Source: Piscirickettsiaceae bacterium
GTDB lineage: Bacteria > Pseudomonadota > Gammaproteobacteria > Nitrosococcales > Methylophagaceae
Reading direction: 5' to 3'
Length of the DNA: 64,000 nt
NCBI GenBank assembly: GCA_024685975.1
Contig: JAIBDZ010000007.1
Coordinates: 1-64,000, forward strand
The translations under genes and the position numbers were made by a program. Within the stretch, counting starts at the first letter, position 1. Each line of letters begins with the position of its first letter. The notes beneath the pieces were generated by a model. The model was not told where the DNA came from, did no database searches, and saw only the letters and a program-made list of their open reading frames with translations. Below, piece after piece: positions 1-64,000 of the stretch.

Positions 1-8
1 AAAGATCA

Positions 9-299
9 TTAGCCTTCAATAACGGCAACGATATCTTCTTCACGCATGACCAATAATTCTTCGCCATCAACTTTAATTTCTGTTCCAGCGTACTTACCAA
101 ATAAAACCTTATCGCCAACAGAGACATCCATTGCGCGTACATCACCAGAATCAGTAATACGGCCTTTACCTGCAGCAATGATTTCACCACGGTCAGGTTT
201 TTCTGTTGCACTACCTGGTAAAACGATACCTCCGGCACTCATCTTTTCTTCTTCCATTCGGCGAACGATCACACGATCATGAAGGGGACGAATATTCAT
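9..299 (-). CDS. groES: Co-chaperonin GroES
   Basis: GroES forms the heptameric lid of the GroEL folding chamber in the cytoplasm. The 96-residue protein begins [14 protein letters not shown] and carries the mobile loop around [15 protein letters not shown], at the family's usual length. The ORF track starts 24 codons earlier, but that extension overlaps the promoter. I chose the ATG at 299 because it follows a GAGGATAG ribosome binding site and matches the conserved family start. groL is expected immediately downstream, beyond the left edge of the window, so the operon is cut. Expression should be heat-shock controlled by the sigma-32 site described separately. Confidence 0.97.
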
Positions 300-346
300 A
301 TACACTATCCTCAAAAAATGTCTAACAAAAAGGTTGAACCCCATAC

Positions 347-372
347 ATGGGGCTAGAAAACGAAACTTCAAG
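347..372 (-). promoter_or_regulatory. Sigma-32 heat-shock promoter of groES
   Basis: Read on the minus strand, CTTGAA (367-372) is followed after 14 nt by CCCCAT (347-352), an exact match to the core sigma-32 (RpoH) consensus. It sits about 50 bp upstream of the groES start codon. The -10 half is also part of a small palindrome, CCCCATGTATGGGG. I saw no CIRCE inverted repeat, so HrcA control is not indicated here. Confidence 0.88.
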
Positions 373-388
373 ACCTAATTGCAAAAAT

Positions 389-844
389 TTATCGCATTTT
401 TTTATCATCCTCGTCGTCGACGATTTCACCTTCGATAATATTTGTTTCCTTATAGTGACGCTGTTCGCCGTACATACTCGAACCTGACACAAAAGTACCT
501 CGCTGTAACATTTGTTTAATCAAGGCCTGACGTAGCGGCGGGATTAATAATAGGAAGCCCAAAATATCGGTCACAAATCCCGGTGTGAGCAACATGGCGC
601 CACTTATTAATAGCATCACCCCTTCCAACATAGCCAATGCCGGTAACTCGCCTTGTGCCATAGAAAGCTGAGCCCGCTGTAAAGTGCTCAACCCTTGTTG
701 TCTGAGTAATGCAGCACCGATCACGGCTGTTGCTACCACCAGAAAAACGGTCCAACCAGCGCCAATAATGTCGCCAACTTGGATGAGAAAATAAATTTCA
801 ATTATCGGTATCAGTAAAAACAACAAAAATAATGATCGGAACAT
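389..844 (-). CDS. fxsA: FxsA-family inner membrane protein
   Basis: Small cytoplasmic-membrane protein of the FxsA family. The E. coli member is known for relieving F-plasmid exclusion of phage T7; its cellular role is unclear. The 151 residues show the family pattern: an N-terminal hydrophobic helix with IPIIEIYFLIQVG, a second hydrophobic segment (WTVFLVVATAVIGAALL), the LLISGAMLLTPGFVTDILGF signature region, and a charged, acidic C-terminal tail. The start at 844 has a good AGGA site six bases upstream. It precedes groES on the same strand, a neighbourhood seen in other gammaproteobacteria, but groES has its own promoter. Confidence 0.93.
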   Translation of the reverse strand: MFRSLFLLFLLIPIIEIYFLIQVGDIIGAGWTVFLVVATAVIGAALLRQQGLSTLQRAQLSMAQGELPALAMLEGVMLLISGAMLLTPGFVTDILGFLLLIPPLRQALIKQMLQRGTFVSGSSMYGEQRHYKETNIIEGEIVDDEDDKKMR

Positions 845-933
845 AATGCGTCCTAAATGAGGTTGGTAACTCTATAGATGGTGGTATTCCCTCGACATTT
901 CAAGGTATATCGTCCTTATCTCTACGTTGTATA

Positions 934-963
934 AAAGAGACAAAATGGGCGATTTGTCTCTTT
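934..963. repeat. 11-bp perfect inverted repeat upstream of the porin
   Basis: AAAGAGACAAA (934-944) and TTTGTCTCTTT (953-963) pair perfectly around an 8-nt loop. It lies between the divergent fxsA and porin genes, about 110 bp before the porin start. On the minus strand the stem ends in TCTTTTAT, so it could be a weak terminator of that strand, but no minus-strand gene ends there. It could equally be an operator or an RNA leader hairpin for the porin. Confidence 0.6.
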
Positions 964-1072
964 GTAATTAAACCGTCACATATCCTTCATGATTATGAAA
1001 TATAGCCAGACTACTGTGTGGGGACTCGGTTCAGCTAGACCCTGTTTTTTTTTATTGAATGAGGATACCCCC

Positions 1073-2260
1073 TTGAAAATTAAATCTACATCATTATTAA
1101 TCGCTGGTGCTTTATTCGGCGCAGCTGTTATGCCAGCACAAGCGAGCAACGAAGCCATGATGGACTTATTAAAAGTTCTTCACCAAAAAGGCACTATTTC
1201 TGATTCAGACTACGATTTATTATCAAATGCGGCAGCAGCAGATAAAGAAGCTGGTGACCATGTTGCAATGCAAGTAGAAAAAGCAACAAAGAAAACAAGC
1301 TCTTTAAAAGCACTTGAATGGGCTGAGCGCATCAAAATTAAAGGTGACATGCGTTTCCGTCACGAAACTGAAAATGTTGATAACGGCATCTCTTCTACAA
1401 ATGATGAAGATCGCTTACGTATCCGTGCTCGTATCGGTGCATACGCACAAGTTAATGACACAACAAAAGCAGGTATCCGTTTAGTGACAGCTTCTGGCAG
1501 TGCAACATCAACTAACCTATCTCTAGAAAACAACTTTGCTAGCACAGATGTTGGTATCGACTTAGGTTATATCGATTGGGCACCAACTATGTTAGGCGGC
1601 AACACCAACATTGTTGTTGGTAAAATGAAAAAACAATGGCAGTCAGTGAATGACGTTATCTGGGATGGTGACACAAACCCAGAAGGTGCCATGATCAAAT
1701 CTAAATTCAAAGTCAACGGCATCACATTATTGCCTTCTGCTGGTTACTACGTGTTAGATGACAACGGCAACGATTCTTTCAAAGATGACAGCCACGTAGG
1801 TCACGCTCAATTAGCCGCTAAATTTGGTAAAACAAAATTAGGTGTTTCTTACTACGGTTTCGAAAACATGAACACAGTCAGCGAAGAAGAACGCATGTTT
1901 GAAATCTTCGGTGAAACAGCGATTCCAAGCACACCTGTGACTGTTTACGCAAGCTGGGTTAACAACAGCAACGCTGATGCACCTGGTGATGATGACAATG
2001 CATACTCAATTGGTGCAAAAGCCAAATTGGGTGACTTCAAATTGGGTTACGAATACCGTGACTTAGGTGTCAACGCAGTTAACGATAACTTTGATAACAG
2101 TGACTTCTTGAGCGATTCAGAAGGTAGCATCTTCAAAGCCTCTTACGCTATCGACAAAAACTTCTCTGTAGGCGCGACATACTACACATCTGAAACCAAT
2201 ATTAATGGTTCTGATTTAGAAGTTGATTTACTACACTTAGACCTTAAAGCTAAGTTCTAA
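1073..2260 (+). CDS. Putative outer-membrane porin
   Basis: Predicted beta-barrel outer membrane protein of 395 residues. A signal peptide (MKIKSTSLLIAGALFGAAV, cleaved after PAQA) is followed by a short helical segment (MMDLLKVLHQKGTISDSDYD) of the kind seen before many periplasm-facing porins. Next come alternating amphipathic strands rich in Gly, Tyr, Asp and Asn, and a C-terminal LDLKAKF ending in Phe, the usual barrel-assembly signal. The ORF track begins at 989, but I prefer the TTG at 1073: it has GAGGATA upstream and places the signal peptide at the N-terminus. Codon choice (strong use of GGT, AAC, CGT) suggests high expression. It is followed by a strong terminator and appears monocistronic. 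The transported substrate cannot be told. Confidence 0.85.
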   Translation: MKIKSTSLLIAGALFGAAVMPAQASNEAMMDLLKVLHQKGTISDSDYDLLSNAAAADKEAGDHVAMQVEKATKKTSSLKALEWAERIKIKGDMRFRHETENVDNGISSTNDEDRLRIRARIGAYAQVNDTTKAGIRLVTASGSATSTNLSLENNFASTDVGIDLGYIDWAPTMLGGNTNIVVGKMKKQWQSVNDVIWDGDTNPEGAMIKSKFKVNGITLLPSAGYYVLDDNGNDSFKDDSHVGHAQLAAKFGKTKLGVSYYGFENMNTVSEEERMFEIFGETAIPSTPVTVYASWVNNSNADAPGDDDNAYSIGAKAKLGDFKLGYEYRDLGVNAVNDNFDNSDFLSDSEGSIFKASYAIDKNFSVGATYYTSETNINGSDLEVDLLHLDLKAKF

Positions 2261-2297
2261 GCTTGGTTAGATATACTACAACGTCTCCGTAGTATCG

Positions 2298-2330
2298 AAA
2301 CCCGCATGGTGAGCCATGCGGGTTTTTTTT
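2298..2330 (+). terminator. Rho-independent terminator of the porin gene
   Basis: AAACCCGCATGG and CCATGCGGGTTT form a perfect 12-bp stem around a TGAG tetraloop, running into a stretch of eight or more T residues, 38 bp after the porin stop codon. Confidence 0.93.
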
Positions 2331-2362
2331 AACTTATTTCACCCCATTTGAGCTAATTTTCT

Positions 2363-4144
2363 ATGACCGATGAAGAGTTAAAACAAGGACAGTCACTCGA
2401 TGAAATCCTCGCAGTAGGCGCGATATCAACATTGTTTCAACCCATTGTCTCTTTAAAAGACAATACGATTTATGGTTATGAAGCATTAAGTCGTGGCCCT
2501 TCTGACAGCCCTTTACACTCTCCTATCACCTTATTTGATGCTGCAAGTCGTCACGGACGCATCGCCGAATTAGATTTATTATGTCGTGAATTAGCCATCA
2601 AACAATACAGTCGTTTAAATTTACCGGCTAAACTCTTTCTCAATACCATCCCTGCTGTATTATTGCAGGCAGATTACCAACACGACTTAACGCGCAAGTT
2701 TTTAAAACAAGCGGGCATGAGTCCAAATCAAGTCGTCATCGAATTAACGGAACAATACCCTATCGATGATTACCGCCTAATGCGTGATGCCACAGCGCAT
2801 TATCGTGCGATGGGATTTTCAATTGCCTTAGATGATCTCGGTGCAGGCTATTCCGGTTTAAGAACTTGGGCAGAATTAAAACCCAACTTCGTTAAACTCG
2901 ACCGCCACTTCATTCAGAACATCCATGAAGATCGGACCAAATTCCAATTTGTTCAATCCATGTTAGATATTGCTCACAGCATTGATTGCAAAGTCATCGC
3001 AGAAGGCATTGAAGTCAGGGAAGAATATCTCGCCAATCATGAAATGGGCAGCGATTTTGGCCAAGGGTATTACTTTGCCAGACCCAATCAGCGCCCTTTA
3101 AAGCAAATCAATCCTAGCTTATTTCAACAACGCCAAGATAGTTACGAGCGGTTATTCCAAAAACGTTCTGAACATCGTGTCAATAAACTGCTCATCCAAC
3201 TACAACCCGTTTATGACACGGAAAATATCATCGAAGTCGGCGAGCGGTTTCAAAACGACCTCTCCCTCACCGCCTTGCCTGTAATTACCAAAGATAACAA
3301 ACCCTTAGGCATGATTTCACGCAACGAATTTATGGCTGTTTTTGCCAGCCGCTATGGTCGTGACTTACATGGTCGAAAGCCAATTAGTGAATTTTTAAAC
3401 GTCGCACCATTAATTGTTGATATTGATATGCCACTCAAATCACTGAGTAATCTCATCACAAGCAATGATAATGGCGACAAATATAGTGTTTTCATTATCA
3501 CAGAGCATGAGTATTACTGTGGTGTCGGTAATATCATGGACTTATTACGTCTTATCACCGAGATGCAAATCACTTCAGCACGCTATGCGAATCCCTTAAG
3601 TGGTTTACCCGGCAATGTGCCTATCAGTGAATATATTAAACAAGCTATCGAACAAAATGAGCCTGCGGTTTTATGTTATATCGATCTAGATAATTTCAAA
3701 CCCTATAATGATACTTATGGGTATGAGAAGGGCGACAAAGTCATTTTAGATACCGTCAAACTGCTCAACCAAGTGACCGCCGTTGATTATGATTTTGTCG
3801 GTCATGTTGGTGGTGATGACTTTATTGTCATTTTCAAACAAAAAGATTGGTTAGAGAAATGCCAAACATTACTCCAATTATTCACCGCTCTTCACCCGCA
3901 TTTCTACCATAAAAAGCACATAGAACAGCAAGGCATTGAAGCCCAAGATCGCCAAGGAAACCCCCATTTCTTTCCGCTATTGAGTTTGTCCATTGGTGTT
4001 GTTGATTTGGCTGACTTCCCAACGATCAAAACAGAGTCCGAAGTCGCTGAAAAAGCCACTAAAGCGAAATCATTAGCGAAGAAAATAACCGGAAATAGTA
4101 TTTATAAATTAACGCAAGAATCAGCATTGTTAATCGCGAGTTAA
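2363..4144 (+). CDS. EAL-CBS-GGDEF cyclic-di-GMP signalling protein
   Basis: Soluble 593-residue c-di-GMP turnover protein without membrane segments. The N-terminal EAL phosphodiesterase domain (about 10-250) looks catalytically complete: YEALSRG, the metal-binding ELTEQ glutamate, ALDDLGAGYS, KLDR and VIAEGIE are all present. Residues 270-400 resemble a CBS pair, a likely nucleotide-sensing module. The C-terminal GGDEF domain (about 420-590) has DLDNFKPYNDTYGYEKGD and a GGDDF signature. GGDDF departs from GGDEF/GGEEF at the fourth residue, so cyclase activity is uncertain; the domain may act as a GTP sensor. It lies alone between the porin terminator and the convergent arsC-like gene. Net phosphodiesterase activity is my inference. 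Confidence 0.88.
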   Translation: MTDEELKQGQSLDEILAVGAISTLFQPIVSLKDNTIYGYEALSRGPSDSPLHSPITLFDAASRHGRIAELDLLCRELAIKQYSRLNLPAKLFLNTIPAVLLQADYQHDLTRKFLKQAGMSPNQVVIELTEQYPIDDYRLMRDATAHYRAMGFSIALDDLGAGYSGLRTWAELKPNFVKLDRHFIQNIHEDRTKFQFVQSMLDIAHSIDCKVIAEGIEVREEYLANHEMGSDFGQGYYFARPNQRPLKQINPSLFQQRQDSYERLFQKRSEHRVNKLLIQLQPVYDTENIIEVGERFQNDLSLTALPVITKDNKPLGMISRNEFMAVFASRYGRDLHGRKPISEFLNVAPLIVDIDMPLKSLSNLITSNDNGDKYSVFIITEHEYYCGVGNIMDLLRLITEMQITSARYANPLSGLPGNVPISEYIKQAIEQNEPAVLCYIDLDNFKPYNDTYGYEKGDKVILDTVKLLNQVTAVDYDFVGHVGGDDFIVIFKQKDWLEKCQTLLQLFTALHPHFYHKKHIEQQGIEAQDRQGNPHFFPLLSLSIGVVDLADFPTIKTESEVAEKATKAKSLAKKITGNSIYKLTQESALLIAS

Positions 4145-4145
4145 C

Positions 4146-4574
4146 TTAAGCGGGTTGAGGTAGTTTCGCCAAAACATGTTCGACCCGTTTTTTCACTTTA
4201 TCTCGGGTCTGACGATAAGCGTCTAATACCGCTTTTGTATCCCCTGTCACTTTTGCAGGATTACTTAAGGGTAAATGAATCTTCATTGTTTCAAAGCTCA
4301 TAATGGGGCATTGCTCTTCGACTTTATCACATAATGTGACAATCAAATCCGCCCACTCTAATAATTCGCTGTTCACCCTAACAGGGACTTGCTTTGACAT
4401 ATTAAGACCAACTTCATTCATCACTTTAATCGTTAAAGGATCAATATCTTGAATCGCAATGCCGGCTGATTTTACTTTCACAAGATCGCTCGCCAGCTCT
4501 CTAGCCCAAGCTTCCGCCATTTGGGAGCGACAAGCATTATCTGCTGACAAAAATAATACGCGAATTCGACTCAT
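4146..4574 (-). CDS. ArsC-like (LMW-phosphatase fold) protein lacking the catalytic Cys
   Basis: 142-residue protein aligning without gaps, over its first ~110 residues, to thioredoxin-coupled arsenate reductase of the Bacillus ArsC type (sequence recalled from memory). Cys15, Arg16, Ser17, Cys82 and Cys89 are kept. However, the P-loop reads FLSADNACRSQMAE: the nucleophile Cys10 is Ser (codon TCA), and the general acid Asp105 is Asn (LPLSNPA). As read, it should not form the arsenylated Cys intermediate. It retains the Cys82/Cys89 redox pair. The start has a good AGGATAAAAAC-ATG context. It lies on the opposite strand from the arsR-GAPDH-arsJ operon about 1 kb away, so an arsenic-related role is likely, perhaps binding or sensing. 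Annotation pipelines will call it arsenate reductase; that function is doubtful. Confidence 0.85.
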   Translation of the reverse strand: MSRIRVLFLSADNACRSQMAEAWARELASDLVKVKSAGIAIQDIDPLTIKVMNEVGLNMSKQVPVRVNSELLEWADLIVTLCDKVEEQCPIMSFETMKIHLPLSNPAKVTGDTKAVLDAYRQTRDKVKKRVEHVLAKLPQPA

Positions 4575-4733
4575 GTTTTTATCCTAACTATATAGCAACG
4601 CAGTACCATAACAGGCTTATATTACAATCAAATGAATCACATTTTGACCTGCCTTTTTTGTGAACGAAATCTAATATTCTCATCATGCATCTGATAGAAT
4701 AAATTTTCTTCCATTGAGTGACAGTAGCCAACC

Positions 4734-5408
4734 GTGAAAAAACTGATTCAACCTCTTATCCTCGTTTTTATTATTCTTTTACCTTCATATGCCCTCGCAG
4801 AAACGACCCGCTACGTTTCTGATGAACTCGAAATTACGATGCGTAATGGTAAAGGCGTCAAATTTGCCATTCGTAAAATGTTGCGCAGCGGGACCCGTTT
4901 AAGCGTGATTGAGACGGATTCATCCGGTTACTCCAAAGTCCGCACACCAGGCGGAACGGAAGGCTGGGTATTAACCCGTTATCTAAGTAATGTGCCAAGT
5001 GCTCGCAACCGCGTCGCCGATAGTGAACAAAAAGCGGCCAACCTTGAGCTTGAACTCACAAAAGCAAAAGAAGAAATCCAACAACTCACCAGCCAAAAAG
5101 ACAGTACAGGCAGTGAAAATATGACGCTGAAAGAAACAGCCCAACGTCTTCAGAAAGAGCTGGATGATTTAAAAAGAACCGCTTCTAATGCCGTCGCATT
5201 AGATAATGAAAACCGCAAGCTGAAAGAACAGATTCAACAAATGGATCATCAAATGCAATCCATTACCCATGAAAATAACACCTTAAAAGATAGCGAAGCC
5301 AAGAACTGGTTTCTTATCGGCGCAGCTGTGCTCTTTGGCGGCATCATTTTAGGGCTTCTGTTACCTAAATTACGCCTACACAAGAAAAACAGTTGGGGCA
5401 GCCTCTAA
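4734..5408 (+). CDS. TIGR04211-type SH3 / coiled-coil membrane protein (YgiM-like)
   Basis: Envelope protein of 224 residues with the YgiM/TIGR04211 architecture. It has a cleavable signal peptide (LILVFIILLPSYALA), a bacterial SH3 domain (about 25-90, with the GWVLTRYLS end motif), a long heptad-rich coiled coil (about 95-185), and a C-terminal membrane helix (WFLIGAAVLFGGIILGLLLP) followed by basic residues. The SH3 domain probably binds peptidoglycan on the periplasmic side. The start is a GTG at 4734, chosen because it places the signal peptide correctly. It is monocistronic, ending in a strong terminator. Precise function is unknown in the family. Confidence 0.85.
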   Translation: MKKLIQPLILVFIILLPSYALAETTRYVSDELEITMRNGKGVKFAIRKMLRSGTRLSVIETDSSGYSKVRTPGGTEGWVLTRYLSNVPSARNRVADSEQKAANLELELTKAKEEIQQLTSQKDSTGSENMTLKETAQRLQKELDDLKRTASNAVALDNENRKLKEQIQQMDHQMQSITHENNTLKDSEAKNWFLIGAAVLFGGIILGLLLPKLRLHKKNSWGSL

Positions 5409-5430
5409 ATCCCCCTCGCCTTATAACGCT

Positions 5431-5460
5431 AAAAAAGCCTGCATTATGCAGGCTTTTTTT
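5431..5460 (+). terminator. Rho-independent terminator after the YgiM-like gene
   Basis: AAAAAAGCCTGCA and TGCAGGCTTTTTT pair perfectly around TTA, with the A and T tracts forming the lower stem and a U-rich tail. The symmetric A/T flanks would allow termination from either side. Confidence 0.93.
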
Positions 5461-5497
5461 TGCCCAAAGAAAACTTTACTGTCATAATATGCAAAAA

Positions 5498-5517
5498 TTG
5501 ATATATACATATTTCAA
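5498..5517. promoter_or_regulatory. Putative ArsR operator
   Basis: A 20-bp imperfect palindrome, TTGATATATACATATTTCAA, of the form TTGA-n-ATAT-nn-ATAT-n-TCAA (16 of 20 positions symmetric). It ends 23 bp before the arsR start codon. ArsR/SmtB repressors bind AT-rich dyads of this size over their own promoters, so autoregulation of the ars operon is the natural reading. Confidence 0.7.
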
Positions 5518-5540
5518 CATATAAATAATCGGAGAAGATA

Positions 5541-5894
5541 ATGACAATACAAGCTGATGATGTTTATTCCGTGTTATCCCATCCTATGCGTCTACGTGCC
5601 CTTGTTTTGATTCATCAAACCGATGAGTTATGTGTCTGTGAATTAACCCATGCCCTAGGCCTAGCCCAACCTGTTATATCAAGACACCTTGCCCAATTAA
5701 AAGAAGCGGGCCTATTACTCTCCCGCCGGCAAGGACAATGGGTTTATTACCGTATACATACGGACTTACCAACATGGGTACAACAATTAATCCTGATTAC
5801 AGTTGAAGGCGTCAAAAACACCTCACCGTACAGCGATGACATTTTACAACTCAACACAATGGCAAACCGTCCCGGTCTTGCTTGTTGCTCATAA
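5541..5894 (+). CDS. arsR: ArsR-family arsenic-responsive repressor
   Basis: 117-residue winged-helix repressor. The ELCVCEL motif (about residues 30-36) is the classical As(III)-binding Cys-x-Cys in the DNA-binding region, and the recognition helix follows as LAQPVISRHLAQLKEAGLL. The C-terminus ends CCS, adding two vicinal cysteines that could contribute a further thiol ligand. Start ATG 5541 has GGAGAAGATA upstream. It is the first gene of a tight operon with a GAPDH (9-bp gap) and arsJ, and a matching palindrome lies just upstream. It should release DNA when arsenite or a related trivalent arsenical binds. Confidence 0.95.
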   Translation: MTIQADDVYSVLSHPMRLRALVLIHQTDELCVCELTHALGLAQPVISRHLAQLKEAGLLLSRRQGQWVYYRIHTDLPTWVQQLILITVEGVKNTSPYSDDILQLNTMANRPGLACCS

Positions 5895-5903
5895 GGAATC
5901 AGC

Positions 5904-6914
5904 ATGGCTTTACGTATCGGCATCAATGGCTTCGGTAGAATGGGCAAGCTTGCTCTTCAAGCGGGTTGGGATAATCCCGCATTAGAATTCGTACACATCA
6001 ATGAAATAAAGGGTGGAGCAGACTGCCACAGTCATTTACTCCAATTTGATAGTATTCATGGACGATGGGATAAAGCAATTCATCATACCGATAACGATAT
6101 TATCATTGATGATACGACCATCAGCCTAAGTCAAAAGGCTTCGCCAGAAGAGGTCAATTGGGCTCAATATAATGTCGATATCGTGTTGGAATGTAGTGGT
6201 AAATTCAAAACAGAACAACAACTACAGCCTTACTTTGATCAAGGCGTGCAATATGTTGTGGTCTCGGCACCTGCACCCGATCCCGCCCTTAACATTGTCT
6301 ATGGTGTTAATCATCACTTATTTGATCCAAAACAACACCGCATTGTCACCGCGGCATCATGCACCACCAACTGTTTAGCCCCCATGGTCAAAGTGATGCA
6401 TGAATCACTCGGCATCAAACATGGTTCTATTACCACCATCCATAATATTACCAATACACAAACCATCGTCGATAAAGGGCACAAAGATTTACGCCGAGCC
6501 CGAGCTTGCGGTCAATCACTGATCCCCACCACAACCGGTTCAGCTAAAGCGATTACAACCATTTTTCCTGATTTAAAAGGCAAGCTAAATGGTCATGCCG
6601 TTCGTGTCCCTATTCTCAATGGCTCTATCACTGATTTTGTCTTTGAATCTCAACGTGATACGACAGAACAAGAGATCAATGCGTTATTCGAACAAGCGGC
6701 TAAACATGAATTACAAGGCATCTTAGGTTATGAAACACGTCCTCTTGTCTCAGTCGATTATACCCATGACCCAAGATCGAGCATTATTGATGCGCTGTCG
6801 ACGATGGTCGTCAATAAAACACAGGTCAAACTGCTCGCTTGGTATGACAATGAATGGGGATACGTTAACCGTATGATCGATATTGTCACCTTAATTCACG
6901 ATTCGCTAGATTAA
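5904..6914 (+). CDS. ArsJ-associated glyceraldehyde-3-phosphate dehydrogenase
   Basis: 336-residue GAPDH paralogue. It shows the NAD-binding [12 protein letters not shown] glycine motif at the N-terminus, the catalytic [11 protein letters not shown] cysteine (about residue 152) and the C-terminal [12 protein letters not shown] segment, so the enzyme looks complete. In ars operons this GAPDH uses arsenate instead of phosphate with glyceraldehyde-3-phosphate, giving 1-arseno-3-phosphoglycerate, which ArsJ then exports. Placement between arsR and arsJ with small gaps supports this specialised role rather than central glycolysis. Confidence 0.94.
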
Positions 6915-6947
6915 GCCGTCGTCATCCCCTATAGGTAAAGCAAGGTT

Positions 6948-8156
6948 ATGAATTCAATAAAAAGTATTCAACAATACGCCATTATCAGTGGTAGTTATTG
7001 CGCTTTCACATTAACGGATGGCGCACTACGTATGCTAGTGGTGCTATATTTTTACCAACTGGGTTACTCCCCTCTAGCCATTGCCAGTTTATTTTTATTT
7101 TATGAATTCTTTGGCATTGTCACCAACCTTGTTGGAGGATGGCTGGCATCACGGTTTGGCTTAAACAATACCATGCATATTGGCATGTTATTGCAGATCG
7201 GTGCCTTAATTATGCTCACCGCACCACCCGAGTCTTTGACCGTCATTTACGTCATGGCGGCACAAGCCATTTCTGGTATTGCAAAAGATCTTAATAAAAT
7301 GAGTGCCAAAGCCGGCGTGAAATTGCTCTTGCCCGAGCACCAAGCGCAATCAAGCCAGCTCTTTCGTTGGGTGGCCATACTAACAGGCGCAAAAAACAGT
7401 TTAAAAGGCGTAGGATTCTTTATCGGCGGGTTACTGTTATACCTCTATGACTTCAAAACTGCGATGATTATCTTGGCCTTAGGCTTACTGGTGGTGTTAA
7501 TCACCACCTTAATTTATTTACCTAGAAATATCGGTAAAACTAAAAATAAACCTAAATTCACCCAGCTCATTACTCACTCTCCCACCATCAACTGGCTATC
7601 TGCCGCTCGTTTTTTCCTATTTGGGTCACGTGATGTCTGGTTTGTCGTCGCTCTGCCTGTTTATCTCTCCAGTACTCTCAATTGGAGCCATGAGCAAACA
7701 GGAGGCTTCTTTGCACTGTGGGTTATTGGCTATGGCTTTATTCAGGCCTTAACGCCCAAACTATTAGCAAAGCATCATCCCACGGGTAAGTCCGCACAGT
7801 GGTTAGCTTGGTTATTAATGCTATTCCCTACAGGCATCGCTCTTGTACTAGCAGTCGGTCTTGATCCGACAATGGCCATCATTACAGGTTTAAGCCTCTA
7901 TGCAGTCGTTTTTGCTATCAATTCTGCTGTTCACTCCTACCTGATTGTCGAATGGTCAGATCACGATAAAGTGGCGATGAATGTGGGCTTTTATTATATG
8001 GCCAATGCTGGCGGACGCTTAACAGGGACTATTCTCTCTGGACTTATCTTTCAATATTATGGCCTGATTGGTTGTCTGCTGACGGCTTCACTGTTTGTCA
8101 CCAGTGCGGCACTTATCTCAAGCAAACTTACCCTGAACGAAAAAGCCCCAGTTTAA
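6948..8156 (+). CDS. arsJ: Organoarsenical efflux MFS transporter ArsJ
   Basis: 402-residue major facilitator with about 11-12 hydrophobic segments spread over the whole length. It includes the N-terminal YFYQLGYSPLAIASLFLFYE region and GWLASRFGLNN loop typical of ArsJ. Following the GAPDH gene at 33 bp, it is the exporter of 1-arseno-3-phosphoglycerate; the ester breaks down outside the cell, releasing arsenate. The pair confers arsenate resistance without reduction to arsenite, which fits the doubtful catalytic state of the nearby ArsC-like protein. RBS AAGGTT precedes the ATG. The gene's last codons overlap a hairpin that can serve as terminator for the convergent yccA. Confidence 0.94.
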   Translation: MNSIKSIQQYAIISGSYCAFTLTDGALRMLVVLYFYQLGYSPLAIASLFLFYEFFGIVTNLVGGWLASRFGLNNTMHIGMLLQIGALIMLTAPPESLTVIYVMAAQAISGIAKDLNKMSAKAGVKLLLPEHQAQSSQLFRWVAILTGAKNSLKGVGFFIGGLLLYLYDFKTAMIILALGLLVVLITTLIYLPRNIGKTKNKPKFTQLITHSPTINWLSAARFFLFGSRDVWFVVALPVYLSSTLNWSHEQTGGFFALWVIGYGFIQALTPKLLAKHHPTGKSAQWLAWLLMLFPTGIALVLAVGLDPTMAIITGLSLYAVVFAINSAVHSYLIVEWSDHDKVAMNVGFYYMANAGGRLTGTILSGLIFQYYGLIGCLLTASLFVTSAALISSKLTLNEKAPV

Positions 8157-8167
8157 AACCAGGGCTT
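8141..8167 (-). terminator. Probable terminator of yccA, overlapping the arsJ 3' end
   Basis: AAGCCC (8143-8148) and GGGCTT (8162-8167) form a stem with a short internal mismatch and an AT loop. On the minus strand the stem runs into CTTTTTCG, suitable for terminating yccA. It may also act weakly for arsJ. Confidence 0.5.
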
Positions 8168-8194
8168 AATGAACAAAACACAACAGGGTAATCA

Positions 8195-8863
8195 CTATTC
8201 GCCTTGTCCAAAGGCGCCCAGTAAATGCAATAAGCTTGTGAACAAGTTGAAAACAGCGACATAGAGTGTCACCGTCGCCATAATATAGTTTGTTTCACCA
8301 CCTTGAATGATGTTACTAGTCTCAAATAAGATCAGTCCTGCCATTAACAAGACAAACATCGCGGAGACCGCGAGCGACAGACCAGGCATCTCAAAGAATA
8401 TAGCGCCTAGACCCGCCACAAACCCGACTAGAATACCCACCATCAAGAAAGATCCCATAAAACTAAAATCTTTCTTACTTGTTAAGGCATAAAATGACAT
8501 AGCAAAAAAGACGATCCCTGTACCTGCCATGGCAGCCGTGACTATCTGACTACCATTAGCCATTGATAGATAACTATTTAATATCGGCCCAAGGGTATAG
8601 CCCATAAAACCGGTTAGTGCGAATACAAATGCCAGCCCTGTTGCACTATCCTTGTACTTTGATACCAAAAATAGTAGCCCGAAATAACCGACTAACGTCA
8701 GTACTAGGCCTGGATGCGGCAGGTTAAATAGCATTGCTAATCCTGCCGTAAAGGCACTAAACAATAGTGTCATCGATAACAACAAATATGTGTTACGAAG
8801 CACACTATTCGTGGCTAGTGCAGAGGCCTGCTTATCCATTTGTGTATTAACTCGAGTATTCAT
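8195..8863 (-). CDS. yccA: Bax inhibitor-1 / YccA family membrane protein
   Basis: 222-residue inner membrane protein with seven hydrophobic segments and the BI-1 family layout: a charged N-terminus, NTYLLLSMTLLFSAFTAGLA as the first helix, GFMGYTLGPILNSYL in the middle, and a C-terminal LYVAVFNLFTSLLHLLGA segment with acidic residues nearby. E. coli YccA modulates the FtsH protease. The start is supported by an AGAGGAAAAGACA-ATG context. It is convergent with arsJ and followed upstream by the HPF gene. Confidence 0.93.
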   Translation of the reverse strand: MNTRVNTQMDKQASALATNSVLRNTYLLLSMTLLFSAFTAGLAMLFNLPHPGLVLTLVGYFGLLFLVSKYKDSATGLAFVFALTGFMGYTLGPILNSYLSMANGSQIVTAAMAGTGIVFFAMSFYALTSKKDFSFMGSFLMVGILVGFVAGLGAIFFEMPGLSLAVSAMFVLLMAGLILFETSNIIQGGETNYIMATVTLYVAVFNLFTSLLHLLGAFGQGE

Positions 8864-8893
8864 TGTCTTTTCCTCTTGAACTCACGTTGTCAC

Positions 8894-9250
8894 CTAAGCC
8901 GTAACAAAATGCCTACTGGTTAAGTGATTTGGCTGTTTATTCTTCTTTAAACGCCCCACCCTACGGGCAACAATATGGCCTGCACGTTGGAACGCACGAT
9001 CTATTGCTGTATACATATCTTTTTGCTTACTTTTGATAATAATGTCGGGCATACCAACAAGTTTGACCTGTACTTGGCAGAGCTTGTCTTCCCCACCCTT
9101 TGGCCCATTGACATCTGAAAGTCGAACAACAGCACTTTTCAATCTTCTATGCTCATTAAAGTTAGAGAGTGTCGATTTAAGCTTTTTGGCAACATAACTA
9201 TTTAATGCTTTAGTCAACGTAAACGATCTTGCTTGAATATCAATATGCAT
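8894..9250 (-). CDS. HPF/RaiA-family ribosome hibernation factor
   Basis: About 118 residues with the short HPF/YfiA fold: an N-terminal strand MHIDIQARSF, helix KALNSYVAKKLKSTL, strands around AVVRLSDVNG and QVQVKLVGMPDIIIKSK, and the helix DMYTAIDRAFQRAGHIVARR. It lacks the long C-terminal dimerisation domain. Such proteins bind the 30S subunit and shut down idle ribosomes. Three ATG codons lie in a row after AGGAG; the first abuts the Shine-Dalgarno, so I chose the third (9250), six bases away. It is distinct from the rpoN-linked hpf context and may be a stress-specific paralogue. Confidence 0.88.
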   Translation of the reverse strand: MHIDIQARSFTLTKALNSYVAKKLKSTLSNFNEHRRLKSAVVRLSDVNGPKGGEDKLCQVQVKLVGMPDIIIKSKQKDMYTAIDRAFQRAGHIVARRVGRLKKNKQPNHLTSRHFVTA

Positions 9251-9359
9251 CATCATCTCCTAAAAAAAAGTTGTTACGGTTGACATCGTAAGCTAGGAAT
9301 AATATAAGTAAAAGTCGAATTTTATATACAAATAGTTCGAAAATATCGAGGTATTTTGC

Positions 9360-10259
9360 GTGGTCAATTACAAGCACTTACATTATTTTTGGGTTACAGC
9401 TAAAGAAGGCAGTATCACCAAAGCAAGCGAGCGATTACACATCACCCCTCAGACGATCAGTGGACAGATTAGCCAGCTTGAAGAATATTATGACGTCGCC
9501 TTATTTAAAAAAGTAGGCCGTAATATTGAGCTGTCAGCTATGGGAGAGCTAGTTCTAAGCTATGCTGAGGAAATATTTTCTTTAGGTAATGAACTTGAAC
9601 AATTCATGCAGATGCAGCCTGAGGAGCAACCTAGCTTAATCAAAGTGGGGGTGGTCGATATTATTCCCAAACTGATTGCACAGCAGATACTGCTCCCAAC
9701 ATTAACGATGCCTCGTAATACCAAAATGATTTGTCGAGAAGCGGATCTAGACAGCCTACTTGCTGACTTGACTCTACATCGTTTGGATTTGGTTATTGCT
9801 GATCGCCCTATCCCAACGAACATCAGTACACGGGCCTACAGTTACAAACTCGGCCAATCCTCGATTAGTTTTTTAGCATCAGCTGAGATCCAAGATAGAC
9901 TTCAAGGTGACTTTCCTCAATGTCTTAACGCTGCACCATTACTATTGCCAGGTAGCGAAAGTCACCTTCGATTTGAAATAGAACAGTGGTTAAGCAAAAA
10001 CCACATCCACCCCCTCATTGTTGCTGAATTTGATGATAGCGCTTTAATGAAGGCCTTTGGTCAGGAAGGAGTAGGCATTTTCATCGCCCCCAGTGCAATT
10101 AAAGAAGCCGTTATAGCTCAGTACAACGTCCAATACATCGGTGAGACCGACGCCATCACCGAAACCTTTTATGCCATCTCAACAGAGAAGAAGGTCAATA
10201 ACGCTATCGTTTCAGAAATCATCGAAACAGCAAGCACTGTTTTATTTTCTGAGTCATGA
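9360..10259 (+). CDS. LysR-family regulator, NhaR-like
   Basis: 299-residue LysR-type activator. The N-terminal winged helix reads NYKHLHYFWVTAKEGSITKA then ERLHITPQTISGQISQLEE, very close to NhaR, whose E. coli member activates the nhaA Na+/H+ antiporter in response to sodium. The C-terminal effector domain (about 90-295) is complete. The start is a GTG. It is divergent from the HPF gene with about 110 bp between them; no antiporter gene is adjacent, so its target here is unknown. NhaR-like function would fit a marine bacterium, but that is inference. Confidence 0.87.
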   Translation: MVNYKHLHYFWVTAKEGSITKASERLHITPQTISGQISQLEEYYDVALFKKVGRNIELSAMGELVLSYAEEIFSLGNELEQFMQMQPEEQPSLIKVGVVDIIPKLIAQQILLPTLTMPRNTKMICREADLDSLLADLTLHRLDLVIADRPIPTNISTRAYSYKLGQSSISFLASAEIQDRLQGDFPQCLNAAPLLLPGSESHLRFEIEQWLSKNHIHPLIVAEFDDSALMKAFGQEGVGIFIAPSAIKEAVIAQYNVQYIGETDAITETFYAISTEKKVNNAIVSEIIETASTVLFSES

Positions 10260-10360
10260 GGAATGCTCGGTCTAATAGGATAATCTAATTCATCACTCAG
10301 GCTTGTTCTACCCCTTATACTCGTCCCGATAATGCTAACCCGCAAGAAGCTATCTAGAAA

Positions 10361-10390
10361 AGAGGCTGGTTGCTTGCGAACAACCAGCCC
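10361..10390 (-). terminator. Probable Rho-independent terminator of ilvD
   Basis: GGCTGGTTG (10364-10372) and CAACCAGCC (10381-10389) form a perfect 9-bp stem with an 8-nt loop. On the minus strand it is followed by TCTTTTC. It lies 22 bp past the ilvD stop codon. Confidence 0.75.
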
Positions 10391-10411
10391 CATTCATTTT
10401 ACCAACTTGTT

Positions 10412-12250
10412 TTAACTTAATTTGGACAAATCCCTCACTGCCCCTTTATCCGCAGAGGTTGCAAGCATAGCAAAGGCTTTTAATGCTGCCGAGACTTTAC
10501 GCGGTCTTGCTTCGACGGGTTTCCAACCTAATTGATCTTGTTCCACGCGGCGTTGTGCTAACTCCTCATCAGACAATAAGACATCAATTGTTCTATTAGG
10601 AATATCAATGCGGATTGTGTCCCCTTTTCTCACCAAACCAATCGCGCCGCCCGCAGCCGCTTCTGGCGAGACATGGCCAATCGATAAACCAGATGTCCCA
10701 CCAGAAAAACGGCCATCGGTTAATAAGGCACAGGCCTTACCCAGACCTTTAGATTTGATATAAGACGTTGGGTATAACATTTCCTGCATGCCAGGCCCGC
10801 CTCGTGGCCCTTCATAACGGACGATAACCACATCGCCAGCTTGAACTTGATCAGTCAAAATATGTTGTACCGCTTCATCTTGTGATTCTGTAATATGTGC
10901 TGGTCCTTCAAACACTAAAATAGACTCGTCAACACCGGCTGATTTCACCACACAGCCATCTACCGCAATATTCCCTCGTAAGACGGCCAAGCCCCCTTCC
11001 AATGAAAAAGCATGATCTAGCGAACGAATACAGCCTTCAGCACGGTCTTCATCAAGAGTTGGCCAACGCGTCGCTTGGCTAAACGCTTCTTGTGTCGGAA
11101 TGCCTGCTGGACCCGCCATATAAAACGTCTTCACGTCCTCAGATGGGTTACGCATAATATCCCATTCATCCAAGGCGGCTTTTAAGTCTGGCGCATGCAC
11201 TGTCGGCACATCGGTATGTAATTTTCCAGCACGATCTAACTCACCCAAAATCCCCATAATACCGCCAGCACGATGCACATCTTCAATGTGATATTGCGGT
11301 GTATTCGGTGCGACTTTACATAATTGAGGAATATCCCGAGACATACGATCAATGTCTTCTAAGGTGAAATCGATTTCTGCTTCTTGAGCAATTGCCAATA
11401 AATGCAAAATCGTATTCGTCGACCCGCCCATAGCAATATCTAAAGCGATAGCATTCTCAAAGGCCTTAAAGCCAACTGAACGCGGTAATAAACGCACTTC
11501 ATCTTGCTCATAATAGCGTTTGGCCATATCCACAATAGTTCGGCCCGCTTGTAAAAATAATTGCTCACGATCGGCATGCGTCGCCACAACTGTACCGTTA
11601 CCCGGCAATGACAAACCTAATGCTTCTGTCAGACAATTCATTGAGTTCGCTGTAAACATACCTGAACAAGAGCCGCAAGTTGGACAAGCGCTTCGCTCAA
11701 CAGCCGCGACGTCTTCATCAGATGCACTATCATCAGCCGCCATCACCATTGCATCGACAAGATCAAGTTTCACATCTTTACCGGCTAATTTTGTTTTACC
11801 CGCTTCCATCGGACCGCCAGAGACAAAAATAACCGGAATATTTAATCGCATTGCTGCCATTAACATGCCCGGCGTGATTTTATCGCAGTTGGAAATACAC
11901 ACCAGTGCATCAGCACAATGCGCATTCACCATATATTCCACCGAGTCAGCGATAATGTCGCGAGACGGCAATGAATAAAGCATGCCATCATGTCCCATCG
12001 CGATGCCATCATCGACAGCAATCGTATTAAACTCTTTCGCCACGCCACCGGCTCGCTCAATTTCACGCGCAACAAGTTGACCTAAATCTTTCAAATGGAC
12101 ATGACCTGGCACAAATTGCGTAAAAGAGTTAGCAATCGCTATAATTGGTTTTTTAAAATCATCGTCTTTCATCCCTGTTGCCCGCCAAAGCGCACGAGCA
12201 CCAGCCATATTGCGGCCTGCGGTCGATGTTTTAGAACGATATTCTGGCAT
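10412..12250 (-). CDS. ilvD: Dihydroxy-acid dehydratase
   Basis: Dehydrates 2,3-dihydroxy-isovalerate and -methylvalerate in valine, leucine and isoleucine synthesis; cytoplasmic Fe-S enzyme. The 612 residues match the E. coli-type length. Cluster ligands are visible in [13 protein letters not shown] and [11 protein letters not shown], with the family segment [20 protein letters not shown] after them and the C-terminal [18 protein letters not shown] motif. The start [10 protein letters not shown] is the conserved N-terminus. It stands alone, divergent from argA and ending in its own terminator. Confidence 0.98.
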
Positions 12251-12368
12251 GGTAAATCCCCAAATTGACTCATTATTAATGGGCTAATGATATGTTTAGC
12301 CGTGTTATAAGTCCTAAATTTTACACGCAACTTTGCAACCTTGCTGAGACTACGATAAAAAGACTGTT

Positions 12369-13676
12369 ATGACAGACGCTAAAGACAGCCCACAACCGAC
12401 GCATTTTAATAACACCACCAGTTGGTTTCGAACCGCCGCGCCCTATATCCATGCGCACCGTGGCGCTACTTTTGTGATCTCTTTAGATGGTGAAACTGTC
12501 GGGTCTGATCATATCGACACGATTATTCACGATCTCGCGCTACTTAATAGTCTCGGCATTCGTTTGGTCATTGCTTTTGGCGCTCGCCCCCAAATCGAAC
12601 AAGCGTGCCAACACAACAATATCAACGTCAATTACCATCAAGGATTACGCGTTACAGATTTGGCTAGTTTAGAAATCGCCAAAACCACCATCGGTAAAAT
12701 CAGACTCGAACTCGAAGCAAAACTCTCTTTCAGCTTGCCCCATACGCCAATGGCTGAAGCGCAAATCAGATGCAGCAGCGGCAACTTTGTTACGGCCAAA
12801 CCGCTTGGCATAAGAGAAGGCGTTGATTTTGGCCATACGGGTGAAGTCAGAAAAATTGATGTCAAAGCCATAGAACAACAATTAGCCTTGGATAATATCG
12901 TTTTACTGCCGTCATTAGGTTATTCACCCACAGGCGAAATATTTAACCTTTCAGCAGAGGCTGTTGCCACCGCATCTGCTATTGCCTTAAAAGCCGACAA
13001 ACTTATTTTGATTGGCCCCGCTTACCCCGACTTGCCAAAAGAAATGTCATTAGCGCAAGCGGAAGACAGCATTGACCTGCACAACAACCCCACACTGACA
13101 GCCGCTATCACCGCCTGCCAAGAAGGGGTAAAACGCGCGCATTTATTAGACCGTCAACAGGACGACGCTTTATTACAAGAATTATTCAGTCGTGACGGGG
13201 CTGGCACGATGATCAGTGCCACCACTTATGACACGATTCGCATAGCCCAGATCCAAGATATTGCCGGCATTCTAGACTTGATCCAACCATTAGAGCAACA
13301 AGGGATTTTGGTCAAACGTTCGCGCGAAGATTTAGAGTTACACATTCATCGCTTTGTTGTCATTGAACGTGACGGCACTATTATCGCTTGCGCCGCATTA
13401 CACTTGTATCCTGAATCGCATGTCGGCGAGCTCGCCTGTCTTGCGGTGTCAGATCAATATCGAGGCCAAAGTAAAGGTGAGCAATTACTTACTGCCATTG
13501 AAGTGCAAGCCAGAAAACACAAGCTTAAAACCTTATATGTTTTGACCACACAAACCGCACATTGGTTTTTGGAGCAAGGATTCACTTCTGCGGAAATAGC
13601 TGACCTGCCTATAGAGAAGCAGACACTATACAATTATCAGCGCAATTCTAAGGTCTTTAAAAAAGCCTTACCTTAA
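12369..13676 (+). CDS. argA: Amino-acid N-acetyltransferase (N-acetylglutamate synthase)
   Basis: First step of arginine synthesis: acetyl-CoA plus glutamate to N-acetylglutamate. The classical ArgA layout is seen over 435 residues: an N-terminal amino-acid-kinase-like domain (about 20-280, beginning [18 protein letters not shown]), which in this family binds the arginine feedback inhibitor, and a C-terminal GNAT domain (about 290-430) with the acetyl-CoA loop [13 protein letters not shown]. No clear Shine-Dalgarno precedes the ATG. Its 3' end overlaps convergent rppH by 4 nt. Confidence 0.97.
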
Positions 13677-14176
13677 TTGGCTTGATCAACCCGTTTTTTA
13701 TATTCAGGAAATAATAACGGCGCTAATTCATGTAAGGCTTTTTCGTATACTCTGCGCTTAAAGAAAACAATTTCTTTAGTTGGTGTCCAATAATCAACCC
13801 ACCGCCAGTCATCAAACTCAGGTTTATCAAACTGGTCGAGTTTCACATCTTCTTCATTGCCTGTGAAGCGCAATAAAAACCAACGTTGTTTTTGGCCAAT
13901 ACACAGCGGTTTATTGCCATAACGCAAATAGCGCTTAGGCAGCCGATAACGTAACCAGCCCCGTGTTTTACCAATCACCTCGACATGTTCCTCGCTCAAG
14001 CCAACTTCTTCCATTAACTCACGAAATACCGCTTCTTCTGGCGTTTCATGTGATTTAATGCCGCCTTGTGGAAACTGCCAAGAATCATGGTGCGCACGCT
14101 GCGCCCACAACACTTGATTATGCTCATTGCATAAAATAATGCCTACATTAGCTCGAAAGCCATCTTTATCAATCAC
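13673..14176 (-). CDS. rppH: RNA pyrophosphohydrolase RppH
   Basis: Nudix hydrolase that removes pyrophosphate from mRNA 5' ends and so triggers RNase E decay. The 167-residue protein opens [17 protein letters not shown], and the Nudix box is intact as [23 protein letters not shown]-type residues (about 38-60) with the catalytic REL-EE-G pattern. Start ATG 14176 matches the conserved N-terminus. It lies back-to-back with the HAD phosphatase gene, a neighbourhood also found in pseudomonads. Confidence 0.96.
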
Positions 14177-14327
14177 TCTTATATACTCTGCTTATCCTAC
14201 TGCATCAGTCTGGGATAGCATTTTAATTTTCAATAAGCGTTAGATTAGACAATCAACCTCATCTATGCAAACCATTTTGGCATACAATAGGCGCCTATTC
14301 CCGATTCAAACCATAAGACAACAGGCC

Positions 14328-14981
14328 ATGGCACTAGCAATTTTTGATTTAGACAACACCTTATTAGGCGGTGACAGCGATTATCTTTGGGGACAATATC
14401 TATCCGACAATAATTATGTGGATGCCGACAGCTACCAAAAAGCGAACCAAGATTTTTATGATCAATATGTCGCCGGCACCATGGATATATTTGAATTTCT
14501 TGCTTTTCAACTCAAACCTTTAGCTGACAACACACCAGAACAACTCCAACAATGGCGGCAAGATTATTTACAACAAAAAATTGCGCCTATCATGTTGCCC
14601 AAAGCCCAAGCCTTAATAGAACAACACCGTGCTCAAGATGACACATTGATGATCATTACTGCCACTAATCGTTTTATCACCCAACCTATTGCTGACCAAT
14701 TGGGCATTCCGCATCTCATCGCCACCGAAGCAGAACAAATCAATGGTCGCTATACAGGTAAAGTCGAAGGCACCCCTTCTTTTCAACAAGGAAAAGTCGC
14801 CCGTCTTCATGATTGGTTAGCCAATAATAATGCCGATTTAAAAGGCAGTTATTTTTATAGTGACTCACATAATGATTTGCCATTATTAGAATTAGTTGAC
14901 CATCCCGTCGCAGTTGATCCGGATCCCAACTTAAATATCACCGCGACACAAAGAGGTTGGCCAATCTTGAGTTTACGTTAG
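14328..14981 (+). CDS. HAD-superfamily phosphatase (IB subfamily)
   Basis: 217-residue haloacid-dehalogenase hydrolase of the SerB-like IB group. The nucleophile motif I is FDLDNTLLGGDSD at the very N-terminus, motif II IITATNRF (about 110), motif III includes GKVARLHDW, and motif IV is FYSDSHNDLPLLELVDH. The ORF track begins at 14265, but the ATG at 14328 puts the nucleophile at the customary position. In pseudomonads the protein next to rppH has been assigned histidinol-phosphate phosphatase; whether this one does the same is not shown by sequence, so no symbol is given. Confidence 0.88.
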   Translation: MALAIFDLDNTLLGGDSDYLWGQYLSDNNYVDADSYQKANQDFYDQYVAGTMDIFEFLAFQLKPLADNTPEQLQQWRQDYLQQKIAPIMLPKAQALIEQHRAQDDTLMIITATNRFITQPIADQLGIPHLIATEAEQINGRYTGKVEGTPSFQQGKVARLHDWLANNNADLKGSYFYSDSHNDLPLLELVDHPVAVDPDPNLNITATQRGWPILSLR

Positions 14982-15051
14982 TTGCGTAGAGCAAATAGCC
15001 AATAGTTGGTACAATTTATACTTTTAATCTATTCAAATCAGGCCAAATTAT

Positions 15052-16494
15052 ATGGAATGGGAAGTTGTCATCGGGCTAGAAATTCATGCCCAACTCGCCA
15101 CCAAATCAAAGATTTTCTCTGGCGCCGCCACAACCTATGGCGCCCAGCCTAATACCCAAGCCTGCGCAGTCGATCTTGGCCTACCTGGCGTACTCCCTGT
15201 TTTAAACGAAGAAGCCGTTAGACTCGCCATCAAATTTGGTCTTGCCATTGATGCCGAATTAACAGAACGTTCCGTCTTTGCCCGTAAAAACTATTTTTAT
15301 CCTGACTCGCCAAAAGGCTACCAAATCAGCCAGTTTGAATTGCCCATCGTAGGCAAAGGCCACCTCACAATCGAATTGGAAGATGGCACCGAAAAAGTCA
15401 TCGGCATCACCCGCGCTCATCTTGAAGAAGATGCCGGCAAATCAATGCACGAAGACTTCCACGGACAAACAGGTATTGACTTAAACCGTGCCGGCACACC
15501 CTTATTAGAAATCGTCTCAGAACCCGATATGCGTAGCGCCAAAGAAGCCGTTGCCTACATGAAAAAAATCCATTCATTAGTCCGTTACATCGACATGTGT
15601 GATGGCAACATGCAAGAAGGCTCATTCCGTTGTGACGCCAATGTTTCCGTTCGTCCAATGGGTCAAGAAGAATTAGGCACACGGACAGAGCTCAAAAACA
15701 TCAACTCATTCCGAAATGTAGAACGCGCCATTAACATTGAAATCGAACGTCAAATCGAACTCATCGAAGATGGTGGTACCGTCGTACAAGAAACACGTTT
15801 ATACGACGCCGACAACAACGAAACACGCTCAATGCGAAGCAAAGAAGAAGCCAACGACTACCGCTACTTCCCTGATCCAGATCTACTGCCATTAGTGCTA
15901 GATAAGGACATGATCGAAGAAATTAGAGCCACACTGCCAGAACTTCCAAAAGCCAAACAAGATCGTTTTGTCGCAGATATGGGCCTCTCAAACTACGATG
16001 CCTCCGTACTCACCAGCAGCCGTGAATTAGCTGACTACTTCGAACAAGTGCTGGCAAAAACAGGCAACAAAGACCCAAAACTCTGTGCCAACTGGATCAT
16101 CACCACCTTACTAGGCGCCCTTAACAAAGCCAGCCTAGAAATAGACCAATCACCGATCAGTGCAGAACAGCTTGGCGGCCTATTAATCCGCATTAGTGAT
16201 AACACCATCTCAGGCAAAATCGCCAAACAAATCTTTGAAGCCCTCTGGAACAAAGAAGGCGAAGATGCTGATGCCATTATCGAAGACAAAGGCCTCAAAC
16301 AAGTCACCGACAGCGGCGCTATTGAAGCCCTTATTGACGAAGTAATTGCCAACAACGCTGCCCAAGTAGAACAATACCGCAGCGGTAAAGAACAAGTCTT
16401 CGGCTTCTTCGTTGGCCAAGTCATGAAAGCCTCAAAAGGGAAGGCGAACCCTGCTCAGGTTAATGAAGTATTGAAGGCGAAATTAAGTGGGTAA
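15052..16494 (+). CDS. gatB: Asp-tRNA(Asn)/Glu-tRNA(Gln) amidotransferase subunit B
   Basis: Subunit B of the GatCAB complex, which converts mischarged Glu-tRNA(Gln) and Asp-tRNA(Asn) to the correct forms. The 480 residues start [15 protein letters not shown], contain [17 protein letters not shown] and the [13 protein letters not shown] segment, and end in the tRNA-binding YqeY-like tail ([20 protein letters not shown]), so the protein is full length. gatA and gatC, usually upstream in one operon, are not in the window; here gatB stands alone after the HAD gene. Confidence 0.97.
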
Positions 16495-16539
16495 AACTTC
16501 TCAACGTCAAACAGGCAAGGTTCTCTATCGTAGCCAATA

Positions 16540-17394
16540 ATGGGAAAATCTCAAGCCATGGAAGAAATAGTTAATGCAATTAGCAATAGAATAAAAACTC
16601 CATATTTTGGATATTCAATACTCGCTTTTTTTGCATTAAATTGGCGAGGTCTTTTCTTATTAGTCCTTACGGAAGGTACGCCACAACATAAGCTAGCCGC
16701 CTTTGATCAGGTAACCAACATCCAATCCTTAATAATTTTTCCTCTACTTATCGGTTCTATCATTGCATTGTCAGCACCATGGTTAAGATACTTATTTGAA
16801 CTTTTATCTACAAAGCCTTTTGCATTAGTAGATGAACTTAAACTTAGTTCTCTTCATACAATCACAATAAAACAAAAAGAATTAGAGCAATCTAGAGCCG
16901 ACCTATTTGCGCTAAAAGAAAATGAGCTTATTGAGCGAGCCGAACGTGACGAAAAAGTAAAACAATTCGCCAATAGTGATGAAAAAAAGAAACTTGAAAA
17001 TGAGTTGGAAAAGCTAAGGAAGGAAAGAAATTCATTATATGCCCAACCAGCCCCTAACTTTCCACCTTTTGGTGCTGATACAGATTTTACTGTTGCATCT
17101 TTAGATAAAAAAGATCCATCGACAACTTTAAAACTACTTTCTAAAAATGCTATAGAACTCCTTAAAACTTCAGCACAATCAATCTCTGAAATCATAATAA
17201 TCACACACTCAACTAAACAATGGGTCAAGATTGGCGAGCATTCTTTTGGTGAAAAAAATAACCAAACCTTTTTAAGCTATAAAAATGCTCTAGAAGAACT
17301 ACTCCACTATGACCTAATCAAACAGACATCTTCTAACGAAAAGCGATTTGGTTTAAGCGATAAGGGTTGGGAGTTAACTAGGTTATTAATTTAA
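16540..17394 (+). CDS. Unknown membrane-anchored coiled-coil protein
   Basis: Not recognised. The 284 residues show an N-terminal amphipathic stretch, two hydrophobic segments (about 25-45, FFALNWRGLFLLVL region, and 65-90, IIFPLLIGSIIALSAPWLRY), and a long charged coiled coil (about 110-175, rich in Lys and Glu). The C-terminal ~100-residue soluble domain alternates helix and strand and looks like a winged helix (LLKTSAQSISEIIIITH ... EELLHYDLIKQTSSNEKRFGLSDKGWEL). Base composition is more AT-rich than gatB, it lacks a good ribosome binding site, and it sits beside the structured repeats, all suggestive of an acquired gene. The architecture recalls membrane sensor or effector proteins of genomic islands, but no function can be assigned. 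A start at Met6 (16555) is possible. Confidence 0.75.
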   Translation: MGKSQAMEEIVNAISNRIKTPYFGYSILAFFALNWRGLFLLVLTEGTPQHKLAAFDQVTNIQSLIIFPLLIGSIIALSAPWLRYLFELLSTKPFALVDELKLSSLHTITIKQKELEQSRADLFALKENELIERAERDEKVKQFANSDEKKKLENELEKLRKERNSLYAQPAPNFPPFGADTDFTVASLDKKDPSTTLKLLSKNAIELLKTSAQSISEIIIITHSTKQWVKIGEHSFGEKNNQTFLSYKNALEELLHYDLIKQTSSNEKRFGLSDKGWELTRLLI

Positions 17395-17425
17395 CCGCCC
17401 TTGTTCGAAGCTGAACCGTGAAAAA

Positions 17426-17703
17426 CTATTTGAGACAAATACGACGAGTGTTTGAGCGTAGCGAGTTTTCGTCGTATCTAAAATAGATTAAAAGTGAGGT
17501 AACCCGTAGGGCAAGCATGGGCCGGCCTTTTGTTTGGTTCCGTTTATATTGATTCGCCACATCCATGTAGCTCACCTTTTGGGCGCCTCCGGCGTCTTAA
17601 TTTGTTCCAGACAAATTTATGGCCACACAAAATAAATGAACGCCCCTCGTGGCAGCGAATCTAAAGTAACCCTAAATCAAACAACCACTATTATGCTTTT
17701 ATA
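17426..17703 (+). repeat. Structured intergenic element, copy 1
   Basis: Non-coding. Outer stem CTATTT/AAATAG and inner 9-bp stem ATACGACGA/TCGTCGTAT enclose the core TGTTTGAGCGTAGCGAGTTT. Downstream come CCCGTAGGGCAAGCATGGGC, GGCC and a second arm, GGTTCCGTTTAT ... AAAATAAATGAACGCC. In this copy that arm carries an inserted ~70-nt segment with its own small stems (for example AATTTGT/ACAAATT). The unit ends with TTATGCTTTTATA, shared with copy 2. Core and tail match copy 2, while the stem sequences differ but still pair. Confidence 0.75.
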
Positions 17704-17726
17704 CCAATAATATCAGACCACCGGTT

Positions 17727-17894
17727 TCGACTTAATGTCGAGTCAGGGAAATGCGTGGCCATTTCCCTAACAACCCTAGGCCACCCCTTGTTTTGGCCTA
17801 CGGCTTCACTCATATTTTGATTATCTTAGGCCGTCGGCCAAAACTCGCTTCGCTCAAACACTGGCCGCCTCTATGCCTAAAAGAATCAAAATAT
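17727..17894 (-). repeat. Structured intergenic element, divergent inverted copy 3
   Basis: On the minus strand an 11-bp outer stem ATATTTTGATT/AATCAAAATAT encloses inner pairing GGCCA/TGGCC around GTGTTTGAGCGAAGCGAGTTT, the same core as copies 1 and 2 with one change (T to A in the centre). Then follow GCCGTAGGCCAA, GGGGTGGCC, a 9-bp hairpin AGGGAAATG/CATTTCCCT (here part of the second arm) and a small CGAC/GTCG stem. The order of elements matches copies 1 and 2 but primary sequence outside the core is largely different. Confidence 0.65.
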
Positions 17895-17981
17895 TCGCCA
17901 AAACAAAATGGGGATATTGGGAAGAGTATTTAAATTATGGAAAGAACTTTAGTGTGCCCTGATGCGAAGCCGAGATTCGGA

Positions 17982-18180
17982 AAATTATTTGGAATAGTGT
18001 GATAGCTGTTTGAGCGTAGCGAGTTTCTATCACACCCAAATCATTTATCGAAACGAGGGAACCCGTAGGGCAAGCATGGGCTGGCCTTTTGTTTGGTTCC
18101 GTTTATTTTGGCCAAGCAAAATAAATGAACGCCCCCACGGCAGTGGATTCAAATCAAGCAAAATTCCTTATGCTTTTATA
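17982..18180 (+). repeat. Structured intergenic element, copy 2
   Basis: Outer stem AAATTATTTGG/CCAAATCATTT (10 of 11 pairs) continues, across a 4-nt bulge, into inner stem GTGTGATAG/CTATCACAC, closing on CTGTTTGAGCGTAGCGAGTTT. Downstream are CCCGTAGGGCAAGCATGGGC, TGGCC and the arm GTTCCGTTTATTTT/AAAATAAATGAAC around GGCCAAGC, then CCAC/GTGG and the tail TTATGCTTTTATA. This is the most compact and complete copy. Confidence 0.75.
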
Positions 18181-18200
18181 AATATGGCCTTAGATCAAAC

Positions 18201-19484
18201 CTATAACTCAGCTATCTCCCGAGCAGCAGCTAAAAGTGCCAATCGAGCTATCACCCCATAAGCATAAAACCGATTAGGCTCTGCATCAGGCTGACCCGCT
18301 TTATCAGGAGTATTACACGCTTGAGCAAAGGCCAATGGTTCAAAGTGCATGCCAGGCGCATTTAAATTCTCATTTTCGCCTCGCCCCGTATGAACACGGT
18401 AAAAACCACCGATAACAAAATGGTCCATCATATACACAACAGGTTCGGCAACGGCGTTCTCTTCTCCGATAGTCTCAAAGCTATACACGCCTTCTTGCAC
18501 CAAGACATTATCAACCACCAGCCCTTCTTTACTCGAAGCCATTTTATTACGTTGTTTCCGGTTTAAACTTTCTACTTCTTCTGCACTTTTCACCATCATC
18601 ACGCCCATGCCGTATGTACCAGAGTCAGATTTCACCACGACAAAAGGTTCTTTCTCGATGCCATATTCATCGTATTTTTTTTGTACTTCTGCTAAGACTT
18701 TGGTGACATTTTTAGATAAACAATCCGAGCCTTCTCGTTCTTTAAAGTTAATCTTTCCGCATTGTGTCGATAATGGCGATAATAACCACGGATCAATATC
18801 AATTTGTGCGGCGAATTCTTCGGCAACAGCTTGGTAATGTTCAAAATGTTGAGATTTTTTACGGTTAATCCAACCGGCTTCTAAAGGCGGAGTGACTACT
18901 TGCTCCAGTCCTTCTAAAATGGCAGGTCGACCGCCCGATAAATCATTATTCATCACCACCAAACAGGGCGAATAATCTTCACCAACATAAACGCGATTGC
19001 CTTGACGAAATAGCGGTTCTAAACGACATTGTTTACCTGACGGCAAATCTAAGGTCATCGGCTCGGTGACATCCTCACGTAAACTCGCGATGCGTGCTTC
19101 GATACCCGCTTGTTCAAAGATCTGGCGCAAAGTTTCTAAACTCTCAAGATAAAATAAATTACGGGTATGATTTTCAGCAATGATTAAGGCTTTTTCTGCT
19201 TTTGGACAAGCGCGCTCTACCGCAGATTGCACCGCTTGAACACATAACGGCATAAAGGCCGCAGTTAAATTATTAAATCCTGCAGGAAATAAATTAGTAT
19301 CAACAGGCGCCAGTTTAAAACCCGCATTACGCAAATCAACCGAAGCATAAAAAGGTGCTGGTGTTGTCAGCCATTGTGAGCGCAACCATGTCTCTACTTG
19401 CGTTTGATTTTCTAATAAATGCGCTTCAAGATGGAGTAGAGGGCCCGTCAAAGCGGTCTTTAAATTGGGCACTGTTGCGGTCAT
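18201..19484 (-). CDS. gshA: Glutamate-cysteine ligase, proteobacterial GshA type
   Basis: First step of glutathione synthesis, ATP-dependent joining of glutamate and cysteine. The 427-residue protein belongs to the GshA family found in Thiobacillus-like and other proteobacteria (Pfam GshA), not the E. coli type. Recognisable parts are VDLRNAGFKLAPVDTNLFPAGFNNL near the N-terminus, the AENHTRN segment, and the VVKSDSGTYGMGVM nucleotide-binding region. The track starts at a TTG at 19505; I chose ATG 19484, which has TTAGGACTT upstream. It is divergent from pilG. In pseudomonads gshB occupies the position next to pilG; gshB is not seen here. In methylotrophs glutathione also matters for formaldehyde and sulfur chemistry. 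Confidence 0.93.
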   Translation of the reverse strand: MTATVPNLKTALTGPLLHLEAHLLENQTQVETWLRSQWLTTPAPFYASVDLRNAGFKLAPVDTNLFPAGFNNLTAAFMPLCVQAVQSAVERACPKAEKALIIAENHTRNLFYLESLETLRQIFEQAGIEARIASLREDVTEPMTLDLPSGKQCRLEPLFRQGNRVYVGEDYSPCLVVMNNDLSGGRPAILEGLEQVVTPPLEAGWINRKKSQHFEHYQAVAEEFAAQIDIDPWLLSPLSTQCGKINFKEREGSDCLSKNVTKVLAEVQKKYDEYGIEKEPFVVVKSDSGTYGMGVMMVKSAEEVESLNRKQRNKMASSKEGLVVDNVLVQEGVYSFETIGEENAVAEPVVYMMDHFVIGGFYRVHTGRGENENLNAPGMHFEPLAFAQACNTPDKAGQPDAEPNRFYAYGVIARLALLAAAREIAEL

Positions 19485-19717
19485 ATTTATAAGTCCTAAG
19501 ATCAATCAGAAAGCCATTTTAGAGCAGATAACATGTGAATCATCACACAGTTTTGAGTCACACTGTCATGCATACTACATTCTCGTATGTAACGACTAGT
19601 TATGGCAAGAATTAAGTTTAAAGCTTATTGTTTGGTTGACGATATAATGATATGTGATTATCCAAAAAAATCGCCCTTGTCTAACTTAACTTATAGCTAA
19701 AGGTGTAATGTAACGTT

Positions 19718-20464
19718 GTGAGTAATCAAACCGAATTTTCTGATTTAAAAGTCATGGTCATCGACGACAGCAAAACCATTCGTCGCTCTGCTGAGACACT
19801 GCTAAAAAAAGCAGGCTGCGAAGTGCTCACGGCTGAAAACGGCTTCGAAGCTTTGCCCATCATCAGCACAGAACACCCTGACATTCTTTTTATCGACATT
19901 ATGATGCCGCGGCTGGATGGCTACCAGACCTGCTCTCTGGTCAAAAGCAATCCCAACTTTAGCGATATTCCTATCGTTATGCTTTCAAGCAAAGATGGCT
20001 TATTTGACCGAGCGAAAGGCCGTGTCGTCGGTGCAGAAGAATACTTAACCAAACCGTTTACCAGAGAAGATTTATTAGGCGCTATTCGAACGCACTTATT
20101 ATCAAAAACAAACATCGCCCCTGCCGCGGCGGCTATAGCAGCCACTGATACACCAGCAGAACCTGAAGCCAAAACCCCTGAGCCAGAATTAAACGCAACA
20201 ACTTCAGTCGAGCCACTAGAGTTAACGATTGAAGAACCAGAACAAACCTCGGACGATGTTCCTAACGTCGAAGCTGACACCTCCGTTCAGGATCCTGAAC
20301 CAGTTATCACTGATGGCGAACCTTTATCCTTAGCGATTGAGGAAGAACCTGCTCCTGCAAATAATACCGACGAACAGATCGAACAGGAACACAACAAACC
20401 GTCTAGCACATCAGAACCTTTGTCTTTGGTCGATGATGACCCGCTCTCTTTGGATCCAAAATAA
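19718..20464 (+). CDS. pilG: PilG-type response regulator with long acidic tail
   Basis: Single-domain CheY-like receiver (residues 1-128) of the type IV pilus chemosensory (Pil-Chp) system. Receiver residues are intact: MVIDDSKTIRRS, phospho-Asp in LFIDIMMPRLDGYQ, VMLSSKDG and the KPF lysine. Unlike PilG of Pseudomonas (about 135 residues), this protein carries a roughly 115-residue low-complexity tail rich in Pro, Glu, Asp and Thr, containing four PLSL/PLEL-type repeats (EPLELTIEE, EPLSLAIEE, EPLSLVDDD, DPLSLDPK). The start is GTG. It leads the pilGHIJ-chpA-chpC operon, divergent from gshA. Confidence 0.92.
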   Translation: MSNQTEFSDLKVMVIDDSKTIRRSAETLLKKAGCEVLTAENGFEALPIISTEHPDILFIDIMMPRLDGYQTCSLVKSNPNFSDIPIVMLSSKDGLFDRAKGRVVGAEEYLTKPFTREDLLGAIRTHLLSKTNIAPAAAAIAATDTPAEPEAKTPEPELNATTSVEPLELTIEEPEQTSDDVPNVEADTSVQDPEPVITDGEPLSLAIEEEPAPANNTDEQIEQEHNKPSSTSEPLSLVDDDPLSLDPK

Positions 20465-20466
20465 CC

Positions 20467-20838
20467 ATGGCGCTTATTCTCATTGCTGATGATTCTGCAA
20501 CGGAAGTCTATACGTTGAAAAAGATCTTAGAAAAGCACGAGCATCACGTCATCATTGCAGAAGATGGCCAACAAGCGATTGAGCTTGCTCAATCTAAACG
20601 GCCGAATTTAATCCTCATGGATGTTGTGATGCCAAACTTAAATGGCTTCCAAGCAACCCGTCATCTATCAAAAGATCCCAATACAAGCAATATTCCCATT
20701 ATTATCGTCTCGTCAAAGAACCAAGAATCCGATAAGTTATGGGGATTAAGACAAGGGGCTAAAGGGTATTTAAGTAAACCCATCGATGAGCAATTACTCA
20801 TAACAGAAGTCAATAAAATGCTAGGACTTATTGCATGA
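20467..20838 (+). CDS. pilH: PilH-type response regulator
   Basis: 123-residue CheY-like receiver with all active-site residues: LIADDSATEVYTLKK, phospho-Asp in LILMDVVMPNLNGFQ, VSSKNQESD and YLSKPID. In Pseudomonas, PilH counteracts PilG in controlling the retraction/extension ATPases and cAMP. It starts 2 bp after pilG and its stop codon overlaps the pilI start (ATGA). Confidence 0.95.
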   Translation: MALILIADDSATEVYTLKKILEKHEHHVIIAEDGQQAIELAQSKRPNLILMDVVMPNLNGFQATRHLSKDPNTSNIPIIIVSSKNQESDKLWGLRQGAKGYLSKPIDEQLLITEVNKMLGLIA

Positions 20839-21383
20839 GCCAAATTAATTCAGCACTAGATGTCATTCAATTATTACGCGATATCGAACAACGAAGCCAA
20901 CAAGGCGACATGCGTTTGTCACAACAAGATGACCGACAAGGCAGTTGGACCGCGATTGATTTTAGAATGGCGCAGCTTAACTATTTGATTCCCCTCACCG
21001 AAACGCGTGAAATTTTCCCTGTTCCACAGCAAATCACGCCTGTCCCCCGCGCCAAAGCATGGGTCTATGGCATTGCTAATTTACGGGGTGAATTATTGCC
21101 TATTTTTGATTTGAAATATTTTCTATTTGGGCAACCGTCAAAAGTCAGCAAAAGAAGTCGCGTATTAGTGCTGAATCATCCCGATCTCTATTCTGGTTTA
21201 CTGGTAGATGACGTGTTTGGCTTAAAACACTTTCAAACACCGCCAACGCAGAACACCCAACAGCATGATAGCTCCATTGCCAATTATTTAAATGGGCATA
21301 TCTCGCAAAAAGGGGCCGATTGGGACGTATTCAGTTTCCATAAGCTTGCCAACGACAAACGTTTTCTTAATGCCGCTAAATAA
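20835..21383 (+). CDS. pilI: CheW-like adaptor PilI
   Basis: 182-residue CheW-domain protein that couples the receptor PilJ to the kinase ChpA. The CheW core is visible as FRMAQLNYLIPLTETREI, VYGIANLRGELLPIFDLKYFL, VLVLNHPDLYSGLLVDDVFG. Overlaps pilH by 4 nt, indicating translational coupling. Confidence 0.95.
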   Translation: MSQINSALDVIQLLRDIEQRSQQGDMRLSQQDDRQGSWTAIDFRMAQLNYLIPLTETREIFPVPQQITPVPRAKAWVYGIANLRGELLPIFDLKYFLFGQPSKVSKRSRVLVLNHPDLYSGLLVDDVFGLKHFQTPPTQNTQQHDSSIANYLNGHISQKGADWDVFSFHKLANDKRFLNAAK

Positions 21384-21408
21384 TCATTAGGTTCAAGGAA
21401 CATAATAT

Positions 21409-22674
21409 ATGAACGCTTCAGACTTATTTTATTCATCATTATTCTCTAGCAAGAATATCTTGAATTTGTTTTTAACCATCGTTTTTGCCGCCTTAACCAT
21501 CGGCGGTATTTGGCTTGTCGCTTCAGGGCAAGCCCAAACGGTTTGGGACGACACGATTCAAGTCACCGTCGCGATTACCGTATTATTTATTCTCACCATC
21601 ATCATGGCGACGCGATTAAGTTATGTTCCCTTAAATAAACTACAAGCGTCATTAGACGATATCGAATTGCGTAACCGCCATAACCAAGACGCTATCTTGC
21701 GACTATTAGAAGAAATGGGCGATTTGGCGGATGGTGACTTAACGGTATCGGCGACGGTCACCGAAGATATTACCGGCGCGATTGCAGATTCGGTCAATTA
21801 CACTATCGACGAATTGCGTAATTTGGTCACACAAATCAATACCACCACCTTACAAGTCGCCTCAGCAGCACAAGAAACGCAAGCCACAGCACTTCACCTA
21901 ACCGATGCCAGTGACCACCAAGCACAACAAATTACTGAAGTCAGTAGCGCCATTAACGATATGGCGGGTTCTATCGAGCAGGTGTCTCAAAATGCCAGCC
22001 AATCTTCTGACGTGGCGAAACAGTCTGTAAATCTAGCCGCTCAAGGTAATGAAGCAGTGAAAAAAGCCATTTATGGTATGGATACGATTCGTGAACAAAT
22101 CCAAGAAACGTCAAAACGGATGAAGCGACTGGGGGAAAGCTCACAACAAATCGGTGACATTGTAGAACTTATCAATGACATTGCTGAGCAAACTAATATC
22201 CTATCGCTTAATGCCGCTATTCAAGCTACGATGGCCGGTGAAGCGGGGCGCGGTTTTGCCGTGGTTGCCGATGAGGTACAACGCCTGGCTGAACGTTCAA
22301 GTAATGCTACCAAACAAATCGATGCCCTCGTTAAAACAATTCAAAGCGACACCAGTGAAGCTATCAGCTCAATGGAACGCAGTACAACAGAAGTCGTCTC
22401 TGGTGCCAAATTATCACAAGATGCAGGGGCTTCACTTGAGCAAATTGAAGCAGTATCACATCGTCTAGCCGACTTAATTAACAATATTTCTGATGCTGCC
22501 AAACAACAAGCCGGTGCTGCTGTCAGCACATCAGACAGCATGAATGTCATTCAAGAAATCACGATGCAAACCTCGACAGGGACGAATGAAAGCGCCGCTT
22601 CTATCGGACGACTATTAGAGTTGACCAATGAACTTCGGACGTCTGTTTCAGGCTTTAAACTGCCTCAAAAATAA
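21409..22674 (+). CDS. pilJ: Methyl-accepting chemotaxis protein PilJ, short form
   Basis: 421-residue receptor of the pilus chemosensory system. Two membrane helices (about 16-38, [20 protein letters not shown] region, and 48-68, [17 protein letters not shown]) are separated by only about ten residues. A HAMP-like/linker region (about 70-140) follows, then a full signalling domain with the hairpin tip [30 protein letters not shown]. Pseudomonas PilJ is about 680 residues with large periplasmic PilJ sensor modules; those are absent here, so any ligand sensing must be in the membrane or cytoplasm. The glutamine/glutamate adaptation sites may be unused, since no pilK methyltransferase is in the operon. 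Confidence 0.92.
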
Positions 22675-22740
22675 GGATGAACGACAGCAATGCTTAATCT
22701 GACATTCACACTGACTTTCAGCGCATATTTGGGGTAGATA

Positions 22741-25700
22741 ATGGCTCAGCTAAATAGTGGCAATTATGATGCACTAGCATGGGTGCAAAATGAAGTGCAG
22801 CAATCCTTAGCGGACGCACTGCAAACCCTAACGCGGTTTATCGACGATCCAAGCGATACAGCAAACATAGAACCTTGTATCTCTCAATTGCATCAAGTCA
22901 ATGGCATTATGGAAATGCTGAACTTACAAGGTGCGCTAATTCTCAGCCAAGAAATGTTAGCGTCCGCCATTGCCATTAGAAACGCTGATAACAATGATTC
23001 TAGCCGCTTGCAAGATAGCTTACTTAAAGGGTTAATGTTACTGCCCAATTATTTGAAGCAAGTGGGGCCTAACGTTAATGACCATCCCATCCGTTTATTA
23101 TCCACCATTAATGAACTGCGCCTGAGCCGTGATGAAAAAGTATTAAGCGAAGTACAATTATTCAAACCAAACTTATCGATTCCGTTACCAGATGAAGTGA
23201 TGCCTAAACCGCATGACATCAGTACACAAAACATCGCGATTGATAAATTAAGCCATGCATTTCAAGTCTCATTGCTCAACTGGATAAAGAATAATGACGA
23301 TAAAAGCTTAGGCAGGCTACAACAGCTAATTCATTACCTCCGAACCCATGCAACACAAGAAAAAAATATTATCTTGTGGTGGGTCGCAGAAGGCTTAATT
23401 GAAGCCATTCAAGATAGCGGCTTAGAGCTAAATACCACCACCAAATTGAGTTTAAGTAAATTAAATGACCCCATCAAAACCTTATCAAAACATGATGAGC
23501 TTTATTTAATTTCTGTTTTTCCTACGTCTTTAGTCCAGCAAATCCTGTTATTAATCGCAAAATCGACAAGTACAGGGCCTCATGTCAGCTTGCTCAAAGA
23601 CAGTTTTGATTTAACTTTTTATGACGATGCCATTCACCAGAAAATTTATAGTTTTAGCAATGACGCATTAACAGAAGCACGAAGCGGCATTTTAGAACAA
23701 TTAGGCGACGTCAAAGAATTACTCAACCAATTTGATCGACACAGTGATGATGCACAAAACACTGTCGAACAGCTGAATAAAGAATTTAATACCTTGTCCA
23801 GCGCCTTAGATCTCATGTCTGAGTCACAGGCCAGTATTACCCTTCGCCAACACCAGCAAGATATTGAACATAAACTGAATCAAGATCAGCTACCCTCTGA
23901 CTTACAAATGATGGCTTTGGCTGATGACATTTTACGTATCGAAAATCAGCTCCAACAAAACCAACATGACGGCAGCACTAATTTTACTGACGATCCATTA
24001 CAAAGTGCCGTACTCAATGAATGCCTGAATGAATTAAGCCATATCAAAGAAAAGCTCATTCTCGTTGAACGGCAGCAACTCATCGCCAGCACGACACTCC
24101 CAGAAACAGCGCAACAACTGGATTTATTAGCCGGTAGCACAACCATGTTAAAACTCGATGACGTCACCAGCGTGTTGCAAAACACGTCAAACGTCATGAC
24201 ACAGCAACTCGAACAAGAAGACAACTTAACGGAGCTTGCTTTTGGCCAATTAGCTGAAATTATCGCCGCTATCGAACTCTATCTCGAGGGCTTAAGTCAA
24301 CACGGTCAACATCAATTTTTATTACTAGAACAAGCCCAATCGCATCTAGCACACTTTGGTCAGCAAGCCAGTGAACAACAACCTGAGCAGGAAGAAGCCA
24401 TCGAAGACATGATGTCCGAACCTGCTGAAACCAGTGTCGATCGATATATCCAACTTCAAGCGTTATTAGAGACCGAGTCTCAACTATCACCAAAACAAAA
24501 GACGAGTGTTGAACGCTATATTCAGCAATTGCCAACTCAAGCTGAGCCAAAACAAGCCACCAGTGTTGAGCGGTATATTCAGCAATTACCAATTCAAGCT
24601 GCGCCTAAACAAGACACCAGCGTCGAGCGGTATATTCAGCAATTACCAATTCAAACTGAGCCAAAAAAAGCCACCAGCATCGAGCGGTATATTCAGCAAT
24701 TACCAACTCAAGCTAAACCAAAACAAACCACCAGCGTTGAGCAGTATATTCAACAATTGCCAACTCAAGCTGTGCCAAAACAAGCCACGAGTGTTGAGCG
24801 GTATATTCAGCAATTACCAGCTCAAGCTGCGCCAAAACAAGCCACTGGTGTTGAGCGGTATATTCAACAATTAGAAATTGCTCCTACGTTAGATATCATT
24901 CCTACATTAGATCCCCCTATCATTCAATTTGCTGATGGCATTGATCCTGATATTGCCGATGTCTTTTTGGAGGAAGCCGATGAGGTGTTGGCAGAATTAG
25001 ATAATCTCATCCCAATTTGGATTGAACAACAAGACCAATCGGCACTCACCACCATTCGCCGCCATTTTCACACTTTAAAAGGCAGTGGCAGAATGGCTGG
25101 TGCATTAGATATTGGTGATTTAGCTTGGTCTGTCGAAGATCTACTCAATCACCTTCTTGATGGCACGATCGCCTCATCGCATGCCGTCATCGAAGTCATT
25201 ACTGATAGCCACCAGCTTATTCCCGCATTATTAACACGCTTTACCCAAGCAGAAACAAGTATTGATTCGCGCGCACAAACTTTACGCGACACCATTACAG
25301 CATTAATGACGCCTGAGGCTGAACTATCAGAAGAACAAGAGTTAGCTGCTATTTTTGCTGCTGAAGCCAATACTTATATTGCCACTTTCACAGAGCAAGT
25401 CACCCAGGCCGCACCGGATAAAATCATTGACGAAAACCTATTAAGAGCCGTTCATTCTCTTAAAGGCAGTGCAAAAACAGCACATTCGACAGCGCTGGCC
25501 GATCTTAGCGTCATATTAGACGCACGACTCAATACGCTATACCAACAACAGCCTTCGCTCACAGAATCACAACAAGCGACGCTCCAACGGATAGCACACG
25601 CTTTACCTGATTTATTGGCTCATCCCGAATCAGATATTCAACCTTATTTGCAAGAGATTGAATCACTGACTCCGGACGTCGAGGATCAAAGTTCTAGCCG

Positions 25701-28458
25701 TATCGCCCCTGAAATTCTCTCGGTCTTTATTCCTGAAACAGAAGAACTATGGGAGCAGTATCAATTATTACGACAACAACTCACCTTATTACCTGATGAT
25801 AAAGATTACCAAAAAGCGATTAGACACACCTTAAAACAATTAGCCGATATCGCAAACGACACCGGCATTGATGACCTTTCACAGTCTTATTCCTTATTGT
25901 CTCGTCTTATTCAAAAAGGACATTTGACTGACGAAACTTGCTTATCGTTAGTCAATACAGGTGAAAGAAATGTTAAGCAATTACTCAGAAACTATGTCGA
26001 AAACCAAGATGAAGTCGTCGATTTAACTAGCTATCAAACAACGATAGAAGATTACCTTGCTCATTTTTCTGCACCAGCAGAAACACGCATTGAACCTGTA
26101 GAGCAGACTGTTGAAACACCAGTGACGCTCGATACAGATCCTGAATTACTCGAAGCCTTCACCGAGGAATGCGCGGAATTATTAGCTTCCAGCGATATGG
26201 CCATAAAACAATGGCAACAAAACCCAGAAGATGATCAAGCCTCAATGCAACTGCAACGTGACTTACACACCTTAAAAGGTGGAGCACGTCTACTGGGTAT
26301 CAGCGCCATTGCTGACTTGACGCACCACACTGAGTCCTTAGTCCTTCAAGCTTGCGATAAACATACTGATGCTAATACTGACTTCTTCCATTTATTGCAG
26401 CGTTGTCAGGACAGATTGTCCGACATGCAAGATCAGCTCAGTCAACACACCAACATTCCCGCTGCAAATAGCCTTATCGCTGACATAGATGAGCTGACTC
26501 AACAAACCACACCTCAGGCTGATGATATTGAGATCGCCCAATTAACAGCAACACCTGAACTCGACAATGCTAGCCAAGTTGAACCAGCCCCTGTCAAACA
26601 AAGTCCTTCCGGCACAGAACAAGTGCGTGTTAAAGCAGAATTATTAGATTTTCTGACTAACTTCGCCGGTGAGGTCAATATTTCACGCGATCGCGTGAGC
26701 CAACAAAATGGGGCGATGCGACAACAGTTAAGTGAAATGGAATCAACGGTTGAACGCTTGCAAGAACAACTCCGCAAGCTAGAAATGGAAACAGAAGCCC
26801 AAATTCTATTCCGTTATGAAGACAATGCAAATAAAGCCTTATCTGACTTTGACCCATTAGAATTAGACCGTTTTTCACAAATCCAACAGTTATCCCGTGG
26901 GCTGACAGAAAGTGTAACCGATTTACATGATATTACTCGCTCACTAGAAGGTTTAGTACGTGAATCTGACACCATCTTAATCCAACAATCTCGACTTAGC
27001 ACAGACCTGCAACAAGGTTTGATGAATACCCGCTTACTGCCTTTTAGCGGCTTAGTGCCTCGATTCGAACGCATTGTCAGACAAACCAATGACGAAGTCG
27101 GTAAACAATCTGAACTCATTGTTTATGGCGCAGATCGAGAACTCGATAGAACGCTACTTGATCATATTGTCGCGCCAATAGAACATTTATTACGCAATGC
27201 CATCAGTCACGGCGTTGAAGATGTTGAAACGCGCCTGCAAGCAGGCAAAGATCCCGTCGCCCAACTCACCTTAACCATTACCCGAGACGGCTCTGAAATT
27301 CTCATGACTTTATCTGATGATGGTCGTGGTATTGATGTCGAGAAAATTCGCCAAAAAGCCTTAGACAAAGATCTCATTAATCCTGAAAAAATGCCGAGTG
27401 ATGACGAATTAGTTCAATTGATTCTCCACTCAGGGTTTAGTACCGCTGATGATGTATCCCAACTTGCAGGACGCGGCGTGGGTATGGATGTCGTCAATAG
27501 TGAAATCAGAACCTTAAAAGGCCGCTTATCAATCCAATCTGTTGCAGGCCAAGGAACCAGTTTCCATATCCGTCTACCGCTCACTTTATCCGTCATGCAA
27601 GCACTGCTTATTGGGTGTGCTGAGCAGCAATACGCAGTGCCTTTAGCATCAGTACATGCAGGAGAACGGATCAGCATCAAAGCCGTCAAAGCATTATTAG
27701 CCCAAGGCGATGAAGCACGATATGAATACAATGGTACTTATTACAAGTTCATGTCTTTAGCGACATTGCTGAATCAACCGTTTAAATTGCAAGATGAGCA
27801 TGCGCCTCAATTGCCGCTATTGTTATTTAGCTCTGGCGATACTCAAGTCGCTCTCGTGGTGGATACCATCTATAACAGCCGAGAGATTGTATTAAAATCC
27901 GTCGGAGAACAACTTGGCCATATTCCAGCCATCAATGGCGCCACGATCTTAGGTGATGGACAAGTCGTCTTCATTCTTGATATCCCAGCATTAGTGAACA
28001 CCATTGATCAAACCGTGGCAGCCGATAATCTACTCAACAGTGCCATTTCGACGCTAGAATCGTTACGTAACCGCCTACCTGTCGCGATGGTTGTAGATGA
28101 CTCCATTACGATGCGTAAAGCGTCGGCTAATTTATTAAAACGTCATGGTTTCGACGTCATTACCGCAAGAGATGGTATCGACGCTGTCGCTCAACTGAAC
28201 GAGCAATTACCCGATATCATCTTACTTGATATCGAAATGCCGAGAATGGATGGCTTTGAATTTGCCACCCTCGTCAGAAATGACCCACAATTGAGTCATA
28301 TTCCCATCATTATGATCACCTCTCGTACCGGCGACAAACACCGTAATAGAGCAAGAAGTATTGGGGTTAACGCCTACCTTGGTAAACCTTACCAAGAAGG
28401 TGAAATTGTCGACACATTACAAAATCTATTAGGGGCAAAATACCCCTACCGTGAATAA
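22741..28458 (+). CDS. chpA: Hybrid chemotaxis histidine kinase ChpA/PilL
   Basis: 1905-residue CheA-like kinase of the type IV pilus chemosensory system. N-terminal region (1-560): a degenerate Hpt (His51 in LHQVNGIMEML, where the usual Lys is Asn) and helical/coiled segments. Then a 57-nt tandem repeat linker (about 588-712). Three Hpt domains have intact phosphorylation motifs: His777 (HTLKGSGRM), His905 (HSLKGSAKT) and His1176 (HTLKGGARL). Dimerisation and HATPase follow (HLLRNAISHGVED, LSDDGRGID, GRGVGMDVV), then a CheW-like domain, and a C-terminal receiver (VDDSITMRK, DIILLDIEMPRMDG, GKPY). Pseudomonas ChpA is larger and has more Hpt modules. Signal flow is to PilG and PilH. Confidence 0.95.
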   Translation: MAQLNSGNYDALAWVQNEVQQSLADALQTLTRFIDDPSDTANIEPCISQLHQVNGIMEMLNLQGALILSQEMLASAIAIRNADNNDSSRLQDSLLKGLMLLPNYLKQVGPNVNDHPIRLLSTINELRLSRDEKVLSEVQLFKPNLSIPLPDEVMPKPHDISTQNIAIDKLSHAFQVSLLNWIKNNDDKSLGRLQQLIHYLRTHATQEKNIILWWVAEGLIEAIQDSGLELNTTTKLSLSKLNDPIKTLSKHDELYLISVFPTSLVQQILLLIAKSTSTGPHVSLLKDSFDLTFYDDAIHQKIYSFSNDALTEARSGILEQLGDVKELLNQFDRHSDDAQNTVEQLNKEFNTLSSALDLMSESQASITLRQHQQDIEHKLNQDQLPSDLQMMALADDILRIENQLQQNQHDGSTNFTDDPLQSAVLNECLNELSHIKEKLILVERQQLIASTTLPETAQQLDLLAGSTTMLKLDDVTSVLQNTSNVMTQQLEQEDNLTELAFGQLAEIIAAIELYLEGLSQHGQHQFLLLEQAQSHLAHFGQQASEQQPEQEEAIEDMMSEPAETSVDRYIQLQALLETESQLSPKQKTSVERYIQQLPTQAEPKQATSVERYIQQLPIQAAPKQDTSVERYIQQLPIQTEPKKATSIERYIQQLPTQAKPKQTTSVEQYIQQLPTQAVPKQATSVERYIQQLPAQAAPKQATGVERYIQQLEIAPTLDIIPTLDPPIIQFADGIDPDIADVFLEEADEVLAELDNLIPIWIEQQDQSALTTIRRHFHTLKGSGRMAGALDIGDLAWSVEDLLNHLLDGTIASSHAVIEVITDSHQLIPALLTRFTQAETSIDSRAQTLRDTITALMTPEAELSEEQELAAIFAAEANTYIATFTEQVTQAAPDKIIDENLLRAVHSLKGSAKTAHSTALADLSVILDARLNTLYQQQPSLTESQQATLQRIAHALPDLLAHPESDIQPYLQEIESLTPDVEDQSSSRIAPEILSVFIPETEELWEQYQLLRQQLTLLPDDKDYQKAIRHTLKQLADIANDTGIDDLSQSYSLLSRLIQKGHLTDETCLSLVNTGERNVKQLLRNYVENQDEVVDLTSYQTTIEDYLAHFSAPAETRIEPVEQTVETPVTLDTDPELLEAFTEECAELLASSDMAIKQWQQNPEDDQASMQLQRDLHTLKGGARLLGISAIADLTHHTESLVLQACDKHTDANTDFFHLLQRCQDRLSDMQDQLSQHTNIPAANSLIADIDELTQQTTPQADDIEIAQLTATPELDNASQVEPAPVKQSPSGTEQVRVKAELLDFLTNFAGEVNISRDRVSQQNGAMRQQLSEMESTVERLQEQLRKLEMETEAQILFRYEDNANKALSDFDPLELDRFSQIQQLSRGLTESVTDLHDITRSLEGLVRESDTILIQQSRLSTDLQQGLMNTRLLPFSGLVPRFERIVRQTNDEVGKQSELIVYGADRELDRTLLDHIVAPIEHLLRNAISHGVEDVETRLQAGKDPVAQLTLTITRDGSEILMTLSDDGRGIDVEKIRQKALDKDLINPEKMPSDDELVQLILHSGFSTADDVSQLAGRGVGMDVVNSEIRTLKGRLSIQSVAGQGTSFHIRLPLTLSVMQALLIGCAEQQYAVPLASVHAGERISIKAVKALLAQGDEARYEYNGTYYKFMSLATLLNQPFKLQDEHAPQLPLLLFSSGDTQVALVVDTIYNSREIVLKSVGEQLGHIPAINGATILGDGQVVFILDIPALVNTIDQTVAADNLLNSAISTLESLRNRLPVAMVVDDSITMRKASANLLKRHGFDVITARDGIDAVAQLNEQLPDIILLDIEMPRMDGFEFATLVRNDPQLSHIPIIMITSRTGDKHRNRARSIGVNAYLGKPYQEGEIVDTLQNLLGAKYPYRE
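24502..24876 (+). repeat. 57-bp tandem repeat inside chpA (about 6.6 copies)
   Basis: Seven in-frame units begin at 24502, 24559, 24616, 24673, 24730, 24787 and 24844; the last is partial. Each encodes a 19-residue unit of the form TSVERYIQQLPTQAEPKQA, varying at a few positions. A degenerate relative (TSVDRYIQLQALLE) precedes the array. The array joins the N-terminal helical region to the Hpt domains, so it acts as a flexible or extended linker. The regular length makes copy-number change by slippage or recombination likely without loss of frame. Confidence 0.93.
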
Positions 28459-28479
28459 CACAGCAATCATGGATACACT

Positions 28480-28938
28480 ATGGCTAACCTGACAACCGAC
28501 TTCATTCCTTGCATGTTAATTCCGTTGCAACAACACTATTTATTGTTGCCAAACAGTACCATTGCAGAAGTCATTCCTATGCCTCGCATTAGTCCTGCTG
28601 ATAACAAACCTGATTACTGGGTAGGTCAATATGCTTGGCAAAACCAACAAGTCGCCATCATTGACTTAGAAAGTATCATCGAGCAAAAACCTTATCACCA
28701 CGACCAAGCCAATAAATTATGTGTGCTTTATAGTATTAACGACAACCAATTACCTGCTTATGGCCTACCTTGCCACGGCGCACCACAATTAATTCACCTT
28801 AATGAAAGCGCATTGAGGCTAGTTCAAGACGATAATGATTTATCACCATATCTACATTGCAGAACCCATATTGGCAATAAAATAGCCTTCATTCCTAACC
28901 TCGATAAATTAGAAGAGATTATCGTTCAACACTTCTAA
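28480..28938 (+). CDS. chpC: CheW-like protein of the pilus chemosensory operon (ChpC-like)
   Basis: 152-residue CheW-fold protein, with MLIPLQQHYLLLPNSTIAEV and WQNQQVAIIDLESII as the recognisable core strands. It follows chpA at 21 bp. In Pseudomonas ChpC is a second adaptor feeding into the same kinase, and position supports this identity. chpB (methylesterase) is not present between chpA and this gene. Confidence 0.82.
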   Translation: MANLTTDFIPCMLIPLQQHYLLLPNSTIAEVIPMPRISPADNKPDYWVGQYAWQNQQVAIIDLESIIEQKPYHHDQANKLCVLYSINDNQLPAYGLPCHGAPQLIHLNESALRLVQDDNDLSPYLHCRTHIGNKIAFIPNLDKLEEIIVQHF

Positions 28939-28982
28939 CTCAATTTCATCAACATGACGCTTTTTTAGTTTATGATAATGCC

Positions 28983-30923
28983 ATGTCATTATTATCAAAC
29001 TTTGCCGCTGGCGTATTCTGCTTATTTCTGTTCTCAAGTCAGGCTTTTGCTTCCTTAGCTGAGCAGCGTATTGTCTTTCAACAAGTGTTAACGTCGCTGA
29101 ATCAATTGTCTCCGACCCAGTTTGAGCATAAGTTATCCCAGCTTCAAAACTACCCCTTAAGTAACTATTTACAATATCGCTATTACTCAAGTCACTTGGC
29201 CGAAATTGATGAAACAACGTTAAGCCAATTTATTTCGCGCAATGACGACTATTTTTATGCTGATAGATTACGTCAACGTTGGCTAAACCATTTAGCTGAA
29301 ACAAAGCAATGGTCTCGCTTCTTAAAGCAATACAAAGCGCCACAAAGCGTCGCAAGACAATGCTTACGACTCCAAGCACTTATTCAAACCGGACAACACC
29401 AACAAGCGCTCAAAGATACCCCCGAGCTCTGGTTAACGGGCCGCTCTCAACACCATTACTGCGACCAACCTTTTGCCTTTTTTAAACAACAAGGAAAGTT
29501 GACCGAATCATTACGTTGGCAACGCATACAATTAGCCCTCGAACAACGGCAATTTTCACTGGCTAAGTATCTTGCCAAATCCGTCAAAAAACCTACGCAA
29601 GCAAAACAATGGGTTCAACAGTGGCACGCCATGCACAAGAACCCATCACAGCAATTAAGTAACATCGCTAGCCAACCCTTACCATCACTTCCTTTGCCCT
29701 TATCAGCAGACAAAGCCCAACGCGATCTCATTCAATATGGCTTAACACAACTAGCTCGCCGTTCAACTGACCTCGCATTTCAACATTGGCAACGTATCAA
29801 AACCCAATATCGCTTTGATCAACAGCAACAATATGATATTCAAGGGGCTATCGCCTTACGCGCAGCCTTAAACCGACAAGACGACACCTTACGTTATTAC
29901 GGTGATGTACCCCACGACCCTTGGCGAGTCAGGGCGGCCCTATGGCAACAAGACTGGCCTGCTGTCGAAAAAGCCATTCGCAGTTTAAAATTGGCCGATC
30001 AACAAACTACTCGTTGGCAATATTGGTTAGCACGAAGCTATGCCGAACAAGGCCATCAACACAAAGCAGACATCATTTACCATCAGCTTTTACCGCAGCG
30101 AGATTATTACAGTTTTCTCGCGGCTGACAAACTAGACAAACGCTATCAACTCAATCATCACCCATTGCAGTTTAATGAGTTGAATTTCAATAGTTTCTCT
30201 CAACGTCCTGACGTCGTTAGCTTGCATGAGTTTTATATTACCGGCTTCAATACCGAAGCCAGACAACAAAGCTATTATCTCAAGCAACGTCTTGATAAGC
30301 GTGAATTAGAAATGTTAGCCACACTCACGCATAAATGGGGTTGGCATAACCAAACCATTGCCTTATTAGGTAAGGCAAAATCATGGGATGACCTTGATTT
30401 ACGTTTCCCCGTTCTCTATGAACAACACATGGTAAGCGCAGGGAAAACGCATCACCTTGACCCATCCTGGTTATTAGGTATCGCACGTCAAGAAAGTGCT
30501 TTTAACCCTAAAGCACGCTCTCCTGTTGGGGCAAGAGGGCTCATGCAATTGATGCCAAAAACAGCCAAAAACATTGCAAAAAAAATAAAGGCGCCGATAA
30601 AGAGCTTATCTGAATTAAGCACGCCACACCGTAATATTGAACTGGGTACAGCTTACTTACGCCAAGTGTATGACCAACATCAACAAAACCCTGTTTTAGC
30701 CACCGCATCATATAATGCAGGCCCTCATCGGGTTTCCCGTTGGTTGCCTAAAGTCAGTCTACCTGCGGATATCTGGATAGAAAACATCCCTTTTAATGAA
30801 ACCAGAAAATACACCGCCAACGTTATCACTTATGCCGCTATTTTTGATCATCAACGGGGAAAATCGATTACCCGTATCAGTCGTCGCATGGCTGACGTTC
30901 ATCCGCCAAAAAGCGTAGAATAA
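28983..30923 (+). CDS. slt: Soluble lytic murein transglycosylase
   Basis: Periplasmic muramidase that cleaves peptidoglycan with formation of 1,6-anhydro-muramic acid. The 646 residues show a signal peptide (cleaved after SQAFA), a long alpha-superhelical U/L region (about 30-470), and a C-terminal SLT catalytic domain. The catalytic glutamate is in IARQESAFNPKARSPVGA, with GLMQLMPKTAK and TASYNAGPHRV completing the motif set. It is separated from chpC by 44 bp and may be co-transcribed; cca follows after 4 bp. Confidence 0.95.
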   Translation: MSLLSNFAAGVFCLFLFSSQAFASLAEQRIVFQQVLTSLNQLSPTQFEHKLSQLQNYPLSNYLQYRYYSSHLAEIDETTLSQFISRNDDYFYADRLRQRWLNHLAETKQWSRFLKQYKAPQSVARQCLRLQALIQTGQHQQALKDTPELWLTGRSQHHYCDQPFAFFKQQGKLTESLRWQRIQLALEQRQFSLAKYLAKSVKKPTQAKQWVQQWHAMHKNPSQQLSNIASQPLPSLPLPLSADKAQRDLIQYGLTQLARRSTDLAFQHWQRIKTQYRFDQQQQYDIQGAIALRAALNRQDDTLRYYGDVPHDPWRVRAALWQQDWPAVEKAIRSLKLADQQTTRWQYWLARSYAEQGHQHKADIIYHQLLPQRDYYSFLAADKLDKRYQLNHHPLQFNELNFNSFSQRPDVVSLHEFYITGFNTEARQQSYYLKQRLDKRELEMLATLTHKWGWHNQTIALLGKAKSWDDLDLRFPVLYEQHMVSAGKTHHLDPSWLLGIARQESAFNPKARSPVGARGLMQLMPKTAKNIAKKIKAPIKSLSELSTPHRNIELGTAYLRQVYDQHQQNPVLATASYNAGPHRVSRWLPKVSLPADIWIENIPFNETRKYTANVITYAAIFDHQRGKSITRISRRMADVHPPKSVE

Positions 30924-30927
30924 TCAG

Positions 30928-32169
30928 ATGGAATGTTATCTCGTCGGTGGCGGTGTTCGTGATCAATTATTAGGACTGTCGGTCAAAGACCGCGATTGGG
31001 TTGTCGTGGGTGCAAGTCCTGAACAAATGTTGGCGCAAGGGTACCAAGCTGTCGGTAAAGATTTCCCCGTTTTTCTCCATCCCAAAACACATGAAGAATA
31101 TGCCTTAGCAAGGACAGAACGCAAAACCGCACCCGGTTATAAAGGGTTTGCCGTTTATGCCGCTCCAGATGTCACATTAGAACAAGACCTTGCTCGCCGT
31201 GACCTTACCATTAATGCCATCGCACAAACCGCCGAGGGAGCGTTAATCGATCCCTATCATGGTCAACAAGATCTCAAAGATAAAATATTACGCCACGTCT
31301 CTCCGGCTTTTACTGAAGACCCCGTTCGCGTTCTACGACTCGCCCGCTTTGCCGCTAGATTTGACTTCACAATAGCACCTGAAACCAAGGCGCTCATTCA
31401 CACGATGATAACGCAACATGAACTGGAACACTTAGTCCCAGAGCGTGTTTGGCAAGAGCTTAGTAAAGCGATGCAGACTGAGCGACCTTCCCGTTTTTTC
31501 ACCACATTAAAAGAAGTAGATGCTCTGGCGATTCTTTTCCCCGAAGTCGATAGATTATTTGGTGTCCCGCAGCATCCTAAATGGCATCCTGAAATAGATA
31601 CGGGGCTTCATGTCATGATGGTCATCGATCAAGCCGCAAGACTCAGTCACGACAATGCCGTTATTTTCGCAGCCCTTTGCCATGATTTAGGTAAAGGAAC
31701 GACCCCTGAAGATATCTTACCGCAACACGATGGGCATGAAGCCCGTAGCATCGCGTTAACAGAAGCCTTATGTCAAAGGCTGCGCGTCCCAAATGATGTC
31801 CAATCTTTGGCAATCAAAACCGCGCAATACCATACCCATGTTCATCTACTTTTTCATTTATCGGCCCAAGAAATTGAAGAAGTCATTGGCGCTTTAGATG
31901 CCTATCGAAAACCGCAACAATTTGAACAATTTCTATTGGCTGGCGAAGCGGATTTTAGAGGGCGCCCCGGCTATGAAGAGGCCGATATGCCTAATATCGA
32001 TGTCTTTCGACAGTGTTACCAAGTTTGCAAGGATATCTCGGTCCAACCCATCCTCGATCAAGGGTTAACCGGTAAAGCCATCTCAGAGACACTGCGACAA
32101 CAACGTATTGAAGCCATCGACAAATTAATGCATAACATAAAACAAGAATACAAAACTAAACAACATTAA
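30928..32169 (+). CDS. cca: Multifunctional CCA-adding tRNA nucleotidyltransferase
   Basis: Adds or repairs the 3' CCA of tRNAs. The 413 residues open with [24 protein letters not shown], the class II nucleotidyltransferase motif with the catalytic DRD, followed by [10 protein letters not shown]. The C-terminal half holds an HD phosphohydrolase domain ([12 protein letters not shown]), as in the E. coli-type multifunctional enzyme. It starts 4 bp after slt, so translation is probably coupled. Confidence 0.97.
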
Positions 32170-32216
32170 CTCGTGTAATTGATCCTTATCGACTACACCC
32201 AACACAGGAAACCATA

Positions 32217-33200
32217 ATGACCACTGCTATTTCCGCCAACTGGACTAGCGTCAATGCTGCCTGCCAACCTCTTGTCGAACAATTGGTAGCCGATGCACAA
32301 GCTTTACAACTCAATATCAGCACGCTCTCTAACGGTACCCGCATCATTGATGCCGGTATTCATTGTGTTGGCGGATTGGAAGCCGGCCGACTTATTGGTG
32401 AAATTTGCATGGGTGGACTCGGCACAGCAACACTCGGTAGTAACAGCGGTTTTGAAAACTGGCCGTGGTCAGTCAATGTTCATGCTAAAACGCCCGTTTT
32501 AAGTTGTCTCGGTAGTCAATATGCTGGCTGGAGCTTATCCCATAAGAGCGAAGACAGTAAATTCTACGCATTAGGTTCAGGTCCAGGTCGAGCTCTAGCA
32601 GGTAAAGAAGAAGTGTTAAAAGAATTTGCCTACAAAGACACAGCCGATAGCACCTGCATTGTGCTAGAAGTAGATCAAATCCCACCCGTCGAAGTGTCAG
32701 AAAAAGTGGCCAAAGACTGCGGTATTTCACCAGACAAGCTGACTTTTATTCTCACGCCGACATCAAGCCTTGCCGGTGTAATGCAAATTGCGATTCGGGT
32801 ATTAGAAGTCGCTATGCATAAAGCCCATACTTTACATTTTCCAATGGACAAAATCGTCGATGGCTTTGGTGTGACGCCTGTCGCGCCTCCTGGTGGTGAT
32901 TTTATGACAGGTATGGGACGTACAAATGACGCTATTTTATATGGCGGACTTGTTCACTTATTTGTAAAAGCCACTGATGAAGAAGCCAAAGACCTCGCTG
33001 ATAAGATGCCAAGTAATACCTCATCAGACTATGGCCGACCATTTGCTGAGATTTTCAAATCTTATGAATATGATTTCTTTAAGATTGATCCCATGCTATT
33101 TAGCCCAGCCCAAGTCATCGTCACTAATATGAAGACAGGTAAGAGCTTTTCGGCAGGTGAACGTAATGCCGCCATGCTAGCCACATCATTTAATTTATAA
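32217..33200 (+). CDS. mch: Methenyl-tetrahydromethanopterin cyclohydrolase
   Basis: Interconverts methenyl-H4MPT and 5-formyl-H4MPT in the archaeal-type C1 oxidation pathway of methylotrophs. The 327-residue protein has the family's glycine-rich [12 protein letters not shown] segment, the [16 protein letters not shown] loop, and the [21 protein letters not shown] motif. A good AGGAAACC site precedes ATG. It begins the C1 cluster, with the RimK-like ligase and the CitG-like gene directly downstream. Confidence 0.97.
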
Positions 33201-33209
33201 AGCAACGTG

Positions 33210-34124
33210 ATGACAACAACACATATTGTCATCTTTAATGACACCCATGGTTGGCATAGTGAGCGATTATTAGCTGCGTTAGCACCTTATGATATTCAGA
33301 TCACATTATCTGATCTGGCGCATTGCTATGTCGACCTTGATCACCCGAATGGCTTTGTTATCCCTGAGTTAGGAGATAAATGGCCTGATGCTGTTATGGT
33401 CAGAGGCATCGCGCCCGGCACATTTGAACAAATCACCTTAAGAATGGATTTTCTCCATACTTTAAGTGAACATCATATTCCCGTCCTTAATAGTGCCAAA
33501 GCCATTGAACACACTGTAGATAAAGCCAGAACATCACTTCGGCTTCATAACGCTGGCCTGCCAACGCCAAGAACATGGGCCTGCGAAAATAAAGAAAAAG
33601 CCCAGTACATTGTTCAAGCAGAATTAGCAAAAGGAGCTGAGCTAGTCATCAAACCCTTATTTGGTTGCCAAGGAAAAGGCATTATTAAGGTCGCGAATCC
33701 CACAGAGTTCGAACAAGCTGATATCGTCGGTGATGTTTTTTATTTACAACATTACATCCCGCCTTACCAATCGGAAAAATGGCAAGATTGGCGGCTGATG
33801 GTGATTGATGGTGAAGTCTGTGCTGCGATGTCACGTCATGCCGATCATTGGATCACCAACTTCGCCCAAGGTGCGCAATGCTTACCTGCGACCATCAACG
33901 ATGAATTAGCACAGCTTGCGATTAAAGCGACTGAAGCCGTTGGCGCAGATTATGCCGGCGTCGACCTCATTCGTGACCAACAAGGCCAATTTACCGTATT
34001 AGAAGTCAATAGTGTGCCAGCCTGGAAAGGACTCTATCAAGCAACAGGCATTGATGCCGCAAAACCATTAGCACGATCTATCATTAATCGTATTAAGGCC
34101 AATACCGATTCCCAACATGCTTAA
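33210..34124 (+). CDS. RimK-like ATP-grasp ligase of the H4MPT cluster
   Basis: About 304-residue ATP-grasp enzyme (Orf5 of the methylotroph H4MPT cluster). ATP-grasp features are clear: VIKPLFGCQGKGIIKV, DWRLMVIDGEVCAAMSR and YAGVDLI ... VLEVNSVPAWKG. Related archaeal MptN adds glutamate to methanopterin, so an amino-acid ligase role in cofactor completion is likely; the true acceptor is not known. The track starts at GTG 33207; the next codon is ATG 33210, which I prefer. It overlaps the next gene by 8 nt. Confidence 0.85.
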   Translation: MTTTHIVIFNDTHGWHSERLLAALAPYDIQITLSDLAHCYVDLDHPNGFVIPELGDKWPDAVMVRGIAPGTFEQITLRMDFLHTLSEHHIPVLNSAKAIEHTVDKARTSLRLHNAGLPTPRTWACENKEKAQYIVQAELAKGAELVIKPLFGCQGKGIIKVANPTEFEQADIVGDVFYLQHYIPPYQSEKWQDWRLMVIDGEVCAAMSRHADHWITNFAQGAQCLPATINDELAQLAIKATEAVGADYAGVDLIRDQQGQFTVLEVNSVPAWKGLYQATGIDAAKPLARSIINRIKANTDSQHA

Positions 34125-34965
34125 TCAAACGACTATGGCTGAAGCCATCACTTGGGCCTGTATTACGGAAGTCTCATCCCCCAAACCCGGGAACGTTAAT
34201 TTATACAGTGATGGTCATAATATGTCGGTACAACAATTTATTGACAGTGCTCACGCCATCGCCCCAATTCTCAGTAATCCCGCATATTCTGTCGGAGAAA
34301 GCATTTTAAAATCCGTCGAAGCTACAAAAAAAGTCGCTCATTGCAATACAAATTTGGGAATTATTCTTTTATTTGCGCCATTATGCGCAGCAATGCGACA
34401 AATTGATCATTTTGATGCCTTAATCCCGCAGCTCAAAAGCACACTCAATCAATTAACAAATAACGACGCAGATAACGCGTACCAAGCGATTAGGCTTGCT
34501 GAGGCTGGTGGCTTAGGGCAAAGTAACGAGCAAGACATTTTCTCCCCTCCTACTGTCACATTAAAGCAAGCAATGGAACTCGCAAAAAACCGAGATGCTA
34601 TTGCATTGCAATACTGTAATAATTATATGCAGGTTTTCGAAATAGGGCTTCCCCATTTGACAAAATCAATAAATTGTGGGGAAAGTGTTGAATGGGCTTG
34701 CGCTTTCGCGTATCTTAATCTTTTAACAGTCCTGCCAGATAGTTTAATTTGTCGCAAATATAGTTTAGCTTGCGCAATGAAAATTCAAGATAAGGCGACA
34801 CATACTCTTGGGAAGTTAAGTGAAAACAAGAGATTAAGCCAAATCGAGGCAGAGATAACCCTATGGGATAAAGAATTAAAACAGAAAGCAATTAACCCTG
34901 GCACGACAGCAGATTTGACCGCTGCCACATTGTTAGTTTACGCATTTAGCCAGGCGCTTTCATAA
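34117..34965 (+). CDS. CitG-like (triphosphoribosyl-dephospho-CoA synthase family) H4MPT-cluster protein
   Basis: 282-residue protein of the CitG/MdcB fold (Orf7 of the methylotroph C1 cluster). Family features include EVSSPKPGNVNLYSDGHNM and the NTNLGIILLFAPL segment that carries the nucleotide-binding Asn. No citrate lyase or malonate decarboxylase genes are near, so it is not making their prosthetic group. Genetic work in methylotrophs places it in tetrahydromethanopterin biosynthesis, plausibly in ribosyl-phosphate transfer. It overlaps the ATP-grasp gene. It has somewhat more AT-rich codon use in its second half. Confidence 0.83.
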   Translation: MLNQTTMAEAITWACITEVSSPKPGNVNLYSDGHNMSVQQFIDSAHAIAPILSNPAYSVGESILKSVEATKKVAHCNTNLGIILLFAPLCAAMRQIDHFDALIPQLKSTLNQLTNNDADNAYQAIRLAEAGGLGQSNEQDIFSPPTVTLKQAMELAKNRDAIALQYCNNYMQVFEIGLPHLTKSINCGESVEWACAFAYLNLLTVLPDSLICRKYSLACAMKIQDKATHTLGKLSENKRLSQIEAEITLWDKELKQKAINPGTTADLTAATLLVYAFSQALS

Positions 34966-35115
34966 AACCGAATTTCAGCCAGGTGCGCAAATAATAAAGC
35001 GCATCGACTGAGCAGGGCATACGTTCCTTTAATACGTATAACCTCGTTACTTGTTTTTTCAAGTGGGGAGTCATTTGAAAATTTTTAATTATTTTTTGGA
35101 ACAGGACAAAATAAT

Positions 35116-35634
35116 ATGCCAGTTATCGATCGTGTACTTGTAGGGGAATCTTTAGTCATTGAAGACGGAGATTTGGACAATGTTGCTCATATTGACTTAA
35201 TTATGGGTCCACGTGGCTCTGCCGCTGAAGATGCATTCTGCCGCACTTTAACAGATCAAAAACAAGGTGTTAACGGCCTTTTAGCTGTAGTTGCACCTAA
35301 CTTAATGGTTAAGCCTGCTACTGTTATGTTTAACAAAGTAACTATCAAAAACATGAAGCAAGCGGTTCAAATGTTTGGACCTGCGCAACGTGGTGTTGGT
35401 ATGGCTGTTGCTGAATGTGTTGAAGACGGTACTATCCCAGCTAACGAAGCAGATGATTGCTTTATCTGTGTGGGTGTATTTATCTCACCAACTGCTGATA
35501 GTGATGAAAAAATCCAAGATTGGAACTATCGTGCAACAAAAGAATCAATCAAACGTGCCGTTGCTCGTGAACCAAAAGCAGCTGACGTTGTAGCACAATA
35601 CAAGACTTCAGAACATCCATTTGGCGCAAAATAA
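35116..35634 (+). CDS. fae: Formaldehyde-activating enzyme
   Basis: Condenses formaldehyde with H4MPT to methylene-H4MPT, the entry to the oxidation pathway and a detoxification step. The 172-residue sequence has [20 protein letters not shown] with the conserved His, [20 protein letters not shown], and [18 protein letters not shown]. Codon use is strongly biased (GTT, GCT, GGT, CGT), unlike the neighbours, in keeping with very high expression. It is preceded by a 150-bp AT-rich gap that should hold its own promoter and followed by a strong 12-bp hairpin. Confidence 0.98.
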
Positions 35635-35637
35635 GCG

Positions 35638-36357
35638 TTAAATAGACTGCTCTATCCCGCTGGCATTTTTGCCAGCGGGATAATTGTGCAAAATAGCACG
35701 ATCAAAAGTACCATCATGTATCGCACTGGCAACTAGTACGTGAGATACCTGTTCATTCGCTAATGATATTAAATCATGCGATGAACGCACCCCTCCAGCA
35801 GCAATAACGGCCGCACTTGGCTTTTTTTGTTGGATCAGTTTAATCAACTGATAATCAGGTCCTTGGCCCATCCCAACATAATCCAAATTCATTGCTATTA
35901 CCTGTTGAGGCCATAACGTCTCTTGCTGCCATAAACTGGCTAACCCTAATAATTCACCCGCTTTAAAATCCAAAGACAAGATGAACGGCATATCGCTCTG
36001 CAAGATGGATAGATCCGTCAAGGTTTCACTCCCGACAACGGGTAACATCATTAAATCATGAACCCGTTCAATATCAGCTAATGACGTGACACCGCAATCT
36101 AGCCAAAAACACACATCAGGAAAACGGGCTACGATGCGCTCATACTGCTCCGATTGAAGCTTCTGCCCAGAAATACTATCTAAATCAGCAATATAAATAG
36201 TCTTAAAAGGAAATAAAGCCAAAATATCAGCAATAACATCTTCCAACTTAGTTGATGCCGTCACGAATGACTTCAAAGGGGCATATCTATCGCGCAGGCC
36301 AGCTTGTGCATGCACAACAATCCCCCCCTTCAGATCAATGACCGGTATAATTTCCAC
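35638..36357 (-). CDS. HisA/HisF-related TIM-barrel protein of the C1 cluster
   Basis: 239-residue TIM barrel of the hisAF_rel group known from methanogens and H4MPT methylotrophs. The HisA-like N-terminus IIPVIDLKGGIVVHAQAGLR, the central IADLDSISGQ strand and the AAGGVRSSHDL phosphate-binding segment are visible. It is not the histidine enzyme itself: no his genes are near, and it sits in the methanopterin/methanofuran cluster, where an aldose-type isomerisation in cofactor synthesis is suspected. It is convergent with fae (3 bp apart) and divergent from the MfnD-like gene with only 22 bp between start codons. Confidence 0.82.
   Translation of the reverse strand: MEIIPVIDLKGGIVVHAQAGLRDRYAPLKSFVTASTKLEDVIADILALFPFKTIYIADLDSISGQKLQSEQYERIVARFPDVCFWLDCGVTSLADIERVHDLMMLPVVGSETLTDLSILQSDMPFILSLDFKAGELLGLASLWQQETLWPQQVIAMNLDYVGMGQGPDYQLIKLIQQKKPSAAVIAAGGVRSSHDLISLANEQVSHVLVASAIHDGTFDRAILHNYPAGKNASGIEQSI
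35653..35682. terminator. Perfect 12-bp hairpin between fae and the HisA-like gene
   Basis: TATCCCGCTGGC and GCCAGCGGGATA pair perfectly around ATTTTT, 18 bp past the fae stop and inside the last codons of the convergent gene. There is no T-run after either side, so it may be a weak terminator or a 3'-stabilising structure for the abundant fae mRNA. Confidence 0.55.
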
Positions 36358-36379
36358 AACCCTTCCTCATTAAAACATT

Positions 36380-37390
36380 ATGAACGTTTTTGTTTACGAA
36401 CATATCACCAGTGGCGCCCTCGTTGATGACATACTGCCATCAAGCCTGATGCGCGAAGGTGCAATGATGCGTGATGCCATCATTAACGACTGCCTACAAA
36501 CAAAACAATGCCAAATAAGTGTAATGCAAGACCACCGTCTTAAAAAGACGTTAAATTCAACCGAGTCGTCATCAATACAAAGCTTTACCGTCGATGACTC
36601 AACTCAATACCGACACTATTGGCAACATTGTTTGAATGCCTGTGACGCCATCATCATCATCGCGCCAGAATCAGATCAATGTTTAGCGACATTGCACCAA
36701 CAAGCCTTAAAATACAATAAGCGCTGTCTAGGCTCTTCACTTGAAGCCATCCGTATCACGTCTGATAAACAGCAGTGTCATCTAGTATTACAGCAACAAC
36801 AGTTATCCGTTCCCAATAGCGTATTAGCTAATCATTGGACACAACACGCTTTTAACAGTCCAAATGGATACATCAGCAAACCCATTGACGGTGCAGGATG
36901 TTTAAATACTTTCTTCTGGCCTGATAGAAAAGCGCTTGAAGCCGCCCTACCTCAACATCAAACCAGTGTCATACAAACTTTTATCCCTGGCCATACACTC
37001 AGCCTATCCTTGCTCTACTCCCAACAAGACAGTTGCGTTCTATCCATTAATCAACAGCATATTCGCTGCCAAGACAAACAATTTGAACTCAGCGCTTGCA
37101 GCATTAACGATGTCGATCCAAGCCACTTTTCGACACAGCAAGCCTATGCTTTGGCGCAACAAATACATAATGCTATCCCTGGTCTTTGGGGATTTGTGGG
37201 TATTGATCTGATAATTAATGACGATGCTTGTTATATTATCGATATTAATCCACGACCAACAACCAGCTATTGCGGCCTTCATCACTCATTAAACATCAAT
37301 CCAATGCAATTACTCTTTAATATCCTCGCTGATAAACCATTACCCCAAAATATCATGCACAATGCAACACCGGCTCACATCACGCTATGA
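36380..37390 (+). CDS. mfnD: ATP-grasp ligase, MfnD-like (methanofuran synthesis)
   Basis: 336-residue ATP-grasp protein. The opening NVFVYEHITSGAL and the SLMREGAMMRDAI segment are typical of the methanogen tyramine-glutamate ligase MfnD and its methylotroph homologue. Further features are ISKPIDGAGCLNTF and the metal-binding VGIDLIINDDACYIIDINPRPT. The reaction would join tyramine (from the MfnA-like enzyme at the end of this gene run) to glutamate on the way to methanofuran. Its end overlaps the next gene by 4 nt. Confidence 0.78.
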   Translation: MNVFVYEHITSGALVDDILPSSLMREGAMMRDAIINDCLQTKQCQISVMQDHRLKKTLNSTESSSIQSFTVDDSTQYRHYWQHCLNACDAIIIIAPESDQCLATLHQQALKYNKRCLGSSLEAIRITSDKQQCHLVLQQQQLSVPNSVLANHWTQHAFNSPNGYISKPIDGAGCLNTFFWPDRKALEAALPQHQTSVIQTFIPGHTLSLSLLYSQQDSCVLSINQQHIRCQDKQFELSACSINDVDPSHFSTQQAYALAQQIHNAIPGLWGFVGIDLIINDDACYIIDINPRPTTSYCGLHHSLNINPMQLLFNILADKPLPQNIMHNATPAHITL

Positions 37391-38424
37391 CATCATCATT
37401 GATTACAGGTTGGGATATTGGCGGCGCACACGTTAAGGTCGCGCAATGTACATCAACAGGACAGCTCATCGATGTCTTTGAGCTCTCTTGCCCTTTATGG
37501 TTAGGCCTCGAGCACCTCAGTAACGCCATTAACACCGCTCGCCAACAACTAGCCCCTAGCACTCGCCACGCCATCACTATGACGGGAGAACTAGTGGATC
37601 TATTTCCAAACAGACAAGCAGGGGTCGCGGCAATATTAACCCACTTTAATCAACATATCCCTGCAGAACAATGCCAAGTTTACGCAGGTCAAACTCAATG
37701 GCTCTCCCCCAATAATGCCCAACAATCATGGCCGCAAGTCGCTTCTCAAAACTGGCAAGCCAGCGCCACTTACGCCGCACAAAAAATCAGTGATGGGTTG
37801 TTTGTTGATGTTGGTAGCACCACCAGCGATATTATTGCGATTTCACAACATCAGTCCCAAGCCGTCGCCTTTAATGATTTTGAACGCCAAATCGCCCATG
37901 AATTGTATTATGCTGGTGCAATTCGCACGCCACTCATTGCCATCGCCCATCAAGCCCAATTTCAGCAAAACACGGTACCATTAGCCGCAGAATTTTTTGC
38001 CACCACAGCTGATTGTTGGATTTTAACAAATGCACTACAAGCAGAATCTATTAACGATCAAAGCGCTGATGGCAAAAGCTGGCAAAAACATCATTGTGTA
38101 CAACGCATTGCACGATTATTAGGAACAGATGCTGATGCGCACCCGATGACAGAATGGATACAATTAGCCCGTTGGTTCAATCAACAACAAACTTTGCGAT
38201 TAAGCCAAGCTTGTCAACACGTGATACAACAACACCCTGAACTACCGGATTCAGCGCCGCTTATTGGCGCGGGTGTGGGACGGTTTATGGTCAAATTATG
38301 TGCAGAACAACTAGCAAGACCATACCTCGAATTTGACGCATTGCTAGACAATAGCCACCAACACGCAGCCGATCATGCGCCCGCTGTCGCTGTAGCCCTT
38401 CTAGCTTGCAATGACATCACGTAA
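37387..38424 (+). CDS. Hydantoinase/oxoprolinase-like H4MPT-linked C1 protein (TIGR03123 type)
   Basis: 345-residue ASKHA-fold protein of the family annotated as H4MPT-linked C1 transfer pathway protein. An N-terminal phosphate loop GWDIGGAHVKVAQ and a second one GLFVDVGSTTSDIIAIS (about residue 140) are visible, as is the C-terminal IGAGVGRFMVKL. I believe this family includes the enzyme that couples the furan and tyramine halves of methanofuran (MfnF), but I am not certain of that assignment. It overlaps both neighbours by a few bases, so it belongs to one transcript with mfnD, pabB, mfnE and mfnA. Confidence 0.8.
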   Translation: MTSSLITGWDIGGAHVKVAQCTSTGQLIDVFELSCPLWLGLEHLSNAINTARQQLAPSTRHAITMTGELVDLFPNRQAGVAAILTHFNQHIPAEQCQVYAGQTQWLSPNNAQQSWPQVASQNWQASATYAAQKISDGLFVDVGSTTSDIIAISQHQSQAVAFNDFERQIAHELYYAGAIRTPLIAIAHQAQFQQNTVPLAAEFFATTADCWILTNALQAESINDQSADGKSWQKHHCVQRIARLLGTDADAHPMTEWIQLARWFNQQQTLRLSQACQHVIQQHPELPDSAPLIGAGVGRFMVKLCAEQLARPYLEFDALLDNSHQHAADHAPAVAVALLACNDIT

Positions 38425-39826
38425 AATACGCCCTATGTCATCGAACTTGCCACCGTTATATCAATCGCTTCCTTATCATGCCGACTCAAGCCATTATTTC
38501 GAGCGTATCAGGCATTACGACTGGCCTGTTTTCTTTGATAGCACACCCTCGAGCCAGCACAGTAATCGTTACGATATTCTTACTGCTGCGCCATTCCAAA
38601 CCCTGACCACTTGGGGCGATACCAGTTATATTGAAAAAGAAGGCCATAAAGAGGGTTACCAACAAGATCCTTTTATTCTATTACAACAACAATTAGCCTT
38701 ATTCCAACACCCATCACTGCCTCATTTTCCTTTTTGTGGGGGGGCTATTGGGCTTTTTTCTTATGATTTAGGTCGACAACTAGAAACGCTGCCCTCCTTA
38801 GCTAAAGATCTTGAACAATGTCCGGAGATGTTAATTGGTTTTTATGATTGGGCAATTATTTCTGATCATCATACCCAGCAATGTCACTTGGTCAGTTTTG
38901 GTCATCATGACAAAACACAACACATCTGGCCGCGACTCATTGCACAATTACAAGATGAACAACAACCTGCTTTAGATAAAATGGTGGTAACAGGCGCCTT
39001 AGAAAGTCAATTGACCGAGGCCCGTTACCACGATGCTTTTCAACGCATAAAACACTATATTCGTGAAGGTGACTGCTACCAAGTCAATTTAGCCAAACGC
39101 TTTGAAATCTCGGCCCAAGGTGATCCATGGCATGCTTACTTACTACTCCGTGAGCATAACCCTGCTCCATTCTCGACTTTTTTTGATACGCCTCATCTGT
39201 CGATATTAAGTTCATCACCTGAACGCTTATTAAAATTAGATCAAACACAAGTCGAAACCAAGCCAATTAAAGGCACACGGCCAAGAGATCTTAACGATCC
39301 AGACAAAGATGCTGCACTCGCACAAGCATTACAGAACAGCACTAAAGATAGAGCTGAAAATTTAATGATTGTCGATTTATTACGCAATGATCTAGGAAAA
39401 GTGTGCCAGCCAGGCTCTATCGCCGTGCCTGCTCCTTTTGCCATTGAATCTTTTGCAACCGTCCATCATCTTGTAAGTACGATTACAGGCCAATTAGGGC
39501 AAGGACAAGATGCAACCACCTTACTCGAAGCCTGTTTCCCCGGTGGCTCTATCACTGGAGCCCCTAAACTCCGTGCGATGGAAATTATTGAAGAGTTAGA
39601 ACCTGAAAGACGTGGCGCCTATTGTGGTTCCATGGCTTATATCGGTTTTGATGGCAATATGGATAGTAATATTCTGATCCGCACCCTTGTTTATAATCAA
39701 CAGCGGCTTCGGTTTTGGGCTGGAGGTGGTATCGTAGCGGATTCTGATGCCAACCAAGAATACCAAGAAGTCCATGATAAAGCGGCGGCTATTTTTGGTG
39801 TCATCGAACGATTACGACAGCTATGA
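38411..39826 (+). CDS. pabB: Aminodeoxychorismate synthase component I
   Basis: Converts chorismate to 4-amino-4-deoxychorismate with ammonia from PabA. The 471 residues carry the chorismate-binding domain in full: IREGDCYQVNLAKRFE, SSSPERLLKL, KPIKGTRPRD, ENLMIVDLLRNDLGKV and PGGSITGAPKLRAME. The KPIKGT lysine is the PabB form. p-Aminobenzoate is a precursor of H4MPT as well as folate, which explains its place in this cluster. ATG 38411 overlaps the upstream gene by 14 nt; ATG 38435, after its stop codon, is an equally possible start. Neither has a clear ribosome binding site. Confidence 0.93.
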   Translation: MTSRKIRPMSSNLPPLYQSLPYHADSSHYFERIRHYDWPVFFDSTPSSQHSNRYDILTAAPFQTLTTWGDTSYIEKEGHKEGYQQDPFILLQQQLALFQHPSLPHFPFCGGAIGLFSYDLGRQLETLPSLAKDLEQCPEMLIGFYDWAIISDHHTQQCHLVSFGHHDKTQHIWPRLIAQLQDEQQPALDKMVVTGALESQLTEARYHDAFQRIKHYIREGDCYQVNLAKRFEISAQGDPWHAYLLLREHNPAPFSTFFDTPHLSILSSSPERLLKLDQTQVETKPIKGTRPRDLNDPDKDAALAQALQNSTKDRAENLMIVDLLRNDLGKVCQPGSIAVPAPFAIESFATVHHLVSTITGQLGQGQDATTLLEACFPGGSITGAPKLRAMEIIEELEPERRGAYCGSMAYIGFDGNMDSNILIRTLVYNQQRLRFWAGGGIVADSDANQEYQEVHDKAAAIFGVIERLRQL

Positions 39827-40404
39827 TCGTTGTCAAACTAGGTGGTAGCCTCTTTAGCAATCCTTTATTGACGACATGGTTAGAGCAACTGACACAACAA
39901 GCACAGCAGCACACTATCATCATTGTGCCAGGTGGCGGCCCTTTTGCCGATACAGTTAGACAGGCTGATATTGCACATGATCTCGATGCAACAACAACAC
40001 ATCATATGGCGATCTTAGCCATGCGGCAGTTTGGCTTATTGTTGCTCGATTTATGCCCATCAGCACAAAGTTATACCTACCCAAGCAACACAGCCACATC
40101 TTTACCACCATTATCGATATGGTTGCCTGATCAGCAGTTATTGTCAGCGCCCACGCTACCACATAGTTGGGATGTGACGTCTGATACATTAGCGCTATGG
40201 TTAGCCCAACAACACCATGCAGACTCGCTTACCTTACTCAAACACAATGTCACCCATCCATTTTCACTCGCTGAACTGAGCCAACACAATATCATTGATC
40301 AAGCTTTTGAAGCACAACTTCAACAAGCACCCATACCATTCACGATCGTTGATGCAAACACAGTACAAACTATCCATCGACATCCAGCATCCCACACCCC
40401 ATGA
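39823..40404 (+). CDS. mfnE: Amino-acid-kinase family protein, MfnE-like
   Basis: 193-residue small kinase (Orf9-type of the methylotroph cluster). The amino-acid-kinase nucleotide motifs are MIVVKLGGSLFSNP at the N-terminus and IIIVPGGGPFADTVR (about 30-45). The methanogen homologue MfnE phosphorylates the furan phosphate to its diphosphate in methanofuran synthesis. It overlaps pabB by 4 nt and the next gene by 4 nt, indicating tight coupling. Confidence 0.75.
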   Translation: MIVVKLGGSLFSNPLLTTWLEQLTQQAQQHTIIIVPGGGPFADTVRQADIAHDLDATTTHHMAILAMRQFGLLLLDLCPSAQSYTYPSNTATSLPPLSIWLPDQQLLSAPTLPHSWDVTSDTLALWLAQQHHADSLTLLKHNVTHPFSLAELSQHNIIDQAFEAQLQQAPIPFTIVDANTVQTIHRHPASHTP

Positions 40405-41594
40405 CACATTTAACCGAACTCTATGAGCTGATCTCTCATATCAGCGAGCTCTCTAACAGCTCGGATACTCATAAGCAGGCAATACCGCCAATCACACAAC
40501 ATGCTTGTGAGCCGCAGCAATTTGCATCATTACTGAGTTTATTGTTACAAGAAGGTCAACAACATCAACGCCTAGATTGGGCAGCTCATATGACCAGCCC
40601 CATCTCTCATGCAGCCTTGATGGGGCAAATAGTTAATCAACTTCATAATGGTAATTTATTATCACCAGAGCTTTATCCTGTATTGGCTGACATTGAGCAT
40701 AGCACTGTGTCTTGGTTGAGCGAATTATTTGAGCAACCCTATGGTCATATGACAGCTGGCAGTAGTTACGGCAACCTAGAGGCCTTGTGGCAGGCTAAAC
40801 AAGCTAGTACACGTCGTACGGTCTATGCCTCGACCAGTACACACTACTCTATTCATAAAGCCTGTCAGTTATTAGACCTTGAGCTCGTCGAGATACCATG
40901 CAATTCAGTCCAACAACTTGACATCGAAGCCTTAGAAATAGCGTGCCAACAACAGCCGCCTCTTGCCATTGTAGCGAACGCTGGCACTTCAGCCTTCGGA
41001 GCATTTGATCCAATCGAAGCCTGTGTCAACATCGCCAAACAATACCAAGCATGGTGCCATATTGACGCTGCATGGGGTGGTGGACTCAAATTATTACCCG
41101 AATATGCACCACACTTTGGCTGCAAGCTATCGCAGGTTGATTCACTGTGTTTCGATCCGCATAAAGCCTGGGGACAACCCAAACCCAGTAGCTTTTTATT
41201 TTATCGACAACCAACATCCTTAATTTTTGACGCAAACTATCTCCAACAACCACCACAAGGACAGCTTCATGGCAGCCGTGGTGGTGAAGCGTGTTTACCT
41301 TTATGGCTAACATTACAAACCCAAGGCATAAAAGGCCTCACGCAATGGTGTCGCAATGCCATAACTGAAGCTCAATCTTTAGCTGACACATTACAAGAGA
41401 AAACAAATTGGGTTGTTTATCCGCAGCAGTCGGGCATTGTTTGTTTCCAATGCAGCGTCGATTTAACCCCACTGATTCAACAAGGCATATTATCTCTTGT
41501 TCAACACGAATCAGGGCCTATATATCGCTGTGTATTTATCGGTGAAAGCGTGTCATCTAAGGCGGTGACGACTCAATTACAGCCTTATTTTTAA
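40401..41594 (+). CDS. mfnA: PLP-dependent decarboxylase, MfnA-like
   Basis: 397-residue type II PLP decarboxylase. Visible parts are the PYGHMTAGSSYGNLEAL cofactor phosphate site, IVANAGTSAFGAFDPIE, the DAAWGGGLKLL aspartate, and the Schiff-base lysine in SLCFDPHKAWGQPKPSS. In this company the probable reaction is tyrosine to tyramine for methanofuran. Other aromatic or acidic amino acids are possible from sequence alone. Its last 38 nt overlap the 3' end of the convergent damX-like gene. Confidence 0.78.
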   Translation: MTHLTELYELISHISELSNSSDTHKQAIPPITQHACEPQQFASLLSLLLQEGQQHQRLDWAAHMTSPISHAALMGQIVNQLHNGNLLSPELYPVLADIEHSTVSWLSELFEQPYGHMTAGSSYGNLEALWQAKQASTRRTVYASTSTHYSIHKACQLLDLELVEIPCNSVQQLDIEALEIACQQQPPLAIVANAGTSAFGAFDPIEACVNIAKQYQAWCHIDAAWGGGLKLLPEYAPHFGCKLSQVDSLCFDPHKAWGQPKPSSFLFYRQPTSLIFDANYLQQPPQGQLHGSRGGEACLPLWLTLQTQGIKGLTQWCRNAITEAQSLADTLQEKTNWVVYPQQSGIVCFQCSVDLTPLIQQGILSLVQHESGPIYRCVFIGESVSSKAVTTQLQPYF

Positions 41595-43014
41595 TCTGAA
41601 TATGAATACTGTCAAAGCGCCGTAACCAAGAAGGCACTGAATTTAAAGGCTCAGGCCAAGTCTCACTGGCTGCCAGTGCGGCCTGTTTACTGTCGAATAA
41701 ACCATATAACAACACATGCCAAACTTTACCGTTTCGAGTACTTTCGAAAATAGCGACATCCCCTACCAATTGATACTTATCCATAAAGTCATAGACTTCC
41801 TGCCTATCCCAAGACCCCATTAGCTGAAAAGTATAATCTCTATCCGCTTGCTCAAGTATCCAATCTTTTTGGTGATAGTGTCTCAACACTGGTTCATTAG
41901 ACACTTCAGTCGATTCTTCAGCAGGAGCCACCGGCTGACTATCGACAGGGGTAATCGGTAAGTTTCCTGAAGTCTCAGGCGCATTTAATGGCGTCAGATC
42001 TGTTGGAATTTCAGCCAATAACTCTGCCAACTCATCGCGCTGCTCTTGCTCTTCTGTAACAACCAAAGGTAAAGGCTCTTCAGGTTCAAAATGTACTGGT
42101 TCATTCTCTTGCTGCATAGATTTATCTTGTTCATCAAACCAACCATTAATCGTATCTTGATAAGCCAATAACAATAAAATGCTCACGACAATAATGACAA
42201 CACCCATCCAGCGTTGTAGTAATTGTGTTCCCGCTTTTGCCCAAAAAGAAGATCGAGGTTTAATACCCAATAATTGTTGGTGTGCTAATTGATTGATTTT
42301 GGCTGGCACACCTTTAGAATGTTGATAAATCCGTTTCAAATCTTTATCTGAAAAGGGCGTATCACCTTGAAAGCCAACTCGCTTAAGCCGAAATAATAAA
42401 TACGCCGGTAGCTCTCTTTCAGGCAAAACCGGCAAACTCACGGTTTGCATACGACTATCAATAACAGAATAAAATTGATAGGGGCTGGAAGAAGCTAACA
42501 CCGCTTGCAGCAGGCCACCGCTTTCATCTTGTGCGGACAGCCAGTTAGCCAACATATCACGCAATTCCGCCGATAAAACATCTGCATTATCAATTAATAA
42601 CACGGGCGAGATCTTGAGTTGCCTCAACTGAGACAACCGTTGCATTAAGACGGCAATAGGATCGGTTGCTGATTCAATATCTTGGCTATTGACCCCAAAG
42701 GCAACCAAACAATTTGCTAATACAATATGGACATCCGTTTGCTGCTCGGCATCGATATAACACAATCGAAGCTCATCACCGGCACGTTGCATTAATTGAT
42801 GCAGCAAGGTCGACTTACCTAACCCCACATCAGCAACAACATTCACTACTTTTTCACTTGAGCGTAGCAGGTGGAGTAACAAGTTTAGGCGATGGCCAGC
42901 TTGACCTGCAGCAAAAAACAAATCTGTCGCAATAGTTTGATTAAATGGCGCTGCACGTAAGCCTAGCTTAGTAATATAAGCGGGTTCATTTGCTGACGTG
43001 GCCAAATCAGTCAT
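41557..43014 (-). CDS. damX: AAA ATPase / SPOR-domain protein (DamX-like)
   Basis: 485-residue protein combining an N-terminal ExeA/GspA-type ATPase (Walker A ADVGLGKSTLL, Walker B VLLIDNADVL), a single membrane helix (about 275-295, WMGVVIIVVSILLLLAYQ), an acidic Pro-rich periplasmic linker, and a C-terminal SPOR domain (about 400-480, from YTFQLMGSW) that binds denuded septal peptidoglycan. E. coli DamX keeps the same gene position after aroK-aroB and works in cell division. The overlap with mfnA at the 3' end is convergent. Confidence 0.87.
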   Translation of the reverse strand: MTDLATSANEPAYITKLGLRAAPFNQTIATDLFFAAGQAGHRLNLLLHLLRSSEKVVNVVADVGLGKSTLLHQLMQRAGDELRLCYIDAEQQTDVHIVLANCLVAFGVNSQDIESATDPIAVLMQRLSQLRQLKISPVLLIDNADVLSAELRDMLANWLSAQDESGGLLQAVLASSSPYQFYSVIDSRMQTVSLPVLPERELPAYLLFRLKRVGFQGDTPFSDKDLKRIYQHSKGVPAKINQLAHQQLLGIKPRSSFWAKAGTQLLQRWMGVVIIVVSILLLLAYQDTINGWFDEQDKSMQQENEPVHFEPEEPLPLVVTEEQEQRDELAELLAEIPTDLTPLNAPETSGNLPITPVDSQPVAPAEESTEVSNEPVLRHYHQKDWILEQADRDYTFQLMGSWDRQEVYDFMDKYQLVGDVAIFESTRNGKVWHVLLYGLFDSKQAALAASETWPEPLNSVPSWLRRFDSIHIQIKNKAVIESSPP

Positions 43015-43026
43015 AGTTCAAATCAC

Positions 43027-44115
43027 TTACTGCGTAAATTCAGCTAATGTTTGAGCAAGACTATCACGATCATAATCATCACTTAATATCGCTTGCCCAA
43101 TACCTTTTAATAGTACTAGACGAATCACGCCGGCTTGAACTTTTTTATCCACAGCCATTAATTGCATAAAATCTTCGGATGACAAGTCACCTTCAACAGA
43201 CACCGGTAAATGTGCTGCACTCAATAAGGCTTTTATCCGTTCCACGTCAGTTTTTTTGATCCAACCTTGTCGACAAGATAAATCAGCTGCCATGACCATA
43301 CCAACTGCAATCGCTTCACCGTGCAAATAAGTCCCGTACCCTAAACCCGTTTCTATCGCATGACCAAAAGTATGTCCCAAGTTAAGCAAGGCGCGTACAC
43401 CTTGTTCGCGCTCATCTTGAGCAACAACATCCGCTTTATCTTGGCATGACCGTGCTATCGCTTCAGCCAACAATGTCGGATCGCGCTCGACAAGGCCTGA
43501 GATATTGTCTTCAATCCATGTAAAGAAATCAGGATCATTGATCAAACCATATTTAATCACTTCCGCTAAACCTGAAGCGAGTTGACGATCATCTAATGTA
43601 TTTAACGTCGCCGTATCCGCAATCACGCATTGAGGTTGGTAAAAAGCACCTATCATATTCTTACCAAGAGCATGGTTAACCGCCGTTTTTCCACCAACAG
43701 AAGAATCGACTTGTGATAATAATGTCGTCGGAATTTGAATGAATGGCACACCGCGCTGATAACATGCTGCAGCAAACCCTGCCATATCACCAATCACACC
43801 GCCACCTAAGGCAATAATCGTTACTTGTCGCGATAATTTGGCCGATAATAAACCATCAAAAATTTGATTCATTACGGTTAAGGTTTTAAATGACTCACCA
43901 TCAGGCAAAATAACAGTTTCACATTGCAGGCCTTGGTCTTTTAAAGTCGACACCACATCCTCTAAATATAAAGGAGCTACCGTCGTATTCGTGACAATAC
44001 AGACTGAGTCGGCCTGAATATGTTGTATCAGTAATTGAGGCTCATTTAATAAGTTCTGCCCAATATAAATTGGGTAAGAACGGTCACCTAAAGCAACTTG
44101 TAATGTTTTCATCAA
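43027..44115 (-). CDS. aroB: 3-dehydroquinate synthase
   Basis: Second step of the shikimate pathway, NAD- and metal-dependent. 362 residues with [41 protein letters not shown] and the zinc-binding [11 protein letters not shown] motif, all intact. The first Met of the track is probably followed by the true start [15 protein letters not shown] one codon later. It follows aroK by 5 bp. Confidence 0.97.
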
Positions 44116-44120
44116 ATGTC

Positions 44121-44642
44121 TTATTGATCCAATTGTTCTAATTTTTTAATCAAATTCGACACCACATATTGGATCGATTGATCACCGGTTCTTAATTCCA
44201 CATCGGCAACACCTTGATAAAGTGGCGCTCGATGCTCAATTAAGGCTTTAATTGTTTCTGTTGGGTTAGCCGTTTGCAATAAAGGCCTATTTTTATCTTT
44301 TTTTGTTCGCTTAAGTAATTGCTCTAACGATGCCGACAGATAAACGACATATCCTCGCGCTCTTAACATACGTCTATTTTCTTCTAACAATACCGCTCCA
44401 CCACCAGTGGCAACAACTACATTTTTCTTAGCTGTTAGCTCAGCAACGACTTTTTGTTCACGTTGTCTAAACCCTTCCTCACCTTCCATTTCAAAAATCC
44501 ATGAAATAGACACGCCCGTTCGTTTTTCAATTTCCTTATCGGTATCATAAAAATCACGCTTCAAAGCCTTAGCCAACTGTCTGCCAACTGTCGACTTCCC
44601 AGCCCCCATCGGGCCAACTAAGAAAATATTACTTGCAATCAC
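44121..44642 (-). CDS. aroK: Shikimate kinase
   Basis: 173-residue kinase phosphorylating shikimate. Walker [16 protein letters not shown], the shikimate-binding [11 protein letters not shown], and the ATGGGAVL loop are complete, as is the LID region [11 protein letters not shown]. Placed directly downstream of the pilMNOPQ operon, separated from it by a terminator. Confidence 0.97.
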
Positions 44643-44675
44643 GCTGTCATTATCTCAACTTTTTCAGGTATAAAC

Positions 44676-44703
44676 AAAAAAGCCGGGACAAGCCCGGCTT
44701 TTC
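44676..44703 (-). terminator. Rho-independent terminator of pilMNOPQ
   Basis: AAGCCGGG and CCCGGCTT form an 8-bp stem (44680-44687 with 44693-44700); on the minus strand it runs into GGCTTTTTTG. It lies between the pilQ stop and the aroK start, so aroKB-damX needs its own promoter or read-through. Confidence 0.88.
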
Positions 44704-44727
44704 GTTACATTATGTCATTAAAGTGAA

Positions 44728-46836
44728 CTAAAAGTTTAAACTGTCTTTAATAATTTTAGGGGTTACAAAGACAAGAAGCTCACGTCTTGTATCTTCATTA
44801 GTACTAGACCGAAATGCACCGCCGACCACAGGCAAGTCACCAAAGAATGGGACACGACTGCTACCTGTAATTTTTGATTGCTCATAAATTCCACCAAGCA
44901 CAACTGTTTCGCCGTTTTGGACTAAGACTTGTGTTTTAACACTACGGGTATCAATACTTGGTACACCTAAGAACACTTCACCGACTTCATCTTTATTAAC
45001 TTCCAAATCCATCACAATATCGTCATCTGGCGTAATTTGAGGAGTCACTTCCAGCTTCAATACGGCCTCTTTAAACGAAACTGAGGTTGCACCACTTGAA
45101 CTCGCTTCTTGGTAAGGGATTTCTGTACCTTGCTCAATTAATGCCGTTTGTTGATTTGATGTCACCACACGTGGGCTCGAGACAATCTCACCCTTACCTT
45201 CAGCTTGCATCGCGGACAACTCAAGCTCTAATAACAAACCTAACGGCAAACTAGATAACGCAAACCCTATTTGTCCTGCGGGGTTCGTTACCGGCAAGTT
45301 CACATTCAATCTATCATCTAATTCAAGATCTTGACCATTAATCGCTTGCGTAGTTGACTCAAGAGAGCCTGAACCCACAGTGAAAGAATCATCTGAGCTA
45401 TTTTGTTTTGTTGCACCGAAACGTACACCTAATTCTTTAGTAAAGTCATTATTTGCAATCACAATACGTGATTCAATAAGAACTTGTCGCACAGGAATAT
45501 CTAACTGATCAATCAGTTGGCTAATCTCAGTTAAATTTGTTGCTGTATCACGTAATAATAATGAGTTTGTTCTACCATCAACCGTCACGCTACCACGGGG
45601 AGATAAAAAGCCTGAACCAGACTCACCTTCAGAGCTTTCATTACTGATAATTTCAGCAATATCTGTTGCTTTTGCAAAATTCACTTCAACAATTTCTGAA
45701 TATAGCGGCTCTAACTCGACCAATTGTTTTTGCGCTTCTAATTCTTGCTTTTCCCTTGCCGCAATTTCGGCTGCAGGAGCAATCAACATGACATTACCAT
45801 TTTGACGCATTGCCAAACCTTTGGTTTTCAAAATGATATCCATGGCTTGATCCCATGGTACATTTTTCAAACGTAATGTGACATTGCCTTGAACTGTATC
45901 ACTAGTCACCAAGTTCAACCCCGTGAACTCAGCTAATAATTGTAAAACGGCTCTTACCTCAATATTTTGGAAGTTAAGGGATAATTTTTCGCCTTTATAA
46001 CCATATTGATCTTTTTGTACTTTAGCTAACTCTTCTTGTTTAATAGGTTTGACTTCGATTACCAATGTATTTTCTGATTGATAAGCCAAATGCTCAAACT
46101 GTCCTTTATTCGCTAAAACAAGTCGGGTACTGCCTGCTTTATATTCCGTTTCAATCGTTTGAACTGGCGTAGCGAAATCAATCACATCTAAACGACGGTG
46201 CAGGCGCTCAGGCAAACCAACACCCACTAAATCAACCACGACATTATTACGTTGTTGAGCCACATCCACTGTCGCACCATCATCGCTCAGCTCTATAATC
46301 AAACGACCTTCGCCCTCACTGCCACGTCTAAAGTCGACACCAGTCACTTGACGTCCAGCCATTGACGTTGATGAAACACTAGGTTGTGCACCACCATCCA
46401 CGGTCACAATCACAATATTCCCATCATGCTCAATGGTATAAGGTGATTTCTGAACTAAATTAACCACCATTCGCGTGCGATTCCCAGCCTCAACTGTTGA
46501 AACACTTCGCGTCATGCCAATATTAACTTGCTGCGTTTTTTTATCTAGCTGATTAGATACATCTGCAAAGTCCAAGACGACTCTTGCAGGATCATCAATT
46601 GAAAAACTATTTGGCTTTTCAATTGCTTCAGAGAAGGTGAGAATAATTTTAGCTTTCTCGCCCGGCAGGGACGAATACCCCATCGACTCTAATGCCACCG
46701 CAAAACTTTGCGAAGAAAAAGTAAGGAGGCTGATGATTGAAAACATCAACAAAAATATTTTATGAGACAGTTGTCCTGCCGATGAGTCAACCCATTGTTG
46801 TCTATTCATTGTCATTCCATCATTGCTAGTCATCAT
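44728..46836 (-). CDS. pilQ: Type IV pilus secretin PilQ
   Basis: Outer-membrane ring through which the pilus passes. About 702 residues: a signal peptide (IFLLMFSIISLLTFSSQSFA), two AMIN domains (about 45-270), a STN domain (KLSLNFQNIEVRAVLQLLAEF), a secretin N0/N1-type domain, and the C-terminal secretin pore with VPFFGDLPVVGGAFRSS and RRELLVFVTPKII. The track starts at a TTG (46842). I chose ATG 46836, nine bases after AAAGG. Last gene of the pilMNOPQ operon. Confidence 0.97.
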   Translation of the reverse strand: MMTSNDGMTMNRQQWVDSSAGQLSHKIFLLMFSIISLLTFSSQSFAVALESMGYSSLPGEKAKIILTFSEAIEKPNSFSIDDPARVVLDFADVSNQLDKKTQQVNIGMTRSVSTVEAGNRTRMVVNLVQKSPYTIEHDGNIVIVTVDGGAQPSVSSTSMAGRQVTGVDFRRGSEGEGRLIIELSDDGATVDVAQQRNNVVVDLVGVGLPERLHRRLDVIDFATPVQTIETEYKAGSTRLVLANKGQFEHLAYQSENTLVIEVKPIKQEELAKVQKDQYGYKGEKLSLNFQNIEVRAVLQLLAEFTGLNLVTSDTVQGNVTLRLKNVPWDQAMDIILKTKGLAMRQNGNVMLIAPAAEIAAREKQELEAQKQLVELEPLYSEIVEVNFAKATDIAEIISNESSEGESGSGFLSPRGSVTVDGRTNSLLLRDTATNLTEISQLIDQLDIPVRQVLIESRIVIANNDFTKELGVRFGATKQNSSDDSFTVGSGSLESTTQAINGQDLELDDRLNVNLPVTNPAGQIGFALSSLPLGLLLELELSAMQAEGKGEIVSSPRVVTSNQQTALIEQGTEIPYQEASSSGATSVSFKEAVLKLEVTPQITPDDDIVMDLEVNKDEVGEVFLGVPSIDTRSVKTQVLVQNGETVVLGGIYEQSKITGSSRVPFFGDLPVVGGAFRSSTNEDTRRELLVFVTPKIIKDSLNF

Positions 46837-46848
46837 ATTCAACTGCCT

Positions 46849-47391
46849 TTAATTCACTTCTACAATCGAGAGTGTAGAATCACGCTCGATATATAAACCA
46901 TTGCCATCAGGGACAATTTCCTTTAACACAATTTCCAAATCACTAATCGAAACGACCTGTCCATGGTTCCTGCCCATATAATTCCCTACTTGGACACGGT
47001 TAATAATACCGTCTGACGCACGAACCAAAGCCCAAATGCCATCTTGCTCTAGTGAACCTACATATTGCAGATTCCCTAAGTCATAAGCTTCTAATGCTTC
47101 TTTGCGTCGATATAAGTCTGGTCGTATACCATTATCAATAATTTCTTTCTTCTCAACATTAACTGCCACCTCTGTCACAGTCGCAACAAAAGGGTCTCGT
47201 AGTGTTGAAGCAGCGTAAGCGAATTTTTCATAAGGTTTCATCACCGGCATTGGCTCAATATCGACCTTTTGTTCACTTTTCACTTTTGCGACATATGCTG
47301 ACAAATCAGACTTATCATCAACACAAGCCGTTAGCCCTAACAAGGGTATTAATAAGCTCATTTTTAATAAAGTAGAATACTTGTTTAACAT
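46849..47391 (-). CDS. pilP: Type IV pilus assembly lipoprotein PilP
   Basis: 180-residue lipoprotein with lipobox LGLTACVDD and a C-terminal beta domain (about 95-175, YVGSLEQDGIWALVRASDG, VGNYMGRNHGQVVSI) that contacts PilQ. It links the PilMNO inner-membrane platform to the secretin. Starts 6 bp after pilO. Confidence 0.96.
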   Translation of the reverse strand: MLNKYSTLLKMSLLIPLLGLTACVDDKSDLSAYVAKVKSEQKVDIEPMPVMKPYEKFAYAASTLRDPFVATVTEVAVNVEKKEIIDNGIRPDLYRRKEALEAYDLGNLQYVGSLEQDGIWALVRASDGIINRVQVGNYMGRNHGQVVSISDLEIVLKEIVPDGNGLYIERDSTLSIVEVN

Positions 47392-47397
47392 GACAAC

Positions 47398-47982
47398 TTA
47401 TTCCTCTTCATCAAAATAACGATACGTTTTAGCGGTCACTTCCATCGTCATGCCACCACTATTGCCATTTGGCGTCATCGTGAAGTTATGCATCGTCACA
47501 ATCCGAGGCAACGCAGCAACGGCACTAATGAATTCACCAAACTGATGATAATCGCCAGTCACACGCATCTGGATTGGTAATTCGGCATAGAAATCAACAG
47601 GCCGCTCGTTTTCCGGCTTAAATAATTCAAATTGCAAACCGTTGACTAAGCCAGTACGTGAGATATCGATCAATAAGTCTGCGACTTCACTTTTTCTCGG
47701 TAATTGTTGCAGCATTGACGCGAAAGTCACTCTCATCTCTTTCATCTGTTCGCGATAGGCATCCAGATTAAACGCTTTAGCTTGTTTGATTTCGAACTCT
47801 GTTTTTAACGCTGTTTCTTTTTGCTCTAACGTCACCAGCTCAGCTTGTTTATCTTTGATGATCATGTAATATCCAACGAACAACAGAACTATACACAACA
47901 ATAAAATTGAGATAACTTTGATCGCTTGTGGCCATTCACCTGGCTCATTGATATCAATATCATTGAAAGAAGGGATTTCCAT
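47398..47982 (-). CDS. pilO: Type IV pilus alignment protein PilO
   Basis: 194-residue bitopic membrane protein: an N-terminal cytoplasmic stretch, one helix (about 22-45, VISILLLCIVLLFVGYYMII), a coiled coil and a C-terminal ferredoxin-like domain. Dimerises with PilN. Overlaps pilN by one nucleotide. Confidence 0.96.
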   Translation of the reverse strand: MEIPSFNDIDINEPGEWPQAIKVISILLLCIVLLFVGYYMIIKDKQAELVTLEQKETALKTEFEIKQAKAFNLDAYREQMKEMRVTFASMLQQLPRKSEVADLLIDISRTGLVNGLQFELFKPENERPVDFYAELPIQMRVTGDYHQFGEFISAVAALPRIVTMHNFTMTPNGNSGGMTMEVTAKTYRYFDEEE

Positions 47983-48533
47983 TACAACTCTCCTTCAACT
48001 GGTTTCAATTTCGACTCTTTAACTTGTATCGTAAAGCTTTTAGAGTTTTCTGAACGTTGAACCACATTCAAAGTGGATTCGCCAAATTCTGGATTCTCAT
48101 CAATTTGTCGCATAAATACGGAAACACGAGCATTGGAATCAGCGACACCATTAAAGATCAATTCATCCCCTTGCCGAGTCACTTTTTTCAGAGCAACGCC
48201 TTCAGGCACGATACGCGCTAAGGAATCTAATATTTTCACTGCTTTTGGACGACTTTGTTGTAACTCTTGAATAACCTGCATACGAGCAATTAAGCGCGTT
48301 TTCTCTTTTTCAAGTGTACTAATTTCTTTAATTTCTTTATCTAAAGCAGCTATTTCAGTCGACAAATAACGATTACGATCATTTTGTTCATCTAACATGC
48401 TATTCATAAACAGAACAGCACCGTAGAACAGGAGACCAGTCACTAATACAGCAGCAATGGTCGCCATGATAAATTGCTTTTTACGCTCTTCGCGTAGCTC
48501 TTCCCGCCAAGGTAATAAATTAATCCGTGCCAT
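47982..48533 (-). CDS. pilN: Type IV pilus alignment protein PilN
   Basis: 183-residue bitopic protein beginning MARINLLPWREELREERKK, the conserved cytoplasmic INLLPW peptide that binds PilM. One membrane helix (about 22-45), a coiled coil and a ferredoxin-like domain follow. Overlaps pilM and pilO by one nucleotide each. Confidence 0.97.
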   Translation of the reverse strand: MARINLLPWREELREERKKQFIMATIAAVLVTGLLFYGAVLFMNSMLDEQNDRNRYLSTEIAALDKEIKEISTLEKEKTRLIARMQVIQELQQSRPKAVKILDSLARIVPEGVALKKVTRQGDELIFNGVADSNARVSVFMRQIDENPEFGESTLNVVQRSENSKSFTIQVKESKLKPVEGEL

Positions 48534-49591
48534 TAATCAAAACTCCTCATTGCCAATCCGCAGGCAATTAGCATCGATGGCGCATCATTACTTAGCGCTT
48601 GTATTTTGATTTTCGAGCCTAGAATCATATCCGAAAAAGGATTTGCAACGGTCACTGGGGTGCCTGTTTCTTGCTCGATCATGGTCGAGATACCTGAAAT
48701 AGAAGCACAACCGCCTGCTAGGAAAATATAGTCAATCGATTGATATTGAGTTGAAGCTGAAAAGAAAAACTGCAAAGTTCGCGTGACAGTCATCACCATC
48801 GAACGCTTAAAAGGATCTAAGACTTTTTCTTCGTAATCTTCGGGTAAATTATTTTGTTTTTTAGCCAAACCCGCTTCTTGGTAAGACATGCCGTAATGTC
48901 GCTCAATGTCTTCTGTTAGCATTTTGCCGCCAAAAGTCTGCTCACGAGTAAACACAATCTTGCCATCAACCAATACATGTAATGTAGTAACAGTAGCACC
49001 AACATCAACTACTGCTACCGTCATGCCTTGGCCATGATTTGGTAACTGTTCTCGAATCAAATGAAAGCTATTTTCAACTGTATACGCTTCCACATCAACG
49101 ACTTTAGGTTTTAAGCCAGCCTCTTCTAATGCGCTTGTTCTCGCATCGACATTTTCACTACGTGAAGCAGCCAAGAGTACGTCCATCGCTTCAGGATCAA
49201 CGACTGAAGGTCCTAAAACCTCAAAATCGAGTCTGACTTCTTCTAAAGGGTAAGGAATATAATTTTCAGCTTCCAGCATGATCTGCTCTTCCATATCACG
49301 CTCTGACATGTCGGCTGGAAAGGAAATCACTTTAGTAATTGCCGAATTAGCGGAGACGGCGACTGCAGCATCTCTTGCCTTTGTCCCCGACCTTTTCAAT
49401 GCACGTTTAATCGCTCCCGCGACTTCTTCGACATTGTCGATACGTCCTTCCACCACCGCATTCAGAGGTAGCGGTTCAACAGAATAAGATTCGACGCTAA
49501 ACTTGTCATTGACCCGTCCAAGCTCCAGCATCTTGATTACAGAGGAACTGATATCAATCCCAAGTATTGGAGATTTTTTTTGTCCAAACAT
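48533..49591 (-). CDS. pilM: Type IV pilus assembly ATPase-like protein PilM
   Basis: Actin-like cytoplasmic protein anchoring PilN. About 352 residues with ASKHA nucleotide motifs ILGIDISSSVIKMLEL, VAVVDVGATVTTLHV and FLAGGCASISG. The track's start (49621) is a TTG that includes the ribosome binding site. ATG 49591 gives the usual N-terminus (MFGQKKSPILGID) and is 11 nt after AGGAG. ATG 49600 is only 2 nt from it and less likely. First gene of pilMNOPQ, divergent from ponA. Confidence 0.95.
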   Translation of the reverse strand: MFGQKKSPILGIDISSSVIKMLELGRVNDKFSVESYSVEPLPLNAVVEGRIDNVEEVAGAIKRALKRSGTKARDAAVAVSANSAITKVISFPADMSERDMEEQIMLEAENYIPYPLEEVRLDFEVLGPSVVDPEAMDVLLAASRSENVDARTSALEEAGLKPKVVDVEAYTVENSFHLIREQLPNHGQGMTVAVVDVGATVTTLHVLVDGKIVFTREQTFGGKMLTEDIERHYGMSYQEAGLAKKQNNLPEDYEEKVLDPFKRSMVMTVTRTLQFFFSASTQYQSIDYIFLAGGCASISGISTMIEQETGTPVTVANPFSDMILGSKIKIQALSNDAPSMLIACGLAMRSFD

Positions 49592-49718
49592 TAACGACAT
49601 AACTCCTGATTTAACAGTCAAGCACTTGAGCTTACAATCACAACTTAAAGTAAGTTGTTAAGACTATAGTGCATGTCCATATAAAAAACAATATGTTCCT
49701 ACAATTTTATTTTATGGT

Positions 49719-49747
49719 TTTACGCATTTCGTGAGTATACTTATAAC
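49719..49747 (+). promoter_or_regulatory. Candidate sigma-70 promoter of ponA
   Basis: TTTACG, 17-nt spacer, TATAAC (5 of 6 to the -10 consensus), ending 42 bp before the ponA start codon, in the divergent ponA-pilM intergenic region. Confidence 0.4.
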
Positions 49748-49789
49748 TATCGAGCTAGCCGTTTTCAAGCGAACAATTATAAAAATATT

Positions 49790-52174
49790 ATGCTGCGTCA
49801 CATTAAATACCTTTTTGCCCTCCTATTTCTTGGACTTGTTCTCATTATTCTCGCAGGAGCTGGCATCTATTACACCCTAGCACCCAAGCTTCCCGACACA
49901 GAAACCTTAAAAGAGACACAATTACAAACACCTTTAAAGATTTATAGCAACGAAGGCCTATTAATAGCAGAATTTGGTGATAAGCGCCGCATTCCAGTTC
50001 AATATGAAGCCATTCCTAAGCAACTGATTCATGCTTTTCTCGCGTCAGAAGATGATCGCTTTTTTGAACATCCTGGTGTTGATTATCAAGGCTTATTGAG
50101 AGCAGCATACAGTTTGGCAACGACAGGCCAAAAGGCGCAAGGTGGTAGTACTATCACGATGCAGCTCGCTCGAAATTTTTTCTTAAGCACCGAAAAAACC
50201 TATTTACGAAAGCTCAACGAAATCATACTTGCCTTAGAAATAGAGCAAGTGCTAACAAAAGAAGAAATCCTCGCCTTATATCTCAATAAGATTTATCTTG
50301 GCAAACGCGCATATGGTATTGGTGCGGCAGCCAAAGTCTATTATGGCAAGTCTCTTGATGAGTTAACCTTATCTGAATCAGCCATGATTGCAGGCCTTCC
50401 TAAAGCCCCTTCTCGGTTCAACCCTATTGCCAATCCAGAACGCGCACTACAACGTCGCAACTACGTTTTAAGACGTATGACTGAAGTGGGTTATATCGAT
50501 CAAATACAATTTAATGACGCCATCAAACACCCTATAACTGCTCAATACCATAGCCGTGAAATAGAAGTCTATGCCCCTTATGTTGCGGAAATAATAAGAA
50601 ATAAACTGGTAGCAGAGCTCGGTGACGATGTTTATAACATGGGTTTAAATATCTACACCACCATTCAGCGCGACCATCAACAAGCTGCCAATACGGCATT
50701 ACAGAAAAGCTTATTAGCCTACGATCGACGTCATGGTTATCGTGGCCCTATCGAAACTATATCAGCTCTAGATCCCAATGCTGATTATGAACAATACCTC
50801 GCAGAATATAGCAATATCGGCCCATTACACCCAGCTATTGTATTAAGTCTCGATAAAGATAAAGCCCAAGTCTTTATTAAAGAACACGGTGTATTCGATA
50901 TTGATTTCAGCACTGTTTCTTGGGCAAGAAAACAGCTTAGTGCCAACAGCATGGGCCGTAAACCTCGTACAATAAAAGACGTATTTACAGTCGGCGACAT
51001 CGTACGGTTTTATCAAAACGATACATCCCAATGGCGATTAGCCCAGCTGCCAGAAGCGCAAGGCGCCTTAATTGCTGTTCACCCAGAAGATGGTGCAATT
51101 ACTGCACTCAATGGGGGGTTTGACTATTACAATAGTAAGTTTAATCGCGTCACCCAATCACGCCGTCAGCCAGGTTCAGGCTTTAAGCCATTTATCTATT
51201 CAGCAGCCATCGAAAAGGGCTACACAGCCGCGACCATCATTAATGATGCGCCAGTCGTATTAGATGATCCCAATGTCGTTGATATCTGGCGCCCATCAAA
51301 CTATAGCGGAAAATTCTATGGGCCCACTCGTCTTAGAACAGCCATCGCCAACTCTCGTAACTTAGTTTCAATTCGTATTCTGCGAGATATCACACCAGAC
51401 TTTGCTATTGAGTATGCTAAAAAATTTGGTTTTGAAATAGACCAAATGCCCCGTAACCTGTCCCTAGCTTTAGGCAGTGGTAGCGCCGCACCATGGGATA
51501 TGGCGCGGGCTTATGCCGCGATTGCAAATGGCGGATACCGTGTAGAGCCTTATCTTATTAAACGTATTGATAATGCTAATGGTGAAACAATCATGCAAGC
51601 CCAGCCCGATACGGTCTGCCCATATTGTCTTGCAACAGATACCAATGATGTCGAAGATGAAATGCCTCGCAAAGCTGCCACACGCATCATGACGCCACAA
51701 AATGCTTACATCATGAATAGCTTGTTACGTGACGTTGTCAAATATGGCACAGGTAAAAAAGCCATGACATTAGGCCGACAGGATTTGGCCGGCAAAACTG
51801 GTACAACCAATGATCAAGTTGACGCATGGTTTAATGGCTTCCACCCTGATCTTGTTGCCATTAGTTGGGTTGGTTTTGATTCACCACGTTCATTAGGTCG
51901 GTACGAAACCGGCGGTAAAGCCGCTTTGCCAATGTGGATAGACTTCATGAGAGTCGCTTTAAAAGATATTCCCGAAAAAGAACTAGAACTACCAAGAGAG
52001 ATGGTCACAGTTAAAATTGACCCTAAAACGGGCTTGCTCGCTTCAGACAATACCCTCAATCCTATCTATGAAAGTTTTCGACTAGAAAATGTACCTACCG
52101 ATTACAGCGACGCGAATACCGGTACCTATGGCACAGCTGATACACCCGCAGCACCATTAATTGATTTGTTCTAG
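49790..52174 (+). CDS. mrcA: Penicillin-binding protein 1A
   Basis: Bifunctional peptidoglycan synthase (ponA) of 794 residues. N-terminal membrane helix (YLFALLFLGLVLIILAGAGI). Glycosyltransferase 51 domain with catalytic EDDRFFEHPGVD and GGSTITMQLARN (about 70-240). OB-like insert (about 320-420). Transpeptidase domain: SxxK in PGSGFKPF, SxN in ANSRNLV and KTG in LAGKTGTTND. All active-site motifs are present. Divergent from pilMNOPQ, the common gammaproteobacterial order. Confidence 0.97.
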   Translation: MLRHIKYLFALLFLGLVLIILAGAGIYYTLAPKLPDTETLKETQLQTPLKIYSNEGLLIAEFGDKRRIPVQYEAIPKQLIHAFLASEDDRFFEHPGVDYQGLLRAAYSLATTGQKAQGGSTITMQLARNFFLSTEKTYLRKLNEIILALEIEQVLTKEEILALYLNKIYLGKRAYGIGAAAKVYYGKSLDELTLSESAMIAGLPKAPSRFNPIANPERALQRRNYVLRRMTEVGYIDQIQFNDAIKHPITAQYHSREIEVYAPYVAEIIRNKLVAELGDDVYNMGLNIYTTIQRDHQQAANTALQKSLLAYDRRHGYRGPIETISALDPNADYEQYLAEYSNIGPLHPAIVLSLDKDKAQVFIKEHGVFDIDFSTVSWARKQLSANSMGRKPRTIKDVFTVGDIVRFYQNDTSQWRLAQLPEAQGALIAVHPEDGAITALNGGFDYYNSKFNRVTQSRRQPGSGFKPFIYSAAIEKGYTAATIINDAPVVLDDPNVVDIWRPSNYSGKFYGPTRLRTAIANSRNLVSIRILRDITPDFAIEYAKKFGFEIDQMPRNLSLALGSGSAAPWDMARAYAAIANGGYRVEPYLIKRIDNANGETIMQAQPDTVCPYCLATDTNDVEDEMPRKAATRIMTPQNAYIMNSLLRDVVKYGTGKKAMTLGRQDLAGKTGTTNDQVDAWFNGFHPDLVAISWVGFDSPRSLGRYETGGKAALPMWIDFMRVALKDIPEKELELPREMVTVKIDPKTGLLASDNTLNPIYESFRLENVPTDYSDANTGTYGTADTPAAPLIDLF

Positions 52175-52176
52175 TT

Positions 52177-53649
52177 CTATTGAACCAGTTTCACTTTCTG
52201 CTGTTGGCTCAAATTCCCATCAGGGTAATGACCATTCAGTAGTCTCAACTGCAATAAAGGGCTATTACTGATCGGTGATTGTGCTGACAACGTTGTATAA
52301 CTCTCATTTCGTCCAACTGTTTTAATGACTATTTTTTGTCCTTGAGCTAAAGCCATCTCGTCTTGCTTCAGACGATGGAAACTATTGACTGTCGCCAGAA
52401 AATCAACATCAAATTGGCTAAATTGTTTTTCTTCTTTGCTTCCTGATAAGAAAATAAATGCTTTCGTATCCAAATAAACCACACTGATCCGAGCTAAACC
52501 ACCATTAGGTATTTCAGTAATCGCAGTGTAGCCTTCTAAACCATCGGGACTTATCGTCATTCCACCCTTAAGATCTTCAATGCCTAAACGCTGCTGAATA
52601 AATTGTAGTGGGGTCAGACGACGATTCAAATCATCGGCCAATACTTCAATAAAGGCTTCTCCATTGTCAGCAATAGCTTGGATACGATCAGTTTGGTTAT
52701 TGATTTGCCAATTAAGAGGAAACCCTAAAACAAACCCCATATCAGCATGATAAAAATGTCGGCCATGGCGAACGCCTTGTTTCGCGCTATCACCAAATGC
52801 CATGCCATCAATATGATTTAAATAAACATCGCGATTGACTTTGCCACCCGCCATTTTATATTGATTTGCAGCCAAAACAACATTTTGCAAGCGGGTGTCA
52901 TTATCTGGGTGACTGGCAAAAACGCCATGATAAGCTTGCGGTTCTTTGCCTTGTTTTTTGGCTTCCATTTCAGCAAATGAAGCTTGATTCTTTAATACAC
53001 GAATCACATCCAACATCGCCTGTGGCTCATAACCTGCTCGCGCCAAGTACTCAGCGCCAAGCCCATCAGATTCAAGCTCATGTTCACGGCCATACCCACT
53101 CAATAAGGCCCCACCTAACACATTAAATAGATCCCGAGAGCCCGCTTGGCCTAATTCAGGCACTAAGATAGCACCAATCATATAACCAATATTAGCGGCT
53201 TGTGCTGCGCTTTGTTGGCGTACACCGTGTCTCGCCGTCACATGGCCAATCTCATGGCCTAATACAGCCGCTAATTCTGCTTCAGAATTAAGGTATGCCA
53301 TTAAACCGCGAGTAATATAAATATAACCACCGGGTAAGGCAAAAGCATTAATTACTGGCGAATCTAATACCGTAAACCGATAAATGAGATCATCACGATG
53401 GCTCACCACCGCAAGCTTATCGCCTACAGACTGCACATAGCGTTGCAATGCTTCATCTTCATATCGCCCATATTGAGCAATAATCTTAGGATGATTTTCA
53501 CGGCCAATGCTAATTTCGCTATCTTCATTCATCATGACAAAATCATTTTTGCCACTGACTGGATTCTGAGCGCAGCCTGATAGTATTACAAACAACAAAG
53601 CCCCTGCTGATAAGCAGAGGCTTTGCAATAATCGACGACTTGTACCCAT
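52177..53649 (-). CDS. BepA-like periplasmic M48 metalloprotease
   Basis: 490-residue lipoprotein-type protease: signal and lipobox (FVILSGCAQNP), M48 domain with zinc motif AVLGHEIGHVTARHG (about 135-150), a downstream ligand ELESDGLGAEYLARAGY, and a C-terminal region (about 300-480) rather than the TPR repeats of BepA itself. Family members degrade or help assemble outer-membrane beta-barrel proteins and the LPS transporter. GAGG stands 8 nt before the ATG. Convergent with mrcA, 2 bp apart. Confidence 0.9.
   Translation of the reverse strand: MGTSRRLLQSLCLSAGALLFVILSGCAQNPVSGKNDFVMMNEDSEISIGRENHPKIIAQYGRYEDEALQRYVQSVGDKLAVVSHRDDLIYRFTVLDSPVINAFALPGGYIYITRGLMAYLNSEAELAAVLGHEIGHVTARHGVRQQSAAQAANIGYMIGAILVPELGQAGSRDLFNVLGGALLSGYGREHELESDGLGAEYLARAGYEPQAMLDVIRVLKNQASFAEMEAKKQGKEPQAYHGVFASHPDNDTRLQNVVLAANQYKMAGGKVNRDVYLNHIDGMAFGDSAKQGVRHGRHFYHADMGFVLGFPLNWQINNQTDRIQAIADNGEAFIEVLADDLNRRLTPLQFIQQRLGIEDLKGGMTISPDGLEGYTAITEIPNGGLARISVVYLDTKAFIFLSGSKEEKQFSQFDVDFLATVNSFHRLKQDEMALAQGQKIVIKTVGRNESYTTLSAQSPISNSPLLQLRLLNGHYPDGNLSQQQKVKLVQ
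53596..53625. repeat. Strong hairpin within the BepA-like signal-peptide codons
   Basis: CAAAGCCCCTGCT and AGCAGAGGCTTTG pair at 12 of 13 positions around GATA. It lies in codons about 9-18 of the BepA-like gene, in the early transcribed region, without a clear U-tract. Confidence 0.5.
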
Positions 53650-53708
53650 TAGTACGGCCTCAATTCAAATCATGATGTCAATATAGACATCTGATTGTAT
53701 AGATAAGT

Positions 53709-53909
53709 TTATTTTCCGTATTTCTGACGGAATTTATCAACACGACCCGCTGTATCTAGCATTTTTTGCTTACCGGTATAAAACGGATGACATTCTGAGC
53801 AAACATCTAGCGTTAATGCCTTTTCACGAGTTGAGCGTGTTTTGAATGAATTGCCACAGCTGCAAGTCACTTCAATTTCATTGTATTCTGGATGGATATC
53901 CGCTTTCAT
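53709..53909 (-). CDS. rpmE: 50S ribosomal protein L31 (zinc-binding form)
   Basis: 66-residue L31 with the C+ zinc ligands CSCGNSF and [14 protein letters not shown], so it is the Zn-containing paralogue. Starts [14 protein letters not shown]. Upstream on the minus strand is a small hairpin AGTCC/GGACT (53945-53959) followed by GTTTTT, which could be part of an autoregulatory leader. Confidence 0.97.
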
Positions 53910-54008
53910 ATCTGTACCCGATTTCTTAAATAAGACTTAAAAACAGTCCAAAGAGGACTATAGAACCGCATAATTCTACTGATCTATTTACTTATCAGCA
54001 ACTTTAAT

Positions 54009-54587
54009 TTAACTACTGGGCTTCTCAAGCATAATCCACGCTTGATTACGCATACCCGTATCATGTTGACCTAAAACTGATTCTTCTCGATAAATGCGCA
54101 ATTTCATGTCAGGAAACAGCCTTAATAACTCATTATCTTCTAATAAATAATCCGGGTTATTCGGCCCTTCATCAGACACTTTTTCCGCACAATATGTTTG
54201 ATATAACAACAAACCGCCAGGTTTAATAGCCGCTGACAATAAAGGACATAACTCACGCGATAAAAACAAACCCACAACCAACACATCGACACTATTTGCT
54301 TCGGGTGGATTTGCCACCACATCTCTCACTTCTGCTGTGATCGGCAATTGCCGTTGTTGTGCAAGCTCAGTTAAACGAGCAATCGCAACGGACGAAATAT
54401 CCCAAGCATGCACTGTTAACCCTTTTTCAGCCATAAGCAACGCATTCCCACCTAAACCGCACGCCAAGTCTAAAGCAACGCCTTCTGATGGCAGAAGATA
54501 GTGATTATGCTCTAAAATTTCAGTGACTTTAGGGGCACGTTCAGCGCTTTGATAAATACCATCCCATTTCTTTTGTACTGTTGTCAT
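54009..54587 (-). CDS. SAM-dependent methyltransferase
   Basis: 192-residue class I methyltransferase. The SAM-binding motif I is GVALDLACGLGGNALLMAEKG, and DVLVVGLFLSRELCPLL corresponds to motif IV. The track starts inside trkH (54677); I chose ATG 54587, 2 bp after the trkH stop codon and 5 residues before KWDGIYQ, a common family opening. The small size and KWD-Y start resemble TehB-like thiopurine/tellurite methyltransferases, but the substrate is not known. Confidence 0.85.
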   Translation of the reverse strand: MTTVQKKWDGIYQSAERAPKVTEILEHNHYLLPSEGVALDLACGLGGNALLMAEKGLTVHAWDISSVAIARLTELAQQRQLPITAEVRDVVANPPEANSVDVLVVGLFLSRELCPLLSAAIKPGGLLLYQTYCAEKVSDEGPNNPDYLLEDNELLRLFPDMKLRIYREESVLGQHDTGMRNQAWIMLEKPSS

Positions 54588-54589
54588 GA

Positions 54590-56041
54590 TTACCGTTTCC
54601 AAAATGCGGGCGTCAGCACCACAAGCAAAGTAAAGATCTCTAAACGACCCAATAACATCGCCATGCATAACACCCATTTCGATGTGGCATTAATATCACC
54701 ATAATGTAAACCCACATCGCCTAAACCTGGCCCCAAATTATTTAAACACGCTGTTACTGCAGAAAATGAGGTCACAACGTCAAGGCCCGTTGACATCAAA
54801 AGCAAATGCATAATGCTAAAGCAAAAGACATAAAGCGCCATGAATCCCCAAACCGCTCCAACGATTTTAGAAGGCAATGCTTTATTATTAATTTTAATCG
54901 TAAAAATAGCATTCGGATGAATCAAGCGTAGCACTTCACGATAACCTTGCTTTAACAGCAACATAACTCGAATCACTTTCATACCACCGCCGACAGAGCC
55001 CGCACAACCACCGATATAACTTGCCATCAATAACAATACGGGCAAGAATCCAGGCCACAAATAATAATCCGTAGTAGTAAACCCCGTTGTCGTCCCTATC
55101 GATACCGCCTGAAAAACACCTTGATGAATAGCCGTCCATACATCATCAAATGTATTCGTAAAATAAAGATACAACGCCGACACAATAGAAATGGCAGTCA
55201 GCACGAGCAAATACGCTTTTAACTCAGAATCACCCAAATAATGCTTAATTGAACGATGTCGCCAAGCCAGGAAATGTAATGAAAAATTCATGCCCGCCAG
55301 CAACATAAATAGAACAGCAACCATTTCTATAGCAGCACTATCAAAATAGCCCATACTGGCATCATAGGTTGAAAAACCACCAATCGCGACGGTGGCAAAA
55401 CTATGTCCAATCGCATCAAACCAGTCCATCCCGACCAAGTGATAAGCCACCGCACATGACACCGTCAAGCTTAAGTAGATATACCAAAGGGCTTTTGCTG
55501 TTTCGGTGATCCGAGGCGTTAACTTAGCATCTTTCATCGGCCCTGGAGTTTCAGCACGATAAAGCTGCATGCCACCGATACCTAATAACGGCAAGATTGC
55601 CACCGCCAACACGACAATCCCCATACCGCCAAGCCATTGTAAAAACTGTCGGTAAAACAATACCGCTTTCGGTAAATAATCTAAGCCTGTTAGTACTGTC
55701 GCACCCGTTGTCGTTAACCCCGAAATCGACTCAAAAACAGCATCAGTAAATGACATTTCCGGTACTTTTGTGAGGAAAAAAGGCACAGCCCCAGATAACC
55801 CCAGCGTCACCCAAAACATCACCACAACAAGGAAGCCATCACGGACTTTTAACTCTTTACGGTGGTGTCTAACAGGTAACCAAAATAAGATGCCGGTGAT
55901 AAGAAGAAGAAGAAAAGCAGTCAAAAAAGCTTGTGTCGAGCCATCTTGGTAATATAAAGACACAGCAATCGGTGGCAACATCGATAGACTAAACAAGCCT
56001 AATAAAATGCCCAAAATTCGCTGTATGGTTAAAAACTGCAT
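54590..56041 (-). CDS. trkH: Trk potassium uptake channel TrkH
   Basis: 483-residue K+ channel subunit with four pore-like repeats. Selectivity-filter glycines are seen in SGLTTTGATVLTG, FATVAIGGFSTYDA, SIGTTTGFTTTDY and CLNNLGPGLGDVG. About ten hydrophobic helices. Its regulatory partner TrkA is not in the window. Lies directly downstream of lnt. Confidence 0.96.
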   Translation of the reverse strand: MQFLTIQRILGILLGLFSLSMLPPIAVSLYYQDGSTQAFLTAFLLLLITGILFWLPVRHHRKELKVRDGFLVVVMFWVTLGLSGAVPFFLTKVPEMSFTDAVFESISGLTTTGATVLTGLDYLPKAVLFYRQFLQWLGGMGIVVLAVAILPLLGIGGMQLYRAETPGPMKDAKLTPRITETAKALWYIYLSLTVSCAVAYHLVGMDWFDAIGHSFATVAIGGFSTYDASMGYFDSAAIEMVAVLFMLLAGMNFSLHFLAWRHRSIKHYLGDSELKAYLLVLTAISIVSALYLYFTNTFDDVWTAIHQGVFQAVSIGTTTGFTTTDYYLWPGFLPVLLLMASYIGGCAGSVGGGMKVIRVMLLLKQGYREVLRLIHPNAIFTIKINNKALPSKIVGAVWGFMALYVFCFSIMHLLLMSTGLDVVTSFSAVTACLNNLGPGLGDVGLHYGDINATSKWVLCMAMLLGRLEIFTLLVVLTPAFWKR

Positions 56042-56048
56042 GCGTCGG

Positions 56049-57530
56049 TCAAACCTCGTGATCTAGCCGTCGATAATACGCCCACAACAGCAACATGAAT
56101 AGCATACCAGCAAAAATAGGCCATCGTTGCCAGCGTACATAAGGTGTTTCTCCACTTTGTGCCTGTATTTCATCGGTCAATACAGCCAACTCAAATTGGG
56201 GCGAAGTCGAGATAAACCGACCATGATGATCAATCAAAGCTGAGATACCATTAGTCGTCGCACGAATAATCGGTCGTCCCGTCTCTAAGGCACGATTTTG
56301 CGAAATTTGTAAATGTTGATGGGGAGCAAATGAGTCACCATACCATGCATTATTGGTTGCATTAACCAAAATAGTGGCTGCTGGCACGGTCGACAAAACT
56401 TCGTTTGAAAAGACATCTTCATAGCAAATCGACACACCGACAGCATGACCCGCCGCGGTTAACAATCCTTGATCTTCAGCACCCTTTGCAAAAGAAGACA
56501 TGGGTAAATCAAAAAAGGCGATCAATCCTCGCAGCCATTCAAACGGAATGTAATCGCCAAAAGGCACTAAATGTCGCTTATGGTAAAACCCTAACTGTTC
56601 GCCTAATGACACCATGCCATTGTAATATTGTTTGGTTTCAGCTTGATAAATAGGGAGTCCAGCTAGAATCGTCGTCTTATGCTCTATCGCCATCTCAGTC
56701 AAAGGGTCAAGGAAAAAAGGTTTAACCTGATGATAAAACGCCGTCACCGCATTTTCTGGCCAAACAATAATATCACTCTGCCAGTTTTCCTCTGTTTTTT
56801 GTTGATATAACGATAGCGTTTTAACAACTTGTTCTTTGTTCCATTTGATTTCTTGTGGCACATTACCTTGTATGATGCTCACCTGTAATGGTTCACCATA
56901 ATCTGTCGTCCAATCAATCGTTTGCAGCCCAGCGCCACCTGACCAAATCGCCACCACCCACAACAAACTGATCAACTGCTTTTTTTGCCAGCTATAGGCC
57001 AACAAAGCCGCTGACAAAGCCACAAGCCATGACACTCCTAGCGCACCGATAATCGGGATGTAGCCGCTTAAAGGCCCTTCGATCTGACTGACGCCAAACT
57101 CAAGCCAAGGAAACCCCGTAAAAAGCCAAGCTTTGAGCCATTCAAAAGCAAACCAGCCAACTGGTAATAGTAAAATATAATCACGTAGGGAGAAATGACG
57201 GTTATGGCAAAGTCGTTTTAGCACATACCCTAAGCCAGCTGTATAGAGCGCCAAAATAACAACGAATAAGGCAGTCAGTAATCCCGCCAACAGCATGCTG
57301 GCTTGCCCAAACACATGAATAGCGACAAACACCCAAGACACGCCGACACCAAACAAGCCGATGCCAAACAATAACCCTCGTATCGCAGCGACTTTTGCGC
57401 TAACGCCATCCCAAGCAAGAAATAACAATAATAGGCTGACAATAGCCAAAGGATAATAATGAAAAGGAGCGAAGGCCAAAGGCGCGATCATCCCTGCTAA
57501 TAAAGCAAGTCCATGTCCTAACCATTTCAT
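56049..57530 (-). CDS. lnt: Apolipoprotein N-acyltransferase
   Basis: Final step of lipoprotein maturation in the inner membrane. 493 residues: an N-terminal membrane part with about six helices and a C-terminal nitrilase-like periplasmic domain with catalytic Glu (IVWPENAV), Lys region and Cys (VGVSICYEDVF). NATNNAWYGDS is also characteristic. The track starts at a TTG two codons before ATG 57530; I chose the ATG. Follows corC by about 20 bp. Confidence 0.96.
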   Translation of the reverse strand: MKWLGHGLALLAGMIAPLAFAPFHYYPLAIVSLLLLFLAWDGVSAKVAAIRGLLFGIGLFGVGVSWVFVAIHVFGQASMLLAGLLTALFVVILALYTAGLGYVLKRLCHNRHFSLRDYILLLPVGWFAFEWLKAWLFTGFPWLEFGVSQIEGPLSGYIPIIGALGVSWLVALSAALLAYSWQKKQLISLLWVVAIWSGGAGLQTIDWTTDYGEPLQVSIIQGNVPQEIKWNKEQVVKTLSLYQQKTEENWQSDIIVWPENAVTAFYHQVKPFFLDPLTEMAIEHKTTILAGLPIYQAETKQYYNGMVSLGEQLGFYHKRHLVPFGDYIPFEWLRGLIAFFDLPMSSFAKGAEDQGLLTAAGHAVGVSICYEDVFSNEVLSTVPAATILVNATNNAWYGDSFAPHQHLQISQNRALETGRPIIRATTNGISALIDHHGRFISTSPQFELAVLTDEIQAQSGETPYVRWQRWPIFAGMLFMLLLWAYYRRLDHEV

Positions 57531-57551
57531 CGTCAACCGACCTTCTTTACA

Positions 57552-58412
57552 TTATTCGTCGTCATCATCAACGGGCGTCGCGAGGACTTTCATTTCCAAT
57601 AAGTGCACACGCCTCATATCGGCACGAATAACAGTAAACTCAAACCGATCAATAGTGACTTTCTCGCCTCGTTCTGGCAAATGACCAAATTGATTCACGA
57701 CGTAGCCCCCGACGGTATCGAAGTCCTCATCACTCCAGTCGGCATCGAAGCGCTCATTAAAGTCATCTAACTCAGCCAGTGCTTTAATCGCATACGTCTC
57801 TTCATCACGTTGCAAAATAGGCGCATCACTATCAATGTCATGCTCGTCTTCTATTTCGCCAACGATTTGCTCTAATACATTTTCGATAGTGACCATGCCA
57901 GCCACACCGCCATACTCGTCCACCACAATCGCCATATGATTACGACGAATACGAAATTCGCCCAACAGCACATTTAAACGCTTACTTTCAGGGATAAACA
58001 CGGCAGGACGTAGTAATTCTCTTAAACTAAAATCAAATTCACCATTCGCCACAACCGTTGCCAACACATCTTTTGCTAATAAAATGCCAATCACATCATC
58101 ACGGTCATCATCAATGACAGGAAAACGAGAATGCGCTGTTTCGGTAATAAGCTTTAAAATCTCAGCAGCAGAAGCATCACGTGACACCATGACCACTTGC
58201 GAGCGAGGAATCATAATATCGCGCGCTTTCATCTGGGTGACGCCTAGTGCGCCTTCCACAATAGATAACGCTTCTGCATCTAAAATATGGCGCTCAGAAG
58301 CTGAACGGATCAACTCAATTAATTGTTCCTGATCTTGGGGCTCTAGAAACAATTTACTCAGTCTTTGCGACCAAGATAAAATTTTCGATCGCCCTTGCGG
58401 CCCTTCACTCAT
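57552..58412 (-). CDS. corC: HlyC/CorC-family CBS protein (CorC/YbeX)
   Basis: 286-residue cytoplasmic protein with a CBS pair (about 65-190, beginning MKARDIMIPRSQVVMV) and a C-terminal CorC-HlyC domain (about 205-280). It lacks the N-terminal DUF21 membrane domain. Linked to magnesium/cobalt efflux and to ribosome homeostasis in E. coli. Between ybeY and lnt as in E. coli. Confidence 0.95.
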   Translation of the reverse strand: MSEGPQGRSKILSWSQRLSKLFLEPQDQEQLIELIRSASERHILDAEALSIVEGALGVTQMKARDIMIPRSQVVMVSRDASAAEILKLITETAHSRFPVIDDDRDDVIGILLAKDVLATVVANGEFDFSLRELLRPAVFIPESKRLNVLLGEFRIRRNHMAIVVDEYGGVAGMVTIENVLEQIVGEIEDEHDIDSDAPILQRDEETYAIKALAELDDFNERFDADWSDEDFDTVGGYVVNQFGHLPERGEKVTIDRFEFTVIRADMRRVHLLEMKVLATPVDDDDE

Positions 58413-58428
58413 GATGACTTGATCCTAA

Positions 58429-58872
58429 TTATTGATAAGGGTCTGGAATAGATAAAGATTGAAGAATTTGCGTTTCTAAACTTTCCATTTCCACCGCCTC
58501 ATCATCATCGATATGGTCATAGCCTAACAAATGTAAACAACCATGTACCACCATATGTGCCCAATGATTTTCTAACGGCTTGTGTTGTGCGGTAGCTTCA
58601 CGCTCTACCACTGGCACACAAATCACCAAATCGCCCAATAACATAGGCGTTATCTCAATCTCTGCATCAAATGGAAATGACAACACATTGGTTGAGTTTG
58701 GTTTATTTCGATAGGTTAAATTTAATGACGCACTCTCTTGTTCGTCAACAAGGCGAATACTAAGTTCACAATCTTGTTCAACTTGAAATAATGCAGACTC
58801 TGCCCATTGTTGTAATGCACTTTGTGCTGGCACATCACCGCCATAGACCTGTTGCACATCGACTGTGACCAT
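58429..58872 (-). CDS. ybeY: Endoribonuclease YbeY
   Basis: 147-residue rRNA maturation factor. The zinc-binding [18 protein letters not shown] motif and the [16 protein letters not shown] segment are intact. Overlaps ybeZ by one nucleotide. Confidence 0.97.
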
Positions 58873-59846
58873 TATTGTGATCGTCCCGCCTTTTCATAAG
58901 CCACAATGACTTTTTGTACTAAATTATGTCGCACCACATCTTTGGCTTGGAAAAAGGTAAATCCAATGCCTTCCACATCTTTCAATACTTCAATCGCATC
59001 ACGTAAACCCGATTTCTGCGATCCAGGTAGATCGATCTGAGTAATATCACCCGTAATAACCGCTGTTGAGTTATAGCCCAAACGAGTCAAAAACATCTTC
59101 ATTTGCTCTGTTGTGGTATTTTGCGCTTCATCTAAAATGATAAAAGATTCATTCAACGTCCGACCACGCATATACGCTAATGGCGCGACTTCAATCACAT
59201 TACGTTCGATCAGTTTTGCTACACGCTCAAACCCTAACATCTCGTAGAGGGCATCATAAAGTGGTCTCAAATACGGATCGACTTTTTGGGTCAAATCACC
59301 CGGTAAAAAGCCTAACTTTTCTCCCGCTTCAACGGCAGGGCGAACCAAGACAATTCGTCTAGCGAAATCACGCTCTAATGCTTCGACAGCACATGCGACA
59401 GCCAAATAGGTTTTCCCTGTACCAGCAGGGCCAATACCAAAATTAATATCATGGGTCATCACACGGCGAAGATACGCTTGTTGATTCTCCCCGCGCGCTT
59501 TAATTAAACCACGCTTGGTTTTAATCATGATGTCTTCAGGCGGTTTTTCTGTCAGCGTTTCTTGTCCGCCCACTTCACGAATAGCCAAATGCACTTGCTC
59601 TGGTGTCAATATCGCTTGCGAAGTTTCTGCATATAGCTCATGCACCACCTCTTGCACATCCGCCAGCACATTAGCTGAACCAATGATTTGAAACTTACCG
59701 CCGCGATTATTCACCTCGACGCCAAAACCGCGTTCCATCATGCGAAGGTGTTCATCTAAATGACCACACAAATTAGCAAGGCGATCATTATCGATAGGAC
59801 TTAATTCAAAACTAATGGTATCCAAAGTGGGGGCGCTCACAGACAA
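58872..59846 (-). CDS. ybeZ: PhoH-like ATPase YbeZ
   Basis: 324-residue PhoH-family ATPase that acts with YbeY. Walker [17 protein letters not shown], Walker [12 protein letters not shown], and an N-terminal KH-like extension (about 15-100). Sits 13 bp after miaB in the common miaB-ybeZ-ybeY-corC-lnt order. Confidence 0.97.
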
Positions 59847-59859
59847 TCCTTAAAAATCA

Positions 59860-61197
59860 TTAAATAACAACCGAATCGGCCATTAATTCACCACGTAAAG
59901 AATTGGTATAAGCCTCAACAATACGTACATCGACAAACTTGCCAATCAACGACGCATCGCCAGCAAAATTCACCATACGGTTATTTTCTGTTCTGCCCGC
60001 CATATCACCATCATAACGCTGGCCTTCCCGCTCGACCAAAATGCGTTGCACTGAGCCCATCATACGCTCACTATGTTGTGCTTCGAACTCTCTTAAGCGG
60101 TCTTGTACAATTTTTAAACGCGCTTTTTTCACGTCATCAGAAATCGAATCAACAAAAGCCGAAGCAGGCGTACCCGGGCGAGCGCTATAAATAAAGCTAA
60201 AGGAATGATCAAACTCAATCTCATTGATCAAAGCCATTGTCGCCTCAAAATCCGCTTCCTGCTCATCAGGAAAACCAATAATAAAATCACTCGACATGCT
60301 TAAATCAGGCCGCACAGCTTTTAACCGTGCGATCTTATCTTTATATTCTTGAACAGTATGACCACGCTTCATCATTGCAAGGATCCGGTCAGAACCAGAC
60401 TGAACAGGCAAATGTAAATGACTCACAAGCTCTGGCACTTCACCAAAAGCATCGATTAAACTATCTGAAAACTCAACCGGATGGGATGTCGTAAAACGAA
60501 TGCGCTCAATGCCTTCAATCGCAGCAACGTAATGAATCAATAAAGCCAAATCAGCCGTGTCCTCATCTAATTCACCTTGGTAAGCATTGACGTTTTGCCC
60601 TAGCAAATTGACTTCGCGCACACCTTGCGCGGCCAAACCACGGATTTCAGTCAATACACTATCAACCGGGCGGCTGACTTCTTCGCCACGAGTATAAGGC
60701 ACCACACAGAAAGTACAATATTTACTGCACCCTTCCATAATAGAAACAAACGCCGTTGGACCTTCTGACTTTGCTTCTGGCAAATTATCGAATTTTTCGA
60801 TTTCAGGGAATGAAATATCCATTCGAGGTTGATGGCTTTGATGCACATCAGACAACATCGCTGGCAAGCGATGCAATGTTTGCGGGCCAAAAATCAAATC
60901 CACATACGGCGCACGACGACGAATCGCATCACCTTCTTGACTGGCGACGCAGCCGCCCACACCAATCACTAAGTTTGGTTTATCATCTTTCCAGCGCTTC
61001 CAGCGTCCGAGTTGATGAAACACCTTCTCCTGCGCTTTTTCACGAATAGAGCACGTGTTTAATAGCAACACATCCGCCTCTTCGGCATTATCAGTGCGCT
61101 CAAGTTGATGAGATTCCGCTAACACATCGGCCATCTTAGACGAATCATACTCATTCATCTGACAACCAAAGGTTCTAATATAAAGTTTTCCAGCCAT
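59860..61197 (-). CDS. miaB: tRNA-2-methylthio-N6-dimethylallyladenosine synthase MiaB
   Basis: Radical-SAM methylthiotransferase acting on A37 of tRNAs reading U-starting codons. 445 residues: N-terminal UPF0004 domain with [25 protein letters not shown] and the third cluster Cys in GGCVASQEG; radical-SAM [16 protein letters not shown]-terminal TRAM domain. First gene of the minus-strand run, facing away from the 1-kb gap upstream of the methanethiol oxidase gene. Confidence 0.98.
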
Positions 61198-61729
61198 AAT
61201 ACATTCGACAAAAAATGGTCGCTTAGAATACTCTTTTTAGCCGCCGAATTCAAAACAAGTGATTGTTTTTGTTAAAAACACTGCATCATTCATCTCCACA
61301 TTGCGCATTTTGTCAAAACACTGATTTAACGCATCATCTTATTCCACAAAAATCTGATTCGTTTTATCACCTTCTCAACCCACTTATTGAGTCAATTTTC
61401 CTATTGGCTAGATAACGTCCTCAACACTTATCCCACTAATCCGATTTTGTTTATCAAACAGCCCATAACAAAATATGTCGTCAAATCACACAAAACAGAT
61501 AATGACAGCTAAAAAGCAGCTACAAAAAAGACTTTTAAATGCTCTTTTTCACGCCAAAACAACCTTAATCAAGCAATAATCGTTTTATTTTGCACCAATA
61601 GGTACAAATACTTACAGTCAAAAATAATCGTTAAAATACAACATCCTACAACAGTGCTGTCTTAAAAAAATGACTTTTTTAATTTATTTTTATACCAACC
61701 AGTTGATCTAAAAAAAATAGCGGGTATGG

Positions 61730-61745
61730 TGTGAGTCATATCACT
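61730..61745. promoter_or_regulatory. CRP/FNR-family-like palindrome
   Basis: TGTGA-GTCATA-TCACT is one base from the symmetric TGTGA-N6-TCACA core bound by CRP-type regulators. It overlaps the first of two direct repeats and lies about 85-100 bp upstream of the small ORF. Confidence 0.5.
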
Positions 61746-61788
61746 TATTTTTAAATGACAACAAAAAAGAAATAAGTCATATCACTTA
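61734..61788. repeat. 14-bp direct repeat pair, 41 bp apart
   Basis: AGTCATATCACTTA occurs exactly at 61734-61747 and 61775-61788. Forty-one base pairs is close to four helical turns, so two protein molecules could bind the same DNA face. Confidence 0.7.
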
Positions 61789-61829
61789 ATTTTTTAAGAG
61801 TAACCATTTAATTTTTGAGGACAGAAGCT

Positions 61830-61931
61830 ATGTTTTATATGCAAAAAAAATTAGCCATAGTTTGTTTGGTCAAAAACTTAAATGCGCTTAAAAAAAACCT
61901 CGAGCCGATGCCACCTTGTCAACACAAATAG
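61830..61931 (+). CDS. Possible 33-residue leader peptide or small protein
   Basis: Too short for the ORF track. ATG 61830 follows AGGA with 8-nt spacing (GAGGACAGAAGCT). The peptide is MFYMQKKLAIVCLVKNLNAL followed by a Lys/Pro-rich end with two Cys in all. The stop codon falls in the loop of a 10-bp hairpin, which would couple translation to that structure. It is not PqqA-like (no Glu-x3-Tyr). No family is recognised; it could be chance. Confidence 0.4.
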   Translation: MFYMQKKLAIVCLVKNLNALKKNLEPMPPCQHK

Positions 61932-61948
61932 ACAGACAGACAAGGTGG
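61911..61948 (+). promoter_or_regulatory. Hairpin overlapping the end of the small ORF
   Basis: CCACCTTGTC and GACAAGGTGG pair perfectly (10 bp) around an 18-nt loop that contains the small ORF's TAG. There is no following U-run, so it is not a simple terminator; the 3' arm carries the GGTGG that precedes the 9-codon ORF at 61957. Confidence 0.6.
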
Positions 61949-62018
61949 GAAAGAACATGTCACAAATGGTGGAGTTAAACCGGTAAAACGTAACGGTTTT
62001 GCACATAACAACATCATT

Positions 62019-62038
62019 TGACCATGTATGTAAGGTCA
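62019..62038. promoter_or_regulatory. TGACC-N10-GGTCA dyad upstream of the methanethiol oxidase gene
   Basis: A 5-bp-arm palindrome TGACC-ATGTATGTAA-GGTCA, about 170 bp before the start codon. Size and spacing would suit a LysR- or other dimeric regulator. No regulator gene is adjacent. Confidence 0.35.
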
Positions 62039-62209
62039 CCTCCTAACACCTTACATTACACAACGGCGAAATTGAGAGGTTTTTATTATCCCTCCCTTTC
62101 TAAACTCGCCTCCCCTCTGCCCATAATTGATTTTGCCTCGCTGATAGGCAGGGTGAATTACGTCAGAGCTTTATCAAACTAATTAGGGATTTGTACTTTG
62201 GAGAGAAAA

Positions 62210-63604
62210 ATGAATCTTAAATTACACGTCAAAAAATCATTCAACATGTTGCTGCCAATGGCGGCTTCAATGTTGATCGCAGCACCGTTTATGCCAACGC
62301 CGGCAATAGCTGATGAGACATGTATGTCGCCTTATATGGCTAAAATTTCAGGTCAAGAAGACTTTGTTTATGTCTGGACATTGGGTGTTGAAGGACTAGG
62401 TGATGGTCAAGATAAATTGGTGACAATCTCAGTCAATCCTGATGCTAAAGACTACGGTAAAGTCAGACATGTCACATCAGTTGGTGGACGTAATGAAGCG
62501 CATCACTCAGGGTTTACGGATGATCGTAAATACTTATGGGCTGGCGGCTTAGATTCGAGCAAGATTTGGATTTTTGACGTTCACACTGATCCTGCAAAAC
62601 CTACCGTCACAAAAGTGATTGATGACTTTGTCAGCGTAACGGGTGGTGTTGTCGGTCCTCATACCCCTTATGCGCTTCCGGGTCGTATGCTTTGGACAGC
62701 ATTATCAAATAACCAAGATCACGGTGGACGAACTGCCTTAGTGGAATATACCAATGCCGGTGAATATGTAGATACCTATTGGATTCCAACCGATGACAAT
62801 CTTCAAGGCGCTGAAAAAACAGGGCAATATGCTGATGGTTATGGTTACGACATCCAAGTATTACCGCGTCGTAACATCATCATGACATCGTCATTTACTG
62901 GTTGGTCAAACTACATGATGGACTTCGGTCAAATGCTAAAAGATCCTGAAGCCATGAAACGGTTTGGTAACACCATGGTGATCTGGGATTTACATACTCG
63001 CCAAGCAAAACAAGTACTTGATGTCCCAGGTGCACCGCTTGAAATCAGATGTGCGTGGAACCCTGAACATAACTACTGTTTTGCGACAACAGCATTGACG
63101 TCTGAGATCTGGTTAATTGAAGAAGATGGTGAAGGTAAAGGTGGTTGGAAAGCCAGCAGTGTCGGCACTGTCGGTAATCCTGAAGACATGCCTCTGCCTG
63201 TCGATTTCTCAATTAGCAGTGATGATCGCATGATCTGGGTGAATACCTTAACCGACGGTAAAACACGTGGTTTCGATATTACTGATCCACATAATCCAAA
63301 ATTGGTTCATGAAGAACAGATCGGAAGACAGGTCAATATGGTGTCATCAAGTTGGGACAACAAACGCCTTTATTACACCACATCTTTGCTTGCAAACTGG
63401 GATAAAAAAGGTGAAGACAATGATCAATTCTTGAAACTTTACCATTGGGACGGTGAAAACATGGAAGAGCAATTCATGATCGACTTTACGAAAGAAAAGT
63501 TAGGTCGTGCTCATCAAATGCGTTTCGGTGCTTACTCTCTGTACGGTCAAAAATATCCAGAAGCGGATCTTAAGCCAGCGACAGAGCGGATTGCAGCAAA
63601 ATAA
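62210..63604 (+). CDS. mtoX: Methanethiol oxidase (SBP56 / selenium-binding protein family)
   Basis: Periplasmic copper-dependent oxidase converting methanethiol to formaldehyde, H2S and H2O2, known from Hyphomicrobium and relatives; an SBP56-family beta-propeller. About 464 residues with a signal peptide (MLLPMAASMLIAAPFMPTPA, cleaved near AIADET), the GRNEAHHSGFTDDRKYLWAGG blade with its conserved His pair, and the C-terminal GRAHQMRFG segment. The track starts at a TTG (62198); I chose ATG 62210, which follows GGAGAG. The downstream SCO-type gene matches the known mtoX operon. The formaldehyde formed would feed fae in the same window. Confidence 0.9.
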   Translation: MNLKLHVKKSFNMLLPMAASMLIAAPFMPTPAIADETCMSPYMAKISGQEDFVYVWTLGVEGLGDGQDKLVTISVNPDAKDYGKVRHVTSVGGRNEAHHSGFTDDRKYLWAGGLDSSKIWIFDVHTDPAKPTVTKVIDDFVSVTGGVVGPHTPYALPGRMLWTALSNNQDHGGRTALVEYTNAGEYVDTYWIPTDDNLQGAEKTGQYADGYGYDIQVLPRRNIIMTSSFTGWSNYMMDFGQMLKDPEAMKRFGNTMVIWDLHTRQAKQVLDVPGAPLEIRCAWNPEHNYCFATTALTSEIWLIEEDGEGKGGWKASSVGTVGNPEDMPLPVDFSISSDDRMIWVNTLTDGKTRGFDITDPHNPKLVHEEQIGRQVNMVSSSWDNKRLYYTTSLLANWDKKGEDNDQFLKLYHWDGENMEEQFMIDFTKEKLGRAHQMRFGAYSLYGQKYPEADLKPATERIAAK

Positions 63605-63648
63605 ACGTTAATCGTCTTTAAACTGAAGTAATAGAAGGAAAACTCACC

Positions 63649-64000
63649 ATGAAATATCCATATAAAGCTACTTTAACCCTTTTCATCGGCTTTATGGCTC
63701 CGTCCTTTGATGTCTTATCGTTTGATGGGGCTGCAGGAGCTAGTCCAGAAACCATTCTACTAGCACCAGGATATGGTGAGTTGAACTTTGAGGCACCTAA
63801 AGTGGGCAGTTATTCGCTGCCTACTTTAGGCAATGCCGCCGATGCCACCGTTGTTAATACCGATGGCGAAGAGGTGCAATATCACGATCTTTTTAAAGGT
63901 AAATACACCTTGTTAAATTTCATGTATACCCGTTGTAATGATATCAACGGCTGCCCCCTTTCTCATTTAGTGTATAGCCGAATTAAAGATTTAGCGGCAC
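63649..64000 (+). CDS. SCO1/SenC-family protein, 5' part
   Basis: Runs off the right edge, hence absent from the ORF track. ATG 63649 follows GAAGGAA. The visible 117 residues include a hydrophobic N-terminus (a possible signal or anchor) and the thioredoxin-like SCO domain from about residue 50 (FEAPKVGSYSLPTL; DGEEVQYHDLFKGKYTLLNF). The metal/redox motif reads YTRCNDINGCPLS, a CX5C spacing where classical SCO1 has CX3C. In mtoX operons the SCO protein is thought to deliver copper to MtoX. 44 bp separate it from mtoX. Confidence 0.87.
   Translation, partial: MKYPYKATLTLFIGFMAPSFDVLSFDGAAGASPETILLAPGYGELNFEAPKVGSYSLPTLGNAADATVVNTDGEEVQYHDLFKGKYTLLNFMYTRCNDINGCPLSHLVYSRIKDLAA

Follow-up and report, generated by a model that had tools for sequence, protein, structure and literature searches.

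The window analysed here, a stretch of 64,000 nucleotides of Piscirickettsiaceae DNA, carries beside an arsR-GAPDH-arsJ operon an arsC-like gene in which serine and asparagine replace Cys10 and Asp105, and this gene belongs to a clade of three species in which purifying selection continues after loss of these residues. No description of a natural ArsC with such a double substitution was found among the open-access papers searched. As far as can be read from sequence, a natural, selected and doubly disarmed ArsC in a clade that has the ArsJ route is unusual, and we infer for it a non-reducing function.

Cys10 and Asp105 are replaced in a predicted ArsC fold

The gene and its active-site codons are located as follows:

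4146..4574, minus strand: arsC-like gene of the LMW-PTP fold, with Ser10 and Asn105 replacing Cys10 and Asp105
4524..4547, minus strand: P-loop codons 10-17, S-A-D-N-A-C-R-S, with the Ser10 codon TCA at 4545-4547
4260..4262, minus strand: Asn105 codon within LPLSNPA, the position being counted from the ORF start

The ORF encodes 142 amino acids, starts with ATG and has no internal stop. It matches the Pfam LMWPc domain (2.2e-18), and its best NCBIfam match is the thioredoxin arsenate reductase TIGR02691 with 122 bits, below the curated cut-off of 174. Residues 6-132 align without gaps with B. subtilis ArsC (1jl3), and the numbering of Ser10 and Asn105 is therefore correct. This alignment confirmed the residues named in a preliminary description of this DNA, i.e., Ser10 (TCA), Asn105 and the retained Cys15, Arg16, Ser17, Cys82 and Cys89; Asn13 is retained as well. 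All three clade members aligned have Ser10 where the CX5R loop normally carries its catalytic Cys10, and Asn105 instead of Asp105, the proposed general acid; the redox pair Cys82/Cys89 is present in the clade. Cys10 is the nucleophile of ArsC, and roles of Cys82 and Cys89 have also been given (PMC6193951). Loss of the canonical reductase mechanism, as the preliminary description proposed, is the natural reading of these residues.

The AlphaFold2 model of the protein (pLDDT 87.7) superposed at 1.2 Å on 1jl3 (TM 0.91/0.94) and at 1.4 Å on the engineered C10S/C15A S. aureus ArsC (1jf8), so that in the prediction the ArsC-like fold is intact. The protein resembles the thioredoxin-coupled ArsCs (1jl3 and S. 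aureus pI258) in fold, length, P-loop frame and the residues Asn13, Cys15, Arg16, Ser17, Cys82 and Cys89, and differs from them in having neither the nucleophilic Cys10 nor Asp105. With the C10S/C15A variant of pI258 ArsC (1jf8) and YwlE C7S (4kk4) it shares a serine at the nucleophile position and a folded oxyanion pocket; however, these are laboratory mutants, whereas the Ser10 ArsC is natural, also carries Asn105 and is under selection. Use of a former enzyme fold without enzyme chemistry is known from Spx and from other ArsC-fold/PTP-fold pseudoenzymes. Spx, an ArsC-family regulator (PMC2801614), has the unrelated E. coli-type ArsC fold, and we claim no regulatory role for the Ser10 ArsC.

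Two independent natural Ser10 cases were seen elsewhere. In Kiritimatiellota (L029 7419-8444), a protein combines a ~190-aa N-terminal domain without Pfam match with a Ser10 ArsC domain in which Asp105, Cys82 and Cys89 are retained; in Planctomycetota (L063 7956-8420), an ArsC-like protein with Ser10 keeps Asp105 and is without Cys89. No arsJ, acr3 or arsR was found near either, and as both keep Asp105 and are without these genes nearby, they give no support to the ArsJ-linked account developed below.

The substitutions mark a clade and occupy the ancestral arsC slot

Both substitutions also occur in two of 28 congeners of the genome of the window (G000): G012 (Piscirickettsiaceae MAG SI034_bin143, 71% identity) and G014 (Piscirickettsiaceae MAG bin.8, 67%). 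These belong to two further species of the genus (loci L003/L019 and L004/L020), so the change is not confined to one genome, and the Ser10 codons across the three species are TCA, TCG and TCT. Every other full-length family ArsC in the alignment (29/29) has both Cys10 and Asp105. A pattern search of 369 gammaproteobacterial genomes returned 78 occurrences of the canonical Cys10 P-loop, a Ser10 P-loop among true ArsCs in G000 only, and no match to an AGY-coded Ser10 P-loop; a TCN-coded match in G205 sits within an apparent sucC and was rejected as chance.

In the gene tree, the Ser ArsCs form one clade with 100% support on a long stem of 0.48 substitutions per site; conservation of Ser10/Asn105 in a clade, a point raised in the preliminary description, thus holds across three species. 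A six-gene species tree grouped G000, G018, G012, G025, G014 and G023 with 99-100% support. The ilvD gene was left out of this tree because it is an outlier (recombinant), a first tree with ilvD having misplaced G000. The G000 ilvD (10412-12250, minus strand) is ~90% identical to those of g2, G017 and G001 and 78-79% to those of its own clade, which suggests recombination or transfer of ilvD beside the ars locus.

The gene order of the slot is fxsA, porin, EAL/GGDEF and arsC, then a divergent SH3 gene, arsR, GAPDH and arsJ, followed by acr3 in some genomes, then by ilvD and argA. The immediate neighbours of arsC in the window are:

2363..4144, plus strand: EAL/CBS/GGDEF protein gene, convergent, conserved in the slot, outside the arsenic system
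4734..5408, plus strand: SH3-domain membrane protein gene, divergent, conserved in the slot

In related species, the same syntenic slot holds a canonical Cys10 ArsC, and searches of G000, G012 and G014 gave no further LMW-PTP-type ArsC. The Ser10 protein is therefore the vertically inherited orthologous ArsC of the lineage, and not the paralogue that it had been taken for. G018 retains a 21-codon arsC remnant, MSRIRVLFLLTGNACRSQMAKD-stop, whose Leu10 codon TTG is one step away from the G012 Ser10 codon TCG, and arsC is absent from G023 and G025, where it was lost along with the EAL/GGDEF gene. The latter gene is also gone in G018, and the copy beside arsC in G012 (L187 7338-8039) is internally deleted. 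Most simply, therefore, C10S and D105N arose once, before the first split of the clade, and some branches then lost the gene.

The clade has the ArsJ route and no detected intact arsenite pump

Downstream of the SH3 gene, the window carries:

5541..5894, plus strand: arsR, with ELCVCEL and C-terminal CC cysteines
5904..6914, plus strand: ArsJ-associated GAPDH (NF033735, 563 bits, cut-off 450)
6948..8156, plus strand: arsJ (NF033734, 560 bits, cut-off 400)

This neighbouring operon is a bona fide arsR-GAPDH-arsJ operon, and the cysteines of its ArsR suggest arsenite sensing. ArsJ is almost universal across the genus. The linkage to arsJ that had been claimed for the Ser10 protein held for the clade, but it is not peculiar to it, as canonical ArsC adjoins the same operon in relatives. 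In G011, the GAPDH gene beside arsJ (L167 9373-9537) consists of its two ends only; ArsJ and Acr3 are still there. In the window, arsC is not part of the arsR operon and is read from the other strand. A simple motif test revealed no ArsR-like operator upstream of arsC, but it also performed poorly on the operator expected in front of arsR.

Acr3 is present in most genomes with canonical ArsC; neither intact acr3 nor arsB was found in G000, G012, G014, G018, G023 or G025. These absences are soft for G000 and G014, which are incomplete (68% and 81%), so that G012 (94%) and G018, G023 and G025 (99% each) weigh most. The G000 acr3 is a 120-aa fragment in which the first 115 Acr3 residues are joined to unrelated sequence, by a real deletion or in a chimeric contig. 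At the break, this fragment (L177 7912-8274, C18) is fused to an ORF resembling plasmid mobilisation sequence, and an ArsH-like FMN reductase and a second arsR lie near it. In the genera g1, g2 and g4 (33 genomes), acr3 was found in 9/12 genomes with canonical ArsC vs 1/21 without (Fisher p = 5e-5, no correction for phylogeny). The coupling has exceptions, as G001, G016 and G029 have a Cys10 ArsC without detected acr3. A Grx-type ArsC whose NPRCSKSR motif is intact occurs in G000, G012 and most relatives in a lapB-arsC-wrbA cluster (names from sequence reading), and because it persists in most of these genomes, arsenate reduction may not be lost.

The arsenate route of V. cholerae consists of ArsR, GAPDH, the PTP VarH and ArsJ, without ArsB; its ArsC yields no arsenite. 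Replacing this ArsC with an active arsC from E. coli does harm if ArsB is not provided as well, and the authors proposed that loss of ArsB came first and inactivation of ArsC followed (PMC9601151). The Ser10 locus resembles the V. cholerae VC2165/var operon in its ArsR-GAPDH-ArsJ genes, in having no ArsB pump and in an ArsC that would not serve resistance. However, VC2165 belongs to the E. coli-type ArsCs and still has its catalytic Cys, whereas here the catalytic residues of another ArsC family are changed. By analogy, the locus fits the inactivation idea in a second ArsC family.

We lean, a little beyond an even judgement, to the view that after arsenite efflux was lost, C10S and D105N disarmed ArsC, which was then retained as a non-reducing oxyanion/dithiol protein. 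With efflux lost in the lineage, thiol-based arsenate reduction would have turned into a burden, since arsenate leaves unreduced by the ArsJ route. ArsC would then have given up its reductase chemistry but retained Cys82 and Cys89 as well as the oxyanion pocket with its P-loop amides, Asn13, Arg16 and Ser17; it could bind arsenate or phosphate without turnover, and possibly arsenite via its cysteines, working beside the ArsJ pathway as a buffer, a sensor or a thioredoxin partner. The most likely function would thus be non-reducing: the intact P-loop would bind an oxyanion, and Cys82/Cys89 might carry out thiol chemistry. The double substitution occurs where arsR-GAPDH-arsJ is present and intact Acr3/ArsB was not found; the persistence of the Grx-type ArsC, the arsenite-type cysteines of ArsR and the position of arsC outside the arsR operon count against this reading. 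The function is dispensable, as three of the six clade species have no intact copy. A more specific proposal, which we regard as doubtful, is that this natural double catalytic mutant traps or senses arsenate (or phosphate) and thereby feeds GAPDH-ArsJ export, a role so far undescribed for the ArsC fold.

The protein might instead still be an enzyme with altered chemistry, a phosphatase, arseno-ester hydrolase or reductase that uses the serine or Cys15/Cys82/Cys89; it might, for instance, release arsenate from 1-arseno-3-phosphoglycerate, as proposed for VarH. Arg16, Ser17 and the three cysteines are conserved, omega is low (see below), and the phosphorylated active-site serine of YwlE C7S in 4kk4 indicates that a serine in such a pocket can be phosphorylated; in addition, a PTP, VarH, is needed beside the V. 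cholerae GAPDH-arsJ operon (PMC9601151). However, VarH requires its own catalytic Cys, the loss of the proposed general-acid residue as well argues against turnover, and the gene lies outside the arsR operon and was lost in sister species. Cys-to-Ser is, moreover, the standard inactivating change in the PTP superfamily, and we consider altered chemistry unlikely.

The Ser10 ArsC is under purifying selection

Codon analysis under the GY94 model with 18 taxa gave an omega of 0.057 in the Ser crown; the stem and the canonical lineages both had 0.063. Crown omega = 1 was rejected with 2dlnL = 220, i.e., 110 log-likelihood units lost; the omega value is rough because synonymous sites are saturated, but the rejection of neutrality is still not subtle. 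Neutrality was also rejected in single-tip tests for G000 (2dlnL = 39) and G014 (10.9), whereas the G012 tip alone carries no information on omega, branch lengths trading off in per-tip estimates. Among 66 columns that are at least 95% conserved in canonical ArsCs of the family, eight differ in all three Ser10 ArsCs, and C10 and D105 are the only radical changes among these; 53 of the 66 are invariant inside the Ser10 clade. The probability that both catalytic residues fall among the 8/66 by chance is 0.013. These data indicate that strong purifying selection continues after loss of the catalytic residues, at a level on a par with canonical ArsC, and the earlier claim that the gene is maintained was upheld.

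A decaying relic, a dead gene heading for loss, would fit the Leu10 remnant of G018, the absences in G023 and G025, the broken EAL/GGDEF gene of G012 and the missing signal of the G012 tip. However, three intact ORFs persist at 67-71% identity, neutrality is rejected for the crown and for G000 alone, and only ~2% of simulations still had an intact ORF at 0.3 neutral substitutions per site. The relic reading, which we consider improbable, is already largely disfavoured.

The maintained protein might also act mainly through protein contact, with thioredoxin or a regulator, using oxyanion binding as a switch. It retains both Cys82 and Cys89; the LMW-PTP-fold protein mt-SAF26 belongs to the trypanosome mitoribosome assembly complex, and in Thermus TtSmtB-TtArsM an ArsR-family repressor binds an arsenic enzyme (PMC8649762). 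The partner is only hypothetical here, however, and Cys82/Cys89 are kept by nearly all relatives, so that their retention may be inertia; we judge this very improbable. Finally, although all three genomes appear to be MAGs, an assembly or sequencing artefact has a negligible chance, since the double change in two other species and the three synonymous Ser codons, together with conserved synteny and intact ORFs, exclude chance or error.

Implications

Disarming after loss of arsenite efflux, the reading we prefer, makes testable a proposed evolutionary step, in which the arsenate reductase has to be disarmed once a bacterium is without arsenite efflux and dependent on ArsJ. V. cholerae hinted at such disarming from a Cys-bearing enzyme; here the catalytic residues themselves are altered, and in a defined clade. 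New with respect to the V. cholerae case is the purifying selection after loss, which is unexpected of a mere vestige. The Ser10 clade, hosted by a small group of uncultured gammaproteobacteria, offers canonical relatives in the same slot together with stages of loss (intact, remnant, absent). If the Ser10 gene is annotated as 'arsenate reductase', the label that family searches would assign, arsenate reduction in these genomes is overstated.
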